A DNA stretch of 64,000 bases from Agrobacterium pusense. Its GTDB lineage: Bacteria > Pseudomonadota > Alphaproteobacteria > Rhizobiales > Rhizobiaceae. The stretch covers positions 124,001 to 188,000 of the forward strand of contig NZ_FNBB01000007.1 in assembly GCF_900102105.1 (NCBI RefSeq), given 5' to 3'. Of the stretch, positions 1 to 64,000 are shown in pieces (the first letter of the stretch is position 1; every line of letters begins with the position of its first letter). The notes beneath the pieces were generated by a model. That model was not told the DNA's origin, did not search any database, and saw only the letters and a list, made by a program, of their open reading frames with translations. Position numbers and translations under genes: made by a program.

Positions 1-2
1 GC

Positions 3-251
3 GAACGCGACGTCTTTACCCGTCGTCTCTACACGCTGAAAGGCCAGACGACCTTCGACGAGATCAAGCGCAAATATGAGCGTGAAGCGGAGTTCCGCAC
101 CGCCGTTGACCGCTATATCAACGATTTCGAAAAGCTGCTTGCCGATGTGGCCCGGACCGACCGCGACCGGACCGTGACGCAATCCTACCTCACCTCCGAT
201 ACCGGCAAGGTCTATACGATGCTTGCCCATGCGGCGGGTCGGTTTAATTGA
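3..251 (+). CDS. C-terminal fragment of an unrecognised protein
   Basis: An open frame enters from the left edge and ends with TGA at 249-251, giving 82 visible residues. It is rich in charged residues (Glu, Lys, Arg, Asp) and reads as mostly helical, with a stretch KGQTTFDEIKRKYEREAEF, and ends in HAAGRFN. A strong intrinsic terminator follows 20 nt later, so this is the real 3' end of a plus-strand gene. The N-terminal part lies outside the window. I cannot name the family; a large coiled-coil or cytoskeleton-like rhizobial protein is possible but unproven. Confidence 0.6.
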   Translation, partial: ERDVFTRRLYTLKGQTTFDEIKRKYEREAEFRTAVDRYINDFEKLLADVARTDRDRTVTQSYLTSDTGKVYTMLAHAAGRFN

Positions 252-270
252 TCTGAACGGCACTGAAAGA

Positions 271-300
271 AAAACCCCGGTGAAGACCGGGGTTTTTCTT
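271..300 (+). terminator. Rho-independent terminator
   Basis: Inverted repeat CCCCGG-tgaaga-CCGGGG followed by TTTTTCTTTT, 20 nt after the stop of the partial gene at the left edge. The A-run on the 5' side gives some terminator character on the minus strand too, so it may also serve the convergent phzF-like gene. Confidence 0.85.
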
Positions 301-361
301 TTGTGCGAGCCAGTTGCTTCGCCATCCTTTCACGCTACGTATTTGACCAGTATGGCCTGCA

Positions 362-1279
362 TCAAATCTCGAACGTGCCTGATGCAACCCGCACCGCGTG
401 GCCGCCGATGCGGGCACGGCCGATTTCGCCGTCCTTGATGTCCATGCGCAGGTGGATGTGAGACGGTCTTTCCATCTCCACCCCCTGCTCGATCAAAAGC
501 GGATAATGTCCGTCAGTCAGCCCGTCGAAATGGTGGATGGCGCCCGAAAGCGCGGCGGCGGCCGAGCCGGTTGCGGGGTCTTCGGCAATGCCCATATCCG
601 GGGAGAACATACGGGCATGGAACTTTGCGGCGTGATTGACACCGCCGCGACAGTAAATATAGGCCGCCGTCAGCAGCCCCTCAACCAGCGGTGCGGTGCG
701 CAGCCACAGACCGGCGTCGAAATCCATATCACGCACTGCGGCGATATTATGCATAGGCACCAGCAGGAAAGGCACGCCGGCCGTCCAGATCGATGGCACA
801 TGATTTTCAAAACCGAGATGGCCTTCGCTGACACCCAGCGCATCGGCCAGGGCGGCATGATCGAGGGGCAGGTCCACCCTTGAAGATCTGCGCGGCAGAT
901 CGAATTCCGCAAAGCTGACGGCGCCGGCGCGCATTTTCACCGCGCAGCGCACGGGCCCCACCTTCTCCTCGAGTACGCAGACCATATCGATGTCGTCGTC
1001 GCCATCCCCGCGATTGCGCTCGGCAATCGCTACTGCGGCGCCGACGGTCGGATGTCCGGCGAAAGGCAATTCACCCGAGGGTGTGAATATGCGCAGGGAA
1101 GCCGCGTGCGCAGGGTTGCTGGAGCGATTGATGAAAACGGTCTCGGAGAGATTCATCTCCCGGGCGATGGCCTGCATCGTCCCCTGATCGAGGTCATCGG
1201 CATCATACATCACCGCCAGCGGGTTTCCCGCCATTTTCGTCTCGGTAAACACATCATAGATATTGTAGTGCAGCGCCAC
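362..1279 (-). CDS. PhzF family epimerase/isomerase
   Basis: A 305-residue protein with the diaminopimelate-epimerase-like fold of the PhzF family. Visible marks are the N-terminal YNIYDVFTET, the conserved Glu of NLSETVF (residue 46, the equivalent of the PhzF catalytic Glu), GHPTVGAA in the first half and EDPATGSAAAAL in the second half, the paired anion-binding loops. The substrate is unknown; most family members outside phenazine clusters are uncharacterised. I chose a GTG start at 1279 because AGGAG lies 6 nt upstream and the protein then begins where the family does; the ATG at 1327 has no ribosome site and adds 16 unconserved residues. It is convergent to the partial gene at the left and divergent from nadK. 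Confidence 0.85.
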   Translation of the reverse strand: MALHYNIYDVFTETKMAGNPLAVMYDADDLDQGTMQAIAREMNLSETVFINRSSNPAHAASLRIFTPSGELPFAGHPTVGAAVAIAERNRGDGDDDIDMVCVLEEKVGPVRCAVKMRAGAVSFAEFDLPRRSSRVDLPLDHAALADALGVSEGHLGFENHVPSIWTAGVPFLLVPMHNIAAVRDMDFDAGLWLRTAPLVEGLLTAAYIYCRGGVNHAAKFHARMFSPDMGIAEDPATGSAAAALSGAIHHFDGLTDGHYPLLIEQGVEMERPSHIHLRMDIKDGEIGRARIGGHAVRVASGTFEI

Positions 1280-1586
1280 ACCCGTCTCCTGCCATTCGAC
1301 ACCTCGTCTGCCTTGCGCAAACTGCATCAGGCCGCCTTACACCGCAACCCTTGTTGCGACAGGAAATCAAGAAGCTGTGGAACGGCGCGATTCAATGGCA
1401 TGGCCGGGAGAACGTCTCCCTGCCCGAAAGGCCTTGTCGCCGGCGGCCGTCTTCATGTACCAAGGATGCGTCTTGCGGCTTGCGACCGGAGGTCTTGAAC
1501 GACTTTCGAAGATTGCGAACCGCTTCAACAGGTTACATTGCAGTCGCAGGCCGGGTCCCGGTCTTCGCCGTTGTCGAGGGAAGCGG
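1280..1586. other. Intergenic region between phzF-like gene and nadK
   Basis: About 307 bp between divergent genes. It must hold promoters for both directions, but I see no convincing -35/-10 pair, no repeat and no small ORF with a ribosome site. Frames that stay open through it continue into nadK and carry no recognisable protein. Confidence 0.4.
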
Positions 1587-2360
1587 ATGTCGCATTCTAC
1601 CTATTCACTATCCTTCGTAGCCTCCGCGACTGCGGAGGCGCAGGCGGCGCTGGAAGAGCTGAAAAGCGCTTATGGCAATACTCCGTTTGACGAAGCGGAC
1701 GTCATCGTGGCTCTCGGCGGTGACGGATTCATGCTGCAGATTCTCAACGAGACGATGAATTCCGGCAAGCGTGTCTACGGCATGAACCGGGGCTCGGTCG
1801 GCTTCCTGATGAACGATTACCGGGTGGAAGGCCTCATCGAACGCATTGCGGTGGCAAGCGGCAACGATTTCCACCCCCTGCGCATGACGACGACGGATTC
1901 CGACGGCGACGAGTTTACGGCGCTCGCCATGAACGAAGTCAGCCTGTTCCGCCAATCGCATCAGGCTGCCAAGCTTCGGGTCGAGGTGGACGGCAAGGTT
2001 CGACTGGAAGAGCTGATCTGCGACGGCATGATGGTGGCGACGCCAGCAGGGTCTACGGCGTATAATTTTTCCGCCCATGGACCGATTCTGCCGCTGGAAT
2101 CGCCGCTGCTTGCGCTGACGCCGGTCAGCGCTTTCCGTCCGCGGCGCTGGCGCGGCGCGCTTTTGCCGAATAAGGTCACGGTCGACATTCATGTTCTCGA
2201 ACGCGACAAGCGCCCGGTGAACGCGGTGGCCGACCACACCGAGGTGAAATCCGTTCGTCATGTACGGATCGCACAATCGCAGGACAGGACGGCCAGAATT
2301 CTCTCGGATCCGGACCGTTCGTGGTCGGACCGGGTCCTCGCCGAACAGTTCAACAACTGA
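1587..2360 (+). CDS. nadK: NAD kinase
   Basis: ATP-dependent phosphorylation of NAD to NADP, a cytosolic enzyme. The 257-residue protein shows the NAD-kinase signature GGDGFML (GGDG at residues 44-47), NRGSVGFLMN near 65-74 and PAGSTAYNFSAHGP in the second domain. The start ATG at 1587 has GAGGGAAG a few nucleotides upstream; the frame stays open further upstream but that extension is not family-like. The length matches the short alphaproteobacterial NadK. A secreted hypothetical protein follows after 20 nt, probably in the same transcript. Confidence 0.95.
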   Translation: MSHSTYSLSFVASATAEAQAALEELKSAYGNTPFDEADVIVALGGDGFMLQILNETMNSGKRVYGMNRGSVGFLMNDYRVEGLIERIAVASGNDFHPLRMTTTDSDGDEFTALAMNEVSLFRQSHQAAKLRVEVDGKVRLEELICDGMMVATPAGSTAYNFSAHGPILPLESPLLALTPVSAFRPRRWRGALLPNKVTVDIHVLERDKRPVNAVADHTEVKSVRHVRIAQSQDRTARILSDPDRSWSDRVLAEQFNN

Positions 2361-2380
2361 AGCCAACGATCGACAATGCC

Positions 2381-2881
2381 ATGCAACTGACAAGAACCAT
2401 CATCGCAGCCTGCCTTTTCGCCGCCGCCGTGCTTCCGGCGCGGGCGCAGACGGAAGCGATTGACGCGCTGCCGGTTTCGGCGATCTTTGTCACCAGCAGC
2501 GGCATGTGGGAAGATCGCAATCTTGAGCCGGTGAAGGGGCCTGACGGGCAGCTGCGGCCCCCACCTGCCTCACCAACGCGCGGCTATTACAAGGTCATCG
2601 CGATACGTCAGGGCGATGGTACGGCGAAAATTTATCTGCAGCGCATCGCCTTCACCGCCGAGGGGCCGAATCTCCTCGAAAATATCGAGCTCGAGGAATT
2701 CAGTCAGATGAAGTCCTATGTCACGGATATTCGTCCCGAAAGCTCGAATGGAGCGCCCGCCTCGCCCGGCCTTTTCGTGACGGTTTATCTCAAGACCGAT
2801 CCGATGAGCAAGGAAGCGGAAAGCTGGACGATCCTGATCGACGAGCTGGGTGAGATGAAGGTCGAGAAGGCTTCGAACTAG
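2381..2881 (+). CDS. Secreted hypothetical protein downstream of nadK
   Basis: A 166-residue protein with a clear signal peptide (positive n-region, hydrophobic core AACLFAAAVLP, cleavage after ARA near residue 22), so it is probably periplasmic. The mature part is mixed alpha/beta with no cysteine and no motif I recognise. It starts 20 nt after nadK and is probably cotranscribed with it; the ribosome site is weak. Function unknown. Confidence 0.75.
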   Translation: MQLTRTIIAACLFAAAVLPARAQTEAIDALPVSAIFVTSSGMWEDRNLEPVKGPDGQLRPPPASPTRGYYKVIAIRQGDGTAKIYLQRIAFTAEGPNLLENIELEEFSQMKSYVTDIRPESSNGAPASPGLFVTVYLKTDPMSKEAESWTILIDELGEMKVEKASN

Positions 2882-2906
2882 CCCGTGATTGGCCGGTGGG
2901 CCTTCG

Positions 2907-3389
2907 TCATGCGATAGTCTGGGTGTTCAACTCATGAGGGCCATCCAGAACTGCACCGAAATGATGCTTCCACAAGCGCGCGCCCAGTTCGCCGCTGCGG
3001 TCGAGACTCGAGCCGACCGTTAGCCACGGCAGAAGCGTGGGATGAAGTCCCGCATCGAAGAGCGCAAAACCGGCAGCCAGAACGCAGGTATCGGCCTGGA
3101 TGCCGCAGACCAGCACGCGGTCTAGCTTCAGCGACAGAAGATAGTCGATGGCCTCCCGTGGCGGCGCATAGCCATGTTTGATGAAGATGCGATCGGCAAC
3201 CACCAGCGACTCATCGTCCCTGCCCGGCTTCCAGCCCAGTTGCCGTTCAAATGGCGTCACGCTTTCGTCATGGCGTTCGACAGTGGCGAGGCTGGGCATG
3301 GTCTGCGCGAGACTGGATATCTCGGCAACCAGCGTTGCCGGAGGATTGAAGCTCGGCTGGACGTCGACGATATAGAGCGCCTGATTCAT
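2907..3389 (-). CDS. Isochorismatase-family cysteine hydrolase
   Basis: A 160-residue protein of the isochorismatase/nicotinamidase superfamily. The catalytic triad is visible as Asp9 (ALYIVDVQ), Lys71 (IFIKHGYAP) and Cys102 (GIQADTCVLAAG), with the usual cis-peptide region just before the Cys. It is shorter than PncA and lacks an obvious nicotinamidase metal motif, so the substrate is open. GGAGGAG lies just upstream of the ATG at 3389, which supports this start over the longer frame. It sits downstream of prfB on the same strand but beyond a terminator. Confidence 0.85.
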   Translation of the reverse strand: MNQALYIVDVQPSFNPPATLVAEISSLAQTMPSLATVERHDESVTPFERQLGWKPGRDDESLVVADRIFIKHGYAPPREAIDYLLSLKLDRVLVCGIQADTCVLAAGFALFDAGLHPTLLPWLTVGSSLDRSGELGARLWKHHFGAVLDGPHELNTQTIA

Positions 3390-3404
3390 GCATCTCCTCC
3401 AATG

Positions 3405-3434
3405 AAAAACCCCTCGCAATGGGTTCGCGAGGGG
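3405..3434 (-). terminator. Rho-independent terminator after prfB
   Basis: A perfect 8-bp stem CCCCTCGC/GCGAGGGG with a 9-nt loop (3410-3434). In the minus direction it is followed by TTTTT. It lies between the prfB stop and the isochorismatase start and separates the two transcripts. Confidence 0.8.
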
Positions 3435-3464
3435 TGATCTTTTTCGATCGACGCGCCTGGGGCC

Positions 3465-4596
3465 TCAGTCGATATCCGCCACGTCCACATCCGCACCGCC
3501 GCTGATGCGGTGGGCAAGAGCGGCTTCCATGAATTCGTTCAGGTCGCCATCCAGCACGTTGCCGGGCGCCGTGCTTTCCACGCCGGTACGCAGATCCTTC
3601 ACCAGCTGGTAAGGCTGCAGGACGTAGGAGCGAATCTGGTGGCCCCAGCCTATATCGGTCTTGGATGCCGCCTGCGCATTGGCCGCTTCTTCCCGCTTCT
3701 GCAGCTCCACCTCATAAAGGCGGGCGCGCAGCATGTCCCACGCCTTGGCGCGGTTCTTGTGCTGGGAGCGTTCCTGCTGGCAGGCGACGGCAATACCGGT
3801 CGGAATGTGCGTGATGCGCACGGCCGAGTCCGTGGTGTTGACGTGCTGACCACCCGCACCGGACGAACGATAGGTATCGATGCGGCAATCGCTTTCATTG
3901 ATATCGATCTGGATCGAATCGTCGACGACGGGGTAAACCCAGACGGAAGAGAACGACGTGTGGCGACGCGCGTTGCTGTCATACGGCGAAATGCGGACGA
4001 GGCGATGCACGCCCGATTCCGTCTTCAGCCAGCCAAAGGCATTATGTCCCTTGACGAGGATCGTCGCGGACTTGATGCCGGCTTCTTCGCCATCGTGGAC
4101 TTCCAGAACCTCGACCTTGAAACCTTCACGGTCGGCCCAGCGGGTATACATGCGCAGCAGCATGTTCGCCCAGTCCTGGCTTTCGGTGCCGCCAGCGCCG
4201 GAGTGCACTTCGAGATAGGTATCATTGCCGTCGGCCTCGCCTGAGAGCATGGCTTCCACCTGACGGCGGTTTGCCTCGCTCTTCAACGCCTTCAGCGCGT
4301 CTTCGGCGTCCTTGACGATTTCATCATCGCCCTCCATCTCGCCGAGTTCGATCAGCTCGATATTGTCCCGGAGCTGCTGCTCCAGCGCCTTGACGCCATT
4401 GATGCTGTCATCGAGCTGCTGGCGCTCGCGCATCAACTTCTGCGCCTCTGCTGCATCGTTCCAGAGGGTCGGATCCTCTGCCTTGTTGTTCAACCAGTCC
4501 AGTCGTCTTATCGCCTGGTCCCAGTCAAAGATGCCTCCTCAGCAGGCTTATGGCCTGCTTGATTTCGTCGACTACGTTCACGATTTCATTGCGCAT
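3465..4596 (-). CDS. prfB: Peptide chain release factor 2, with programmed +1 frameshift
   Basis: RF2 recognises UGA and UAA and triggers peptide release. The main frame carries the GGQ loop ([12 protein letters not shown]) and the recognition loop, here ISPYDSN, that is Ser-Pro-Tyr where E. coli has Ser-Pro-Phe. The true start is the ATG at 4596: 23 codons ([20 protein letters not shown]...) run to CTT TGA C at 4530-4524, preceded by AGGAGG. Slipping +1 on CTT joins GACTGGGACCAG in the main frame, giving a 376-residue protein, close to E. coli RF2. The gene is therefore not a short ORF starting at 4493; its expression is autoregulated by RF2 level. It lies downstream of mrcA on the same strand. 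Confidence 0.95.
4524..4560 (-). promoter_or_regulatory. prfB +1 programmed frameshift signal with flanking hairpin
   Basis: In the minus direction the order is: a perfect 7-bp inverted repeat AGCAGGC/GCCTGCT (4541-4560 with a short loop), the internal Shine-Dalgarno AGGAGG, CAT, then the slip codon CTT and in-frame stop TGA followed by C. The spacing AGGAGG-3 nt-CTT-TGA-C is the same as in the classic prfB signal. The stop codon is 4527-4525. Confidence 0.95.
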
Positions 4597-4644
4597 TTCG
4601 CTGGTTCTTCACCTTCATTGAAACTCGTTGCTCAAATAAATGCG

Positions 4645-4674
4645 GGGGGCGCGGATGTAAAGACCCGCGCCCCC
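4645..4674 (-). terminator. Probable terminator after mrcA
   Basis: Perfect 10-bp GC-rich inverted repeat GGGGGCGCGG/CCGCGCCCCC with a 10-nt loop, about 20 nt beyond the mrcA stop. In the minus direction the T content afterwards is modest (GCATTTATTTG), so termination may be partial. Confidence 0.6.
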
Positions 4675-4694
4675 GCCAAACGTCATGGCTGATG

Positions 4695-7142
4695 TCAATA
4701 AAGGCCGCCGCCACCGCCGGTGATGGCCTGCTGCGCCTGAGGCGAGGTCTTCAGAATATCTTCCTGCGACATGTAGCCTTCAGCACCGATGACCGAGAAG
4801 CTATCGGCCGGGCCTGTGCCGGGCTTAAAGGCTTCCATGATCGTGTCCGGTTCGCCTTCCGCTGCCGCCATACCGGTCTTGCGGTTGACGGCAACGAAGT
4901 TCATGCCTGCAGGCACGATGAACTTGCTCGGCTGGAGATGCTTGGCCGCATCGGCGATGAATTCACCGAAAATCGGCGCAGAAAGCGAGCCGCCGGTACC
5001 ACCGCGACCGAGCGGTGCGGGCGAGTCGAAACCAATGTACAGGCCGGCAACCATGTCCGGCGTGTAACCGACGAACCAGGCATCCTTTTCATCATTGGTG
5101 GTACCCGTCTTGCCGGCAACCGGCAGATCGACCTTGATCTTGCCTGCGGCCGTACCGCGCTGCACGACACCTTCCAGCATGGAGGTGGTCTGATAAGCGG
5201 TCATCGGGTCCAGAACCTGTTCGCGGTTGTCGACGATCACAGGCTCATCCTGGTTCTGCCAGCTGGTAGCGTTGCAACCTTCGCAGGCGCGCTCCTCATG
5301 GCGGAATATCGTCTTGCCGTAACGGTCCTGAATGCGGTCAATCAGCGTCGGCTTGATCTGCTTGCCACCATTGGCGATGACCGAATAGGCCGAAACCATA
5401 CGCATCACGGTGGTTTCACCAGAACCGAGCGACATGGAGAGAAGCGGCGGCATCTTGTCGTAGATGCCGAAGCGTTCGGCATATTCCGCCACCAGATTCA
5501 TGCCCATGTCCTGCGCCAGACGCACGGTCATGAGGTTACGGGACTTTTCGATGCCGAGGCGCAGGGTCGAGGGACCTGCAGAACCGCCGCCGTAATTCTG
5601 CGGTTTCCAGACCTGGCCGCCCGACACCACCTCAATGGGCGCATCGAGAATAACCGATGCGGGCGTATAGCCATTGTCGAGCGCCGCTGCATAGATGAAC
5701 GGCTTGAACGAGGAACCGGGCTGACGCATCGCCTGCGTCGAGCGGTTGAACTCCGATTGCGCATAGGAGAAACCGCCGACCATGGCCAGAACGCGGCCGG
5801 TATGCGGGTCCATCACCACCATACCACCCTGCACCTTAGGCGGCTGCCGCAGGCGATATTCATTTCCGGAGCTGGAAAGCGGTTGCGCATAGATGACGTC
5901 ACCGACTGTCAGGACGCCAACCGGAGACTTGGCGGTGGCTTTCTTGCCTGCCGCGTCACGATAGGCCCAGCGCATGTTCTCCGCAGAGATGTGACCGCGC
6001 GTGCGCTTGTCGCCATCTTCCGCATCGGGGTCGGCCTGGATGCCGATATCGACACCATCTGCGGCAACCGCAAGCACGACCGCGACCTTCCATTCCGGAA
6101 CGTCTCTCAAGCCCTTGACCTTGGCAAGCGCAGCCGTCCAGTCGCCGGCCGTCTCGATCTTTTCGATGGGCCCACGGAAACCGCGACGCTCATCATACTG
6201 CACCAGACCATCCTGAAGCGCCTTGCGGGCCTCCATCTGAATCTGGGGATCAAAGGAAGTGCGAACGGAAAGGCCGCCTTCGAGAAGTGCTTCCTCGCCG
6301 TATTTCTCGACGATCTGGCGGCGGACTTCTTCGGCAAAGTAGTCGGACGCGAAGATATGCGCGCCACCGCGGCGCAGGTTCACTCCAAGCGGCTGTTTCT
6401 TGGCGTCTGCGGCGTCGGAGGCCGTGATATAGCCGTTTTCGGCCATGCGGTCGATCACCCAGTCGCGACGCTCGAGAGCCGCCTTTTCGCGGCGGATGGG
6501 ATGGTAATTGGCCGGACCTTTCGGCAGCGATGCCAGATAGGCGGTTTCCGCAATGGTCAGTTCCGTCACCGATTTGTTGAAATAGGTGAGCGCCGCACCG
6601 GCGATGCCGTAGGAATTCAGGCCGAAGAAGATCTCATTGAGATAAAGCTCAAGAATCTTGTCCTTGGAATAGGTCTGCTCGATGCGGAAGGAAAGAATGG
6701 CTTCCTTGAGCTTGCGGTCGATGGTCTGGTCGTTTGTCAGCAGGAAGTTCTTCGCGACCTGCTGGGTGATGGTGGATGCGCCTACCGGACGGCGGCCGGA
6801 GCCGAAATTCTGGATATTGACGAGAATGGCACGGCCGAGGCCCCATACATCGACGCCGGGGTGATTGTAAAAATTCTTGTCTTCCGCGGACAGGAAGGCC
6901 GCCTTCACCCGGTCGGGAATCGCCTGGATCGGCAGGAACAGGCGCTTCTCATGGGCATATTCCGCCATAAGCGCCCCGTTGCCCGCATGCACGCGGGTCG
7001 TGACCGGCGGTTCATAGGTGCTCAGAACTGCGTAATCCGGCAGGTCCTTCGTCACGCCGTGCAAATAAATCGCACCGGCGGCGGCGGCGCACAGGAAGAG
7101 CACGCTGGCCAAGCCGAAAAAATATCCAATCAGTCTGATCAT
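4695..7142 (-). CDS. mrcA: Penicillin-binding protein 1A (class A PBP)
   Basis: Bifunctional peptidoglycan glycosyltransferase/DD-transpeptidase of 815 residues. Domains in order: short cytoplasmic start, one membrane anchor (residues 5-28), glycosyltransferase domain with the catalytic Glu of SAEDKNFYNHPG (about residue 87) and GASTITQQVAKN (121-131), an OB-like insertion, then the transpeptidase with SSFK (477-480), KSRN and KTGTT, and a Gly-rich tail GGGGGLY. All catalytic motifs are intact. It is the first gene upstream of prfB on the minus strand and lies next to an amidase gene, forming a small cell-wall cluster. Confidence 0.95.
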   Translation of the reverse strand: MIRLIGYFFGLASVLFLCAAAAGAIYLHGVTKDLPDYAVLSTYEPPVTTRVHAGNGALMAEYAHEKRLFLPIQAIPDRVKAAFLSAEDKNFYNHPGVDVWGLGRAILVNIQNFGSGRRPVGASTITQQVAKNFLLTNDQTIDRKLKEAILSFRIEQTYSKDKILELYLNEIFFGLNSYGIAGAALTYFNKSVTELTIAETAYLASLPKGPANYHPIRREKAALERRDWVIDRMAENGYITASDAADAKKQPLGVNLRRGGAHIFASDYFAEEVRRQIVEKYGEEALLEGGLSVRTSFDPQIQMEARKALQDGLVQYDERRGFRGPIEKIETAGDWTAALAKVKGLRDVPEWKVAVVLAVAADGVDIGIQADPDAEDGDKRTRGHISAENMRWAYRDAAGKKATAKSPVGVLTVGDVIYAQPLSSSGNEYRLRQPPKVQGGMVVMDPHTGRVLAMVGGFSYAQSEFNRSTQAMRQPGSSFKPFIYAAALDNGYTPASVILDAPIEVVSGGQVWKPQNYGGGSAGPSTLRLGIEKSRNLMTVRLAQDMGMNLVAEYAERFGIYDKMPPLLSMSLGSGETTVMRMVSAYSVIANGGKQIKPTLIDRIQDRYGKTIFRHEERACEGCNATSWQNQDEPVIVDNREQVLDPMTAYQTTSMLEGVVQRGTAAGKIKVDLPVAGKTGTTNDEKDAWFVGYTPDMVAGLYIGFDSPAPLGRGGTGGSLSAPIFGEFIADAAKHLQPSKFIVPAGMNFVAVNRKTGMAAAEGEPDTIMEAFKPGTGPADSFSVIGAEGYMSQEDILKTSPQAQQAITGGGGGLY

Positions 7143-7467
7143 ACCAAGCTACCGATAATTCGAATCGTAACCATCCACGCCCGAGGAAACGGGCGCATCT
7201 TTGCATATCGCGTGCCGTTTTGCACACCATACCTTCGATGACAAGCCGGATACGGCAGCATTCGCTGATATGTTACCGGGCCACCAGCCCGCAACTCCGC
7301 GCCAACGCTTTGCGGACCGCCACCGAATCCGAGTTCCGAGTAACGCGGCGAATGTGAGTAAAATAGGGCTCGGCCCCGTTATTCATCCGCAAGGTCCCGA
7401 ATTGAACAGCATTTTTAGCGATCAATGGCAACGCGGCAACAGCTCGGCCGACACGGCGCATTTCCCT
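7143..7467. other. Intergenic region upstream of mrcA
   Basis: About 325 bp between the mrcA start and the amidase stop, both on the minus strand. It should contain the mrcA promoter. I see one short hairpin (GCCCG-aggaaa-CGGGC at 7179-7194) in the presumed mrcA leader and no credible ORF or repeat. Confidence 0.4.
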
Positions 7468-8727
7468 TCAGCCACCGTTCGCCAGAGCCTTCGAACGGTA
7501 CCGCCCGACGGCTGTTGCCAGCGTATCGGCCACCTTCTTGCGCCACTCCGCATCGAGAAGCAGCTTCTCGTCGTCAGGATTGGAAAGGAAACCAAGCTCG
7601 AGAAGCACCGATGGCACGTCATGGGCGCGCAACACCATGAAACCGGCGTAACGATGTGGATTGTTGATGAGGCCAACCTGCCCCTCGAAGGAAGAAACGA
7701 TGTTTTCGGCGAGTGTCACCGAGAACGCCTGGGTTTCCCGGCGCGTGAAATCGAGGAGAATATCGGCGACTTCCGGCGGCTCGCTGGAAACGGCGACACC
7801 GGCGATCTGGTCGGACTTGTTTTCACGCTCCGCCAATTCCTGCGCCATACGGTCCGACGCGCGATCGGACAAAGTATAGACGGTCGCGCCGCGTATGCCC
7901 TTCTGTTTCAGTGTATCGGCATGCAGGGAGATGAAAAGATTGGCGTTGTTCTGCCGCGCGATCGTCACGCGTTCGGACAAGGCAAGAAATGTATCGGAAT
8001 CGCGCGTCAGGAAGGCCTTTATGCCGGGCTCGCGGTTCAGGCGCTCCGCGAGCTCCTTCGCGAACATCAAGGTGATGACCTTTTCCTCGGTGCCTGTCGT
8101 GCCACCTGAGGCGCCGGCATCGATGCCTCCATGACCGGCGTCGACCGCGATGACGAATTCCGCCGGGCGGGAAGTCTTGTCCGCGGGAGAAATCGCGGCG
8201 GTGGTAACGGGCGCTGGCGCCTGCCACTGCTGCTCCTTCACAAGTTCGGCGAACTTGCCTTTGGTGGTGATCTCCGTATCGAGGACGAAACGGAAGGATT
8301 GCCCGTCATCGGCCTTCTTCGTTTCAGCGACCGCCACTCGCACCGGCTTCTTCGCCGTCAGCACGATACGGGCGCTGTTTTCCCCCATTCCGCCGAAGCG
8401 AATATCGGAAAAAAGGCCGGTCGGCCTGAGATCGGATGCGGGAAAGCTGAAATTCACCGCCGGGAAGTCCACGACGATGCGGGCGGGAGAATCGAGATAG
8501 TGAACATCGAACTCCGGCTCCTCGGCAAAATCGAGAACGATGCGCGTGCGCGCCTCATCACCGATGATGCGGGCCTGATGCGCGACAAGCGGCTCCGTGG
8601 CCTGGACGGCCGGCACGACGGAAACCGAGGCGACGGCAGACACTGTCACGACAGCCGCAAGCCGCGCGATTCGCGCGCCAATCCACCCTGCCCCACCTGA
8701 TTTCGTTGCGCTGCGCGTGAAATTCAT
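7468..8727 (-). CDS. amiC: N-acetylmuramoyl-L-alanine amidase, AmiC-like (AMIN + Amidase_3)
   Basis: Periplasmic zinc amidase that cleaves the bond between MurNAc and L-Ala to separate daughter cells. It has a twin-domain layout: N-terminal export signal, an AMIN septum-targeting domain (VVDFPAVNFSF region), then Amidase_3 with AVDAGHGGIDAGA, NLFISLHAD and VLLELGFLSN, which carry the zinc ligands and catalytic Glu. I prefer the ATG at 8727 (GAAG just upstream; 419 residues) over the ATG at 8757, which has no ribosome site. It needs an activator of the EnvC/LytM type, not seen here. It is divergent from rne. Confidence 0.93.
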   Translation of the reverse strand: MNFTRSATKSGGAGWIGARIARLAAVVTVSAVASVSVVPAVQATEPLVAHQARIIGDEARTRIVLDFAEEPEFDVHYLDSPARIVVDFPAVNFSFPASDLRPTGLFSDIRFGGMGENSARIVLTAKKPVRVAVAETKKADDGQSFRFVLDTEITTKGKFAELVKEQQWQAPAPVTTAAISPADKTSRPAEFVIAVDAGHGGIDAGASGGTTGTEEKVITLMFAKELAERLNREPGIKAFLTRDSDTFLALSERVTIARQNNANLFISLHADTLKQKGIRGATVYTLSDRASDRMAQELAERENKSDQIAGVAVSSEPPEVADILLDFTRRETQAFSVTLAENIVSSFEGQVGLINNPHRYAGFMVLRAHDVPSVLLELGFLSNPDDEKLLLDAEWRKKVADTLATAVGRYRSKALANGG

Positions 8728-9372
8728 GGTCTTCAAGAAATTCCGTATTTCAGTCATTTTCGATAACCGGCGCGGTAAAACACCCGGAACGGTGCCGTTT
8801 CAACCACGCCGGACGACAATTTGCGCGTTTGCGCCTCACCATCGCAGGCCTTGGTGAACCAATTGTTAACCCGGAAATTCCACCAACAATATGGCATATT
8901 TAGCCAGCCTATTGCTATTATGACAGAGAAAACATACAACATGGATGAGGGTTAAAAGTGTTGACGGGATAGATGCCCGCCGGCTGCCAATCGAAAAAGA
9001 CGCTGGCGCTGCAAATCGGGCAATCATCTGCCGTCGTTACATTTATCCTGAAACTCGATCAATTCCGGCCGTGGCCGGAGACCTACCCGGTGGCGCTGCC
9101 ACCGCCGCTCTGAGGAGAGCAAATTCATCGGACCCCAAGGGGTCTATATATTATTGTCGTTCCGCCTGGCCAATGATGTCGCAGCAGTTTTCACATGAAC
9201 CGGATACCAGGAGCAGGCCAAGCGCCTCGCCGTCGGTCCGGATGCTGCCAGTTTACAGACGCCCGGCAGGAGACTTCATTTCCGGCACATCCTTGCACTC
9301 ATATGAAAGGCTCGTCCGTGTGGCGGGCCTGTTCTCGTATAAAACAAGGCTGCGCCGAGGAGCACAGCTTAC
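8728..9372 (+). other. amiC/rne divergent region and rne 5' leader
   Basis: About 645 bp without a recognisable protein. The left part (8860-8935) is AT-richer and should contain the divergent promoters, though no box pair is clear. The right part is probably a long rne leader with several hairpins (described separately). GAGGAG at about 9357-9362 is the rne ribosome site. Confidence 0.5.
9065..9144 (+). promoter_or_regulatory. Structured 5' leader of rne (three hairpins)
   Basis: Three perfect inverted repeats in succession: CCGGCC-gt-GGCCGG (9065-9078), CGGTGGC-gct-GCCACCG (9088-9104) and GACCCCAAGGGGTC (9131-9144). They sit 230-310 nt upstream of the rne start on the coding strand. Enterobacterial rne mRNA is autoregulated through a structured leader; whether this one is equivalent is inference. 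Confidence 0.45.
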
Positions 9373-12267
9373 ATGGCAGACAAAATGCTTATCGACGCCT
9401 CCCACGAAGAGGAGACACGCGTAGTCGTTGTCCGTGGGAACCGGATCGAAGAATTCGATTTTGAATCGGAACACAAAAAACAGATCCGCGGCAATATTTA
9501 CCTTGCCAAGGTCACCCGCGTTGAGCCCTCCCTCCAGGCGGCCTTCGTGGATTACGGTGGAAACCGTCACGGCTTTCTCGCTTTCGCGGAAATCCATCCG
9601 GATTATTACCAGATCCCGCTCGCTGATCGTCAGGCCCTGCTGAAAGCGGAAGCCGAGGATCATCGCCGCAGCGACGATTTCGAATCGGCCGATGCGCCTG
9701 AGCCCGCCGCCCCGATGATCGACCTTTCGCAGGTGGATCAGCCGGATGTCGGCATTGTTTCCGCAAGCGAAACCACTGAGACCGTTGTGACGGAAGAAGC
9801 TGCACCCGTCGTGGAAGCGGTTTCCGAAGAAGCAGCCGTCGAAGTCGTCGCGGAAGAAGCGCCGGCTGAGGAAGAAAAGCCGAAGAAGCGCGTTCGCCGC
9901 CCCCGCGCCAAGAAGAAGACAGCCGAAGAAATCGCAGCCGAGGCGGCAGACGCGTCTTCCGAAGACGACGGCAGCACCGGCGGTGAAATGGCCGCGATGG
10001 TCGATACCGACACGATTTCCGAGGAAGTCGAAGGTCTTCGCCGCGGCAATGACGATGATGACGACGACGATGACGATCACCACGAAAAGGAAGTGATCGA
10101 ATCCGTCGGCGCCGAAGACGCCATGGAAGAAGTTCCGGATCGCGTTGCCCGCAAGCCGCGCAAACAATACCGCATCCAGGAAGTCATCAAGCGCCGCCAG
10201 ATCCTTCTCGTGCAGGTGGCCAAGGAAGAGCGCGGCAACAAAGGTGCTGCACTCACCACCTATCTGTCGCTGGCCGGCCGTTACTCCGTGCTGATGCCGA
10301 ATACGGCGCGTGGCGGCGGTATTTCCCGCAAGATCACCCAGCCGACCGACCGCAAGCGCCTGAAAGAAATCGCGCGCGATCTGGAAGTGCCGCAGGGTAT
10401 GGGCGTCATTCTGCGCACCGCAGGCGCCAACCGCACCCGCGTCGAAATCAAGCGCGACTTCGAATATCTGATGCGTCTTTGGGAAAACGTCCGCACGCTG
10501 ACGCTGAATTCCACGGCTCCCTGCCTCGTTTACGAGGAAGGCTCGCTGATCAAGCGTTCGATCCGCGATCTCTATAACAAGGATATCAGCGAGATCATCG
10601 TTTCCGGCGAAGAAGGCTATCGTGAAGCGAAAGACTTCATGAAGATGCTGATGCCGAGCCACGCCAAGGTTGTTCAGCCTTACCGCGACATTCACCCGAT
10701 CTTCTCGCGCTCCGGCATCGAAGCGCAGCTCGACCGCATGCTGCAGCCCCAGGTGACGCTGAAGTCCGGTGGCTACCTCATCATCAACCAGACCGAAGCG
10801 CTGGTTTCCATCGACGTCAACTCCGGCCGTTCGACACGCGAGCATTCCATCGAGGAAACCGCGCTGACGACCAACCTGGAAGCTGCGGAAGAAGTGGCAC
10901 GCCAGCTGCGTCTGCGCGACCTTGCCGGTCTTGTCGTCATCGACTTCATCGACATGGAAGAAAAGCGCAACAACCGCGCCGTCGAGAAGAAGCTCAAGGA
11001 CTGCCTTAAGAACGACCGCGCCCGCATCCAGGTTGGCCGCATCTCGCATTTCGGTCTTCTGGAAATGTCGCGCCAGCGCATTCGCGCTTCGGTGCTGGAA
11101 TCGACCACGCAGGTCTGCCAGCATTGCGGCGGCACGGGTCACGTGCGTTCGGAATCCTCCATCGCGCTGCATGTGCTGCGTGGTGTCGAGGAATATCTGC
11201 TGCGCAACACCACCCACAACATCACCGTGCGTTGCACGCCGGAAACGGCGCTCTATCTGCTCAACCACAAGCGCGGCACGATTGTCGATTATGAAGGCCG
11301 CTTCGGGGTGTCGATCATCATTGCCGCCGACTCCGGCGTCGGCGCCCAGCATTTCGCCATCGATCGCGGTGAAGCCGTCGAAAATCCCGTGAAGATCGAA
11401 AGCCTCATCCAGATGCTGCCGAACTTCGTGGAAGAAGAAGACGATTTTGTCGCCGAGGTGGAAGAGGACGAAGACGAGGAAGAAATCGTCAAGACCGAAA
11501 GCGCCCAGCCCCGTCAGCAGCAGCAGGGCGACAATGGCGAAGAAGGCAAGCGCAAGCGCAAGCGCCGTCGCCGCCGTCGTGGCAAGGGCGGTCAGAACGA
11601 CCAGAACGGCTCGCTTGAGGCCGGTTCCGGCAACGACGCTGACGGCGACGATGCCGAGGGTGATGACGACGGGATCGACACCGATGACAATGGGGTTGAG
11701 ACCGAAAACGGCACTGCGGAAGCTGTAACCTCCGAAGAGGAAAGCAAGCGCAAGCGCCGCCGCCGCGGGAAGCGAGGCGGTCGCCGCAATCGTGCAGAGG
11801 ACGAAGCTCTCGACGCTTCCGGCGCTGAGGACGAAGGCGAAAGCGAAAGCGACGACGCGCCTGTAACTGAGGCACCGGTAACCGAAGAGGCGACCGCAGC
11901 CGAAGTGGTGGAAGGTGTCGTTGCCGACGTCGTGGAAGAGGAAGCGCCGAAGAAGCCGCGCCGTACCCGCAAGGCAAAGGCCAAGACGGAAACCGAAGAA
12001 GCGCCGAAGGCCGAAGCCGTTGAAACGGTGGAGCCGGTGATCGTTGAGGAAACTGTCGTGGATGTCGCTGTTGAAGAAGCAGGCGAAGCGTCGGCCGATG
12101 TCGCTCCGCAGGCGGAAGCACCGGCGAGCGAAGAAAAGGTCCGCGCGAACCGGGGCAGCAATGTTTCGACTTCGGAGCCGGTGGTTACATCGTCGTCTCC
12201 CAATCCCGATGGCGACGAGCCGAAGCCGCGCAAGGGCGGTTGGTGGCAGCGCCGCGGCTTCTTCTGA
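9373..12267 (+). CDS. rne: Ribonuclease E/G
   Basis: Endoribonuclease at the core of the RNA degradosome. 964 residues. The S1 domain begins at IRGNIYLAKVTRVEPSLQAAF (about 39-59) but is interrupted by an insertion of roughly 170 residues (about 90-260) of alternating acidic and basic low-complexity sequence, including a run of Asp; the S1 then resumes at YRIQEVIKRRQILLVQV. The DNase I-like catalytic part has VSIDVNSGR, and the Zn-link is CQHCGGTGH. The C-terminal third is disordered and strongly acidic with Arg clusters (KRKRKRRRRRRGKGG), the expected RNA- and partner-binding scaffold. Such S1 insertions are known in alphaproteobacterial RNase E. Confidence 0.95.
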   Translation: MADKMLIDASHEEETRVVVVRGNRIEEFDFESEHKKQIRGNIYLAKVTRVEPSLQAAFVDYGGNRHGFLAFAEIHPDYYQIPLADRQALLKAEAEDHRRSDDFESADAPEPAAPMIDLSQVDQPDVGIVSASETTETVVTEEAAPVVEAVSEEAAVEVVAEEAPAEEEKPKKRVRRPRAKKKTAEEIAAEAADASSEDDGSTGGEMAAMVDTDTISEEVEGLRRGNDDDDDDDDDHHEKEVIESVGAEDAMEEVPDRVARKPRKQYRIQEVIKRRQILLVQVAKEERGNKGAALTTYLSLAGRYSVLMPNTARGGGISRKITQPTDRKRLKEIARDLEVPQGMGVILRTAGANRTRVEIKRDFEYLMRLWENVRTLTLNSTAPCLVYEEGSLIKRSIRDLYNKDISEIIVSGEEGYREAKDFMKMLMPSHAKVVQPYRDIHPIFSRSGIEAQLDRMLQPQVTLKSGGYLIINQTEALVSIDVNSGRSTREHSIEETALTTNLEAAEEVARQLRLRDLAGLVVIDFIDMEEKRNNRAVEKKLKDCLKNDRARIQVGRISHFGLLEMSRQRIRASVLESTTQVCQHCGGTGHVRSESSIALHVLRGVEEYLLRNTTHNITVRCTPETALYLLNHKRGTIVDYEGRFGVSIIIAADSGVGAQHFAIDRGEAVENPVKIESLIQMLPNFVEEEDDFVAEVEEDEDEEEIVKTESAQPRQQQQGDNGEEGKRKRKRRRRRRGKGGQNDQNGSLEAGSGNDADGDDAEGDDDGIDTDDNGVETENGTAEAVTSEEESKRKRRRRGKRGGRRNRAEDEALDASGAEDEGESESDDAPVTEAPVTEEATAAEVVEGVVADVVEEEAPKKPRRTRKAKAKTETEEAPKAEAVETVEPVIVEETVVDVAVEEAGEASADVAPQAEAPASEEKVRANRGSNVSTSEPVVTSSSPNPDGDEPKPRKGGWWQRRGFF

Positions 12268-12291
12268 GAGAAGCTACATTTTGGATAAAAG

Positions 12292-12324
12292 ACGCCCGCA
12301 ACGATGTTGCGGGCGTTTTCTTTT
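12292..12324 (+). terminator. Rho-independent terminator of rne
   Basis: Perfect 11-bp stem ACGCCCGCAAC/GTTGCGGGCGT with a 3-nt loop and TTTTCTTTT tail, 25 nt after the rne stop. Confidence 0.95.
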
Positions 12325-12495
12325 ATGGATGCAAAGAACGGGCCCTTTTAGGGCCACTAACATTTTCTCATCCCATGCTTGTCACAGGAACGCAGTCAAC
12401 GCACGCTCGCGGCGGGAGCGCCCTTTCAGCCCAAGTGCCTGGGCTGGCTGGATCCCTTTAACAGGCACGGGATGAGGAGTGGGAGAGGCCAACCG

Positions 12496-13200
12496 TCAGA
12501 CAGACCGCGTGAGACCACCATCCACGCGGATATTCTGGCCGGTAATATATCCTGCCCCCTCAGATGCGAGAAATGCCACTGTGGCGGCGATCTCTTCGCT
12601 CTTGCCGTAACGTTGCATCGGAACGCTTTCGCGGCGTTCTTCCGTCGCCGGCAGGCTGTCGATCCAGCCGGGAAGGACATTGTTCATGCGGACATTATCG
12701 GCTGCGTAGGTATCGGCAAAAATCTTGGTGTAGGAGGCAAGGCCGGCGCGGAACACGGCGGATGTGGGGAACATACTGCTCGGTTCGAAAGCCCAGGCAG
12801 TCGAGATGTTGACGATCGCGCCCGCCCTCTGCCTTACCATGACCGGGGCGATGATGCGCGTCGGGCGAATGACGTTCATGAGGTAGACATCGAGCCCGGT
12901 ATGCCATTGTTCGTCGGTAATATCGAGGATGGCGGCGCGCGGGCCATGGCCGGCGCTGTTCACCAGCACGTCGATACGGCCGTATCTCTCAAGCGCCAGA
13001 TCCGTCAGCCGTTGCAGGTCTTCATTGGACTGGTTGGAACCGGTAACGCCGATGCCGCCCAACTCTTTCGCCAGCGCCTCTCCCTTGCCAGAAGACGACA
13101 GGATAGCGAGCTTGTAACCATCCGCGGCCAGGCGTTTCGAAACGGCAGCTCCCATGCCGCTGCCGCCTGCCGTCACCACCGCCACTTTTTCTGCCGACAT
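12496..13200 (-). CDS. SDR-family protein with substituted catalytic triad
   Basis: A 234-residue Rossmann-fold short-chain dehydrogenase homologue. The cofactor motif TAGGSGMG (10-17) and the NSAG motif (81-84) are present, and the C-terminus ends in the usual GQNIRVDGG. In the active site the Ser-Tyr-x-x-x-Lys set is replaced: aligning NIST with the NISS of FabG-like enzymes puts Thr134, Ser147 and Arg151 (SAVFRAGL) at the catalytic positions. It may bind NAD(P) without ordinary oxidoreductase activity or may use other residues. Start ATG at 13200 has GGGAGAAAAGCG upstream. It lies 144 bp downstream of the ABM gene on the same strand. Confidence 0.85.
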   Translation of the reverse strand: MSAEKVAVVTAGGSGMGAAVSKRLAADGYKLAILSSSGKGEALAKELGGIGVTGSNQSNEDLQRLTDLALERYGRIDVLVNSAGHGPRAAILDITDEQWHTGLDVYLMNVIRPTRIIAPVMVRQRAGAIVNISTAWAFEPSSMFPTSAVFRAGLASYTKIFADTYAADNVRMNNVLPGWIDSLPATEERRESVPMQRYGKSEEIAATVAFLASEGAGYITGQNIRVDGGLTRSV

Positions 13201-13344
13201 CGCTTTTCTCCCATTCCAGGTCTGACGGACAGCCCGTATGGCGGTCCTTCTTCAGCTTAAACTGTCTCATCTTTAACGGGTTTCCAAGACGAGTTCGAAC
13301 CAGAAAGGCTTGTCGAGGCATGCAGAAAAATTGATGCTGATGCG

Positions 13345-13707
13345 TCAGCCCGGGCCGACACCCGTTGGGTGAGCAGACCGGCTATCCGCCGGTGCTTCCT
13401 CCCTCTCCTGCAAACCATAGTCACGCATCACATGCGCGATACGCAACCTGTAATCGGAGAAGACGCCAGTCCGGCCGAGCGACTGGGCGGCGCGATGAGG
13501 CAGGGTGTTGCGCCACGCCTCAACCGCCTCCTCATCCCGGAAGAACGACAAGGAGAGCAACTTGTCCGGATTGCCGATGCTCTGAAACCGCTCGACGGAG
13601 AGGAAACCGTCGATGGTTTCAAGTTCTGCCCGCAGGCCGGCGGCTATATCCAGATAATGTTGCTTCTCGCCTGCGGCTGGCCACACCTCAAAAATAACGG
13701 CGATCAT
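13345..13707 (-). CDS. Antibiotic biosynthesis monooxygenase (ABM) domain protein
   Basis: A 120-residue dimeric alpha/beta-barrel protein of the ABM type (MIAVIFEVWPAAGEKQHYLDIAAGL..., GFLSVERFQS, LLSLSFFRDEEAVEAWR). Related small proteins act as cofactor-free monooxygenases or haem- and quinone-handling enzymes; the substrate here is unknown. Its ATG overlaps the stop of the upstream NIPSNAP gene by four bases (ATGA), so the two are translationally coupled. The C-terminal 20 residues are low-complexity and not part of the domain. Confidence 0.8.
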   Translation of the reverse strand: MIAVIFEVWPAAGEKQHYLDIAAGLRAELETIDGFLSVERFQSIGNPDKLLSLSFFRDEEAVEAWRNTLPHRAAQSLGRTGVFSDYRLRIAHVMRDYGLQEREEAPADSRSAHPTGVGPG

Positions 13708-14030
13708 CGTCCGGCTCCCGCGTGGGGGGCGGATGCGAGGCGCAGAAACAGTCGGTCCTCGCGACGGATGAATTGTTCGCGGCGCGCGAATTCGTAATTT
13801 TCCTGCCCGGCCGGATCGGCGGCGAGCCGCGCCCTATAGGCTTCGTACGCGGCGAGGTTTTCGATGTTGTAGACACCGTAGGCAATGGTGCTCGATCCCT
13901 CCTTCGGCGCGTAATAACCGATCAGATCAGCCCCGCAACGCGGGATCGCCTCTCCCCAGTTGCGGGCATAGCGTTCGAAGGCATCGACCTTGAAAGGATC
14001 GATCTCGTAGCGGATGAAACAGGTCAGCAT
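13704..14030 (-). CDS. NIPSNAP-family protein
   Basis: A 108-residue dimeric alpha/beta-barrel protein. It opens with MLTCFIRYEIDPFKVDAFE and continues with YARNWGEAIPRCGADLIGYY, typical of bacterial NIPSNAP proteins, whose role is undefined. GAGGAG is 7 nt upstream of the ATG at 14030, which favours this start over an ATG five codons earlier. It is the first gene of a unit with the ABM gene and possibly the SDR gene, and is divergent from an ArsR-type regulator across about 75 bp. Confidence 0.8.
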   Translation of the reverse strand: MLTCFIRYEIDPFKVDAFERYARNWGEAIPRCGADLIGYYAPKEGSSTIAYGVYNIENLAAYEAYRARLAADPAGQENYEFARREQFIRREDRLFLRLASAPHAGAGR

Positions 14031-14082
14031 CGTTTGTCTCCTCATGTTCTGCCTCTCCCTTCTACGCCATTGCCATGCCTCG

Positions 14083-14106
14083 ATGCTTCGGTTACCATCG
14101 AAGCAT
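14083..14106. promoter_or_regulatory. Candidate operator of the ArsR-type regulator
   Basis: Perfect inverted repeat ATGCTTCG-N8-CGAAGCAT in the short divergent region. The right arm includes the first bases of the regulator start codon at 14105. Position and symmetry fit a winged-helix dimer that represses both directions. Confidence 0.5.
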
Positions 14107-14788
14107 GAAAGACGGACCCGTGATTGCCAATGTTGCCGCCCTTATCGGCGATCCTGCCCGCGCCAACATCTTGACGGCGCTGATGGACGGGCGCGCGCTG
14201 ACAGCGAGCGAGCTCGCGGAAGCCGCGGGTGTGACCCTGCAAACTGCCAGCGGTCACCTGTCAAAGCTCTCGGACGCACAATTGCTGAAAGCGGAAAAAC
14301 AGGGTCGACATCGATATTTCCGCCTCTCCGATGAGGATGTGGCGCAGGTTCTGGAAGCGTTGATGGGGCTTGCCCAACGCACTGGCGCGGTACGTGTGCG
14401 CACCGGGCCGAAGGACAAGGCGCTTCGTGAGGCGCGCATCTGCTACGATCATCTGGCCGGGGAAAGCGGCGTGGCACTGCTTGCCGCCATTACCGCAAAG
14501 GGTCTCCTGACGTTAGGTGATGATCCTGCCTTAACGGAGAGCGGACGCGACTTCTTCTCGAACTTCGGCATAGACCTTTCGCCGCTCGAAAAGGCCCGCC
14601 GCCCGGTCTGCCTGCATTGCCTGGACTGGAGCGAACGCCGGCATCACCTCGGCGGCGGGCTTGGCGCATCGCTTCTTGAAGCGATGCAGCAGCGCGACTG
14701 GTTGCGGCGCGGAAACGGCCGTGTGCTGACCTTTACTGCCAAGGGTGAAAAGGCGTTCAACAGCACCTTTGGCTGCACGCCCGCCTGA
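14105..14788 (+). CDS. ArsR-family transcriptional regulator
   Basis: A 227-residue protein whose first ~90 residues are a winged helix: IGDPARANILTALMDGRALTASELAEAAGVTLQTASGHLSKL, then the wing EKQGRHRYFRL. The longer C-terminal part contains CLHCLDW (Cys-x2-Cys), a possible metal or redox site, but no classical alpha3N or alpha5 metal motif. I start at the ATG at 14105, where only GAAG precedes it; an ATG at 14075 also exists. It is divergent from the NIPSNAP/ABM pair and probably controls it. The effector is unknown. Confidence 0.85.
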   Translation: MKDGPVIANVAALIGDPARANILTALMDGRALTASELAEAAGVTLQTASGHLSKLSDAQLLKAEKQGRHRYFRLSDEDVAQVLEALMGLAQRTGAVRVRTGPKDKALREARICYDHLAGESGVALLAAITAKGLLTLGDDPALTESGRDFFSNFGIDLSPLEKARRPVCLHCLDWSERRHHLGGGLGASLLEAMQQRDWLRRGNGRVLTFTAKGEKAFNSTFGCTPA

Positions 14789-14811
14789 TCTCCCCAGCGT
14801 ATGATACCCGG

Positions 14812-15975
14812 TTATTTCAGCCAGCCGGCTATACGCCCAACGGCCTCGGCAATGTCAGACACGGAACCCGCATAAGAAATCCGCAGCGCCCTGTGGCCTT
14901 CCTCCGGGTCGAAATCCATGCCTGGTGTCGCTGCCACGTCGATTTCTGCCAGCATACGCTTTGCGAAATCCATGCTGTCATTGGAAAAACGGCTGGTATC
15001 GACATAGGCATAAAACGCGCCATCCATGGGGGATGCCAGCGGCAGGCCTATTTCCGGCAGTCGCGCCATCAGGAAATCGCGATTGGTGCGATAGCTCTCC
15101 CGATAGACATCCAGTTCCTCGGCCGCCGAAAAGGCTGCGGTCGCCGCAAGCTGCGACAGTTCAGGCGGGGAAATATAAAGGCTCTGGGCCAGACACTCGA
15201 CCGGACGGACGAGGTTTTCCGGCAAGACCATCCAACCGATGCGCCAGCCCGTCATGCAATAATATTTGGAGAAGGAATTGATGACCACCGCATTGTCGGT
15301 GATTTCGAGTGCGCTCGTCTCTTCGCCGACGAAGGTAAGGCCGTGGTAAATCTCATCGGAAATGAAGGCCATGTCGCGGCTTTCGCAATAGGTCGCAAGC
15401 CGCTTCAGCGCCTCGCGGCCTGTGACGGTGCCGGTCGGATTGGCCGGGCTTGCCAGCAGAACGCCCTTCAGCTTGCAGCCCGCTTTCGTTTCCGCACGCT
15501 CCAGACTTGCCGGCGTCAGCGTGTAGCCGGTTTCAGCCGTGACCGGCACTTCCACGACGTTGAGGCCGAGAGCCTTCAGGATATTGCGATAGGCCGGATA
15601 ACCGGGCCTCGCGATCGCGACATGATCGCCCGCGTCGAAAAGGCTGAGAAAGGCAAGATTGAAGGCCGCTGACGAGCCCGTTGTCACGGCGATACGAGCC
15701 GGATCGATCGCGACCTGGTGACGCAACCGGTAATGGCCGGCAATCGCCTCCCGCAGTTCGCGCAGGCCGAGCGCATCGGTATAACCGATCCGCCCATGTT
15801 TCAGCGCCTCTTGAGCCGCTGCCAGCGACGCCTTCGGTGCGGGATGGGAGGGCTGGCCGACCGCCATGGAAATGACGGGGCGGCCCGCCTGCCTGCGCCT
15901 GTTTGCCTCCGCCAGAATATCCATGGCGTGAAAGGGTTCGACTGCGCTCCGCTTCGACATCGTAATCAAGGGCAT
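14812..15975 (-). CDS. Class I/II pyridoxal-phosphate aminotransferase
   Basis: A 387-residue fold-type I aminotransferase. Visible are the N-terminal VGQPSHPAP and YTDALGLRELREAI substrate-side motifs, ASPANPTGT, the PLP-binding Lys in SFSKYYCMTGWRIGW and the C-terminal Arg in RISYAG that binds the substrate carboxylate. AspC/AAT-like enzymes use aspartate, aromatic amino acids or similar; I cannot fix the substrate. AGGAAAGAG lies directly upstream of the ATG at 15975. It stands alone, convergent with the ArsR-type regulator. Confidence 0.88.
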   Translation of the reverse strand: MPLITMSKRSAVEPFHAMDILAEANRRRQAGRPVISMAVGQPSHPAPKASLAAAQEALKHGRIGYTDALGLRELREAIAGHYRLRHQVAIDPARIAVTTGSSAAFNLAFLSLFDAGDHVAIARPGYPAYRNILKALGLNVVEVPVTAETGYTLTPASLERAETKAGCKLKGVLLASPANPTGTVTGREALKRLATYCESRDMAFISDEIYHGLTFVGEETSALEITDNAVVINSFSKYYCMTGWRIGWMVLPENLVRPVECLAQSLYISPPELSQLAATAAFSAAEELDVYRESYRTNRDFLMARLPEIGLPLASPMDGAFYAYVDTSRFSNDSMDFAKRMLAEIDVAATPGMDFDPEEGHRALRISYAGSVSDIAEAVGRIAGWLK

Positions 15976-16142
15976 GCTCTTTCCTGAACCGTATTTCAGA
16001 GACTTGCCGCAGAATCACAATCTTCACAATCATGCGACCATAATGCGGACAAGTATTTTTGCCGTATGGCATTTGGCTTAAAGTAAGGTAATTGCCTTCA
16101 TAAGATTTCAAGAGGCTCCGGCCGCACAGAATGAGGACCGAT

Positions 16143-16910
16143 ATGGCGCATTTTCTCCGTTCCACCCTTCTTGCCAGCGTGACGGCCCTTTCAGCGGTAT
16201 TCGCCTCCCTGCCCGCGCATGCGCTCGATGAGCAGCAGAAGAAGGAAATGGGCGAGTTCATCAAGCAGTATCTGATCGAGAACCCGGAGATCATGCTTGA
16301 GGTTCAGGATGCGCTTGAGCGCAAGCAATATGCGGCGCGCAACGCCAAGGCGGCAGAGGCGGTCGCCGACAACAAAAAGGCGATCTTCGAATCGAAATTC
16401 GATCTGGCACTCGGCAATCCCGATGGCGACGTCACACTCGTTGAGTTCTTCGATTACAACTGCGGTTATTGCAAACGCGCCATGGGAGACATGGACAACA
16501 TCCTGAAGAGCGACAAGAAAATACGCGTCGTGCTCAAGGAATTCCCGATCCTCGGACCGGAATCGGTTGCCGCCCACCGCGTCTCCAATGCCGTAAAGTT
16601 GCTGGCGCCTGCCAAATATCCGGAGTTCCAGCGCACGCTCCTCGGCGCTCGCGGACGGGCGAATGAGGACAGCGCGATGGAAGTCGCGACCTCGCTCGGC
16701 CTCAAGGAAGCCGATATCCGCAAGTCGATGGCGGAAAACCCCAATGATGCGCAGGTGCAGGAAACCTACAAGCTGGCAAACAGCCTCGGCATCACGGGAA
16801 CGCCGTCTTATATCGTCGGCGACGAGGCGGTTTTCGGCGCCGTCGGTGCCGACCCGTTGAAGGAGAAAATCGCCAATATGCGCAGCTGCGGTAAAGCTAC
16901 CTGCTCCTGA
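16143..16910 (+). CDS. DsbA-family thiol-disulfide protein
   Basis: A 255-residue exported protein. A signal peptide (FLRSTLLASVTALSAVFASLPAHA) is followed by a helical N-terminal segment that often serves as an oligomerisation stalk in ScsC/Com1-like proteins, then a thioredoxin-fold domain with the active site CGYC and the cis-Pro loop GTPSYIVGD. It probably acts as a periplasmic disulfide isomerase or reductase. GAGGACCGAT precedes the ATG at 16143, so I prefer it over the ATG at 16131, which overlaps that ribosome site. The next gene, aroQ, is 125 bp downstream. Confidence 0.88.
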   Translation: MAHFLRSTLLASVTALSAVFASLPAHALDEQQKKEMGEFIKQYLIENPEIMLEVQDALERKQYAARNAKAAEAVADNKKAIFESKFDLALGNPDGDVTLVEFFDYNCGYCKRAMGDMDNILKSDKKIRVVLKEFPILGPESVAAHRVSNAVKLLAPAKYPEFQRTLLGARGRANEDSAMEVATSLGLKEADIRKSMAENPNDAQVQETYKLANSLGITGTPSYIVGDEAVFGAVGADPLKEKIANMRSCGKATCS

Positions 16911-16944
16911 TTGCTAAAAAAGCAAGTGCATTCCCTGTGAGATG

Positions 16945-16963
16945 CCGGCCTGACGGCCGGTTT
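16945..16963 (+). terminator. Possible weak terminator after the DsbA-like gene
   Basis: Perfect 6-bp stem CCGGCC-tgac-GGCCGG followed by TTTA. There is no real T-run, so it may be a pause site or part of the aroQ leader. Confidence 0.3.
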
Positions 16964-17035
16964 ACGGCTTGCAGGGGCTTTTCCTTGGCGGCTGCGCAGT
17001 CTATAGGTGTCGCTGATTTTCGTATGGAAACGTGA

Positions 17036-17473
17036 ATGAGCAACATCATCATCGTCATCAACGGCCCCAATCTCAACATGCTGGGAAAAAGGGAACCGGG
17101 TATCTATGGTGGCAAGACGCTGAAGGACATCGAGAATGATTGTCTTCAAGCCGGTGCCGATCTCGGTTTCGCAGTGGAATTCCGCCAGTCCAACCACGAA
17201 GGCGTGCTCGTGGACTGGTTGCATGAGGCGGGAGAAAGGGCGGCGGGTGTCGTCATCAATCCCGGCGCTTACAGCCACACCTCTATCGCGTTGCACGACG
17301 CCATTCGCGCGATTTCCACGCCCGTCGTGGAAGTGCACATTTCCAACATCCACGCCCGGGAAGAGTTCCGCCACAAATCGATGGTCTCACCGGCAGCGAA
17401 GGGCATGGTCTGTGGTTTCGGACCATATGGATACGTCATGGCGCTTCACGCGCTGAAAAACATCACGGCATAA
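17036..17473 (+). CDS. aroQ: 3-dehydroquinate dehydratase, type II
   Basis: Third step of the shikimate pathway, converting 3-dehydroquinate to 3-dehydroshikimate. The 145-residue protein carries the type II signature [17 protein letters not shown] with the active-site Tyr in the lid loop, [16 protein letters not shown], and the catalytic His region [17 protein letters not shown]. The length is typical. accB follows after 25 nt, an arrangement common in alphaproteobacteria (aroQ-accB-accC), so the three are probably cotranscribed. Confidence 0.96.
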
Positions 17474-17498
17474 AAAGAAACAAAGAATAGGGTTTGTC

Positions 17499-17987
17499 AT
17501 GTCTGAAAAGAAACAGGGTATCGACAAGGAACTGATCCGCGAACTCGCGAATATCCTCAACGATACCGACCTTTCGGAAATCGAAGTGGAGCAGGATGAC
17601 CTGCGCATCCGCGTTTCGCGCGCCGCTCCCGCAGCCACGGTTTATGCCGCAGCACCGCCCGCTTATGCACCGGCTCCCGCAGCAGCGCCCGCCGCGCCGG
17701 CAATCGCGGCCCCTGCTGCACCGGCAGCAGCCGCTGCACCGGCACGCAACCCGGCAAACACCGTGTCTTCGCCCATGGTTGGCACAGTCTATCTCTCGCC
17801 AGCCCCTGGCGCCCGCCCCTTCATCGAAGTCGGCGCAACCGTCAAGGAAGGCCAGACACTTCTCATCGTCGAGGCCATGAAGACCATGAACCAGATCCCG
17901 GCTCCGAAGTCCGGCAAGGTCGTGGAAATCATCGTCAACGACGCACAGCCCGTGGAGTATGGCGAAGCCCTCGTGGTCATCGAATAA
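17499..17987 (+). CDS. accB: Biotin carboxyl carrier protein of acetyl-CoA carboxylase
   Basis: Carries biotin between the carboxylase and transferase halves of acetyl-CoA carboxylase, the first step of fatty-acid synthesis. The 162-residue protein has an N-terminal helical domain, a long flexible Ala-Pro linker (about residues 42-85) and the biotinyl domain with the acceptor Lys128 in EAMKTM. The acceptor is modified by BirA, whose gene is at 61.9-62.7 kb. accC starts 12 nt downstream. Confidence 0.97.
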
Positions 17988-17999
17988 AGGCGGTTCAGC

Positions 18000-19346
18000 A
18001 TGGTTTCGAAGATCCTCATAGCCAACCGCGGCGAAATTGCGCTGCGCGTCCTGCGCGCCGCCAAGGAGCTTGGCATTCCCACCGTCGCCGTGCATTCCAC
18101 GGCGGACGCGGACGCCATGCATGTGCGCCTCGCCGACGAAAGCGTATGCATCGGCCCACCACCTTCGCGTGACAGCTACCTCAACATCCACCAGATCGTT
18201 GCGGCCTGCGAAATCACCGGTGCGGACGCCGTTCACCCCGGCTACGGCTTCCTGTCGGAAAACGCCAAATTTGCCGATATCCTTGACGCGCACGGCATCA
18301 CCTTCATCGGGCCGACCGCCGAGCATATCCGCATCATGGGCGACAAGATCACCGCCAAGCAGACGGCGCAGGAACTTGGCATTCCCGTGGTTCCCGGCTC
18401 CGATGGCGAAGTGAAGCCTGAGAACGCGCTGGAAATCGCACGCACGATCGGCTTTCCGGTCCTCATCAAGGCAACCGCCGGCGGCGGTGGTCGCGGCATG
18501 AAGGTGGCGAAGACCGAGGCCGATCTGGAAGAGGCGGTTGCGACTGCCCGCTCCGAAGCGGCAGCAGCATTCGGCAACGACGCCGTCTACATGGAAAAGT
18601 ACCTCGGCAAGCCACGCCATATCGAAGTGCAGGTGTTCGGCGACGGTGAAGGCAATGCCATTCATCTCGGAGAGCGCGATTGCTCGTTGCAGCGTCGCCA
18701 CCAGAAGGTGCTGGAAGAAGCCAACTCTCCGGCTCTGACGGTTGAACAGCGCATGAAGATCGGCGAGATTTGCGCGAGCGCCATGCGCAAGCTGAAATAT
18801 CGCGGTGCCGGCACCATCGAGTTCCTTTACGAAAACGGCGAGTTCTATTTCATCGAAATGAACACGCGTCTGCAGGTGGAGCATCCGGTCACGGAAGCGA
18901 TTACCGGCATGGATCTCGTGCAGGAACAGATCCGCGTCGCGTCGGGTCAGGGCCTCTCGGTCACGCAGGCCGATATCGAATTCCATGGCCACGCCATCGA
19001 ATGCCGTATCAATGCCGAAGACCCGCGCACCTTCGTTCCCTCGCCTGGCACGCTGACCTATTTCCACACGCCGGGCGGCCTTGGTGTGCGCGTCGATTCG
19101 GGCGCCTATCAGGGCTACAAGATCCCACCCTATTACGACAGCATGATCGGTAAGCTCATCGTTCACGGACGCGACCGTGACGAATGCATTCGCCGCCTGC
19201 GTCGGGCGCTCGACGAATTCGTCGTCGACGGCATCAAGACCACGCTGCCGCTTTTCCAGGATCTTCTTCAGAATGATGATATCCTGAAGGGCGATTATGA
19301 TATTCACTGGCTGGAAAAATATCTGGCCGGTGACGCGTCTCACTAA
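18000..19346 (+). CDS. accC: Biotin carboxylase subunit of acetyl-CoA carboxylase
   Basis: ATP-dependent carboxylation of the biotin carried by AccB. The 448-residue ATP-grasp protein shows [12 protein letters not shown], the glycine-rich ATP loop GGGGRGMK, and [14 protein letters not shown] with the catalytic metal-binding and Arg residues. Length and start fit the family. It lies in the run aroQ-accB-accC-aat; aat begins 6 nt after the accC stop. Confidence 0.97.
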
Positions 19347-19352
19347 GACGAT

Positions 19353-19967
19353 ATGGCTGGGCGGCGCAGCAGAAATAACGACATAACGGTCGATATCCTG
19401 CTGCGCGCCTATTCCGCCGGCCTGTTTCCGATGGCCGATTCGGCTGACGATCCCGAGCTTTTCTGGGTCGAGCCGGAGGTGCGCGGTATCATCCCGCTCA
19501 ATTCTTTCCACATTTCCAAAAGCCTCGCCAAAGCGATGCGCAAGAAGTCATTCGACATACGCTTCAACACCGCTTTCGAGGCTGTCATGGCGGGCTGCGC
19601 CGCAGAGGCGCCGGACAGGCCAAGTACCTGGATCAACGCCACCATTCGCAGGCTTTATAGCGAACTGCATCAGATCGGCCATGCCCATAGCGTCGAGGCC
19701 TGGGAAGGCAAGGAGCTTGTCGGCGGCCTCTACGGCGTTTCGCTGGGAGCGGCATTCTTCGGTGAAAGCATGTTCTCCCGTCGCACCAATGCATCGAAGA
19801 TTTGCCTCGTGCATCTGGTGGAGAGATTAAAAGCAGGCGGCTTCGTGCTGCTCGACACTCAATTCACGACGGAGCATTTGAAAACGTTCGGCGCCATCGA
19901 TGTGCCGAAGCTTGAATATGCGAAAATGCTCGACGTCGCCGTCAATCGGCCGAGTCTGCAATTCTAG
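19353..19967 (+). CDS. aat: Leucyl/phenylalanyl-tRNA--protein transferase
   Basis: Adds Leu or Phe from charged tRNA to N-terminal Lys or Arg of proteins, marking them for ClpS/ClpAP degradation (N-end rule). The 204-residue protein has [53 protein letters not shown] (split here for reading) and the [15 protein letters not shown] motif characteristic of Aat. It is the last gene of the aroQ-accBC run and converges on the DUF2155 gene with 13 bp between them. Confidence 0.95.
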
Positions 19968-19980
19968 TCGTTACCTTGGG

Positions 19981-20418
19981 TTATTTGCTTGCCGTAGAGG
20001 GAGCAGGCACTTCCGAGTCCTGTTTGCAACCCGTCAGCCATACGTCATAGATCGGGTGTTCCACGGCGTTGAGGCCGGGGCTGTCGGCGAACATCCAGCC
20101 GGTGAAGATGCGACGGATTTTACGGTCGAGGGTGATTTCATCCACTTCGACAAATGCGTCGATCTTCTGCGCTTCCGTCTGGTCGCGCGAATAACAGACC
20201 TTCGGCGTGACCTGAAGCGCGCCGAACTGCACCGTCTCATCGATATAGACATCGAAGGACGTGATGCGGCCCGTGATCTTGTCGATGCCGGAAAAGACTG
20301 CAACACGGTTTTCAAGCCGGGCGGCGGAGACGGGCGAGATGAGGAAGGCAGCAGAAACCGCCGCGAACAGCGTCACCGTCAGCGCACGCAAAGAACGGTC
20401 CCGCGTGATTTTCCTCAT
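19981..20418 (-). CDS. DUF2155 domain periplasmic protein
   Basis: A 145-residue exported protein: signal peptide ending about VSAA near residue 33, then a compact domain with AVFSGIDKITGRITSFDVYI, ARDQ-like CYSRDQTEAQK and IFTGWMFADSPGLNAVEHPIYDVWLTGC, the pattern of DUF2155 in alphaproteobacteria. Two cysteines could form a disulfide. GGAG is about 10 nt upstream of the ATG at 20418. It commonly sits beside aat and the NDUFA12-like gene, as it does here. Function unknown. Confidence 0.85.
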   Translation of the reverse strand: MRKITRDRSLRALTVTLFAAVSAAFLISPVSAARLENRVAVFSGIDKITGRITSFDVYIDETVQFGALQVTPKVCYSRDQTEAQKIDAFVEVDEITLDRKIRRIFTGWMFADSPGLNAVEHPIYDVWLTGCKQDSEVPAPSTASK

Positions 20419-20509
20419 ACGATGTGTCTCCAAAATTTGCCTGTGTCGGGACGCCGACCGGATCAACGCCTAAGGGCGGAATGTGGCAAAAACCGGTGAG
20501 GCCGGATGC

Positions 20510-20539
20510 ATGCGCGGCGTTTTGCACAACACCGCGCAT
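20510..20539 (-). terminator. Inverted repeat after the NDUFA12-like gene
   Basis: Perfect 8-bp arms ATGCGCGG/CCGCGCAT around a 14-nt loop, just past the stop of the NDUFA12-like gene in its direction. No T-run follows, so termination is only suggested. Confidence 0.35.
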
Positions 20540-20548
20540 CGCGATAGC

Positions 20549-20947
20549 TCAGTTGCCGGGTGTCCAGGCGTCGTAGTCGCCGGTCACACGCGGGCGCTCC
20601 CCGGCCACAGCCAGCGAGCCCTGAGGGCGATAGGCCTTGGACGAGCCTGTGAGGTTTGGCTGATGCGGCTTCTGCCACTCGCGCGCAACGTAGCTTTCCT
20701 GGCTCGGCGGAACGTCGGTGCGATAGTGCATCCAGCCATGCCAGCCGGGCGGAATGGCAGAGGCCTCAGCGTAGCCGTTATAGATCACCCAGCGGCGCGG
20801 CATGCCCCAGGAGGTGGTGCCGCCTTCGTAATAGGTGTTACCCAACTCGTCCTGCCCCACCTTCTTGCCGAAACGCCAGGTGTGAAACCGCGTTCCGATC
20901 GTCTGGCCGTTCCACCAGGTGAAGATTTGCGTCAGGAGAGTCTTCAT
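20549..20947 (-). CDS. NDUFA12-like subunit of NADH:ubiquinone oxidoreductase
   Basis: A 132-residue homologue of the mitochondrial complex I accessory subunit NDUFA12 (B17.2), an alphaproteobacterial supernumerary subunit. Recognisable are GTRFHTWRFGKKVGQDELGN, TYYEG, RRWVIYNGYAEASAIPPGWHGW and MHYRTDVPP. It would dock on the peripheral arm of the enzyme encoded by the nuo operon, whose last gene enters at the right end of the window. GAGGAACGTAGA precedes the ATG at 20947. Confidence 0.92.
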   Translation of the reverse strand: MKTLLTQIFTWWNGQTIGTRFHTWRFGKKVGQDELGNTYYEGGTTSWGMPRRWVIYNGYAEASAIPPGWHGWMHYRTDVPPSQESYVAREWQKPHQPNLTGSSKAYRPQGSLAVAGERPRVTGDYDAWTPGN

Positions 20948-21056
20948 TCTACGTTCCTCAGGCTTGAATGCGCCGCAGCGATTTTCCGTGCACGGCACAA
21001 GACATGCTTATGCCGCCCCTCACGCCAATTGTCCAGCATTTCAAGATATATCAGTG

Positions 21057-21530
21057 CTATTTCAGCTTCATCCTGAAGCCAAGATGCCGCTTCTCGAAAC
21101 CCAGCCGTTCGTAGAAGCGGTGCGCGTCCAGCCGGGCCATGTTGGAGGTGAGCTGCGCGGCTTTCAGGCCCTGACGGCGGGCTTCATCAAGACAATAGTT
21201 GATCATCATCGCGCCGATGCCGCGACCGCGCATGTCGGCCCGTGTCTGCACCGCTTCGATGACCATAGACCTGGCCCCTCGCCCGACGAGCTTGGTCAGG
21301 ATCGCCGTCTGAAAGGTGCCGACCACCTCGCCATCCAGTTCGGCGACGTAAAGCGTTTCGCTCGGCGACGCCTCGATTGCCCGGAAGGCGGCAAGATAAT
21401 CGGGCTGTGCCGATTCGTCCGCCGTATCGCCGTGGCCGCCGATCTCGTCAGCGGCAAAAATGGCGGCGAGCGCCGGCAGATCGTCTTCACGGGCCGTTCG
21501 AATTATCAGATTTTCCAGGGTCGCGTTCAT
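21057..21530 (-). CDS. GNAT-family N-acetyltransferase
   Basis: A 157-residue Gcn5-related acetyltransferase. The acetyl-CoA pyrophosphate loop is RADMRGRGIGAMM (motif A), followed by a helix and AHRFYERLGFEKRHLGF, the usual motif B end. The substrate is unknown. Its start overlaps the stop of the next GNAT gene (21527-22024) by four bases (ATGA), so the two acetyltransferases are translationally coupled. Confidence 0.87.
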   Translation of the reverse strand: MNATLENLIIRTAREDDLPALAAIFAADEIGGHGDTADESAQPDYLAAFRAIEASPSETLYVAELDGEVVGTFQTAILTKLVGRGARSMVIEAVQTRADMRGRGIGAMMINYCLDEARRQGLKAAQLTSNMARLDAHRFYERLGFEKRHLGFRMKLK

Positions 21531-22024
21531 CGGGTCAGGCTCTTTTCCATCACGATGCCGGGCAGCCCCTCGATACCCGCCATGCGCTCGATTCGGTCCA
21601 CCTCGACAAATCCGACGCCTTCATAGAAGTTGATTGCGACAGTATTTTTGGGCTCAACCTCAAGCCGCATGATTTCCGCGTCGGGAAAGCAGGTTTCTAG
21701 CTCTGCGAAGAGATCGCGGCCGACGCCCCGCCGCTGAAGATCGGGCGCCACGTAGAGCTGATGCAGCAGCGCCGTCTTCGCCATCTTGGTCGACATGGAG
21801 CCGTAAGCCATGCCGCCGATCCGCTTGCCGTCATCGGCGACAAGGAACTCGCCGCCCTTCTTTTCGACGCGGTCTTTCATGGCCTGCGGCGAATGCCAGG
21901 CTGCGATCAGCTGGTTGACCTTATCCGCGCCGTAGATAGCGTCATAGGTCGCGTGCCATGTCGTCGCGAGCAGCGCCCGGACTGGCTCGATGTCACGCAG
22001 GCTGGCTGTGCGGATGAAAAACAT
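21527..22024 (-). CDS. GNAT-family N-acetyltransferase
   Basis: A 165-residue Gcn5-related acetyltransferase with the coenzyme A loop LQRRGVGRDLF and the C-terminal AINFYEGVGFVEVD. An N-terminal stretch ATTWHATYDAIYG resembles acetyltransferases of the RimI/PaiA kind. It is the upstream member of a coupled GNAT pair. The substrate cannot be predicted. It lies directly downstream, in the minus direction, of a palindromic repeat and gatB. Confidence 0.87.
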   Translation of the reverse strand: MFFIRTASLRDIEPVRALLATTWHATYDAIYGADKVNQLIAAWHSPQAMKDRVEKKGGEFLVADDGKRIGGMAYGSMSTKMAKTALLHQLYVAPDLQRRGVGRDLFAELETCFPDAEIMRLEVEPKNTVAINFYEGVGFVEVDRIERMAGIEGLPGIVMEKSLTR

Positions 22025-22096
22025 GATCTGGCTCCGTCTTGAAACAGAAATGCCGGGCGTTGATCCCGGCAGAAGTGATGTCAGTCGCCCTTACTG

Positions 22097-22183
22097 GACG
22101 TCATCCTCTGGTTTGCCCCGAGGATCTAAACGCGGTGAACCTTGTGTGGCTCGTTAGATCCTCGGGGCAAGCCCGAGGATGTC
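22097..22183. repeat. Palindromic intergenic repeat element
   Basis: About 30-bp imperfect inverted arms (22097-22129 and 22154-22183). Each contains TTGCCCCGAGGATCTAA, and they face each other around a 24-bp centre. The arms also contain the internal repeat CCTCGGG. The type (intergenic, long imperfect palindrome, CCCGAGGAT core) resembles the short mosaic repeats that are abundant in rhizobial chromosomes. It may act as a bidirectional transcription end for gatB. Confidence 0.7.
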
Positions 22184-22242
22184 GAAGGAGAGGTCTACAG
22201 TCTCCCTCAACCTTTTCTGAGGGCCGCTCCGACTCACAGTTC

Positions 22243-23748
22243 CTATTCGTCTTCGATTCCGAGCTTCGCTTTCACCAGCGCCTGCACCGTCTGCGGGTTA
22301 GCCTTGCCGCCCGTCGCCTTCATCACCTGGCCGACGAACCAGCCGGCGAGCGTCGGCTTCGCCTTGACCTTCTCGACCTGATCCGGGTTGGCGGCGATGA
22401 TCTCGTCAACGGCCTTTTCGATGGCGCCGGTGTCGGTCACCTGCTTCATGCCGCGGGCTTCAACGATCTCGGCCGGATTACCGCCCTCGTTCCAGACGAT
22501 TTCAAACAGATCCTTGGCGATCTTGCCGGAGATGGTCTCGGCCTTGATGAGATCGATGATGCCGCCGAGCTGTTCTGGCGACACCGGCGTCGTCTCGATG
22601 TCCTTGCCGGACTTGTTCAGCGCGCCGAGCAGGTCGTTGATGACCCAGTTGGCGGCAGCCTTTGGATCGCGTCCGGCGGCGACGGCTTCGTAATAATCGG
22701 CAATCGCCTTTTCTGAGACCAGAATCGAGGCGTCATAGACCGACAGGCCGAGATCGGCGACGAAACGGGCCTTTTTGTCATCAGGCAGTTCCGGCAGATC
22801 GACCTTCAGCGCCTCGACGAAGGCATCATCGAATTCGAGCGGCAGCAGGTCCGGATCGGGGAAATAGCGATAGTCATGCGCGTCTTCCTTGGAGCGCATG
22901 GAGCGCGTCTCGCCCTTGCCGGGATCGAACAGGCGGGTTTCCTGATCGATGACGCCGCCATCTTCCAGAATGGCGATCTGGCGACGCGCCTCATATTCAA
23001 TCGCCTGACCGACGAAGCGGATGGAGTTGACGTTCTTGATCTCGCAGCGCGTGCCGAAGCCTTCGCCCGGACGGCGCACGGAGACGTTGACGTCGGCGCG
23101 CATGGAGCCTTCGTCCATGTTGCCGTCGCAGGTGCCAAGGTAACGCACGATGGAGCGCAGCTTGGTGAGATAGGCCTTCGCCTCATCCGACGAACGCATG
23201 TCCGGCTTGGAGACGATTTCCATCAGCGCCACGCCCGAACGGTTCAGGTCCACGAAGGACATGGTCGGGTGCTGGTCGTGCATCGACTTGCCGGCGTCCT
23301 GCTCCAGATGCAGGCGCTCGATGCCAATCTCGATATCCTCGAAATTGCCCTGACGGTCGGGACCAAGCGAAATGGTGATGGTGCCTTCGCCTACGATCGG
23401 ATCCTTGAACTGCGAAATCTGATAGCCCTGCGGCAAATCGGGATAGAAGTAGTTCTTGCGGTCGAAGATCGAGCGATTGTTGATCTTGGCCTTGAGGCCG
23501 AGACCGGTGCGCACCGCCTGCTTCACGCATTCCTCGTTGATAACAGGCAGCATGCCGGGCATGGCCGCATCCACCAGCGACACGTTGGAATTCGGCGCAT
23601 TGCCGAAGGTGGTGGAGGCGCCGGAGAACAGCTTGGAATTGGAGAGAACCTGCGCATGCACCTCCATGCCGATCACGATTTCCCAATCGCCGGTGGCGCC
23701 GGGAATGAAGCGTTTCGGGTCGGGGGTGCGCACGTCTACAAGGGTCAT
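22243..23748 (-). CDS. gatB: Aspartyl/glutamyl-tRNA(Asn/Gln) amidotransferase subunit B
   Basis: GatB binds misacylated Glu-tRNA(Gln) or Asp-tRNA(Asn) and phosphorylates it before amidation, using ammonia from GatA. The 501-residue protein has [12 protein letters not shown] near the start, the signature [20 protein letters not shown] in the cradle domain and a C-terminal YqeY-like tail domain that ends in [10 protein letters not shown] use the ATG at 23748, where the family begins; a frame 23 codons longer lacks support. gatC and gatA are 2-4 kb to the right, separated by other genes. Confidence 0.96.
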
Positions 23749-23899
23749 CTGAAGCTCACGATATACGGGTTCTTTGGCCTTGGTGGGTAGAACAAATGAA
23801 GCGCTGGCGCAAGACATCTTGCACCCCGTCGCGCGACGGCCGGAATTTTCGAAGACATCGGATACGCGTTTTTTACCCTTATAGGTTTCAATTCACGCC

Positions 23900-24232
23900 A
23901 TGCAAACGATCGCTCTCTGCTTTCTGGCTTATATCGCCTTCAATCTCTTCGTCTTTCTTGTCTATTGGTGGGACAAGGAAGCGGCGAGGAATGGCGGATG
24001 GCGTATCCGGGAAAGCACGCTGCTTTTGCTCGCGCTCGTGGGTGGCAGTGCGGGCGCGATCTCGGCGCAAAGGTTGCTGCGGCACAAAACCCGCAAGGAA
24101 CCGTTTCGCAGCAAGCTGATATCGATCGTCATCTTGCAGGCGGGCCTCGTCGCATCGCTCCTCATCACGCCGGACTGGCCGATGCGGCTGATGGCCACTC
24201 TACAAACCCTGTTTCAGAACGCCGGCCCGTAA
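23900..24232 (+). CDS. DUF1294 small membrane protein
   Basis: A 110-residue protein with an N-terminal membrane segment (CFLAYIAFNLFVFLVYWWDK), the short conserved block YWWDKEAARNGGWRIRES, a second segment LLLLALVGGSAGAI and a third near the C-terminus (LISIVILQAGLVASLLI). This matches DUF1294, small integral membrane proteins of unknown role. The last 19 bases overlap the end of the convergent GNAT gene. Confidence 0.8.
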   Translation: MQTIALCFLAYIAFNLFVFLVYWWDKEAARNGGWRIRESTLLLLALVGGSAGAISAQRLLRHKTRKEPFRSKLISIVILQAGLVASLLITPDWPMRLMATLQTLFQNAGP

Positions 24233-24723
24233 AGACCACTCTCGACCTCAGCCAGTTGCTTCTGCAGGCCCACCGATTGCACCTCGCGGTCCAGCTTCGG
24301 CGCATAGGAAACCGAGAGCCAGCGAATGCTATAGCCATGGTAGCGGAAAAAGGCGACGGCCGGTTCATTCTGGGCATGGGTTTCAAGCCGTATGGTCTCG
24401 AAGCCCTTTTCCTCTATCAGTCGTTCGATGTCGCCCAGCAGGCGGCTGCCGACGCCCCTCCGCTGAAACTCCGGATCGATCCAGAAGTCGGAAATCGCCT
24501 CGTTAAAATACTCCCGCGCGGCCCAACCCGCCACCGAGCCGCCCAGTTCCGCGACGCGGATGGCAAGCCAGGACGAGCGGGTGAAATTGGAAAAGGCGCT
24601 CGCCGCATTGTCGTAAAGCGTCGGTGTGATGCCGAGAGCCGCGGTTGCCTGCCGCCACGCCCTGAGGCCGATGGCCGCCAGAACCTCCGCTTCCTGCTCA
24701 TACGCGTTGCGAATGACGATCAA
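24214..24723 (-). CDS. GNAT-family N-acetyltransferase
   Basis: A 169-residue Gcn5-related acetyltransferase with EAISDFWIDPEFQRRGVG as the beta4-alpha3 acetyl-CoA loop and AVAFFRYHGYSIRW near the end. It starts 273 bp from, and divergent to, a TopAI/YjhX-like gene. In E. coli the antitoxin YjhQ is a GNAT-fold protein encoded next to YjhX, so this neighbour deserves comparison. The substrate is otherwise unknown. Confidence 0.85.
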   Translation of the reverse strand: MIVIRNAYEQEAEVLAAIGLRAWRQATAALGITPTLYDNAASAFSNFTRSSWLAIRVAELGGSVAGWAAREYFNEAISDFWIDPEFQRRGVGSRLLGDIERLIEEKGFETIRLETHAQNEPAVAFFRYHGYSIRWLSVSYAPKLDREVQSVGLQKQLAEVESGLYGPAF

Positions 24724-24996
24724 GCCGCGCCCTCCTTGGCCGTTTGAAGTAAACCATTGCGGGTGCGATTCGACCAGCGTGGTTTTCCCGCTCCCTGCGG
24801 GACTTGACCGCGCCGGTTTGGCCCATTACCCAAAAGGAGCAAGAACGGAGTTTTTATGTTCGCTCAATCGGAGTCCCGGTAAAGGCCCTGCCCGCAAGTT
24901 TCTTGCGCGCCGGGCCAAATGAAACCGAGCCGGATGCCCTAACGGCACCCGGGTTTGCTTTCACGCGTCTAGAAGACGCCGACCGGACTTCCAACA

Positions 24997-25254
24997 ATGG
25001 ACATTTCCCGCACCGAACAGCGCATTCTTCACCTGCTCGCCCAGGGCGGCAGAATTGAACTCGTTCGAGACGACGCCCGCAAAATTGAAAAACTTTCGCT
25101 CTTCACGCGCGAAGGATGGATTTTCAGCGGCCTCGATCTCCTCACCTTCCGCAAGCTGAAACGGAAGCGAGCCATCGCCTCCTCCGGTGGCAAGCCCTAC
25201 CGCATTACCACGCGCGGGCTGGAACTTGTGAGGGGTGAGCTGGACAACCGATAA
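24997..25254 (+). CDS. YjhX/TopAI-like toxin (UPF0386)
   Basis: An 85-residue basic protein that matches the UPF0386/YjhX family over its whole length: MDISRTEQRILHLLAQGGRI, KIEKLSLFTREGWIFSGLDL, TFRKLKRKRAIASSGGKPYR and a C-terminal ITTRGLELVRGEL. E. coli YjhX was described as TopAI, an inhibitor of DNA topoisomerase I, neutralised by the GNAT-fold YjhQ. Here it stands alone on the plus strand between two GNAT genes on the minus strand (24214-24723 and 25320-25814). topA itself is at 37.8-40.5 kb. Whether it is a toxin in this organism is unproven; family members are common in rhizobial chromosomes. Confidence 0.85.
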   Translation: MDISRTEQRILHLLAQGGRIELVRDDARKIEKLSLFTREGWIFSGLDLLTFRKLKRKRAIASSGGKPYRITTRGLELVRGELDNR

Positions 25255-25319
25255 ACTGACCGGGCGGCGGGAATGCCGTCGCCCGGCATTTCGCGACGCG
25301 GCAGCGGCGGTGTAACAAG

Positions 25320-25814
25320 TTAAGAGAGCATTTGCTCCAGCTTCACCTTCTCAAGTTCGACTTTCATGATGTCGGACCATTCCATGCCGCGCCAGACGAT
25401 CTGAAAGCCACAACGCTCATAGAGACCGATGGCAGTGCGATTTCTGGCATGAGTGTCGATGGTGGCAAGCGGCAGGCCCGCAGCCCGCATCCTGTCGAGA
25501 AAGTGGAGGATCAGCGCTTTGCCAATCCCCTTGCCCTGCCAGTTCGGGTCCACCCACAGATCGGAAATATGATGAGGCTTGGCATCGCAAGCGCCCCAAC
25601 CGACGACAACACCGTCGATTTCGGCCACGACGACATCACCGGTCGGAGACTTGGCGAAGCTTTCGAATTCGCCCCTCACCCGCTCGATGACATGGGAATC
25701 GAGATAGGCGGCGTCGAAGGCTTCACCGGCACGCCATGCGGCAAAACCGACAAAGCCGACCGCATCGCGATCGGCTTCGTTCATCTGTCTAAGCTTGAAA
25801 CTGCTTACCACCAC
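25320..25814 (-). CDS. GNAT-family N-acetyltransferase downstream of gatA
   Basis: A 164-residue Gcn5-related acetyltransferase: [20 protein letters not shown] is the acetyl-CoA-binding strand and loop, and [19 protein letters not shown] completes motif B. Its 5' end overlaps the gatA stop by 10 bp, so it is expressed from the gatC-gatA unit. It converges on the YjhX-like gene with 65 bp between. Substrate unknown. Confidence 0.86.
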
Positions 25815-27286
25815 TTGGCAGGCGTGAACTTGCCGGCTGCCTGCTCGATGGCGTGGGCCGTCTTGAACAGCGTTTCTTCTTCGAACGGCTTGCCGATGAG
25901 CTGCAGGCCAAGCGGCAGGCCCTTGCCATCAAGACCAGCAGGCACCGAGAGGCCGGGAAGACCGGCCATGTTGACGGTGATGGTGAAGACGTCCTGCAGG
26001 TACATCTTGACGGGATCGGAGGCGAGCTCCTCATCACCGACCGCGAAGGCGGAAGACGGCGTGATCGGCGCCAGAATGGCGTCCACACCCTCGTGGAAGA
26101 CGTTTTCGAAGTCGCGCTTGATGAGCGTGCGGACCTTCTGCGCCTTGAGATAATAGGCGTCGTAATAACCGGCCGAAAGTACATAGGTGCCGACCATGAT
26201 GCGACGCTGCACTTCCTTACCGAAACCGGCGGCGCGGCTTTTTTCGTACATGTCGGCAATGTCCTTGCCGTCGACGCGCAGGCCGTAGCGGACGCCGTCA
26301 TAACGGGCAAGGTTGGACGAGGCCTCTGCCGGTGCGACGATGTAATAGGCGGGAAGCGCATATTTGGTGTGCGGCAGCGAGATGTCGACCACCTCTGCAC
26401 CGGCGTCGCGCAGCCATTCGACGCCCTTGGCCCAGAGCTTTTCGATTTCGTCAGGCATACCGTCAACGCGGTATTCCCGGGGGATACCGATCTTCAGGCC
26501 CTTGAGCGATTGACCGATGGCCTTTTCGTAATCCGGCACAGGAAGGTCAACCGAGGTCGTGTCCTTGGCGTCGACGCTTGCCATGGTCTTCAGCAGGATG
26601 GCCGCGTCGCGCACGTCGCGGGCAATCGGGCCAGCCTGATCGAGCGACGAGGCGTAAGCGACGATGCCGAAGCGCGAGCAGCGGCCGTAAGTGGGCTTGA
26701 TGCCGACGGTGCCGGTGAAAGCCGCCGGCTGGCGGATGGAACCGCCGGTATCGGTTGCGGTGGCGCCGGCGCAAAGATGCGCGGCAACGGCTGCGGCCGA
26801 ACCGCCCGAGGAGCCGCCAGGCACCAGCTTCTGCTCGGAACCATTGGCGCGCCACGGGTTGATGGCCGGGCCGTACCAGGAGCTCTCATTGGACGAGCCC
26901 ATGGCGAATTCGTCCATGTTGAGCTTGCCGAGCATGACGGCGCCCTGATCCCAGAGGTTCTGGGTGACGGTGGATTCGTATTTCGGCTTGAAGCCATCGA
27001 GGATGTGCGAGCAGGCCTGGGTATGAATGTCACGCGTTGCGAAAAGGTCCTTCACGCCGAGCGGAATACCTTCCAGCTCACCCGCGGAACCGGCAGCAAT
27101 ACGGCCGTCGGAGGCTTTCGCCATCTCACGCGCCTTTTCGGGCGTCGTCGCCACATAGGCGTTCAGCGCACCGTTGGCGGTGTCGATGGCGGAGAGATAG
27201 GCGTCGGTGAGCTCAAGGGCGGAAAATTCTTTCGCCTTCAGCTTCTCGCGGGCTTCGGCAATGGTCAGGCTCGTCAGGTCGGTCAT
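25805..27286 (-). CDS. gatA: Glutamyl-tRNA(Gln) amidotransferase subunit A
   Basis: The amidase that releases ammonia from glutamine for GatB. The 493-residue protein shows the Ser-cisSer-Lys amidase triad: Lys in PLGVKDLF and the two serines in the signature [16 protein letters not shown], followed by [13 protein letters not shown] start at the ATG at 27286; the frame opens three codons earlier with TTG. gatC precedes it by 54 bp and a GNAT gene overlaps its end. Confidence 0.97.
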
Positions 27287-27340
27287 GGTCGGCAACGGCT
27301 TTCGAAAATCTCGGAAAAATCGGGCGGCAAGATGGATCGA

Positions 27341-27628
27341 TTACTCGACCACTTTCGGCACCATGAAGAAATTGCGATCGGTCGCGGGCGCGTTGGCGAC
27401 GATGTCGTCCGCCTTGTCGCCATCGGTCACCTCGTCGGCGCGCTTCTTCATCGCCACCGGCGTCACCGACGTCATCGGCTCGACGCCATCCACATTCACT
27501 TCCGAAAGCTGCTCCACGAAACCGAGTATGCCATTCAGCTGGCCGAGCATGTTCTGTGCTTCGTCTTCAGTGACAGCGATACGGGCAAGGCGCGCAACAC
27601 GCTTTACGGTGGCGAGATCGACGGACAT
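27341..27628 (-). CDS. gatC: Glutamyl-tRNA(Gln) amidotransferase subunit C
   Basis: The small subunit that ties GatA to GatB. The 95-residue protein begins [17 protein letters not shown] and has the family block [25 protein letters not shown] stands 7 nt before the ATG at 27628; the frame extends upstream but without family similarity. gatA follows in the same direction, giving the common gatC-gatA order. Confidence 0.96.
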
Positions 27629-27752
27629 GGTTTTACTCCGATGGGATATTTCCCATTCGCTATAATGACCATGTCCGTCCTTCGCAACGGTAGAAAGCAT
27701 GTCGCGGCTAACTCGGCGGCGGTTTTGCGCTCACGACATGCGGCGTTGACGC

Positions 27753-28457
27753 TTAGAAGGACAGGACGTCGCCCGCCCTGGGTGTATGGACGCGCGCTTC
27801 GGCGCCTTCCATGCCGGCCACGAATTTCTCCGGCGTCTGGTCGATTATCGGGAAGGAGCCGTAATGGCAGGGAAGCACGTGCTGGAACTTGAAGAAGCGC
27901 TGGCAGGCAAGCGCCGCCACAGCTCCGCCCATGGTAAAGCGGTCACCGATCGGCACGAGACCGATATCAGGCTGATGCAGTTCATTGATGAGCTTCATGT
28001 CGGAGAAGATATCCGTATCGCCCATATGGTAGACGGCCGGACCGTCCTCGAAATGCAGCATCAGGCCGTTGGCATTGCCGAGCGAATGGGAAACGCCGTC
28101 CTCGGTGATCTGGGCGGAGGAATGCAGCGCATTGGTGAAGGTAACCGAGAAACCGTCAAAATGAACGGTGCCGCCGGTATTGCCCATATCGACCTTCGCA
28201 ACACCCTTGGCGGAAAGCCACGCGGCTAGATCGGCATTCGCCAGCACGGTCGCACCCGTCTCGCGGGCAAGCTGCACGGTATCTCCGACATGGTCGCCAT
28301 GGCCGTGGGTCAGCAGAATATGGGTGACGCCTTCGGTTGCAGACTTGCCATCCTGCCCTGCAAAACCGGGGTTGCCGGTGAAAAACGGATCGATGAGAAT
28401 CTTCGCGCTGCCGTTTTCCAGACGGAAGGCGGAATGGCCGAGCCAGGTGATTTTCAT
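27753..28457 (-). CDS. Metallo-beta-lactamase-fold hydrolase (UPF0173)
   Basis: A 234-residue metal-dependent hydrolase. It starts [14 protein letters not shown] and has the metal motif [10 protein letters not shown] (HxHxDH), then later metal-binding His residues in YHMGDTD and CHYGSFP, as in the UPF0173/YtkL group. The reaction is not known. AAGGAGAA precedes the ATG at 28457. It is divergent from the PhnA-like gene across 84 bp that contain TATAAT. Confidence 0.88.
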
Positions 28458-28541
28458 GGGAAGTTCTCCTTTGTATTGCCGGTATAATATGACATAGGAC
28501 GGCCGGAACAACCGCACTACCTGTATTTAAGAGGGGCGACA

Positions 28542-28844
28542 ATGGCCGCTGACAATGACGATTATGTGTACGACGAAGCGACCGGCGAATGGCGCCCTGC
28601 TTCCGAACTGGCCGCAGAAGCGGCACGCGCGAAGGAAGTGCACGATGCAGCAGGCAATGTGCTCGCCGATGGCGATTCCGTGACCTTGATCAAGGATCTG
28701 AAGGTCAAGGGCACCAGCACCGTCATCAAGCAGGGCACGGTCATCAAATCGATCCGACTGACCGATAATCCGGAAGAAATCGATTGCAGGCATGATGCGG
28801 TGAAGGGTCTGGTGCTGCGCACCGAATTCGTCCGCAAGCGATAA
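28542..28844 (+). CDS. PhnA/YjdM C-terminal-domain protein
   Basis: A 100-residue protein. Residues 34-100 match the C-terminal domain of PhnA (YjdM): [40 protein letters not shown] and LRTEFVRK. The N-terminal zinc ribbon of full-length PhnA is absent; instead there is a short acidic segment ([16 protein letters not shown]). PhnA proteins have no firmly established role despite the phosphonate name. GAGGGG is just upstream. ruvX starts 14 nt downstream, so the two are probably cotranscribed. Confidence 0.82.
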
Positions 28845-28858
28845 GGACAGCACGCGAC

Positions 28859-29338
28859 ATGGCAACACTCACCATCGAGGAACTGGCGGCAACGCTTCAG
28901 CCCGCGCAGGCAATTGCCGGCCTCGACCTTGGTACGAAAACCATCGGGCTCGCCATGTCGGATCTGTCGCGGCGTTTTGCGACACCGCGCCCCGTTATCA
29001 AGCGCGTGAAATTCACGCTGGATGCGGAAGTGCTGCTGGCCTTCGCTGAAAAGGAAAAGGTCGCCGCCTTCATTATCGGCCTGCCGATGAACATGGACGG
29101 CTCCGCCGGGCCCCGCGTGCAGGCAACCCGCGCCTTCGTGCGCACCATGGGCGAAAAAACCGCACTGCCCTTCGTTTACTGGGATGAGCGGCTTTCGACC
29201 GTTGCGGCAGAGCGCGCGCTTCTCGAAATGGATGTGTCTCGCGCCAAGCGGGCCGAACGCATCGATTCGGCGGCGGCGAGTTTCATTCTTCAGGGTGCGC
29301 TGGACAGGCTTTCCGCACTCACCCGCGCGGCCGACTGA
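28859..29338 (+). CDS. ruvX: Holliday junction resolvase-like RuvX (YqgF)
   Basis: A 159-residue RNase H-fold nuclease of the YqgF family, implicated in pre-16S rRNA 5' end maturation and in Holliday-junction cleavage. Visible motifs: [15 protein letters not shown] (first Asp), [25 protein letters not shown] (Glu) and [13 protein letters not shown] (Asp). Its last 49 bp overlap the end of a convergent membrane-protein gene. Confidence 0.93.
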
Positions 29339-29607
29339 CGGCCCTGCCACCAGGCGTAAATCTGCCTGCGCTTGCGGAAACCGAGAATCGCAAAAACGAT
29401 CAGGCTGTCGACCGCAATGGCACGCGCTACCAGCGGCGGCAGGCTTTCCGGCGGAAGTCCGAGAATATTCCCGTATATCTCGAAGACGAGATCGTGGGTC
29501 TGACGTGTGAGCATGTAGAAGCCGAAGCTCATGTCGTAATAGGAAAGCCAGTACCAGCTGCCCAGCAGCGCGACAGGACCGGCCCAGAGGATCAGAAACC
29601 ACTTCAT
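29290..29607 (-). CDS. Small membrane protein, family unknown (DUF6105-like)
   Basis: A 105-residue protein with an N-terminal membrane segment ([20 protein letters not shown]), a middle block [18 protein letters not shown] and a second hydrophobic stretch near [15 protein letters not shown], then a basic tail. It resembles a small uncharacterised rhizobial family I recall as DUF6105. The ATG at 29607 overlaps the stop of a 53-codon ORF upstream (ATGA), so it is translationally coupled. The 3' end overlaps ruvX on the other strand by 49 bp. Confidence 0.72.
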
Positions 29608-29765
29608 GCCGCCTGCCCCCGCACAAACAGTGTATCGGGGATGCCAGCAAGCACCGCCCAGCGCGCCACGGCCATCAGGCATAGGTTCAGCGCCGGCACG
29701 TCGATATCCAACGGCAGCATAGCAAAAAACGTCATCATGACGCCCAAAGCTGTCCAGCGGCTCAC
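29604..29765 (-). CDS. 53-aa hydrophobic ORF coupled to the downstream membrane protein
   Basis: A short frame with a GTG start at 29765 and AGGGAG 7 nt upstream. It begins with SRWTALGVMMTFFAMLPL after the start residue, has a hydrophobic N-terminal half and a second apolar stretch (LCLMAVARWAVLAGI), and ends RGQAA. Its TGA overlaps the ATG of the next gene in the ATGA manner. The strong ribosome site, codon usage and coupling argue for a real gene. I recognise no family. Confidence 0.6.
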   Translation of the reverse strand: MSRWTALGVMMTFFAMLPLDIDVPALNLCLMAVARWAVLAGIPDTLFVRGQAA

Positions 29766-29778
29766 TTGCGGCTCCCTT

Positions 29779-29797
29779 ATGCGCAGTCATTGCGCAT
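29779..29797. promoter_or_regulatory. Perfect palindrome before the 53-aa ORF
   Basis: ATGCGCA-gtcat-TGCGCAT, 7-bp arms, immediately upstream of the Shine-Dalgarno of the 53-aa ORF. It could be a protein-binding site or a 5' mRNA hairpin. Confidence 0.4.
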
Positions 29798-29799
29798 GG

Positions 29800-29814
29800 T
29801 TAACATTTCGTTAA
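29800..29814. promoter_or_regulatory. Candidate CtrA-binding site
   Basis: TTAA-CATTTCG-TTAA, an exact TTAA-N7-TTAA match to the alphaproteobacterial CtrA consensus, 35 bp upstream of the GTG start at 29765. The sequence is symmetrical (TTAAC...GTTAA). DivK and PleD of the CtrA pathway are encoded in the same window. One exact match is not proof of regulation. Confidence 0.4.
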
Positions 29815-30015
29815 TCCACACTGGACCGGCCGCGATGGAGAGGCAAATGAAAGCTGTGATTATGGTTAACGACGGGCGGCCGGCATGTGGAAAACAACGT
29901 GACCGGCTGAACGGACGGACGCGCCGAGCGGTTGCCGGCCCGGTAAGAACATGGCTGATTTTTCTTTAATGCCCAGCTTCCAGCGCGGCTGCCTGGGCCC
30001 GTGTCTGAGACCGGT

Positions 30016-30660
30016 TCAGCCGTAAACGCCCCGCACCAGCCTTTTTACGGCAGTGGCGATCTTGTCCCAGTCCCGATCCGATTTGAGCGCAACACCGGCA
30101 AACTGGCCGCTGGTGGCGGCGGAAATCACGAGGTGCTGGATGGCGGCGAACAGCACGGCATTGACGGCGGCGGTATCAACACCCTTCGGCGCTGCCAGCG
30201 AACCGCGCATGCGCTCCAGCCATTTGCCAAGCGACTTGGCACGGGCTTCCGCCAGCTGGCGCACCTGCGGCGAGCCGTCGGAAACTTCCCAGGCGATGAT
30301 CTTGCAGACAAGAGGATCGCTGCGCAGCGCATCCATGAAGTAGAGCGCCAGCTTCTCCATCAGATCACCATAGGTCAAAAGGAACATGCCGCCGGTATCT
30401 TCCGGAATGCGATCCTTCACCCAAGACCCGAGATCCTCACCGATCGCCTCAATCAGACCATCGAGGCCGCCGAAATAACGGTAGATCAGCTGCTTGTCGC
30501 AGCCGGCACGGCGAGCAACGGCATTGATCCCGAAGCCCTGAAATCCCTCTTCGGAAAGCAGCGACCGCGCCGCATTAAAAATCGCCTTCTCGGTCTGAGC
30601 GCGATCCTTGATGCGCTTTTCCGGTCTGTCGGCTGAAATCGCCTCTGCGGTCGCCAGCAT
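30016..30660 (-). CDS. TetR/AcrR-family transcriptional regulator
   Basis: A 214-residue regulator. The N-terminal helix-turn-helix is KAIFNAARSLLSEEGFQGFG then INAVARRAGCDKQLIYRYFG, the classic TetR pattern; the C-terminal part is the ligand and dimer domain, with no recognisable ligand motif. GTAGGGAATC precedes the ATG at 30660. No obvious divergent target is adjacent: the next gene to the right is a GNAT gene on the same strand, 149 bp upstream. Confidence 0.9.
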   Translation of the reverse strand: MLATAEAISADRPEKRIKDRAQTEKAIFNAARSLLSEEGFQGFGINAVARRAGCDKQLIYRYFGGLDGLIEAIGEDLGSWVKDRIPEDTGGMFLLTYGDLMEKLALYFMDALRSDPLVCKIIAWEVSDGSPQVRQLAEARAKSLGKWLERMRGSLAAPKGVDTAAVNAVLFAAIQHLVISAATSGQFAGVALKSDRDWDKIATAVKRLVRGVYG

Positions 30661-30809
30661 GATTCCCTACCCGTTTTCTGAAAGGCCTGACTACACGGGT
30701 TAACAAAGCATGAAGGCAAGGACAATGTGATGGGAAGATTGGACGGAAGGTTCCTGTGGATGAAGCAGCGGGGCCAACAATATCGCCCCGCATCCTCAGC
30801 GTGAGCCGC

Positions 30810-31421
30810 TCACTCCAACCCCATGCCAAACCACACGCTGCCGGGCGTTTCGTGGCTGTCCAGACGCTTGAAACCTCGGGTTTCCCAGAAACGCATTCCG
30901 GCCAGGTTGCGTTCGCTGGCGCCGAGATGGATGCCGTAGACGTTGTTCTGTCGGGCCATATCCAGCCAGCGCGACAGGAGCCGGGTGCCGCCGCCCTTAC
31001 CCTGCGTGCGTGGCAAAAGGTTCATGTGTATGTGGGCGGGGAACGGATCTGTGAGCCAGGCCGGCGTGCGGCGTGGGTGGTGAATGAAATGGGCGCGGCG
31101 CTGGTCGGCGTCCCATGTCTGCTGGTCGCCCCCAGGATCGGCATAGATGGCGCGCAGATGCGGCCACCATTCCCGCTCCAGTCGCTCTTCATGCAGGGCC
31201 GTATCGAGCGCGCCGACGATGTAACCGCAGACGCCTTCCTCATCCTCGGCAACGAATACAGCATCCGGCCACAGATGCAGATAGGGCACGGAATAGATAT
31301 GCCCCACCATGCGGCCATCGTTGTAAAGTGGCGTGGCATCCTGCCCGGCGTCGCCGGTGGCGAGGCTTATGGCATAGAGCGCGTCTTCATCCTCGGAACG
31401 AGCGGAGCGAAAAGTCAGCAT
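30810..31421 (-). CDS. GNAT-family N-acetyltransferase
   Basis: A 203-residue acetyltransferase, longer than the others in this window. It has FVAEDEEGVCGYIVGALD in the middle strand, a 50-residue insertion containing HFIHHPRRTPAW, then the coenzyme A loop LPRTQGKGGGTRLL and LAGMRFWETRGFKRLD. The longer form resembles the GNAT domain found beside O-GlcNAcase-like proteins. Substrate unknown. Confidence 0.84.
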   Translation of the reverse strand: MLTFRSARSEDEDALYAISLATGDAGQDATPLYNDGRMVGHIYSVPYLHLWPDAVFVAEDEEGVCGYIVGALDTALHEERLEREWWPHLRAIYADPGGDQQTWDADQRRAHFIHHPRRTPAWLTDPFPAHIHMNLLPRTQGKGGGTRLLSRWLDMARQNNVYGIHLGASERNLAGMRFWETRGFKRLDSHETPGSVWFGMGLE

Positions 31422-31558
31422 CGGCCGCCATCCTCCATTGCCGCGCCTCGATGTGCGAAGCTATCGTGACAGACAAGAATACGTCCTAGGCCATTGCTGT
31501 TTTTCAAATCCGAGACCCCTCCCGCCGGAACTGTAAATCCTTCATCCGCATCCATCGC

Positions 31559-33211
31559 TCAAGCTGCAGGAGGATAAAGAAGATCGATTATATAAGTCGG
31601 ATCGAAGCGGGAATCGAGCATGCCGTAAGTATGCCGCCAGCCACCGGCAAGCCGGGTTTCGAGGAAGGCATCGGCAATCTTGCCGGCGCCGAGGCGGCAA
31701 AGCTCGGCGGCAGCGGCCGCAAGCGCGAACTGCTCCACCAAAAGGCGAGCCGCACCCTCGTCACGCTCGGCGAGTGCGATTGCGGCGCGCAGGACGTCCG
31801 TTGTCTTCTTGCCAGCAGGTCCGAGATCACGCTCCAGCGTCTGGAAGACGAGATCGAACAGGTCCTTGCCGCGCTGAAGAACCCGCAGGACATCCAGCGC
31901 CATGACGTTGCCGGAGCCTTCCCAGATGGCATTGACGGGCGCTTCGCGATAGTGGCGGGCAATCGGCCTCTCTTCCACGTAACCATTGCCGCCAAGGCAT
32001 TCCATGGCTTCGTAGATAAGCGCCGGCGCAATCTTGCAGCACCAGTATTTCACGATCGGCGTCATCACCCGCGCATAGGCGGCCTCGGCCGGATTGTTGC
32101 GGGCGGCATCAAAAGCACTCGCCAACCTAAAGGACAAGGCGGTCGCCGCAGCGACGTCCAGCGCCATGTCGGCAAGCACGCGCGTCATGATCGGCTGGGT
32201 GACCAGCATCTTGCCGAAAACGGAGCGTCCGCGGGCGTAGTGCACGGCTTCGGCAAGCGAGGCGCGCATCATGCCGGCCGACGCCAGCGCGCAATCGAGC
32301 CGCGTCAGCGTCACCATGTCGAGAATGGTGCGGATGCCGCTGCCGGGATCGCCCAGCAGATAACCGAACGCATCGGTGAATTCGACTTCGGCCGACGCAT
32401 TGGAACGATTGCCGAGCTTGTCCTTCAAACGCTGGAAGTGCAGGCCGTTTTTCGAACCGTCCTCGAGATAACGCGGCACGAGGAAACAGCCCATGCCGTC
32501 ACCCATCTGGGCCAGCATGACAAAACCATCGCTCATCGGCGCAGACAGGAACCATTTGTGGCCGGACAGGCGATAGATGCCCTCGCCCACCCGCTCGGCG
32601 GTGGTGCGGTTGGCGCGCACATCAGTGCCGCCCTGCTTTTCCGTCATGCCCATGCCGATGGTGACGGCAGTTTTCTGCAAGGCCGGCTTCTGTGCAGAAT
32701 CATATTTGCGCGAGAGGATTTTCGGCGCCCATTCCTTCTGCACACGCGGAGACGCCATGATGGCGGCAACGGAAGCGCTGGTCATGGTCAGCGGGCAGAG
32801 ATGACCGGCTTCCAGCTGCGAGGTCAGGTAGAACTTCGTCGCGCGGGCCTTGTGCTCGTTACCGCGCGTGTCGGGCGAGTTTTCCCACACGCTGGAATGC
32901 AGGCCCGAGGACATGGAACGGCGCATCAGCGCGTGCCATGCCGGGTGGAATTCCACCTGGTCCAGACGCTCGCCCCGGGGGCCGTGTGTGTGCAGCTGTG
33001 GCACGCCCTGGTTCGCCATACGCGCCAGTTCTTGCGCCTCATGCGAGGTGACATAGCGGCCGATCTGATCGAACTCGTCCCTCAGATTGCGTGACAGGCC
33101 GGAGGTCAGATCGACGATCAGCGGATCGGAACGATAGGCGTTGATACCGGACCAGAGGCTGGGCTGGTTCAGTTCGGCGAGCTGTTCTTCTGTCCGGTTC
33201 ATGCCTGTCAT
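31559..33211 (-). CDS. aidB: AidB-like acyl-CoA dehydrogenase
   Basis: A 550-residue flavoprotein of the acyl-CoA dehydrogenase superfamily, AidB branch. It has the longer AidB N-terminus ([17 protein letters not shown]), the FAD-binding [20 protein letters not shown] and [16 protein letters not shown], and the C-terminal [21 protein letters not shown]. coli AidB is part of the Ada adaptive response to alkylation and binds DNA; its enzymatic substrate is unsettled. AAGG followed by 6 nt favours the ATG at 33211 over that at 33217. It is divergent from pyrB over about 130 bp. Confidence 0.88.
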
Positions 33212-33340
33212 TCGCATCCTTCTATCGGGATTCGTGCTTTATTGCGTGTATATGCCAAAACCCGGCTTATCGCATGCTTGCCCGCAACGCCACCTGTCTT
33301 TATAGACCCGTTGACTATTGCGACCCGGAGGACAATTTCC

Positions 33341-34282
33341 ATGGTCTTTTTTCCCCATCGCCATCTCCTCGGCATCAAGGGGCTTTCCCATCAGGATATT
33401 ACCCTGCTTCTCGACAAGGCTGATGAGGCGGTGAAAATCAGCCGCCAGCGCGAGAAAAAGACCTCGACGCTTCGGGGCCTGACACAGATCAATCTCTTCT
33501 TCGAAGCTTCGACGCGGACGCAATCCTCCTTCGAACTTGCCGGAAAGAGGCTTGGCGCAGATGTGATGAACATGTCGGTCGGCAATTCCTCGGTGAAGAA
33601 AGGCGAAACGCTGATTGACACGGCGATGACGCTGAATGCCATGCGCCCGGATGTGCTTGTCGTGCGCCACTCCTCGGCCGGTGCCGCAGCGCTTCTCGCC
33701 CAAAAGGTCGCCTGCTCCGTGGTCAATGCCGGCGACGGCCAGCACGAGCACCCGACGCAGGCGCTGCTCGACGCGCTGACCATCCGCCGCGCCAAGGGCG
33801 AGCTTTCAGGTATCACCGTAGCGATCTGCGGCGACGTACTGCACTCGCGCGTTGCCCGCTCCAATATCATCCTTCTCAACCAGATGGGCGCGCGGGTTCG
33901 TGTCGTCGCCCCGGCCACGCTTCTTCCTTCGGGCATTCGCGACATGAGCGTGGAAGTCTTTCACGACATGAAGGAAGGGTTGAAGAATGCCGATGTGGTG
34001 ATGATGCTGCGCCTCCAGCGTGAGCGCATGTCCGGCTCCTTCGTTCCTTCAGTGCGCGAATATTTCCATTATTACGGTCTGGATGCCGAAAAGCTGAAGG
34101 CGGCCAAGGAAGATGCGCTTGTCATGCATCCCGGCCCGATGAACCGCGGCGTGGAAATCGCCTCCGAAGTGGCCGATGGCCCGCAGAGCGTCATCGAAAG
34201 CCAGGTTGAAATGGGGGTCGCCGTGCGCATGGCCGTCATGGAAACCCTGCTTGTCTCGCAAAATCAGGGTGAGCGCGTATGA
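33341..34282 (+). CDS. pyrB: Aspartate carbamoyltransferase catalytic subunit
   Basis: Condenses carbamoyl phosphate and aspartate in pyrimidine synthesis. The 313-residue protein has the carbamoyl-phosphate loop [20 protein letters not shown], the aspartate-side [14 protein letters not shown] and [15 protein letters not shown] lies upstream of the ATG at 33341. It overlaps the next gene by four bases (ATGA), which suggests a stoichiometric complex with the dihydroorotase-like protein, as in class A aspartate carbamoyltransferases. Confidence 0.96.
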
Positions 34283-35571
34283 GTGCCGTTACCGTTCTCA
34301 AGAACCTCCGCATCGTCGATCCCTCCCGTAATCTCGACGAGAACGGCAGCATCGTCATCGGCGCCGATGGTACCATTCTTGCTTCAGGAAAAGACGCTCA
34401 CAATCAGGGTGCGCCCGACGGTGCGACGGTGCGCGACTGCAAGGGTGTCGTGGCCGTTCCGGGTCTGGTGGATGCCCGCGTCTTCGTGGGTGAACCCGGT
34501 GCCGAACACCGCGAAACCATCGAATCCGCATCGCGTGCGGCAGCGGCCGGCGGCGTCACCAGCATCATCATGATGCCTGATACGGATCCCGTGATTGATG
34601 ACATCGCCCTTGTCGAATATGTGAAGAAGACGGCGCGTGACAAGGCAATCGTCAATGTGCATCCGGCAGCCGCCCTGACCAAGGGTCTGCGGGGCGAGGA
34701 AATGACCGAATTCGGCATGCTGAAGGAAGCCGGTGCGGTGGCCTTCACCAACGGCCGCAAGGCGCTGTCCGATACGCTGGTGCTGCGCCGCGCCATGACC
34801 TATGCCCGTGAACTCGGCGCTGTCATCGCGCTCGAAACCCGCGACAAATATATCGGCGGCGGCGACATGAACGAGGGGCTTTTCGCGAGCTGGCTCGGCC
34901 TGTCAGGCGTTCCCAAGGAAGCCGAGATCATTCCGCTGGAGCGTGACCTGCGCATTGCCGGCCTGACGCAGGCGATCTACCACGCCGCCAAGATTTCCGT
35001 GCCGGAATCGGCAGAGGCGATCCGGGTTGCGCGGCAGCGGGGCGTGAAGGCCACCTGCGGCATCTCGATCAATCACCTGACGCTCAATGAAAACGATATC
35101 GGCGAATATCGCACTTTCTTCAAGCTCTCCCCGCCGCTGCGCGCCGAAGACGACCGCAAGGCAATGGTGGAAGCGCTGAAGGACGGCACCATCGATATCA
35201 TCGTCTCCTCGCACGACCCGCAGGATGTCGATACCAAGCGGCTGCCGTTTTCGGATGCTGCGAGCGGCGCTGTCGGGCTCGAAACCATGCTGGCGGCGGC
35301 GCTGCGCCTCCACCACAGTGGTGAAGTTCCGCTGATGCGGCTTATCGATGCGCTCTCCACCCGCCCGGCCAAGATTTTCGGTCTCGATGCAGGAACGCTG
35401 AAAGCGGGTGCCCAGGCCGATATCACCCTGATCGACCTCGACGAACCGTGGCTCGTGGCCAAGGAACAGCTGGTCTCGAAATCCAAGAACACGCCGTTCG
35501 AGGATGCCCGGTTCAGCGGTCGCGCCATCGCCACTTATGTGGCTGGCAAAGCCGTTCATTCCTTGGCATAA
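34279..35571 (+). CDS. Dihydroorotase-like subunit, probably non-catalytic (PyrC'-type)
   Basis: A 430-residue amidohydrolase-fold protein usually annotated pyrC. The metal centre is missing. Where active dihydroorotases have DxHxHxR, this protein has DARVFVG (Asp65, Arg67, Phe69, Gly71). The HxED region reads ALETRD, the next His site reads IYHAAKIS with Lys in place of the second His, and the catalytic Asp region reads VSSHDPQD instead of STDHAPH. The fold otherwise looks intact. Pseudomonads have such an inactive PyrC' that is needed for assembly of aspartate carbamoyltransferase; coupling to pyrB suggests the same here. An active dihydroorotase should exist elsewhere. Confidence 0.88.
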
Positions 35572-35616
35572 GATCATCAACAGATCACGCGGCAGGCGGG
35601 ACAGAGGGGACATTGA

Positions 35617-36234
35617 ATGAGTGCTTTGACTGACTGGCAGACCGCGCCTGCCCTTCTCGCGCTTTCGGCGCTGATCGGCTATCTGTTGGGCTCCATTCCC
35701 TTCGGCCTCCTCCTGACCCGCATGGCCGGGCTGGGCGACGTGCGCAAGATCGGTTCCGGCAATATCGGCGCGACCAACGTGCTGCGCACCGGCAACAAGA
35801 AGCTCGCAGCCGCGACCCTGTTGCTGGACGCACTCAAGGGCACGGCGGCAGTTCTGGTCGCCAATGCGCTCTGGGGTTATGAGGCCTCCCTCGTAGCCGG
35901 TTTCTTCGCCTTTCTCGGCCATCTCTTTCCAGTCTGGCTGGGCTTCAAGGGCGGCAAGGGCGTGGCAACCTATATCGGGGTGCTGCTGGGCGCCGCTCCG
36001 CTGATGATGCTGGCCTTCGCGCTGATCTGGCTCGCGACCGCCTTCATCACCCGCTATTCGTCGCTCTCTGCGCTCGTGGCAATGCTGGTCATCCCCGTTG
36101 CCCTCTGGGTCCTCGGACCAGAAAAAACAGCGCTGCTCGTGACGCTGCTCAGCGTGATTTCCTGGTGGAAACATCGCGAGAACATTGCCCGGCTGCTGGC
36201 GGGCACCGAAAGCAGGATCGGTCAAAAGGGCTGA
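35617..36234 (+). CDS. plsY: Glycerol-3-phosphate acyltransferase PlsY
   Basis: Integral membrane enzyme that acylates glycerol-3-phosphate using acyl-phosphate, the first step of phospholipid synthesis. The 205-residue protein has the three PlsY loops: [30 protein letters not shown] and [15 protein letters not shown], with about five hydrophobic segments. GAGGGG precedes the ATG. It is 45 bp after the pyrC-like gene and 21 bp before dprA, so transcription may be continuous. Confidence 0.95.
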
Positions 36235-36255
36235 GGCCGTCCCGGGGGATATGCC

Positions 36256-37398
36256 ATGCCGCATGAGGAAACGACACGGCAGGGCATAGAGCTTTCCGCG
36301 CGGCAGCGGGTGGCGTGGCTACGGTTGATCCGCAGCGATAATATCGGTCCCGTCACCTTTCGCGAACTTATCAATCATTTCGGCAGCGCTGAAAAAGCGC
36401 TGGATGCGCTGCCCGAACTGTCGCGCCGTGGCGGTTCGTCGCGCAGTCCGCGCATCGCAACACAGGCAGAGGCGGAACGGGAGCTTGAGGCGGCCGAGAA
36501 TTTCGGCGCGCGTTTCGTCGGCATCGGCGAACCGGATTATCCGCCGGCCCTGCGGCATGTGGACGGCGCGCCGCCGTTGATCGCCATGAAAGGATCGGCG
36601 GATACGGCGACGAGAGCCTGCGTCGGCATCGTCGGTTCGCGCAACGCTTCGATCAACGGCGCAAAATTCGCCGCCATGCTTGCGCGCGACTGTGGCCGCG
36701 CCGGTTATACGATCGCCTCGGGGCTGGCGCGCGGCATCGATGCGGCGGCCCACAGGGCGAGCCTTTCAACGGGCACCGTGGCAATGCTGGCAGGCGGTCT
36801 CGACCGGCCCTACCCGCAGGAAAATTTCGGACTTTTGCAGGAGATATACGATCAGGGCGGCGCGACGATCAGCGAAATGCCTTTCGGCTGGGAGCCGCGC
36901 GCCCGGGATTTCCCGCGGCGCAACCGGTTGATCGCGGGCGTGTCACTCGGCGTCGTCATCGTCGAGGCGGCGGAGCGTTCGGGCTCGCTGATCACGGCGC
37001 GGCTTGCCGGTGAAGCGGGACGACTGGTGTTCGCCGTGCCCGGCTCGCCGCTCGACTTGCGCTGCGAAGGCACGAACCGGCTGATCAAGGAAGGTGCCAT
37101 GCTGACTACGGGAGCGGCCGATATTCTTGATGCACTGCGACCATTGATGGAGCCGCAATTGCCCAATGACCGGAAGATCGAGGAACCGCAGCAGGACGCT
37201 GAAATGTCACCACCGGGAGACGACGAGCGCAGCATCATCGCCGCTGCTCTCGGTCCCTCGCCTGTGGAGATCGACGACATCATCAGACACACGGGTTTCT
37301 CCGCCGCCACCGTTCATCTGGTGCTGCTGGAGCTCGATATTGCCGGGCGTCTAAACCGGCACGCCGGGGGGCGCGTGTCGCTCTTCATCGCGGATTGA
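36256..37398 (+). CDS. dprA: DNA-processing protein DprA (Smf)
   Basis: Binds incoming single-stranded DNA and loads RecA in transformation; widely conserved even in bacteria not known to be competent. The 380-residue protein has an N-terminal SAM-like part, the Rossmann-fold core with GIVGSRNASINGAKFA, IASGLARGIDAAAH, FPRRNRLIAGVSLGVVIVEA and a C-terminal winged helix (about 315-375). The 3' end overlaps a small convergent gene by 48 bp. Confidence 0.94.
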   Translation: MPHEETTRQGIELSARQRVAWLRLIRSDNIGPVTFRELINHFGSAEKALDALPELSRRGGSSRSPRIATQAEAERELEAAENFGARFVGIGEPDYPPALRHVDGAPPLIAMKGSADTATRACVGIVGSRNASINGAKFAAMLARDCGRAGYTIASGLARGIDAAAHRASLSTGTVAMLAGGLDRPYPQENFGLLQEIYDQGGATISEMPFGWEPRARDFPRRNRLIAGVSLGVVIVEAAERSGSLITARLAGEAGRLVFAVPGSPLDLRCEGTNRLIKEGAMLTTGAADILDALRPLMEPQLPNDRKIEEPQQDAEMSPPGDDERSIIAAALGPSPVEIDDIIRHTGFSAATVHLVLLELDIAGRLNRHAGGRVSLFIAD

Positions 37399-37584
37399 GA
37401 GTTTGCGCCTTCCGCTCTGGATATCACCGACTTCGACATAGGCCATCTCGATGAGATAGCACAGCATATCGGCACCTTCCCGGTGGGCCACCTGCCGCAG
37501 CTCCGCCAGCATCTGGCGGATGTAAGCCAAGTTCTCCCGGGTCCCCTCATTATCGGCATTATTGTTTGTTGCGTTCGGGACCAT
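37351..37584 (-). CDS. Small conserved hypothetical protein
   Basis: A 77-residue protein that starts MVPNATNNNADNEGTRENLAY and continues with a helical block IRQMLAELRQVAHREGADML, then CYLIEMAYVEVGDIQ. AGGA is 8 nt upstream of the ATG at 37584. The helical charged block and ordinary codon use suggest a genuine gene; it overlaps the dprA end. I recall similar short proteins next to dprA/topA in rhizobia but know no function. Confidence 0.65.
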   Translation of the reverse strand: MVPNATNNNADNEGTRENLAYIRQMLAELRQVAHREGADMLCYLIEMAYVEVGDIQSGRRKLSIRDEERHAPPGVPV

Positions 37585-37736
37585 ATATTTATCCTGAGAA
37601 TGCCGGACTGAAACGAAGAGCGTCAAGTAGATTCAAATGATGTTGCCCATCATAACCAATTTACCAAAGATTGCAATACAACGATAGATTATCCATAGGT
37701 TGTAGTCGTCTCAAAGCGAGAAAATCGGGCTTGCCT

Positions 37737-37765
37737 CTTGACCAGCGGGCATTACCTGTCCATGT
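37737..37765 (+). promoter_or_regulatory. Candidate topA promoter
   Basis: CTTGAC (37737-37742), 17 bp, then CCATGT (37760-37765), close to the rhizobial housekeeping pattern CTTGAC-N17-CTATAT. It lies about 80 bp before the topA start in an otherwise empty 260-bp gap. Confidence 0.4.
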
Positions 37766-37844
37766 CGAATTATAAAGAAGGCCAATTGCGGCAATAGGCT
37801 GCAACCGGGGCCACGTTAACGGACCAGTTCCAGAGAAGAACAAT

Positions 37845-40529
37845 ATGAATGTCGTCGTCGTAGAATCTCCTGCCAAAGCCAAGACGATCAACAAGTATCT
37901 CGGCTCGGGCTATAAGGTTCTTGCATCCTTTGGCCACGTCAGGGACCTTCCTGCCAAGGACGGATCGGTGTTGCCTGACCAGGATTTCGAAATGTCCTGG
38001 GAAGTTGACAGCGCCTCCGCCAAGCGCATGAAGGATATTGCCGATGCGGTAAAATCCTCCGACGGCCTCTTTCTGGCAACCGACCCGGATCGCGAAGGGG
38101 AAGCCATTTCCTGGCATGTTCTCGATCTTTTGAAGAAGAAGCGGGTTCTCGGCGACAAGCCGGTGAAGCGCGTCGTCTTCAACGCCATCACCAAGAAAGC
38201 GGTGCTGGACGCGATGGCGAACCCGCGCGACATCGATGTGCCGCTGGTGGACGCCTATCTCGCCCGCCGAGCGCTCGACTATCTCGTCGGCTTCAACCTC
38301 TCTCCGGTTCTGTGGCGCAAGCTGCCGGGTGCGCGTTCGGCCGGCCGGGTGCAGTCCGTGGCGCTGCGTCTCGTCTGCGATCGCGAATCCGAAATCGAGC
38401 GTTTCGTTTCCGAAGAATACTGGAACATCAGCGCACTTTTGAAGACACCGCGCGGTGACGAGTTCGAGGCTAGGCTGGTTTCGGCCGATGGCAAGCGATT
38501 GCAGAACCGCGCCATCAAGACCGGCGACGATGCGAACCGGCTGAAAGCGCTGCTCGAAGGCGCGACCTACGTGGTGGATAGCGTCGAGGCGAAACCCGTC
38601 AAACGCAATCCCAGCCCTCCCTTTACGACCTCGACGCTGCAGCAGGCGGCTTCTTCGCGGATGGGCTTCGGCGCCTCGCGCACCATGCAGGTGGCGCAGA
38701 AGCTTTATGAAGGCATCGATATCGGCGGCGAGACCGTCGGTCTGATCACCTATATGCGTACCGACGGCGTGCAGATGGCCCCGGAAGCGATCGATGCTGC
38801 GCGTAAGGCTATTGGCGAGCAGTTCGGTGGCCGTTACGTGCCGGAAAAAGCGCGTTTCTACTCTACCAAGGCCAAAAATGCGCAGGAAGCGCACGAGGCG
38901 ATCCGCCCGACCGATTTCAACCGCACACCGGATCAGGTGAAGCGTTACCTCGATGCCGACCAGCTGCGCCTTTACGAGCTGATCTGGAAACGCGGTATTG
39001 CGAGCCAGATGGCGTCAGCCGAAATCGAGCGCACGACGGTTGAGATTCTTGCCAGCAACGGCGGCGAGAAGGCTGGCCTGCGCGCTGTCGGCTCGGTTAT
39101 CCGCTTCGACGGCTTCATTGCCGCGTATACCGACCAGAAGGAAGATGGCGAGCAAAGCGATGATGGTGACGACGAAGGCCGTCTGCCGCCGATCAATGAG
39201 CGCGAGAACCTCGCCAAGCAGAAGATCAATGCCAGCCAGCACTTCACCGAGCCGCCGCCGCGTTATTCGGAAGCGTCCCTGATCAAGAAGATGGAAGAAC
39301 TCGGCATCGGCCGTCCTTCCACCTATGCGGCGACGCTGAAGACGCTGAGCGACCGCGAATATATCGTCATCGACAAGCGCAAGCTGGTGCCGCATTCGCG
39401 TGGCCGGCTGGTGACGGCTTTCCTCGAAAGCTTCTTCACCAAATACGTCGAGTATGATTTCACCGCCGCCCTTGAAGAAAAGCTCGACCGCATTTCCGCC
39501 GGCGAACTGGACTGGAAGCAGGTTCTTCGCGATTTCTGGAAGGATTTCTTCGCGCAGATCGAAGATACCAAGGAACTGCGCGTCACCAACGTGCTGGATG
39601 CGCTGAACGAGGTTCTGGCGCCGCTGGTGTTCCCGAAGCGCGAGGATGGTTCCGATCCGCGCATCTGTCAGGTTTGCGGCACCGGCAATCTGTCGCTGAA
39701 GCTCGGCAAATACGGTGCCTTTGTGGGTTGCTCGAACTACCCTGAGTGCAACTATACCCGCCAGCTGACCTCCGATGGCGCGGAAGCTGAAGCCGCTGCT
39801 CTCAACGAGCCGAAGGCGCTGGGCGCTGATCCCATGACCGGCGAGGAGCTGACGCTTCGCTCCGGCCGTTTCGGGCCCTATATCCAGCGCGGTGACGGCA
39901 AGGAAGCCAAGCGCTCCTCGCTGCCGAAGGGCTGGAAGCCTGAGGATATCGATCACGAAAAGGCGTTGGCGCTCATCAACCTGCCGCGCGATATCGGCAA
40001 GCACCCGGAAACCGGCAAGATGATCTCGGCTGGTCTCGGCCGTTACGGACCTTTCCTGCTGCATGATGGTTCCTATGCGAACTTGGAGAGTATCGAGGAC
40101 GTGTTCTCGATCGGCCTCAACCGCGCCGTGACCGTGATTGCTGAAAAGCAGAGCAAGGGTCCGGGACGCGGCCGTAGCGGCACGCCCGCTGCTCTCAAGG
40201 AGTTGGGCGACCACCCTGATGGCGGCCCGATCACCGTTCGTGACGGGCGCTACGGCGCCTATGTGAACTGGGGCAAAGTCAACGCCACCATTCCCAAGGG
40301 GCAGGATCCTGCATCCGTGACGCTGGACGAGGCGCTCGTGTTGATCGCCGAGCGCATTGCCAAGACCGGCACCGGCGGCAAGCCCGCCAAGGCCAAGAAA
40401 ACAACCGCCAAGAAGGCCGATGGTGACGCCGCTGCAAAGCCGAAGGCGACCAAGGCCAAGGCGGCGACAAAGAGCAAGACGGCCGCCAAGCCGAAGGCAG
40501 CGGCCAAACCCAAGAAGGCAGCAGAGTGA
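37845..40529 (+). CDS. topA: DNA topoisomerase I
   Basis: Type IA topoisomerase that relaxes negative supercoils. 894 residues: TOPRIM at the N-terminus (MNVVVVESPAKAKTINKYLG, then DPDREGEAISWH), the active-site Tyr in GLITYMRTDG, one C4 zinc finger (CQVCGTGNLSL...CSNYPEC) and further C-terminal repeat modules (the GRYGPFLL and GRYGAYV type). It ends with a Lys/Ala-rich tail of about 60 residues, a DNA-binding extension seen in alphaproteobacteria. The stop overlaps the GTG start of rnr (GTGA). It is the possible target of the YjhX/TopAI-like protein. Confidence 0.97.
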   Translation: MNVVVVESPAKAKTINKYLGSGYKVLASFGHVRDLPAKDGSVLPDQDFEMSWEVDSASAKRMKDIADAVKSSDGLFLATDPDREGEAISWHVLDLLKKKRVLGDKPVKRVVFNAITKKAVLDAMANPRDIDVPLVDAYLARRALDYLVGFNLSPVLWRKLPGARSAGRVQSVALRLVCDRESEIERFVSEEYWNISALLKTPRGDEFEARLVSADGKRLQNRAIKTGDDANRLKALLEGATYVVDSVEAKPVKRNPSPPFTTSTLQQAASSRMGFGASRTMQVAQKLYEGIDIGGETVGLITYMRTDGVQMAPEAIDAARKAIGEQFGGRYVPEKARFYSTKAKNAQEAHEAIRPTDFNRTPDQVKRYLDADQLRLYELIWKRGIASQMASAEIERTTVEILASNGGEKAGLRAVGSVIRFDGFIAAYTDQKEDGEQSDDGDDEGRLPPINERENLAKQKINASQHFTEPPPRYSEASLIKKMEELGIGRPSTYAATLKTLSDREYIVIDKRKLVPHSRGRLVTAFLESFFTKYVEYDFTAALEEKLDRISAGELDWKQVLRDFWKDFFAQIEDTKELRVTNVLDALNEVLAPLVFPKREDGSDPRICQVCGTGNLSLKLGKYGAFVGCSNYPECNYTRQLTSDGAEAEAAALNEPKALGADPMTGEELTLRSGRFGPYIQRGDGKEAKRSSLPKGWKPEDIDHEKALALINLPRDIGKHPETGKMISAGLGRYGPFLLHDGSYANLESIEDVFSIGLNRAVTVIAEKQSKGPGRGRSGTPAALKELGDHPDGGPITVRDGRYGAYVNWGKVNATIPKGQDPASVTLDEALVLIAERIAKTGTGGKPAKAKKTTAKKADGDAAAKPKATKAKAATKSKTAAKPKAAAKPKKAAE

Positions 40530-42880
40530 GCAAAGCGCCGCGTCAGAGACAGGGTTCCGCCAGCGACGGTTTCGGACGCACCGGGCGCGGCAAGCGGGTG
40601 AGCGAAGGTGAAGGCATCATCCACGGCGAGGTGCCTTCGCGTGAAGTGCTGCTGAAATTCATCGCAGACCATCCGCAACAGGCCTCCAAACGCGAAATTG
40701 CCAAGGCTTTCGGGCTGAAGGGTGAAAACCGCGTTGTCCTCAAGGCGCTGCTGAAGGAACTTGAAGTCGACGGCATGGTGCACAAGAGCCGCAAGTCGCT
40801 GACGCGACCGGGCGGCCTGCCGCCTGTGACGGTTCTCGACATCACGACCCGCGACAAGGACGGCGAACTGATCGGCCGCCCGGCGGAATGGCTTGAGGAT
40901 TTGGGCGCAGCGCCGGCCGTGCTGATCCGCCAGTCCTCGCAGGACCGTGGCAAGAAGGCCCCGGCCGCCGGTCTCGGCGACCGTATTCTCGCGAAAATCT
41001 TCCCTTCGAAGGAAAGCACCGGTCCCGCCTACACCGCCCGCGTCGTCAAGCTGATCGACCGCCGCCAGAATGCACTGCTCGGCGTGTTCAAGGAGACGCC
41101 CGGCGGCGGCGGACGGCTGATGCCAATCGATCGCCGCGGCGAGGAAATGGTCATCGATCCCGATGGCGTCGGCGATGCTAAGGATGGCGATCTGATCGAG
41201 GTCGAAACCTCGCGCAACAGCGGTCGTTACGGCCTGACGCGTGCTAAGGTTCTTTCGGTCATCGGCTCCGTCGCCTCGGAAAAGGCGATCTCGATGATCG
41301 CAATCCACGCCCACGGCATCCCGCATATATTCCCGCAGAATGTTCTTGCCGAAGCGGATGCGGCCAAGGCAGCGACGATGTCCCACCGCGAGGACTGGCG
41401 CGACCTGCCACTCATCACGATCGATCCGGCCGATGCCAAGGATCATGACGATGCGGTCTATGCCGAACCGGACACATCGCCCGACAATCCCGATGGTGTC
41501 ATCGTCACCGTCGCCATTGCAGATGTCTCCTGGTATGTTCGGTCGGGTTCGCCACTGGACCGCGAGGCGCTGAAACGCGGCAACTCCGTTTATTTCCCGG
41601 ATCGCGTCGTACCGATGCTGCCGGAGCGTATTTCCAACGATCTCTGCTCGCTGAAGGAAGGCGTCGACCGCCCTGCCCTTGCGGTGCGGATGACTTTCTC
41701 GAAGGAAGGCCGCAAGGCCGGCCATACCTTCCATCGGATCATGATGAAGAGCGCCGCCAAGCTCTCCTACCAGCAGGCACAGGCGGCGATCGACGGCAAG
41801 CCCGACGACAAGACTGGACCGCTGTTGGAGCCGATCCTCAAGCCCCTGTGGCACGCCTATGAGGTGATGAAGCGAGGCCGTGACCGGCGCCAGCCGCTGG
41901 AACTCGACATGCCCGAGCGGAAGATCAAGCTGCGCCCTGACGGCACCGTCGACTCCGTGGTCATTCCCGAACGTCTCGATGCGCACAAGCTGATCGAAGA
42001 AATGATGATCCAGGCAAATGTCGCCGCCGCCGAGACGCTGGAAAAAAAGAAGCAGCCGCTGGTTTACCGTGTCCACGATGCGCCCACGCTTTCCAAGCAG
42101 GAGGTGCTGCGCGAATTTCTCGGCACGATCGGCATTACCATGGCCAAGGGTGCGGCCATGCGCGCCAATTCCTTCAACGGCATTCTGGCACGCGCTCTCG
42201 ACACGCCGCACCAGATCATGGTCAACGAGATGGTGCTGCGCAGCCAGAGCCAGGCTATTTACAGCCCCGAAAATATCGGCCATTTCGGCCTGAACCTCAT
42301 GAAATATGCCCATTTCACCTCGCCGATCCGCCGGTATGCCGACCTCATCGTGCATCGCGCGCTGGTGGGTTCTCTGGGGCTAGGCGAAGGCGGCATCACG
42401 CCACAGGAAGAAGCGACACTCGACGATATCGCCGCTGAAATCTCGACCTTCGAGCGCCGCGCCATGGCGGCCGAGCGCGACACCGTCAACCGCCTGATCG
42501 CCCATCATCTTTCCGAGCGGGTCGGCGAGGAATTCGAGGGCCGGGTCGGCGGTGTCACCAAGGCGGGACTATTTGTCGCGCTTCCGCAGTTTGGCGCTGA
42601 TGGTTTCGTTCCTATATCTACACTCGGAACGGATTATTTCCTGTATGACGAAGCCCATCAGGCTCTCACGGGGGAAAAGACCGGTCTTGGTTATCAGCTT
42701 GGCGACACGGTGCAGGTAAGGCTCGCGGAAGCGGTGCCGCTGGCGGGTGCGCTCAGATTCGATATGCTGAGTCCCGGGCGGAAGATGCCGGTGGGCGTGC
42801 GCTCGTTCCACAAGGCCGGACGGCGGACAGCACGGGCTGCCGCCAAGCCCGGAACACGGCCGCCGAGAAGGCGACGATAA
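40526..42880 (+). CDS. rnr: Ribonuclease R
   Basis: 3'-5' exoribonuclease able to degrade structured RNA. 784 residues: N-terminal winged-helix/cold-shock region, the RNB catalytic domain with DPADAKDHDDAVYAE (metal-binding aspartates), LRSQSQAIYS and HFTSPIRRYADLIVHRAL, then an S1 domain (EEFEGRVGGVTKAGLFVALP) and a basic tail ending PPRRRR. The start is a GTG overlapping the topA stop, so the pair is translationally coupled. Confidence 0.95.
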   Translation: MSKAPRQRQGSASDGFGRTGRGKRVSEGEGIIHGEVPSREVLLKFIADHPQQASKREIAKAFGLKGENRVVLKALLKELEVDGMVHKSRKSLTRPGGLPPVTVLDITTRDKDGELIGRPAEWLEDLGAAPAVLIRQSSQDRGKKAPAAGLGDRILAKIFPSKESTGPAYTARVVKLIDRRQNALLGVFKETPGGGGRLMPIDRRGEEMVIDPDGVGDAKDGDLIEVETSRNSGRYGLTRAKVLSVIGSVASEKAISMIAIHAHGIPHIFPQNVLAEADAAKAATMSHREDWRDLPLITIDPADAKDHDDAVYAEPDTSPDNPDGVIVTVAIADVSWYVRSGSPLDREALKRGNSVYFPDRVVPMLPERISNDLCSLKEGVDRPALAVRMTFSKEGRKAGHTFHRIMMKSAAKLSYQQAQAAIDGKPDDKTGPLLEPILKPLWHAYEVMKRGRDRRQPLELDMPERKIKLRPDGTVDSVVIPERLDAHKLIEEMMIQANVAAAETLEKKKQPLVYRVHDAPTLSKQEVLREFLGTIGITMAKGAAMRANSFNGILARALDTPHQIMVNEMVLRSQSQAIYSPENIGHFGLNLMKYAHFTSPIRRYADLIVHRALVGSLGLGEGGITPQEEATLDDIAAEISTFERRAMAAERDTVNRLIAHHLSERVGEEFEGRVGGVTKAGLFVALPQFGADGFVPISTLGTDYFLYDEAHQALTGEKTGLGYQLGDTVQVRLAEAVPLAGALRFDMLSPGRKMPVGVRSFHKAGRRTARAAAKPGTRPPRRRR

Positions 42881-42922
42881 CAAAGCCGCCTCAGCGGTTG
42901 AACGGACGGGAAGGACTTAAGG

Positions 42923-43366
42923 ATGAGTGCACATCAGGGCTCGGAGACAGTTACCTTCGGAGACGATAGCGCCGAGCGGCCCCTTGGCCGGTCCATCATG
43001 CGCGGCATGGCCAATCGCTGCCCGGCCTGTGGCAGCGGCCGCCTCTTCCGCGCCTGGCTGAAGCCGGTGGACGCCTGCGCGGCCTGCGGCGAGGAAATGC
43101 ACCATCATCGATCGGACGACCTGCCACCCTATATCTCCATCGTCATCATCGGCCACATCGCGGTCGGCGGCTTCATGATGACGGACATGGTTCTAAACAT
43201 TCCCATGTGGGCTCATTTCGCCATCTGGGTACCAATCACAATTCTGGCCGCGCTTCTGACGCTGCAGCCCATCAAGGGCGGCGTCATCGGTCTGCAATGG
43301 GCGCTGCGCATGCATGGCTTCGACGGGAAAAAACCGCAGATACAGATAGACGGCTCCTCGCACTGA
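42923..43366 (+). CDS. DUF983 membrane protein
   Basis: A 147-residue protein with an N-terminal zinc-ribbon-like segment, CPACGSGRLFRAWLKPVDAC and CGEE (two CxxC pairs), followed by two hydrophobic helices separated by MADMVLNIPMW-like sequence. This is the DUF983 pattern. The role is unknown; neighbours sometimes include haem-copper oxidase genes, not here. It begins 42 bp after rnr. Confidence 0.85.
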   Translation: MSAHQGSETVTFGDDSAERPLGRSIMRGMANRCPACGSGRLFRAWLKPVDACAACGEEMHHHRSDDLPPYISIVIIGHIAVGGFMMTDMVLNIPMWAHFAIWVPITILAALLTLQPIKGGVIGLQWALRMHGFDGKKPQIQIDGSSH

Positions 43367-43384
43367 CGCGCGCGGGTCTTGTAC

Positions 43385-44053
43385 ATGCCCCGGCATTCCA
43401 CCAAGGCGGAAGCGGCAAGCGCCCCATTGCGGCCGCGCGATGCCGCCTCCCTCATTCTGTTCGACCGATCCGGCCCGACGACACGGGTGCTGATGGGCCA
43501 GCGCAGCAGCGCCCACGTCTTCATGCCCGGCACTTATGTCTTTCCAGGCGGCAAACGCGACCCGCGCGACCATGCGCTGCCCTTTTCCGGCGATCTGCAT
43601 CCCGCTGTCCTTGACAGCCTGACGGCGTCGGCTTCGCGGCGCCTGAGCGTCGCCGGGGCAAGGGCGCTGGCGCTTGCCGCCGCGCGCGAACTTGTGGAGG
43701 AAACCGGGGTCGAGCTCGGGCCGGCTGCTGAAGGTCCGGACCTCTCCTGTTTTCGCTATGTGGCGCGCGCCATAACACCGCCCGGCAATGTCAGGCGTTA
43801 CGACACGCGATTCTTTTGCTGTTATGCCGACGAATTGCGGCTGGATATCCGGCTAACCCGGGATTCCGAAGAGCTTCACAACGTGCAATGGCTTGACATG
43901 ACAGACCTTTCCGGTCTGAACATGCCGAAAATCACGCGTACGGTTCTCGAAGATGTCACAAATTTCATGATAGGTGATCCCTCACTGCCCTATGAAAGCC
44001 CCGCGCGGCTTTATGTCACGCGCCACGGCCGGTTCATTCGAGACTTTGTATAA
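43385..44053 (+). CDS. Nudix hydrolase
   Basis: A 222-residue Nudix-fold protein. The core is FMPGTYVFPGGKRDPRD, a 35-residue insertion, then AARELVEETGVEL, which gives the REUxEExGU half of the Nudix box. The Gly-x5-Glu half is displaced by the insertion, as in the NUDT19/RPP-like (coenzyme A diphosphatase-type) subgroup. Substrate unknown. The frame opens with TTG two codons earlier; I use the ATG at 43385. It lies 18 bp after the DUF983 gene and 8 bp before an MFS gene. Confidence 0.85.
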   Translation: MPRHSTKAEAASAPLRPRDAASLILFDRSGPTTRVLMGQRSSAHVFMPGTYVFPGGKRDPRDHALPFSGDLHPAVLDSLTASASRRLSVAGARALALAAARELVEETGVELGPAAEGPDLSCFRYVARAITPPGNVRRYDTRFFCCYADELRLDIRLTRDSEELHNVQWLDMTDLSGLNMPKITRTVLEDVTNFMIGDPSLPYESPARLYVTRHGRFIRDFV

Positions 44054-44061
44054 AGGCCGTC

Positions 44062-45237
44062 ATGTCACAAATGAAATGCGAAGAAGCGGATGCCATTCAC
44101 TGGCCCTCACTGATCGCCGCCATTTCCGCCATCAGTGCGGTCGGCGTCGCCATCGGCCTTGGCCTGCCGCTCCTGTCGATCATCCTTGAGAAACGCGGCA
44201 TCTCCTCCACCATGATCGGGGTGAACTCGGCCATGGCCGGCGTCGCGGCCATGATGGCGGCCCCGGTGACCACCAAGATCGCGCATGATTTTGGCGTGGC
44301 CCGCACCATGTTGTTTGCGGTTTTCATCTCCGCGCTGAGCGCGCTCGGCTTTTATTTCGCCGATGCTTTCTGGATGTGGTTTCCCCTGCGAATCGTCTTC
44401 CATGGCGCAACCACCACGCTCTTCATCCTCTCCGAATACTGGATCAACATGACGGCGCCGCCGAAGAAGCGCGGTATGGTTCTCGGCATCTACGCCACCG
44501 GCCTTGCGGTCGGTTTTGCCGTTGGTCCGCTTCTGTTTTCGGCGGTTGGCAGCGAAGGCATCCTGCCTTTCCTCGTCGGGGCGGCAATCATATTGCTTGC
44601 GGCAATTCCCATCTTCATGGCGCGTGGTGAGAGCCCGGAACTGGACGAGCGGCCCAACCACCATTTCGTCCGTTATGTCTGGCTGGTGCCGATGGCATCA
44701 GCCGCCGCTTTCGTCTTCGGCTCGGTACAGGCAGGCGGCCTTTCGCTGTTTCCGATCTATGCCACCAGGGAAGGCTTCAACGAATCGCAGGCGGCCCTTC
44801 TCCTTACCGTGATGGGCATTGGCAACATGGTCTTCCAGATACCGATCGGCCTGCTTTCGGACAGGATGAAGGACCGGCGGACGATGCTGGGCCTGATGGC
44901 CCTTGCCGGCGTCTGCGGCACGCTGGCCCTGCCGTTCCTGGTGGAAAGCTGGATCCTGGTGGCGGCACTGCTGCTGTTCTGGGGCGGCCTCGTTTCCGGC
45001 ATGTATACGGTCGGCCTTACCCATCTCGGGTCGCGTCTGAAGGGTGCCGACCTGGTGGCCGCAAATGCCGCCTTCATCTTCTGTTACGCCATTGGTACGA
45101 TCGCGGGGCCGCAGGCCGTGGGCATTTCCATGGACGTCGCCGGAACCGACGGCTTCGCTTGGTCGCTGGCGGTATTTTTCGGGCTCTACGTGGTCCTTTA
45201 TGCCGTCCGTTTTGTTTTCAGGGCAAAACAGGCTTGA
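44062..45237 (+). CDS. Major facilitator superfamily transporter
   Basis: A 391-residue inner-membrane protein with about 12 hydrophobic segments in two halves. The first cytoplasmic loop has the MFS pattern around VTTKIAHDFGVART, and the equivalent in the second half is GLLSDRMKDRRTMLG. The layout (small polar loops, central RGESPELDERP linker) resembles YcaD/sugar-like MFS efflux proteins. The substrate cannot be told. It follows the Nudix gene by 8 bp. Confidence 0.88.
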   Translation: MSQMKCEEADAIHWPSLIAAISAISAVGVAIGLGLPLLSIILEKRGISSTMIGVNSAMAGVAAMMAAPVTTKIAHDFGVARTMLFAVFISALSALGFYFADAFWMWFPLRIVFHGATTTLFILSEYWINMTAPPKKRGMVLGIYATGLAVGFAVGPLLFSAVGSEGILPFLVGAAIILLAAIPIFMARGESPELDERPNHHFVRYVWLVPMASAAAFVFGSVQAGGLSLFPIYATREGFNESQAALLLTVMGIGNMVFQIPIGLLSDRMKDRRTMLGLMALAGVCGTLALPFLVESWILVAALLLFWGGLVSGMYTVGLTHLGSRLKGADLVAANAAFIFCYAIGTIAGPQAVGISMDVAGTDGFAWSLAVFFGLYVVLYAVRFVFRAKQA

Positions 45238-45261
45238 CTTTTCAGGCGCGATACGTAGTTT
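45233..45261 (+). promoter_or_regulatory. Candidate rpmG promoter
   Basis: CTTGAC (45233-45238), 17 bp, TAGTTT (45256-45261), overlapping the end of the MFS gene. A perfect inverted repeat GGCGCGA/TCGCGCC (45245-45267) covers the -10 region. Confidence 0.35.
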
Positions 45262-45282
45262 CGCGCCAGATTTAGCCGAGGT

Positions 45283-45311
45283 GAGAAGCGCCTGCGGCTT
45301 CTCTTTTGTTT
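45283..45311 (+). terminator. Terminator-like hairpin in front of rpmG
   Basis: GAGAAGC-gcctgcg-GCTTCTC followed by TTTTGTTT. It ends only 16 nt before the rpmG start codon, so it can end the MFS transcript but also lies inside any rpmG mRNA that starts upstream of it. Confidence 0.7.
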
Positions 45312-45326
45312 AAAGGCAGGACGACC

Positions 45327-45494
45327 ATGGCGAAAGCTACAACAATCAAGATCAAGCTGCTGTCGACAGCCGACACCGGTACCTTCTACGTCACCACCAA
45401 GAACAGCCGTACGTTCACGGACAAGATGACTAAGACGAAGTACGACCCGGTTGTACGCAAGCACGTCGAATTCAAGGAAACCAAGATCAAGTAA
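45327..45494 (+). CDS. rpmG: 50S ribosomal protein L33
   Basis: A 55-residue basic protein: [20 protein letters not shown] at the start, then YYTTKNSR-like [20 protein letters not shown] and [11 protein letters not shown]. This is the cysteine-free (C-minus) form of L33 that needs no zinc. AGGACGACC precedes the ATG at 45327. A strong terminator follows, so the mRNA can be monocistronic. Confidence 0.97.
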
Positions 45495-45520
45495 TTTCTT
45501 GATCGGTGTTCCGGCAAAAG

Positions 45521-45546
45521 CGCGCCCCCACGGGCGCGTTTTTTGT
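45521..45546 (+). terminator. Rho-independent terminator of rpmG
   Basis: Perfect stem CGCGCCC-ccac-GGGCGCG followed by six T, 26 nt after the rpmG stop. Confidence 0.95.
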
Positions 45547-46344
45547 TTATGCGGATACAGGCCATTCGCTCAGCAGAACGCCCTGTCGACACGGCTTCAC
45601 GCCTGGCCGGCTGCCCCACCTGATTCTCTCCGCCGCGCCGGCGACAACATATGTTGCAGGTTTGATACCACTGCCCCCCGTCAGCGGCCACAGGCCGTCC
45701 GATTGCCCGGCGGGGCAACTGAAAACGCCGACGGCTACCCCTACGATGCGGAACGTGATTGTAAGAGAAAGCGACGGCGTGTCGACTTCACGGCGTTGGG
45801 AATGCCGCCGATCTTTTCAAAGCGAGCGATGCTCCAACGCATCAAGCAGGGAATAAGGCGGCCGGCCAACGATGCGTTACGGCACGAGGAACCGAATCGA
45901 ACATCGTCAGCCGACCGACCCCACGATTCAGGAGATGCGGCGGACCTGAGCATCATGGGGCATTCAAACTACGCAAAACCAGCCCCTGACAAGCGAAACC
46001 GCAGCGGCACACGCCGCTCTCATTCCATCATCAAAAGACGGAAGAACCGCCGGAAGAACTGTTACTCTCAACAAGGAGTGTGCGCAGAAGTAAAATAAAA
46101 ATCAACAAATTCTTAAGCCAGCGACAAGTCACCTGAAAAACATGGTTAAATATACAACGCTGGCACACTATAGTTTTTCACGAGATTGAATTCAATATAT
46201 TTTTCAACTTGAAATCTAGTTGCCTCGCGCGATTTCGCCTTTTCATTGCATGAAGTTAAAATACAGGCGAAGTCAGGGACTTGGCTCCTAAAGGCCGGGC
46301 TTTCCTTTACCGTTTTCTTGAGACGTCCGAAATTATTTTGGACG
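45547..46344. other. Long intergenic region without a recognisable gene
   Basis: About 800 bp between the rpmG terminator and the pleD 3' region. The left 500 bp have chromosome-like GC content with frames that stay open but carry no ribosome site, start or motif. The right 250 bp (46085-46330) are clearly AT-richer. A short hairpin GTCC...GGAC lies at 46325-46343. I cannot assign a function; it could hold a degraded gene or an unannotated RNA. Confidence 0.4.
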
Positions 46345-46367
46345 GCGGTGCAATTCTCCCGCACCGC
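46345..46367 (-). terminator. Possible terminator after pleD
   Basis: Perfect 7-bp arms GCGGTGC/GCACCGC with a 9-nt loop, 17 bp beyond the pleD stop; in the minus direction it is followed by GTCCAAAATAATTT, which is T-poor, so activity is uncertain. Confidence 0.35.
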
Positions 46368-46383
46368 TACTTCGCAAAGCCGT

Positions 46384-47754
46384 TCAGGCGGCCGCCGATA
46401 CGACGCGGTTTCGGCCGGCGTGTTTAGCCTCGTAAAGCGCCCTGTCAGCCTGCCTCAGCAGTTCGTCCGGCGTTCCAAAGGCGCCGCTGCCGGATGCTAT
46501 GCCGAGCGATGCCGTGATGCTCAGTTCACGATCGATGGAACGGACGTAGAAAGGCTTGTCTTCCACGATCGTCCGCAGGCGTTCGGCAACGCTCGCAGCA
46601 AGCTCTATCGGCGTGTCCGGCATGACGACGACAAATTCCTCGCCGCCGTAGCGGCAGGCGAGATCGGCGCCGCGGACCGTGCTGCGGATGCGTGCCGCAA
46701 ATTCCCGCAGGACTTCGTCACCCACATCATGACCATAGGTATCATTGACCAGCTTGAAGCGGTCTATATCGGTCATGCAGATGGAGATCGGGCGGCCGCG
46801 GACAGCAGCGCGGTCGAAGAGTATCTTGAGATGATTGTCGAGGTAACGACGATTGTTGAGGCCGGTCAGGCCGTCAACGATGGCGAGCTCCATGGTGTGC
46901 TGGAGATTGAGCCGCAGATGTTCATTGTAGCGTTTGCGCCTGATCTGCGTCAGCGATCGGGCAACGAGTTCGTTGGGATCGATCGGACGAAGGATGTAAT
47001 CGTTGACGCCGAGATCCAGCGCGCGCGCCACCATGTCGTCGGCCCCCTGCTCCGCCACGAGGAGCAACGGAAGGAAACGGGTCCGCTCCAGCGAGCGAAG
47101 CTGCGAGCACAGTCTCAGCGGATCGTAATCTTCGAAATTCGAATTGACGATGACAAGCTCGAAGGGATTGCCTGTCGCCTTGAGCAGGGCCGCCTGCGGC
47201 TCCGTGACGGCATCCACCTCTGCCACCGGCTTCAGCGCCCGAACGATGCGCTCCTGCGAGCTGGCGCGGCCATCCGCAACCAGAATCCGGCCCGGCGTCT
47301 GCATCAGCCCATCGCTGCGCAGCATCTCTTCGATGCCAATCTGACGGGCCGCTTCAGCGCGCACGCGCAATTCGTCGCTAACGGCCTTCAGGCGCACCAG
47401 GCTTTTGACGCGGGCGATCAACTGCAGGTCATTGACCGGCTTGGTCAGGAAATCATCGGCTCCAGCCTTCAGACCCCGCACGCGATCCGAGGGCTGATCC
47501 AGCGCCGTGACCATCACAACGGGGATATGCGCCGTATCGGGATTGGCTTTCAGCCTTTCGCAGACTTCGAAACCATCCATGCCCGGCATCATGATATCGA
47601 GGAGGATGATATCGACCTGCTCTTTATCGCAGATGGCAAGCGCCTTGAAGCCATCCTCGGCGGTAACGACATCGAAATACTCCGCCACCAGCCGGGCCTC
47701 GAGAAGCTTCACATTGGCCGGAATATCGTCAACAACCAGAACTCTCGCCGTCAT
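46384..47754 (-). CDS. pleD: Response regulator/diguanylate cyclase PleD
   Basis: A 456-residue protein with two receiver domains followed by GGDEF. The first receiver has VDDIPANVKLLEARL and the phospho-acceptor Asp53 in IILLDIMMPGMDGFE; the second is a degenerate adaptor receiver. The cyclase site is RYGGEEFVVVMP, with the inhibitory I-site RGAD five residues upstream, so product inhibition by c-di-GMP is expected. In Caulobacter, PleD acts at the stalked pole in the DivK/PleC/DivJ circuit. divK lies 18 bp upstream in the same direction, so the two form an operon. Confidence 0.97.
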   Translation of the reverse strand: MTARVLVVDDIPANVKLLEARLVAEYFDVVTAEDGFKALAICDKEQVDIILLDIMMPGMDGFEVCERLKANPDTAHIPVVMVTALDQPSDRVRGLKAGADDFLTKPVNDLQLIARVKSLVRLKAVSDELRVRAEAARQIGIEEMLRSDGLMQTPGRILVADGRASSQERIVRALKPVAEVDAVTEPQAALLKATGNPFELVIVNSNFEDYDPLRLCSQLRSLERTRFLPLLLVAEQGADDMVARALDLGVNDYILRPIDPNELVARSLTQIRRKRYNEHLRLNLQHTMELAIVDGLTGLNNRRYLDNHLKILFDRAAVRGRPISICMTDIDRFKLVNDTYGHDVGDEVLREFAARIRSTVRGADLACRYGGEEFVVVMPDTPIELAASVAERLRTIVEDKPFYVRSIDRELSITASLGIASGSGAFGTPDELLRQADRALYEAKHAGRNRVVSAAA

Positions 47755-47772
47755 AACCGTTCCCCAGTCGCC

Positions 47773-48144
47773 TCACGCATCGCCCAGATAAGTCTTGATG
47801 ACTTCAATGAACTTCGGGACGGAAATCGGCTTCGACACATAGGCCTCGCATCCCCCCTGGCGAATGCGCTCCTCGTCTCCCTTCATGGCGAAAGCGGTGA
47901 CCGCGATGACCGGAATGACATGCAACTCGTCATCTTCCTTCAGCCACTTCGTCACCTCCAGCCCCGAAACCTCCGGCAGCTGGATATCCATGAGGATCAG
48001 ATCCGGCCGGTGCTTGCGGGCGAGATCGAGCGCTTCCATGCCGTTGCGTGTCTGGATCGTCGTATAACCAGACGCCTCGATCAGGTCGCGAAAGAGCTTC
48101 ATGTTCAGCTCGTTGTCTTCGACTATCATGACCTGCTTGGGCAT
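47773..48144 (-). CDS. divK: Single-domain response regulator DivK
   Basis: A 123-residue stand-alone receiver that controls CtrA activity through DivL/CckA. It begins [20 protein letters not shown], has the phosphorylated Asp53 in [15 protein letters not shown], the conserved Thr/Ala region [13 protein letters not shown] and the Lys in AYVSKPIS. I use the ATG at 48144 (GGGGA upstream); the frame stays open 29 codons further without family similarity. It is divergent from a DUF3572 gene. Confidence 0.96.
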
Positions 48145-48275
48145 GGTGAGCAGTCCCCGTTTCGCTTTGAAACCTTCACCCAGACATATAAGTTGGCTGA
48201 GAACCGATTCCATCGTCCATTTGTTGCGCAAGGCTAGAGGGATTTGGTTTCAAAATAGGTAACTTCAGGTGAGAA

Positions 48276-48584
48276 ATGCTGCGCGATACAAAAAACAAAG
48301 GCAATCCCAGCCAGGATCCGCAAGAAACGGCGGCCGCCATACTTGGCTGGCTGGCAAACGAGCCGGAAATGCTGGGACGCTTTCTGGCGTTGAGCGGATT
48401 ACAGGCCAATATGCTGCGCCAGGCCGTCAGTGATCCAGGTTTTCTGGCGGGACTCACCGATTTCCTGATGAGCCACGAACCCGATCTCATGGCGTTCTGC
48501 GCCGCGACTGACACTTCGCCCGAAACGGTGGCTGCGGCCTGGCACCACTTTTCCGGACCCGGGCTGGATTCGGGTGTGTATTAA
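48276..48584 (+). CDS. DUF3572 family protein
   Basis: A 102-residue, mostly helical protein matching DUF3572: AAAILGWLANEPEMLGRFLA, LSGLQANMLRQAVSDPGFLA, GLTDFLMSHEPDLMAFCAA. It is found beside divK and polymerase IV genes in rhizobia, as here. The function is unknown. AGGTGAGAA precedes the ATG; the next gene, dinB, follows after 69 bp. Confidence 0.88.
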   Translation: MLRDTKNKGNPSQDPQETAAAILGWLANEPEMLGRFLALSGLQANMLRQAVSDPGFLAGLTDFLMSHEPDLMAFCAATDTSPETVAAAWHHFSGPGLDSGVY

Positions 48585-48631
48585 GGGAAGAGCCCTTGAG
48601 CCGTTGTTACAACCGGAGTATGGTCGGCGAC

Positions 48632-48646
48632 GTTCTGGTTTTGTTT
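48632..48646. promoter_or_regulatory. Possible SOS (LexA) half-matching site before dinB
   Basis: GTTC-TGGTTTT-GTTT, which differs by one base from the alphaproteobacterial LexA consensus GTTC-N7-GTTC, 8 bp before the dinB start codon. A single site with a mismatch is weak evidence. Confidence 0.3.
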
Positions 48647-48653
48647 TCGGCCC

Positions 48654-49937
48654 ATGTCCACGTCGCATCCTTATGATCCCGGTTTTTGCCGCGACTGTCT
48701 GGTCGGCCAGCCAGAGGGGCTGAGACGTTGCCGTGCCTGCGGGAGCCCGCGGCTTGTCTATCACGCCGAACTCTACGGTCTGAGCATCGCCCATATCGAT
48801 TGCGATGCCTTTTATGCCTCCGTTGAAAAGCGGGATAATCCGGAACTGGCCGATAAACCTGTCATCATTGGCGGCGGCAAGCGCGGGGTGGTTTCCACGG
48901 CCTGTTATATTGCCCGTATTCAGGGCGTGCGCTCCGCTATGCCCATGTTCAAGGCGCTTGAAGCCTGTCCCGACGCCGTGGTCATCAAACCTGACATGGA
49001 GAAATACAGTCGTGTCGGGCGCGAAATCAGGGCGATGATGCAGGAGTTGACGCCGCTGGTGCAGCCGCTTTCCATAGACGAGGCGTTTCTCGATCTTTCA
49101 GGCACCGAGAAGCTGCATCACGATCCACCGGCGCGCGTGCTGGCGAAATTTGTCCGGCGCGTGGAAAAGGAAGTGGGGGTGACGGTTTCAGCCGGGCTTT
49201 CCTACTGTAAATTTCTCGCCAAGGTCGCGTCCGACCTGCAAAAGCCCCGCGGCTTTTCCGTGATTGGCGAAGCGGAAGCGCTGTCGTTTCTTGCGGCGCG
49301 GCCGGTCACGACCATCTGGGGCGTGGGCAAGGCCTTCGCGGCGACGCTGGAGGCCGACGGCATCCGCATGATCGCACAGCTGCAGGAGATGCAGGAAAGC
49401 GAGCTGATGCGCCGTTATGGCGTGATGGGCCAACGGCTCTTCCGGCTGTCGCGCGGCATTGACGAGCGGCATGTGCACAATAACGACCCTGCCAAAAGCG
49501 TCTCATCCGAAACCACCTTCTTCAACGATATTTCCCGCCATGAGGACCTTGTGCCGATCCTGCGGTCGCTCTCGGAAAAAGTCGCCTGGAGGCTTAAGAA
49601 AAATGGCATTGCCGGCCATACGGTTGTCTTGAAAATGAAGACGGCCGACTTCAGGATTCGCACCCGTAATCGCAAGCTGGACGACCCCACGCAGCTTGCC
49701 GACCGAATTTTCCGCACCGGCCTCTCATTGCTCGAAAAGGAAACCGACGGCACGAAATTTCGCCTCCTCGGCATCGGCGTCAGCGATCTGCGCGATGCCG
49801 GCCTTGCCGATCCTCCCGATCTCGTCGACAGACAGGCGGGGCGCCGGGCCGCGGCGGAAGCGGCAATGGACAAGCTGCGCGACAAGTTCGGCAAGGGCAG
49901 CGTCGAGACCGGCTATACGTTTGGCTCGCGGAAATAA
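48654..49937 (+). CDS. dinB: DNA polymerase IV with N-terminal zinc-ribbon extension
   Basis: Y-family translesion polymerase. The catalytic motifs are intact: [39 protein letters not shown]. The little-finger domain runs to about residue 390, and there is no obvious C-terminal beta-clamp QL motif beyond GYTFGSRK. Unlike E. coli DinB (351 aa), this 427-residue form has about 40 extra N-terminal residues with Cys12-x2-Cys15 and Cys26-x2-Cys29, a likely zinc ribbon. The product adds bases opposite damaged template with low fidelity. Confidence 0.92.
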
Positions 49938-50082
49938 CCGAACCCGTTAAGCCCTTCGGCCGACATATCGGCGCATCGATCTCCCGAACTATTTATTTTA
50001 GATTTTACACAAATTAGTGATAGCGCGGCAGCGCCGCCCTTAAACTTCATTAAACTTAGCGTGGTTGAGTGAGGGAAGTTTT

Positions 50083-51342
50083 GTGCATGTGGTGTATTGC
50101 GTCATGTCCCTTCGCCTCCGTCTTATGGCCGGCATGCTGTCGGCCAGCATTCTCGCCTTTCCGGCACTCGCCGCTAACAGCAGGTCCCTGCAGATACTTG
50201 TATCGAAAAGTGACCAGTCGCTCGCGCTTTATGAAAATGGTGAAATCATCGCCACCTCCAAAGTCTCGACCGGCAAGGCCGGGCATGAGACACCGAGCGG
50301 CATATTCTCCATTCTAGAGAAGCGGAAATACCACGAGTCGAATATCTATTCGGCCGCCCCCATGCCGTTCATGCAGCGACTGACCTGGTCCGGCATCGCG
50401 CTGCACGAGGGCAAGGTGCCGAACTATCCGGCTTCCCACGGCTGTGTGCGCCTGCCTTCCAAATTCGCAAAGTCCCTCTTCGGTGATACGCGTACCGGGG
50501 TGCATGTCATCATCACCGCCCGCCCGGTCTCGCTGCGCTTTGTGCAACATCCGGCGCTGTTTTCGCCGCGTGACGACGCAGATGACGGCAAGCTGCTTCT
50601 GTCGGATGTAGAGTTGCGGCCCGCGAGCTTCGATGCGGCTCTGGGCGCGGTCGAGGTCGCCGTCAATGAAAAAACCCAGGCCATCAAATCGACGGCGAAG
50701 GCGAGAGAGCCTTCACCGCTGCGCATTCTCATCACAAGGCGTGGCGAGCGGGAAAGGGTAATGGATATTCAGACCGTGCTCACCCGTCTCGGCTTCGATG
50801 CCGGTTCGGCCGACGGTTATGCCGGGGAGATGACGATCAGCGCCATCAACGGTTTCAAGCGGTGGAAGGGGTTAAAAACGTCAGGGCCCCTTCTGACCGA
50901 CGCTTTCGTGGCGGCGCTTTATGCCTCCGCCGGTGAGGACCACCCACCAACCGGGCAGATCATGGTGCGGCAGGACTTCAAGCCGCTTTTTGAGGCCGCC
51001 ATCGACATCAAGGACCCGGAAGTCGCGCTCGGAACCCATTTTTTCGAGGCGGTGTCCGTGGATCGCGCTGCCGGAACCGCCGAATGGAACGGCGTAACGC
51101 TCGACAATCATCTGCCAGCCGCTGCCCGCAAGCGGCTCGGCATCACCGTTACCGAAGCGCCCGGCGGTTTCGACCAGTTGAGTGCCGTGCTCAGCCGTCT
51201 CGACATTCCGCAGGATATACGCGCCCGGATTGAGCAGGAACTCTCAAGCGGAAGCTCCATCACCGTTTCCGACCTCAGTCACCAGATGGAGACAGGAACG
51301 GGAACGGACTTCATCACCGTGACGAAGGAAGGGCCGGTCTGA
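50083..51342 (+). CDS. L,D-transpeptidase (YkuD-type) with peptidoglycan-binding domain
   Basis: An exported enzyme that makes 3-3 peptidoglycan cross-links or anchors proteins to the wall. A signal peptide (SLRLRLMAGMLSASILAFPALA) precedes the catalytic domain with SKVSTGKAGHETPSG, IALHEGKVPNYPASHGCVRL (His and Cys of SHGCVRLP) and the motif end. A peptidoglycan-binding repeat follows (VLTRLGFDAGSADGYAGE). AGGGAAG before the GTG at 50083 suggests that start; the ATG at 50104 lacks a ribosome site but begins the signal peptide more typically. Rhizobiales rely heavily on L,D-cross-links for polar growth. Confidence 0.87.
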   Translation: MHVVYCVMSLRLRLMAGMLSASILAFPALAANSRSLQILVSKSDQSLALYENGEIIATSKVSTGKAGHETPSGIFSILEKRKYHESNIYSAAPMPFMQRLTWSGIALHEGKVPNYPASHGCVRLPSKFAKSLFGDTRTGVHVIITARPVSLRFVQHPALFSPRDDADDGKLLLSDVELRPASFDAALGAVEVAVNEKTQAIKSTAKAREPSPLRILITRRGERERVMDIQTVLTRLGFDAGSADGYAGEMTISAINGFKRWKGLKTSGPLLTDAFVAALYASAGEDHPPTGQIMVRQDFKPLFEAAIDIKDPEVALGTHFFEAVSVDRAAGTAEWNGVTLDNHLPAAARKRLGITVTEAPGGFDQLSAVLSRLDIPQDIRARIEQELSSGSSITVSDLSHQMETGTGTDFITVTKEGPV

Positions 51343-51365
51343 GCGAGGCGCGAAGGCGCTGCGCC

Positions 51366-54300
51366 TCACACCAGCTCTACATCAACGACACCGGGGGCTG
51401 ACCGAAGAGCAGCGGCTATTTCGGGCGAAATACGGTATTTCTCCGTCAGCTCGACCTCGATCTCGCGGCTCCCCTCATCCTTGATAACGATGAAATAGAC
51501 CGAGCCGTCACCCCTGGTGTTGAGGTGGCGGGCAACCGTTTTCAGCGGGCCGGAATCACGCACATAAACGCGCAGTGCCTTCTGCATCTGCACGGATTTT
51601 TCTTCCAGCGACTGCGCCGTCTGGATGCGCAGACCGATACCTTCAGGGCGCTCTTCCGCCTGCACCGTGATCACCAACGACTTGCCGACCTCAAGCAGGT
51701 CGCGGTACTGGCCGAGACCTTCGGAAAACAACACCGCCTCATATTGCCCTGAAGCATCCGAGAAGGTGACGATACCCATCTTGTTGCCGGTGCGCGTCTT
51801 TCGCTCCTGTTTGCCGGTAACGGTGCCGGCAAGACGCCCGGCAGTCGCTCCCTGTTTCACAGCAGCGGAAAAATCGGCGAAATTCTGCACGCGCAATTTT
51901 TCCAGTACGGGGCGATAGGTATCCAGCGGGTGGGCCGTGAGGTAGAAACCGAGAACCTGATATTCGCGCAGCAGCTTTTCCGAGGCAAGCCAGGGCTGGA
52001 AGGCAGGAAGCACCAGCTTTTCCGGGCCATTGCCGCCGCCCGAGCCGAACATGTCCGACTGGCCGATGGTGCGGTTGTTCTGCGCCATCTGGGCATAACC
52101 GATGATACGGTCCAGCCCGCCGATCAACTCTGCGCGGTCGCGGCCGAAACAATCGAAAGCACCGGCATTGATGAGACTCTCGAGCACACGACGGTTAATC
52201 TGTTTGGGGTCGATGCGCAGGCAGAAATCCTCGAGGCTCGTGAACGGCTTGTCGCCGCGGATCGCCACGATATGTTCGACCGCTCCTTCGCCAACACCCT
52301 TGATGGCAGCCAACGAATAATAAATGCGGTTCTCGCCCGTTTCGAACTGGCGGAACGAGGTCTGGACGGACGGTGCTACGATTTCGATGCCGAGACGACC
52401 GGCGTCCTGACGGAAATCGTTGAGCTTTTCCGTATTGGCCATATCGAGCGTCATGGAGGCCGCCAGGAACTCCACCGGATAATGCGCCTTCATATAGGCC
52501 GTCTGGTAGGAGACAATCGCGTAGGCTGCGGCATGGCTCTTGTTGAAGCCGTAATTGGCGAATTTTGCGAGGAGATCGAAGATGGTGTCGGCCTGCGGTT
52601 TCGAGACACCGTTCTTGATGGCGCCATCAACGAAGCGCTCGCGCTGCTTGTCCATTTCCTCCTTGATCTTCTTACCCATGGCTCGGCGCAGAAGATCGGC
52701 TTCGCCAAGCGAATAACCCGACAGAACCTGGGCGATCTGCATCACCTGTTCCTGATAAACGATAACGCCCTGTGTTTCCTTCAGCAGATGGTCGATGGCC
52801 GGGTGGATCGATTCCAGCTCTTCTTCGCCATGTTTGCGGGCGTTATAAACGGGGATGTTCTCCATCGGGCCGGGACGATATAGCGCCACCAGAGCGATAA
52901 TGTCCTCAATGCAGTCCGGCCGCATGCCGATCAGCGCCTTGCGCATGCCGGCACTTTCCACCTGGAACACGCCGATGGTCTCACCGCGCGACAGCATTTC
53001 ATACGTCTTGGCGTCATCGAGCGGGATGGCGGCGAGATCGACCTTGATGCCGCGCTTGGCGACAAAATCGACGGCCACCTTCAGCACCGTCAGCGTTTTC
53101 AGGCCAAGAAAGTCGAATTTGACGAGGCCGGCGCTTTCAACCCACTTCATGTTGAACTGGGTGACCGGCATATCGGACCGCGGATCGCGATACATCGGCA
53201 CCAGCTTCGACAGCGGCCGGTCGCCGATGACGATACCGGCAGCATGGGTTGAGGCGTGGCGATAAAGCCCCTCGATCTTCTGGGCGATATCCAGCAGGCG
53301 CGCGACAACAGGCTCCCTGTCCGCTTCTTCCTGCAGGCGCGGCTCCTCCTCGATCGCCTTCGAAAGCGGCGTCGGGTTGGCCGGGTTGTTGGGCACCAGC
53401 TTGCAGATCTTGTCCACCTGCCCGTAGGGCATTTCCAGCACGCGGCCGACGTCGCGCAGGGCCGCGCGCGCCTGGAGCGAACCGAAGGTGATGATCTGCG
53501 CAACCTGCTCGCGGCCGTATTTGGCCTGAACGTAGCGGATCACTTCTTCACGACGATCCTGGCAGAAATCGATGTCGAAGTCGGGCATCGACACGCGTTC
53601 AGGATTAAGGAAGCGTTCGAACAGCAGTGAGAAACGCAGCGGATCGACATCGGTAATCGTCAGCGCGTAAGCGACGAGCGAACCCGCGCCCGAACCACGG
53701 CCCGGTCCGACCGGGATATCGTGCTGCTTGGCCCATTTGATGAAGTCGGCAACGATCAGGAAATAACCGGGGAACTTCATGCGCGAGATGACGCCGAGCT
53801 CGAAATCGAGCCGCTCGCGATAATCCTGTTCCGTATAACCTGGCGCCATACCGAGCGCGGCAAGGCGCTGATCCAGCCCCTCCACCGCCTGACGTCGAAG
53901 CTCTTCCGCTTCGGCGCGTTCCGCCGCCTCAGGATCATCGCTGGCGCCGGTGAAACGTGGCAGGATAGGCCCGCGCTTCTTCAGCACATAAGAGCAGCGC
54001 AACGCAATCTCGACGGTATTGTCCAGCGCCTCCGGCAGGTCTGCAAACAACGCCGTCATTTCTTCTCGACTTTTGAGGTAATGGTCGGGCGTCAGGCGAA
54101 AGCGGCTGTCGTCCGAAACAATGGCATTATGCGCCACCGCCATCAGCGCGTCATGCGCTTCGTAGTCGGCCTTTGACGGGAAGAACGCCTCGTTTGTGGC
54201 AACCAGCGGAATATCATGGTCATAAGCGAGGCCGATCATACGCCGCTCATGCGAACGGTCATACCCGGACTGACGCTGCAATTCGATATAAAGCCGGTCA

Positions 54301-54866
54301 CCGAAGAGTGACTTCAGTGTCAGCAGCCGTTCCTTCGCCTGGGCGGCATGACCTTCCCTCAAGGCCATATCCACCGGGCCGCCGGAAGCGCCGGTCAGCG
54401 CGATCAGGCCCGCATTTGAGTCCTCTTCCAGCCATGCGCGGGTAATGTGCACGGAATGGCCACTGCCCTCGCCCTCAAGATAGGCACGGCTCACAAGATC
54501 CACCAGCCGCTCATACCCTTCGGCATCGGCGGCGAGAAGAACGATAGCGGGAAGTTTCTGAAGGTGGCTGTTGTGGTTGCGGCGATCCTCCGCCGCATCC
54601 TGCATGTCGATCGACAGCTGGCAGCCGATGATGGGCTGCAAACCCTCATCCCGCGCCTTCTCGGAAAACTCCAGCGCAACGAAAAGGTTGTTGGTATCTG
54701 TAATGGCAATGGCCGGCTGGCCGTCTGAAACGGCCTTGGACATGATTTTCTTGAGGGGCAGAGCCCCTTCAAGCAGGGAGTAAGCGGAATGAACCCGAAG
54801 ATGAACGAAACCCGGGGTGTTCAGGTTTTCGTCAGAGGTTTCTGCCCGCACAACCGTATCGCCCAT
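51366..54866 (-). CDS. dnaE: DNA polymerase III subunit alpha
   Basis: Replicative polymerase of 1166 residues. It opens with the PHP domain (FVHLRVHSAYSLLEGALPLK), has the catalytic aspartates in SMPDFDIDFCQDRREEVI, the thumb/fingers region ending with LMRRAMGKKIKEEMDKQRE-like motifs, the helix-hairpin-helix and OB domains (GKQERKTRTGNKMGIVTFSD) and a C-terminal tau-binding region. The length is typical of DnaE1. AGGA is 8 nt upstream of the ATG at 54866. A 28-codon ORF with SOS boxes lies immediately upstream on the same strand. Confidence 0.97.
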   Translation of the reverse strand: MGDTVVRAETSDENLNTPGFVHLRVHSAYSLLEGALPLKKIMSKAVSDGQPAIAITDTNNLFVALEFSEKARDEGLQPIIGCQLSIDMQDAAEDRRNHNSHLQKLPAIVLLAADAEGYERLVDLVSRAYLEGEGSGHSVHITRAWLEEDSNAGLIALTGASGGPVDMALREGHAAQAKERLLTLKSLFGDRLYIELQRQSGYDRSHERRMIGLAYDHDIPLVATNEAFFPSKADYEAHDALMAVAHNAIVSDDSRFRLTPDHYLKSREEMTALFADLPEALDNTVEIALRCSYVLKKRGPILPRFTGASDDPEAAERAEAEELRRQAVEGLDQRLAALGMAPGYTEQDYRERLDFELGVISRMKFPGYFLIVADFIKWAKQHDIPVGPGRGSGAGSLVAYALTITDVDPLRFSLLFERFLNPERVSMPDFDIDFCQDRREEVIRYVQAKYGREQVAQIITFGSLQARAALRDVGRVLEMPYGQVDKICKLVPNNPANPTPLSKAIEEEPRLQEEADREPVVARLLDIAQKIEGLYRHASTHAAGIVIGDRPLSKLVPMYRDPRSDMPVTQFNMKWVESAGLVKFDFLGLKTLTVLKVAVDFVAKRGIKVDLAAIPLDDAKTYEMLSRGETIGVFQVESAGMRKALIGMRPDCIEDIIALVALYRPGPMENIPVYNARKHGEEELESIHPAIDHLLKETQGVIVYQEQVMQIAQVLSGYSLGEADLLRRAMGKKIKEEMDKQRERFVDGAIKNGVSKPQADTIFDLLAKFANYGFNKSHAAAYAIVSYQTAYMKAHYPVEFLAASMTLDMANTEKLNDFRQDAGRLGIEIVAPSVQTSFRQFETGENRIYYSLAAIKGVGEGAVEHIVAIRGDKPFTSLEDFCLRIDPKQINRRVLESLINAGAFDCFGRDRAELIGGLDRIIGYAQMAQNNRTIGQSDMFGSGGGNGPEKLVLPAFQPWLASEKLLREYQVLGFYLTAHPLDTYRPVLEKLRVQNFADFSAAVKQGATAGRLAGTVTGKQERKTRTGNKMGIVTFSDASGQYEAVLFSEGLGQYRDLLEVGKSLVITVQAEERPEGIGLRIQTAQSLEEKSVQMQKALRVYVRDSGPLKTVARHLNTRGDGSVYFIVIKDEGSREIEVELTEKYRISPEIAAALRSAPGVVDVELV

Positions 54867-54971
54867 ATCATCATCCTGTCATTCTGAATCACGGGGGCGA
54901 TTTTCCGATTTCCGGCGCTTGATGTCCACCGCTTTGCGATGTCCATACAGGCTTCTGCGCCGGTATCTTCT

Positions 54972-55058
54972 TCACAGCGCGGTGAGGATTACCGAAAAGC
55001 TGGCAACGAAGACAGCAATGGAGGTGAAAGCGGCAACGTCACGGATGAAATCAGTCAT
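54972..55058 (-). CDS. 28-aa single-helix membrane peptide, probably SOS-regulated
   Basis: A 28-codon frame with ATG at 55058 and an excellent ribosome site (AAGGAG, 7 nt spacing). The peptide starts MTDFIRDVAAF, then has about 20 apolar residues (FTSIAVFVASFSVILTAL), so it would be one transmembrane helix with a short charged N-terminus. The promoter region carries three GTTC half-sites at 11-bp intervals. Size and shape resemble the SOS-induced division inhibitor SidA (29 aa) of Caulobacter and the toxin TisB (29 aa) of E. coli, although I see no sequence identity. dnaE starts 105 bp downstream. It is too short for normal gene calling. Confidence 0.65.
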   Translation of the reverse strand: MTDFIRDVAAFTSIAVFVASFSVILTAL

Positions 55059-55079
55059 TGGTCTCTCCTTACTCGTTAT

Positions 55080-55114
55080 GTTCCAACTTTGTTCTTATTT
55101 CGTTCGATTGTCAA
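55080..55114 (-). promoter_or_regulatory. Tandem LexA (SOS) boxes over a TTGACA promoter
   Basis: On the plus strand GTTC occurs at 55080, 55091 and 55102, each separated by exactly 7 bp: two overlapping GTTC-N7-GTTC operators, the alphaproteobacterial LexA consensus. A consensus -35 TTGACA, reading leftwards, lies at 55114-55109, so the boxes fill the space from -35 to -10. The arrangement predicts tight LexA repression of the 28-aa ORF. Confidence 0.75.
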
Positions 55115-55205
55115 CAGGGTTCTGCTGATGTTCTCCTTGCCAACGTGGCAGAATCGCTTTCGGTTCCCGCTTCCAAAACCGCAAGCCGCTGACTCCAAAG
55201 CGAAA

Positions 55206-55231
55206 AACCCGGAAGAAAAATCCTCCGGGTT
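55206..55231 (-). terminator. Rho-independent terminator of the lolC-lolD unit
   Basis: Perfect 8-bp stem AACCCGGA/TCCGGGTT, followed in the minus direction by TTTTT. It lies about 130 bp beyond the lolD stop and before the SOS-boxed small ORF. Confidence 0.8.
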
Positions 55232-55358
55232 CAAAAAATGAAACTTGGAAAATCCATGCTCGCGGCAGCCAAGCGGCTAGCCTCCGTCAAGGTCGCATCC
55301 GATCCCTCGCCTCACCCGCTGTTCGGCGTCGGTGGAAGGCGGGACAGGCTCGGTCACG

Positions 55359-56042
55359 TCAAAAATCGACGATCTTGCCCTCGGCGAGCGTTACGCGGCG
55401 ATCCATCCGGCCGGCGAGCTCGTGGTTATGCGTCGCGATCAGTGCTGCGAGGCCGGACTGGCGAACCAGCGCCTCCAGTGCGTCGAAGACATAAGAGGCG
55501 GTCTCCGGATCGAGATTGCCAGTCGGCTCGTCCGCCAGCAGCAGGAGCGGTGCATTGGCGACGGCGCGGGCAATGGCGACGCGCTGCTGTTCCCCCCCGG
55601 AGAGCTCGGCCGGACGGTGTTCGCCACGATGCCCCACCCGCATGTAATCCAGAAGCGCGCTCGCGCGTTTACGCGCCTCCGCCTGTGACAGGCCGGCGAT
55701 GAGCTGCGGCATCATCACGTTCTCAACTGCCGAAAACTCGGGCAGCAGATGGTGGAACTGATAAACGAAGCCGATGTCGCTGCGGCGGATCGCCGTGCGC
55801 GTCTCATCCGGCAGGCCGTTGCAGGGCGCATCGTTGATATAGACTTCGCCGGCGTCTGGATGTTCGAGAAGCCCGGCGAGATGCAACAGGGTGGATTTGC
55901 CGGTACCGGAGGGGGCAACCAGCGCCACCATCTCACCGCTCTTCAACTGGAAATCCGCCTTGCGCAGAATGGAAAGCGACGTCTCGCCCTGACCATAGGT
56001 TCTCTCGACGCCGGTAAGCCGCAGCACTGTTTTTTTTGCCAT
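55359..56042 (-). CDS. lolD: Lipoprotein-releasing ABC transporter, ATPase
   Basis: ATPase of the Lol machinery that extracts lipoproteins from the inner membrane to LolA. The 227-residue protein has Walker [16 protein letters not shown], the signature [14 protein letters not shown], Walker [13 protein letters not shown] and the H-loop in ATHNHELA. The length is normal. It follows the permease gene by 15 bp. A 130-bp tail then leads to a terminator. Confidence 0.95.
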
Positions 56043-56057
56043 ATTGCGAAGCGGTCC

Positions 56058-57365
56058 TTATTCGTAACGCAGGGCCTGCACCGGATCGAGCTTGGAAGCA
56101 CGCCAGGCCGGGAAGATCGTTGCCAGGAAAGAGAGCGTCAGGGCCATGATGACGACGGTGATGGTTTCACCAATATCCATTTCGGCCGGAAGCTGGCTGA
56201 GGAAATAGAGCTGCGGATCAAACAGCACCGTGCCCGAAATCCACGAGAAGAACTGGCGGATGGATTCGACATTGAGGCAGACGATGACGCCAAGCGCCAC
56301 TCCAGCGAAGGTGCCGACCGTGCCGATCGCCGCGCCGGTCATGAAAAAGATGCGCATGACGGCACCTGAGCTTGCGCCCATGGTGCGCAGAATGGCGATA
56401 TCGCTGCCCTTGTCCTTTACCAGCATGATCAGGCCGGAAATGATGTTGAGCGCCGCCACAAGAACGATGAGGGTCAGGATCATGAACATCACGTTCCGCT
56501 CCACCTGCAGCGCGGAAAAGAAGGTCTGGTTCCGCTGCCGCCAGTCGGTGATGTAGACCTGCCGTTCCGCCGCCTGCTCCACCAGCGGACGGATGCCATC
56601 GACGTCATCCGGGCGGCTGACATAAAGCTCGATGGACTGCACGACGCCGTCAGCGTTGAAATAGAGCTGCGCCTCGGAGAGCGGCATGTAGATCATCGAG
56701 GCGTCATATTCGGACATGCCGATTTCGAAGACACCGGAAATCTTGTAGGATTTCACGCGAGGATTGACACCCATCGGGGTCACATCACCTTCCGGCGATA
56801 TGAGGGTAATATCGTCACCCGCAGTAACACCCAATTGCGCAGCGAGCCTGGAGCCGACGAGGACGCCGTCTCCGGCCATGAAGCCAACGAGGTCGCCCGT
56901 CTTGATGTTGGTGGCGACTTCCTTGACCTTGTCGATGTCTTCCTGGCGCACGCCGCGCACCAGCGCGCCGGAGCCCGCGCCACCGCGGCCGGAGGCAAGC
57001 GTCTGGCCTTCCACCAGCGGCAAGGCCATGGTAACGCCGGGGACGGCGGCGAACTTCTTCGCCAGCTCATCGTAATTATTCAAGGGCTGGTCGATCGGCT
57101 GAACGATCATGTGGCCGTTGATGCCAAGAATGCGGGAGATCAGTTCCGTGCGGAAACCGTTCATGACGGCCATGACGATGATGAGCGTCGCCACGCCCAG
57201 CATAATGCCGACAAAGGAAAAACCGGCAATGACGGAAATGAAGGCTTCCTTGCGCCGTGAGCGCAGGTAACGCCAGGCCACCATACGTTCAAAAGCGGAA
57301 AACGGCCGGGCGGTCTTTGCCCCGGCGGAAACAGCCGCACCCTTTTCAGCTTCGGCTTGTGCCAT
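56058..57365 (-). CDS. lolC: Lipoprotein-releasing ABC transporter, permease (LolC/LolE family)
   Basis: A 435-residue membrane protein with an N-terminal transmembrane helix (SVIAGFSFVGIMLGVATLII), a large periplasmic MacB-like domain and an FtsX-type core of three helices. It carries the family block NVMFMILTLIVLVAALNIIS and the C-terminal FPAWRASKLDPVQALRYE. Alphaproteobacteria often have one LolC/E-type permease that probably works as a homodimer with LolD. It sits between proS (123 bp upstream) and lolD. Confidence 0.94.
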   Translation of the reverse strand: MAQAEAEKGAAVSAGAKTARPFSAFERMVAWRYLRSRRKEAFISVIAGFSFVGIMLGVATLIIVMAVMNGFRTELISRILGINGHMIVQPIDQPLNNYDELAKKFAAVPGVTMALPLVEGQTLASGRGGAGSGALVRGVRQEDIDKVKEVATNIKTGDLVGFMAGDGVLVGSRLAAQLGVTAGDDITLISPEGDVTPMGVNPRVKSYKISGVFEIGMSEYDASMIYMPLSEAQLYFNADGVVQSIELYVSRPDDVDGIRPLVEQAAERQVYITDWRQRNQTFFSALQVERNVMFMILTLIVLVAALNIISGLIMLVKDKGSDIAILRTMGASSGAVMRIFFMTGAAIGTVGTFAGVALGVIVCLNVESIRQFFSWISGTVLFDPQLYFLSQLPAEMDIGETITVVIMALTLSFLATIFPAWRASKLDPVQALRYE

Positions 57366-57488
57366 GTCGTCTCCCTGATCTCAAACTGCAAGGCCGGTCT
57401 TTTCCGAAAACCGGCCCATATTTCTGCGGCATCCACGCCACGAAACGAGAGTGGACTTCGGGTGAAGCCGCCCCAATTCCGCTCGCGC

Positions 57489-58811
57489 TTAACCGAGCAC
57501 CCTGTTCATCGCCGCCTCGATCGTCACGGTTTCCCGCTCGCCGGTCTTGCGCTCCTTGACCTCGACCTCGCCATTCGCGACGGAGCGCGGACCGACGATG
57601 ATCTGCAGCGGCACGCCAATTAGATCGGCAGTGGCGAATTTCTGGCCTGCACGGTCGTCCGTATCGTCGTAGAGAACATCCTTGCCGGCGTTGGAGAGCG
57701 AATAATACAGCTTTTCGCAAGCAGCATCGCAGGCCGCGTCTCCAGCCTTCATGTTGATGATCACGACGTCGAAAGGAGCGACCGAAGCCGGCCAGATGAT
57801 TCCGTTCTCGTCATGCGATGCTTCAATGATGGCGGGAACAAGGCGTGTCGGGCCGATGCCATAGGAACCCATGTGGACAGGATGTTCCTTGCCATCCTTG
57901 CCCTGCACTTTCGCGCCCATCGGTTCGGAATATTTGGTGCCGAAATAGAAAATGTGGCCGACTTCGATGCCGCGTGCCGAAAGGCGCTCGCCCTCGGGAA
58001 TGGCGTCATAGGCGGCCTCGTCATGCATCTCGGAGGTGGCGGCGTAATCGGCTGTCCATTCGTCAAACACGCCCTGCAACGCTGCAACATCATCGAAATC
58101 GGTGTTTTCGGCGGGAATGGCGCGGTCCAGGAAGCTCTTGTGGCAGAAGACTTCGGATTCGCCGGTATCAGCGAGAATGATGAATTCATGGCTGTGGTTG
58201 CCGCCGATCGGACCTGTATCGGCACGCATGGGAATAGCGCGAAGGCCGAGACGTTCGAACGTGCGCAGGTAAGCCACGAACATCTTGTTATAGGAATGGA
58301 TCGCATCTTCCTTGGTCAGGTCAAAGGAATAGGCGTCCTTCATCAGGAATTCGCGCGAGCGCATCGTGCCGAAGCGGGGACGCACCTCGTCGCGGAACTT
58401 CAACTGAATATGATAGAGGTTCAGCGGCAGGTTCTTGTAGGACTTCACATAGGAACGGAAGATGTCGGTGATCATCTCCTCATTGGTGGGGCCGTAGAGC
58501 ATCTGACGATCCTGGCGGTCCTTGATGCGCAGCATCTCCTTGCCGTAGTCGTCGTAACGGCCGCTTTCCTGCCAGAGTTCCGCGGACTGCAGGGTCGGCA
58601 TCAGAAGCTCGATGGCGCCGGAGCGGTTCTGCTCCTCGCGGATAATCTTGTTGACCTTGTCCAGCACACGCTTGCCCAGCGGCAGCCAGGAATAAATGCC
58701 AGCCGACTGCTGCCGGATCATGCCGGCGCGCAGCATGAGACGGTGAGAAACGATTTCCGCTTCCTTGGGGTTTTCCTTCAGGATGGGCATGAAATAACGG
58801 CTGAGACGCAT
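57489..58811 (-). CDS. proS: Prolyl-tRNA synthetase (short alphaproteobacterial form)
   Basis: Charges tRNA(Pro). The 440-residue enzyme has class II motifs: motif 1 around [20 protein letters not shown], motif 2 [21 protein letters not shown]-type sequence ([21 protein letters not shown]) and motif 3 [16 protein letters not shown], then an anticodon-binding domain. It lacks the INS editing insertion, which explains the length of about 440 instead of about 570. The ATG at 58811 has GGAAG upstream. lolC-lolD follow in the same direction. Confidence 0.96.
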
Positions 58812-59072
58812 GACGGCTTCCATTGATGCGGACGATAGCGCGCGAAGCTGCGGGAATCGCCCCGAATAGAGGGATATTGGCGCCGGATATAGCCGTTTCC
58901 GGGGCGGATGAAAACCCGCCATGAAAAGAGCGTTTAATGGGCATTTCGTTGTATTTTCGCGATAGCTAATTCGCGTCAAAACGCTTTGGCCGAAATATTA
59001 TTCTGGATAGGGTGCGACAAAATGCACCACAGGGAATTTTTTGCCGACTGTAACAAATATGCAAAAAATGAG
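58812..59072. other. Intergenic region upstream of proS
   Basis: About 260 bp, AT-rich to the right, that should contain the proS promoter. Frames run on from proS to 58979 but carry no family sequence or ribosome site. No repeat or RNA gene seen in this part. Confidence 0.4.
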
Positions 59073-59100
59073 ATGACAAGGCTGGGGGTTTGAGCTAGCT
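59073..59100 (+). promoter_or_regulatory. Candidate promoter of the small RNA
   Basis: ATGACA (59073-59078), 16 bp, CTAGCT (59095-59100). It resembles the rhizobial CTTGAC/CTATAT pattern loosely and is correctly placed for a transcript starting near 59107. Confidence 0.35.
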
Positions 59101-59106
59101 TTAGCT

Positions 59107-59256
59107 TACAAAAGAGGCAGGAAGTTTAAATTCTTGTCATTTTCGCGGTCAGTCTTGGGAGGATCAGATCTTAGGCGCGCTCGTTCGCAGCCCCGGTAAC
59201 GGTTACAGATCACGCGAAAACTGGAAAACAAGGCTGAAAGGCCTTGTTTTTTTTTG
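59107..59256 (+). ncRNA. Probable small RNA, alpha-r9/Smr9C-like (suhB family) by position
   Basis: No plus-strand protein gene is present, yet a textbook terminator ends here: AACAAGGC-tgaaag-GCCTTGTT with nine T (59227-59255). With the candidate promoter, the transcript would be about 150 nt and contains an internal GTAAC/GTTAC repeat and a GGGAGG motif. In Sinorhizobium the conserved RNA Smr9C (Rfam suhB) is encoded, as I remember, next to proS; that synteny is from memory and unverified. On the minus strand the same hairpin has a weak T-tract and could end the DUF1467 transcript. Confidence 0.6.
59227..59255 (+). terminator. Strong rho-independent terminator
   Basis: 8-bp perfect stem, 6-nt loop and nine consecutive T; marks the 3' end of the plus-strand small RNA. 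Confidence 0.92.
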
Positions 59257-59470
59257 CCCTGGCAAATTGCCCCGCTCGCTTCGTCATTCCGCAGAGCTCC
59301 GCGATGAATTGAGATCAGCAAGCTCCTGCTGTTTGCACGATAGATATGACATCCATATGACAGTGTTTGGCCGGATTGATGGCAGACTGCCCGATGCTTA
59401 GGCAGTTCCGGGGTTCGTTCTCGGGCCGACCCGTCAAGACGCGACTGGGGCGGATACCGCCCCGCTGTCT

Positions 59471-59740
59471 TTAGTCGAAAACGGGAATAATTCTCGGCAG
59501 ATCATCAAGGCTGACACCGAACCACCAGGTTCCGCCATACCATAGGCCACAGATCAAAGCCGAGATCAGGGTCGTCCACAAAACTATCCGCCCGCCCTTG
59601 AAGCGGGAGGGTGCGCTGGCGACCGTGCCCAGTGCGACATCTCCGTCTTCATCCTGGGTGCGCAGGCCAATCGGCAACACGATGAAAAGCACCGTCCACC
59701 AGACGATGAAATAAACGGCGAAGGCCGAAAGAAGCGGCAT
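59471..59740 (-). CDS. DUF1467 small membrane protein
   Basis: An 89-residue protein with two hydrophobic helices (LLSAFAVYFIVWWTVLFIVL and LWTTLISALICGLWYGGTWW) joined by a polar loop GLRTQDEDGDVALGT. This matches DUF1467, an alphaproteobacterial family of unknown function. AGGAGG stands 5 nt before the ATG at 59740. It lies downstream of RNase J in the same direction, with a palindromic repeat between. Confidence 0.88.
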   Translation of the reverse strand: MPLLSAFAVYFIVWWTVLFIVLPIGLRTQDEDGDVALGTVASAPSRFKGGRIVLWTTLISALICGLWYGGTWWFGVSLDDLPRIIPVFD

Positions 59741-59894
59741 GTGATCCTCCTGCGCAATGGGCTTCTTGTAACGCATTCATCTGCGAACCGGAATCAATTC
59801 TCGGCAAGAAGCGCAAAAAGCCTTGGGAGGACAACCAGAACCGCGCTTTGAGCAGGTGCCATCAGGGCGCTGACGAAGGCGGACGACCTCTCCT

Positions 59895-60010
59895 CCGTCA
59901 TGCCGGACTAGATCCGGCATCCAGCCACGGCGCGTCTGCGCCGTGAGTCGAGTCTTTGCGCGATCAAGGACTTGATCGCACTGGACCCCGGATCTAGTCC
60001 GAGGTGACGG
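59895..60010. repeat. Cloverleaf-like palindromic repeat element
   Basis: Outer 30-bp arms (59895-59924 and 59981-60010), both containing GGACTAGATCCGG in opposite orientation. They enclose two perfect hairpins: CACGGCGC-gtct-GCGCCGTG (59926-59945) and GCGATCAAG-ga-CTTGATCGC (59960-59979). The mosaic build resembles short intergenic repeats of rhizobial chromosomes. It differs in sequence from the repeat at 22.1 kb. Confidence 0.75.
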
Positions 60011-60052
60011 AGTGCGGATGATACTATCGCCCGAAAGCTCCTGCCTCCCGGC

Positions 60053-61720
60053 TCAGACCTTGGTTACGAAAACCGTCACGATCGGCTTCTTGCCCCAGCT
60101 CTGGTTGGCGGCGGCGCGTACGGCACGGCGCACGGCTTCACGCAGCAGTTCCAGATCCTTGCGGCGGGCGCGCGGAATGCTCTCGACGGCGCCGAGCACG
60201 GCGTCATAAAGCGTGTCCTCCATCGCCTCATCTTCATCATCGAATTCCGGCAGGCCGAAAGGCACGACATCGGGATCGCCGAGGAAGTCGTAACGGCTGT
60301 CCAGCACGACATTGACGGCGACGTGGCCGGCGAAGGAGAGCTTGCGGCGATTGCTGATGCCCATCTCGTCCATGTCACCGACGAGATTGCCGTCCTTGAA
60401 GACGCGGCCATGCGGCACGTCATCGATTACTTCCGCCGGGCCGGGTGCAAGGCGCAGAACGTTGCCGTTGCGCACCTTCGGCACCTGCGAAATGCCGGCC
60501 TGTTCGGCCAGTTCCTTCTGCGCCACCAGATGCGCCGCCTCGCCGTGCACAGGCACGACGATCTGCGGCTTCGTCCATTCATACATCTTCAGAAGCTCGT
60601 TACGGCGCGGATGGCCGGAGACGTGAACGAGCGCCTCATTGTCGGTGACGATGTGGACGCCCTGTTCGATCAGGCCGTTCTTGATATCGATGATCGCCTT
60701 TTCGTTGCCTGGGATGGCGCGTGACGAAAAGACGACCGTATCGCCGGAGGCGAGCGCCACATTACGCATCTCATCACGGGAAAGCTTGGCGAGTGCTGCG
60801 CGCGGTTCCCCCTGCGAACCCGTCAGGATCAGCACCACACGATCACGCGGAATATAACCGAATTCATCTTCAGCGAGGAACGGCTTGATGCCTTCCATAA
60901 TGCCGAGGTCCTGCGACACGTTGACGACACGCTTCAGCGACGAGCCGAGCAGCAGCACTTCACGACCGGCAGCCTCAGCCGCCTGCGCGATCGAGCGGAT
61001 ACGCCCGACATTGGAGGAGAAGGTGGTAACGGCCACGCGGCCTTCGGCATTTTCGATGATCTGGCGCAGACCTTCCGAAACCTCATGCTCGGAAGGCGAT
61101 ACACCATCACGCACGGAGTTCGTGCTGTCGCACATCAGCGCCAGCACGCCCTCTTCACCGATGGCGCGGAAGCGGGCTTCATCCGTCAACGGCCCAAGTG
61201 AAGGCGCCTCATCGATTTTCCAGTCACCGGTATGGATGACATTACCGAGCGGTGTGCGGATGACCAGCGACATCGGTTCGGGGATGGAGTGATTGACGCC
61301 AACCGCTTCGATTTCGAAGGGGCCAACATTGATGCGGTCACCCGCCTTGAACGGTGTGATCGGAATTTCCGCGCGGGTGCCCTCATAAGCGCGCTTCGCC
61401 TCCAGCATGCCGGCGGTGAAGGCAGACGCATAGACCGGCACGTTGAGGCCGGGCCAGAGATCGTTCAGCGCACCATAGTGGTCTTCATGCGCGTGAGTGA
61501 TGATGATGCCCTTGAGGTTCTTTTTCTGCGCCTCGATATAGCTGATATCGGGCAGCACGAGATCGACACCAGGCAGATCGAGACCGGCAAAGGTCACGCC
61601 GCAATCCACCATGATCCACTGGCGCTTGCTCGCCGGCCCGTAGCCGTAAAGCGCCAGATTCATGCCAATTTCACCCACGCCGCCAAGCGGCACAAAAACC
61701 AGTTCGTCCTGTTGAGCCAT
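60053..61720 (-). CDS. rnj: Ribonuclease J
   Basis: A 555-residue metallo-beta-lactamase/beta-CASP nuclease with 5'-3' exonuclease and endonuclease activity on mRNA and rRNA. Visible: IITHAHEDHYGALNDL (HxHxDH), IHTGDWKIDE, LALMCDSTNS, and the beta-CASP region with VHVSGHPRRNELLKMYEW and PVHGEAAH. Start ATG at 61720 begins MAQQDELVFVPLGGVGEIGMN. Alphaproteobacteria can have both RNase E and RNase J, as in this window. It lies in the direction nuoN-birA-rnj. Confidence 0.95.
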   Translation of the reverse strand: MAQQDELVFVPLGGVGEIGMNLALYGYGPASKRQWIMVDCGVTFAGLDLPGVDLVLPDISYIEAQKKNLKGIIITHAHEDHYGALNDLWPGLNVPVYASAFTAGMLEAKRAYEGTRAEIPITPFKAGDRINVGPFEIEAVGVNHSIPEPMSLVIRTPLGNVIHTGDWKIDEAPSLGPLTDEARFRAIGEEGVLALMCDSTNSVRDGVSPSEHEVSEGLRQIIENAEGRVAVTTFSSNVGRIRSIAQAAEAAGREVLLLGSSLKRVVNVSQDLGIMEGIKPFLAEDEFGYIPRDRVVLILTGSQGEPRAALAKLSRDEMRNVALASGDTVVFSSRAIPGNEKAIIDIKNGLIEQGVHIVTDNEALVHVSGHPRRNELLKMYEWTKPQIVVPVHGEAAHLVAQKELAEQAGISQVPKVRNGNVLRLAPGPAEVIDDVPHGRVFKDGNLVGDMDEMGISNRRKLSFAGHVAVNVVLDSRYDFLGDPDVVPFGLPEFDDEDEAMEDTLYDAVLGAVESIPRARRKDLELLREAVRRAVRAAANQSWGKKPIVTVFVTKV

Positions 61721-61922
61721 TGTTTTTCTTATCCATTCAAAAAAGCGCGCAGGACGGCATCACGCCGCGCCATGCCGCTGCTATCAGCATCGGACCTGTT
61801 GAACCATCTGATCGACCGGGCCGATGCGGAGCCGGTTTGTCACCCTGCATTTCATGAGCTGCAGGAAAGCTCCAACCTATGGGATCCGGTTCGGCGCGGG
61901 TTTTTTACCCGCACCGTGCACC

Positions 61923-62663
61923 TCATCCGAAAAACACATCGCCAGCGGCAATGGAGCGTCTTGCGCCCTCGTCCTCATCCAGCAGCAGATAACCATTATC
62001 ATCAATTCCGACAAAACGCCCGCCGATCGAACGATCCGGAAAATTGACGGTGATATGTTCGCCAATGCCGCAGGCCGCTGCCCGCCAGCTGGCGATGATG
62101 GCGGATACGCCCCTGCCCTCATCCCATTCGCGCAGAACCTCGGCCGTTTCACGGAAGAGATGGGCAAACAGTTCCTCGGGCGAGCAAGACGCACCATGTT
62201 CCGACAGCATCGTAACGGGATAAAGCGGATTATCAGGTTTATGGGCGATATTGATACCAATGCCGATGACGATGGCGCGCCGGCCGTCAGGCAAAAGCTC
62301 GGCTTCCATCAGAATGCCGCAGGTCTTGCGGCGGCCGATCAGCACGTCATTTGGCCATTTGATCTCAAGAGCCTCACCACCCGGCGGCAAAACCGCGCGA
62401 ATGGCGCGATAGACCGCGAGCGCAAAAGCGAGCGGCAGGGAGCCGATGCGCTCAATCGGCGCGGGATCGATCAGAAGAAGGGAAGCGTAGAGATTGCCGG
62501 GCTCTGACACCCAGGCCCGGCCACGGCGGCCCCGGCCGCCGGTCTGTCGGATGGCGGTAACCCACAGGTTGCCGCCATCGCCCGCCCGCGCCCGGGCGAA
62601 ACATTCCAGATTGGTCGATGGCGTTTCCGCCATCGCCTCGTGCCTGATATCGTCGATGGACAT
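61923..62663 (-). CDS. birA: Biotin--[acetyl-CoA-carboxylase] ligase, monofunctional
   Basis: Attaches biotin to the AccB lysine through biotinyl-AMP. The 246-residue protein starts directly with the catalytic domain: ETPSTNLECFARARAGD, GGRGRRGRAWVSEPGNLYAS (the biotin/ATP loop), IKWPNDVLI, KTCGILMEAELL and GIGINIAHKP. The N-terminal helix-turn-helix of E. coli BirA is absent, so it is not a biotin-operon repressor. It begins 26 bp after the nuoN stop and is probably transcribed with the nuo operon; rnj follows after 200 bp without recognisable content. Confidence 0.95.
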   Translation of the reverse strand: MSIDDIRHEAMAETPSTNLECFARARAGDGGNLWVTAIRQTGGRGRRGRAWVSEPGNLYASLLLIDPAPIERIGSLPLAFALAVYRAIRAVLPPGGEALEIKWPNDVLIGRRKTCGILMEAELLPDGRRAIVIGIGINIAHKPDNPLYPVTMLSEHGASCSPEELFAHLFRETAEVLREWDEGRGVSAIIASWRAAACGIGEHITVNFPDRSIGGRFVGIDDNGYLLLDEDEGARRSIAAGDVFFG

Positions 62664-62689
62664 CCGGCCCGTATTCCTTCGTGTACTGC

Positions 62690-64000
62690 TCAAAAGAAGG
62701 TCTTCGCCGCAGCAGTGACCGCGTTGCCAAGTGCACCGCCGAAGACGATGAAAGCGACGGTGAAGAAGGCCGACAGCGCATAAACCACTTTGAGTTCGCC
62801 CGACGGACGCTCGAACTTGTCCTTGGCTTCATCAAACCACATGACCTTGACGACGCGGATGTAATAATAAGCGCCGACAACCGAACCGATCACACCGATG
62901 ATGGCGAGCGGATAAAGCTTCGCTTCGATGGCGGCCAGGAACACGTAGTACTTGCCGAAGAAGCCGGCGAGCGGCGGAATGCCGGCAAGCGAGAACATCA
63001 GGATCGTCAGCACAACCGCCATGAAGGGATTGGAAGACGAAAGACCGGCGAGATCTTCGACATTCTCGACATTGCCGATTTCCTTGCGGCGCATGGCGAG
63101 GATGCAGGCGAAGGTGCCAAGCGTCATGACCATGTAGACGGCCATGTAAAGGATAACGCCAGCAACACCAGCCTGCGTGCCAGCAGCAAGGCCGACCAGC
63201 GCATAACCCATGTGACCGATGGAGGAATAGGCCATCAGGCGCTTGATGTTCTTCTGGCCGATTGCGGCGAAGGAACCGAGCAGCATGGACGCGATGGAGA
63301 TGAAGACGACGATCTGCTGCCAGTCGGCAAAGACCGGCTGGAAGGCCTCGATGACGATGCGGACGAGGATCGCCATGGCGCCGATCTTCGGTGCTGCCGA
63401 GAGGAAGGCCGTGACCGGGGTCGGCGCGCCTTCATAAACGTCCGGCGTCCACATGTGGAACGGAACGGCGGAAATCTTGAATGCCAGACCGGCCAGCACG
63501 AAGACCAGACCGAAAACGAGACCGAGCGAACGGGTTTCCGAGGCCAGAACCTGGGCGATTTCGGTAAAGCCGGTATTGCCGGTGAAGCCGTAAACCAGCG
63601 ACATGCCGTAAAGCAGCATGCCGGAAGACAGCGCACCTAGAACGAAGTATTTCAGACCCGCTTCCGTAGAGCGCAGGCTCTCGCGGTTGATGGCGCAGAC
63701 GACGTAGAGCGCCAGCGACTGCAGTTCCAGTGCCATGTAGAGCGAGATCAGGTTATTGGCCGAGATCATCAGCAGGATGCCGAGCGTCGCGAGAACCAGC
63801 AGCACCGGATATTCGAAACGGCCGATCGGTTCGAAGCGGCCCTGGCCAACGGCCAGGATCATGGCGGTGATGGAGCCGATCAGCGCCAGCACCTTCATGA
63901 AATTACCGAAGGCATCGGCGATGTAGACACCGCCGAAAGCCACACCCGATGCGGGGGCAAAGATGATCCAGAGACCGACGACGAGCAGGAGGGCAACGGC
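62690..64000 (-). CDS. nuoN: NADH-quinone oxidoreductase subunit N, 5' end outside window
   Basis: Proton-pumping antiporter-like subunit of complex I. The visible 436 residues contain about 12 membrane helices and the family motifs: [17 protein letters not shown] with the essential Glu, the Lys-containing [39 protein letters not shown] (split domain) and [15 protein letters not shown]. The frame stays open to the window edge, where [15 protein letters not shown] precedes the first internal Met, so about 45 residues are missing. It is the last gene of the nuo operon, followed by birA. Confidence 0.97.

Follow-up and report, generated by a model that had tools for sequence, protein, structure and literature searches.

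Organization of the dnaE1 locus

The window is a 64,000-nucleotide stretch of Agrobacterium pusense DNA (contig NZ_FNBB01000007.1, positions 124,001 to 188,000). Within it, a short open reading frame (ORF) lies between lolD and dnaE1, all three on the minus strand, and is preceded by a LexA-type operator. The features are as follows.

51366 to 54866, minus strand: dnaE1 (DNA polymerase III alpha), directly downstream of the ORF across a 105-nt gap
54900 to 54928, minus strand: promoter-like match (9 of 12, sigma-70 scan) in the gap between the ORF and dnaE1, which could serve dnaE1 alone
54972 to 55058, stop codon included, minus strand: 28-amino-acid ORF, proposed sidA ortholog (conserved frame and sequence relation to SidA)
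55065 to 55070, minus strand: AAGGAG ribosome-binding site, 6 nt before the ATG (from sequence; purine-rich sites are similar in the orthologs listed)
55080 to 55105, no strand assigned: LexA-type operator of three GTTC half-sites with 7-nt spacers, that is, two overlapping GTTC-N7-GTTC pairs (from sequence and conservation)
55109 to 55114, minus strand: TTGACA, a −35-like hexamer directly upstream of the operator (from sequence; TTGAC is conserved)
55119 to 55133, no strand assigned: additional GTTC-N7-GTTC pair upstream of the −35 hexamer, a possible auxiliary site, poorly conserved (from sequence)
55205 to 55232, minus strand: terminator-like hairpin between lolD and the ORF promoter
55359 to 56042, minus strand: lolD, the upstream neighbor

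The frame translates to MTDFIRDVAAFTSIAVFVASFSVILTAL, 28 codons beginning with the ATG at 55058, as an earlier note on this DNA had read it. That note had also described a repeated GTTC operator, a TTGACA −35 element, and an AAGGAG ribosome-binding site, and each of these is present: GTTC begins at 55080, 55091, and 55102 on the plus strand with 7 nt between each, the hexamer reads TTGACA on the minus strand (55114 to 55109), and AAGGAG occupies 55070 to 55065. The note missed the pair at 55119 to 55133, which 6 of the 30 loci read from the genus carry, a count that includes the window. In Caulobacter, GTTCN7GTTC has been published as the LexA box (PMC12700426, PMC9578287), and from the nature and position of the site we infer that LexA represses the ORF.

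A sigma-70 scan flagged no promoter before the ORF; its sole match is the one at 54900 to 54928, against 0.4 expected by chance in the stretch scanned. The terminator-like hairpin at 55205 to 55232 implies that the ORF probably begins its own transcription unit, and no terminator-like site was found in the 105-nt gap to dnaE1.

The predicted helix of the peptide carries no charged residue (there is no charge after D7) and has a hydrophobic moment of 0.15; its mean hydrophobicity is 0.76, versus 0.70 for the SidA peptide of Caulobacter vibrioides. Scans with Pfam and NCBIfam, the latter at E values up to 10, gave no match for any of three Rhizobiaceae peptides, and a search of a phage sequence set for phage copies gave no match.

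Conservation of the frame and operator in Rhizobiaceae

The earlier note had proposed comparing the region upstream of dnaE across Rhizobiaceae, and the comparison supports both the frame and the repeats. The peptide is present in all 37 same-genus genomes searched (E = 4.5e-8 or better), the count least affected by the caveats of similarity-based retrieval, ATG starts, and duplicates given below. In a draw from the family, matches at E values up to 10, the weakest of which are not secure, were found in 164 of 297 genomes and 62 of 109 genera. We read 140 Rhizobiaceae loci in detail (L001 to L056 and L087 to L170), 110 of them distinct because some genomes were reached by two routes. In all 140 the frame is exactly 28 codons long; the ATG start of these frames holds by construction because our script considered only ATG-initiated frames. 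Across 97 distinct DNAs, pN/pS is 0.28, a value that retrieval of the loci through protein similarity would tend to lower, and 31%, 7%, and 62% of the differences fall at codon positions 1, 2, and 3, respectively. An alignment of 29 Rhizobiaceae rows keeps M1, D3, R6, A9, A10, S13, and F17, with D7 near-invariant. The codon-position bias and constant length lead us to reject conservation of a noncoding element, and the 28-codon frame is very probably a real gene, as judged from these sequence patterns. The neighborhood is stable as well, with dnaE present in 140 and lolD in 133 of the 140 loci.

The operator is conserved together with the frame. On the ORF strand, an exact GAAC-N7-GAAC pair lies between −70 and −20 of the ATG in 133 of 140 loci (104 of 110 distinct), and the triple half-site form occurs in 47 of 140 (32 distinct). 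The seven loci that lack an exact pair are L024, L050, L052, L053, L100, L115, and L170. TTGAC is found at the corresponding position in 136 of 140 loci (106 of 110 distinct). Control patterns with CAAG, CTTG, or GTTC in place of GAAC were found in none of the 140. Within the window itself the pair motif is not above chance (4 found versus a shuffle mean of 2.25, standard deviation 1.49); the triple half-site arose once in 60 simulated windows. It is therefore the conserved position and spacing, and not the window count, that place the operator above chance and lead us to reject a chance origin.

Genome-wide, the pair occurs 184 times, versus 75 times for the reversed pattern. We inspected 16 genomic LexA-type sites, hand-picked for AT-rich spacers among the first 100 listed. 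Clear repair neighbors among them, judged from N-terminal fragments, are lexA (L072), ssb (L067), a radical-SAM repair gene (L391), and a UvrD/PcrA-like helicase gene (L395); 9 of the 16 sites fall within long ORFs of uncertain coding status.

sidA as the Caulobacter gene before dnaE

We selected Caulobacter genomes by their match to the ParB segment of PDB chain 6t1f, which we take to be the C. crescentus protein (G1162 and G1008, 100%; G1053, 99%). In these genomes (loci L383 to L385), an operator and a short ORF likewise precede dnaE, and the ORF encodes a 29-amino-acid form, MIRVARES(F/L)ALVSV(V/I)GFVWMMCTVANLVA. The ORF of L385, directly before dnaE and with GAAC-N7-GAAC, matches the NCBIfam model NF033228 (div_inhib_SidA) with 72.4 bits against a cutoff of 35. 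Its divergent neighbor is an inosine-uridine (IU) nucleoside hydrolase gene (PF01156), and lolD ends just past that gene, so that the order lolD-sidA-dnaE is kept in Caulobacter with one gene inserted. An in-frame upstream start in L383 to L385 would lengthen the SidA frame to 33 to 40 amino acids; sidA is among the genes whose start was corrected through ribosome profiling (PMC4117421).

Published locus tags agree with this arrangement. sidA is CCNA_02004 (PMC10769358, PMC11034885) and CCNA_02005 is an inosine-uridine nucleoside hydrolase (PMC3667746). Caulobacter dnaE is CC1926 and lexA is CC1902 (PMC1839093); with lexA also given as CCNA_01979 (PMC11535069), dnaE would be CCNA_02003 if the offset holds. 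SidA is described as a 29-amino-acid inner-membrane protein that acts on FtsW (PMC4211646), and the filamentation of Caulobacter lacking lexA is attributed to sidA (PMC12700426).

A search of 38 genomes of the Caulobacter order returned 30 loci, 22 of which carry the pair. The other eight (L364 to L367, L369 to L371, and L377) have a SidA frame but no exact pair in the region scanned before dnaE; their operator may be degenerate or lost. The Caulobacter peptide found nothing in a plasmid sequence set.

Sequence relation to SidA

Profiles of the Rhizobiaceae peptides (A1), those of other Hyphomicrobiales (A3), and the Caulobacteraceae SidA peptides (A2) align without gaps and have R/K6, D/E7, and F17 in common. 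Profile-profile comparison gave E = 1.1e-11 for A1 with A3 and E = 2.6e-6 for A3 with A2, while the direct comparison of Rhizobiaceae with Caulobacteraceae gave E = 1.2e-4 at a probability of 55%. The unshifted register was the best of nine, with a column-permutation p of 0.0006, and of 0.008 when permutation was kept within the hydrophobic and within the polar columns. The A2 and A3 rows were hand-chosen from the listed candidates and trimmed to a fitting Met, with GTG starts written as M, and the agreement at Met1 is thus partly by choice. The Caulobacteraceae-type alignment (13 rows) keeps M1, R6, S13, F17, V18, W19, and A25; W19, invariant in these rows, is absent in Rhizobiaceae.

Resemblance to the single C. 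vibrioides SidA peptide is weak. Against it, the Rhizobiaceae HMM scored 3.4 bits, a value reached by 131 of 1,914 scored shuffles, and an ungapped score gave p = 0.009, or 0.06 with hydropathy classes kept. With two other peptides, L374 and L386, the same HMM scored 11.3 and 11.9, each reached by one shuffle, and NF033228 gave these peptides 67.8 and 44.3 bits. NF033228 itself found no match in the three Rhizobiaceae peptides at E values up to 10, nor in any of seven peptides from outside Caulobacteraceae-like genomes. Ten remote peptides divided into three Caulobacteraceae-type ones that match the SidA model (one below cutoff), one with a subthreshold match to the model of the type I toxin YonT, and six with no match. 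The L376 peptide, from the same family as Caulobacter, reached only 23.5 bits, below the cutoff of 35; the model is therefore narrow, and we file the Rhizobiaceae peptides, which it does not match, as remote orthologs and not as members of the model.

The case for SidA is thus a combined one of place, operator, length, and profile, and not of a pairwise match. The residues most likely to matter are R/K6, D/E7, S13, and F17.

Distribution outside Rhizobiaceae

Searching 297 genomes of the order with the Rhizobiaceae profile yielded 25 nonfamily or weak loci (L171 to L195). Fourteen of these adjoin dnaE, 12 of them with a same-strand GAAC pair at most 200 nt before the frame; the remaining 11 look like chance matches. 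A second survey went by place and not by sequence, taking the regions before dnaE, some shorter than 700 nt where a contig ended. Among non-Rhizobiaceae Hyphomicrobiales, an exact pair lies within 700 nt in 23 of 26 loci, an uneven sample since these were the nearest by DnaE; outside Hyphomicrobiales it occurs in only 14 of 106 dnaE-upstream regions, sampled evenly across the class. Control patterns in 139 regions gave 0 for CAAG, 1 for CTTG, and 9 for opposite-strand GTTC. In 5 of the 23 Hyphomicrobiales loci (L311 to L313, L315, and L322), the pair lies about 500 to 580 nt before dnaE and is not followed by a convincing SidA-like ORF.

After removal of three loci and the window's own, the combined set holds 165 loci, of which 60 carry the operator. 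A short hydrophobic ORF follows the operator in 54 of these 60, versus 14% of 2,062 control draws in loci without an operator. The pattern [RK][DE]x9F, widened from R6, D7, and F17 of the Rhizobiaceae and tried late, is present in 30 of the 54 peptides, themselves picked by operator and hydropathy (shuffle mean 0.38, maximum 4), and in 17 of the 39 that remain without SidA-like and repeated peptides (shuffle mean 0.29, maximum 3). An HMM of the Rhizobiaceae rows alone placed 25 of the 54 above the 1% shuffle threshold. A further pattern, [RK][DE]..[AS], set after the peptides had been seen, occurs in 31 of 54 (shuffle mean 1.97, maximum 8) and in 34% of hydrophobic control ORFs, the latter rate being partly explained by real SidA frames in loci without an exact operator.

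The Sinorhizobium meliloti counterpart

In S. meliloti Ak57, a 28-amino-acid ORF, MADFVRDLAAFASMSLFIVSISVIALGL, with a triple operator lies before dnaE, at the place of a translated sORF, sORF25, reported in the 5′ UTR of dnaE1 in strain 2011 (PMC10117765). From its place, sORF25 appears to be the same ORF as the 28-amino-acid peptide. That ribosome-profiling study suggests that at least some 5′-UTR sORFs may act as upstream ORFs (uORFs) and singles out sORF25 before dnaE1 as noteworthy; LexA, SOS, and DNA damage go unmentioned in its main text (PMC10117765). One S. meliloti record, CP090106.1 (L401, 1484270 to 1489353), is 3.72 Mb long and labeled plasmid pSymB; it carries proS, a Lol permease gene, an ABC ATPase gene, and dnaE, which suggests that it is probably the chromosome, mislabeled.

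Proposed function and alternatives

We conclude with good confidence that sidA has its Rhizobiaceae ortholog in this ORF, whose product, a LexA-repressed peptide, would stop division by way of the late divisome. The promoter would be kept shut by LexA sitting on the direct GTTC/GAAC repeats that separate the −35 element from the ribosome-binding site, as the site and its position suggest. By established SOS logic, RecA-driven cleavage of LexA after DNA damage would open it. The 28-residue product, with a short charged N terminus and one uncharged helix, is predicted to insert into the inner membrane and, like SidA, would probably hold the late divisome (FtsW/FtsI/FtsN) inactive until repair is done. 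By analogy with Caulobacter, then, A. pusense would be expected to induce the peptide upon damage and to block division. Read-through across the terminator-free gap may also raise dnaE1 expression, and the promoter-like match at 54900 to 54928 could drive dnaE1 apart from the SOS promoter.

The resemblance to Caulobacter SidA (NF033228, CCNA_02004) extends to the position directly before dnaE, GAAC-N7-GAAC, a length of 28 versus 29 residues, a single helix, and a gap-free alignment with R6, D/E7, A10, S13, F17, and V18 in common. The two differ in that identity is only 32% over 19 columns, NF033228 has no match and W19 is absent in Rhizobiaceae, the window has a triple half-site, and Caulobacter has the divergent nucleoside hydrolase gene between lolD and sidA. 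DidA of Caulobacter is likewise a small single-helix membrane protein that is induced by DNA damage and blocks division late, but it is 71 amino acids long and SOS independent (PMC4211646).

Three other readings of the ORF were weighed. The one that survives best, although we consider it unlikely, is that this SidA-family SOS membrane peptide has changed its target in Rhizobiaceae (for example, to polar growth or another divisome protein) and would cause growth arrest by a route other than an FtsW/FtsN block. Rhizobiaceae grow from one pole, and the C-terminal half of the peptide, including W19, differs between Rhizobiaceae and Caulobacteraceae, both of which would suit such a change; on the other hand, the shared residues fall within positions 1 to 19, possibly the functional portion.

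It is improbable that the ORF is a LexA-controlled leader peptide (uORF), through whose translation dnaE1 is tuned while the peptide has no function in trans. Its same-strand position 105 nt before dnaE1, with no terminator-like site between, and the uORF suggestion made for sORF25 agree with this reading. Conservation of the amino acids under purifying selection argues against it, as do the retention of a hydrophobic helix in 54 of the 60 loci with the operator, the varying gap to dnaE (105 nt in the window versus 150 nt in S. meliloti, with the proviso that a leader need not keep a constant gap), and the fact that the Caulobacter gene at the equivalent place encodes SidA, a known trans-acting inhibitor.

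Still less probable is a TisB-like SOS toxin that forms pores, depolarizes the membrane, and leaves cells dormant. TisB of Escherichia coli is also a short SOS-induced membrane peptide, but its helix is amphipathic and charged and its expression is under antisense control. The SOS-type operator, the 28-residue length, the single helix, and the subthreshold YonT match of one remote relative (L171; E = 0.18, 12 bits against a cutoff of 45) recall such toxins; the uncharged helix with its moment of 0.15 disfavors depolarization, and the locus and residues point to SidA. The earlier note had proposed an SOS-induced micropeptide that either arrests division or depolarizes the membrane; we retain division arrest, which orthology supports, SidA being the product of the equivalent Caulobacter gene, and set depolarization aside.

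Returning to SidA orthology, a broader reading seems to us evenly balanced between right and wrong: SidA would be an ancient alphaproteobacterial checkpoint peptide, fixed as the first gene of the dnaE unit, where one LexA switch both stops division and raises the replicative polymerase.

Significance

The peptide family is of a known kind, SidA; its Rhizobiaceae member is new, in that the three peptides scanned lack an NCBIfam or Pfam match. Among the titles and abstract openings listed for SidA homologs and rhizobial SOS division inhibitors, in a collection with little subscription literature, none names such an inhibitor for Rhizobiaceae. The analysis provides this family with a candidate SOS division inhibitor whose counterpart is experimentally known, and it offers a probable role for a translated S. 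meliloti sORF that had no assigned function. The finding carries SidA past what the NCBI model detects, which suggests that current annotation models understate how widespread this checkpoint protein is. Very short proteins can escape a model based on a narrow group and still be revealed by gene order and an operator.

A few kilobases from dnaE1, on the plus strand, the frame at 48654 to 49937 appears by eye to encode a DinB-type polymerase with an N-terminal CxxC...CxxC that resembles a small zinc ribbon.
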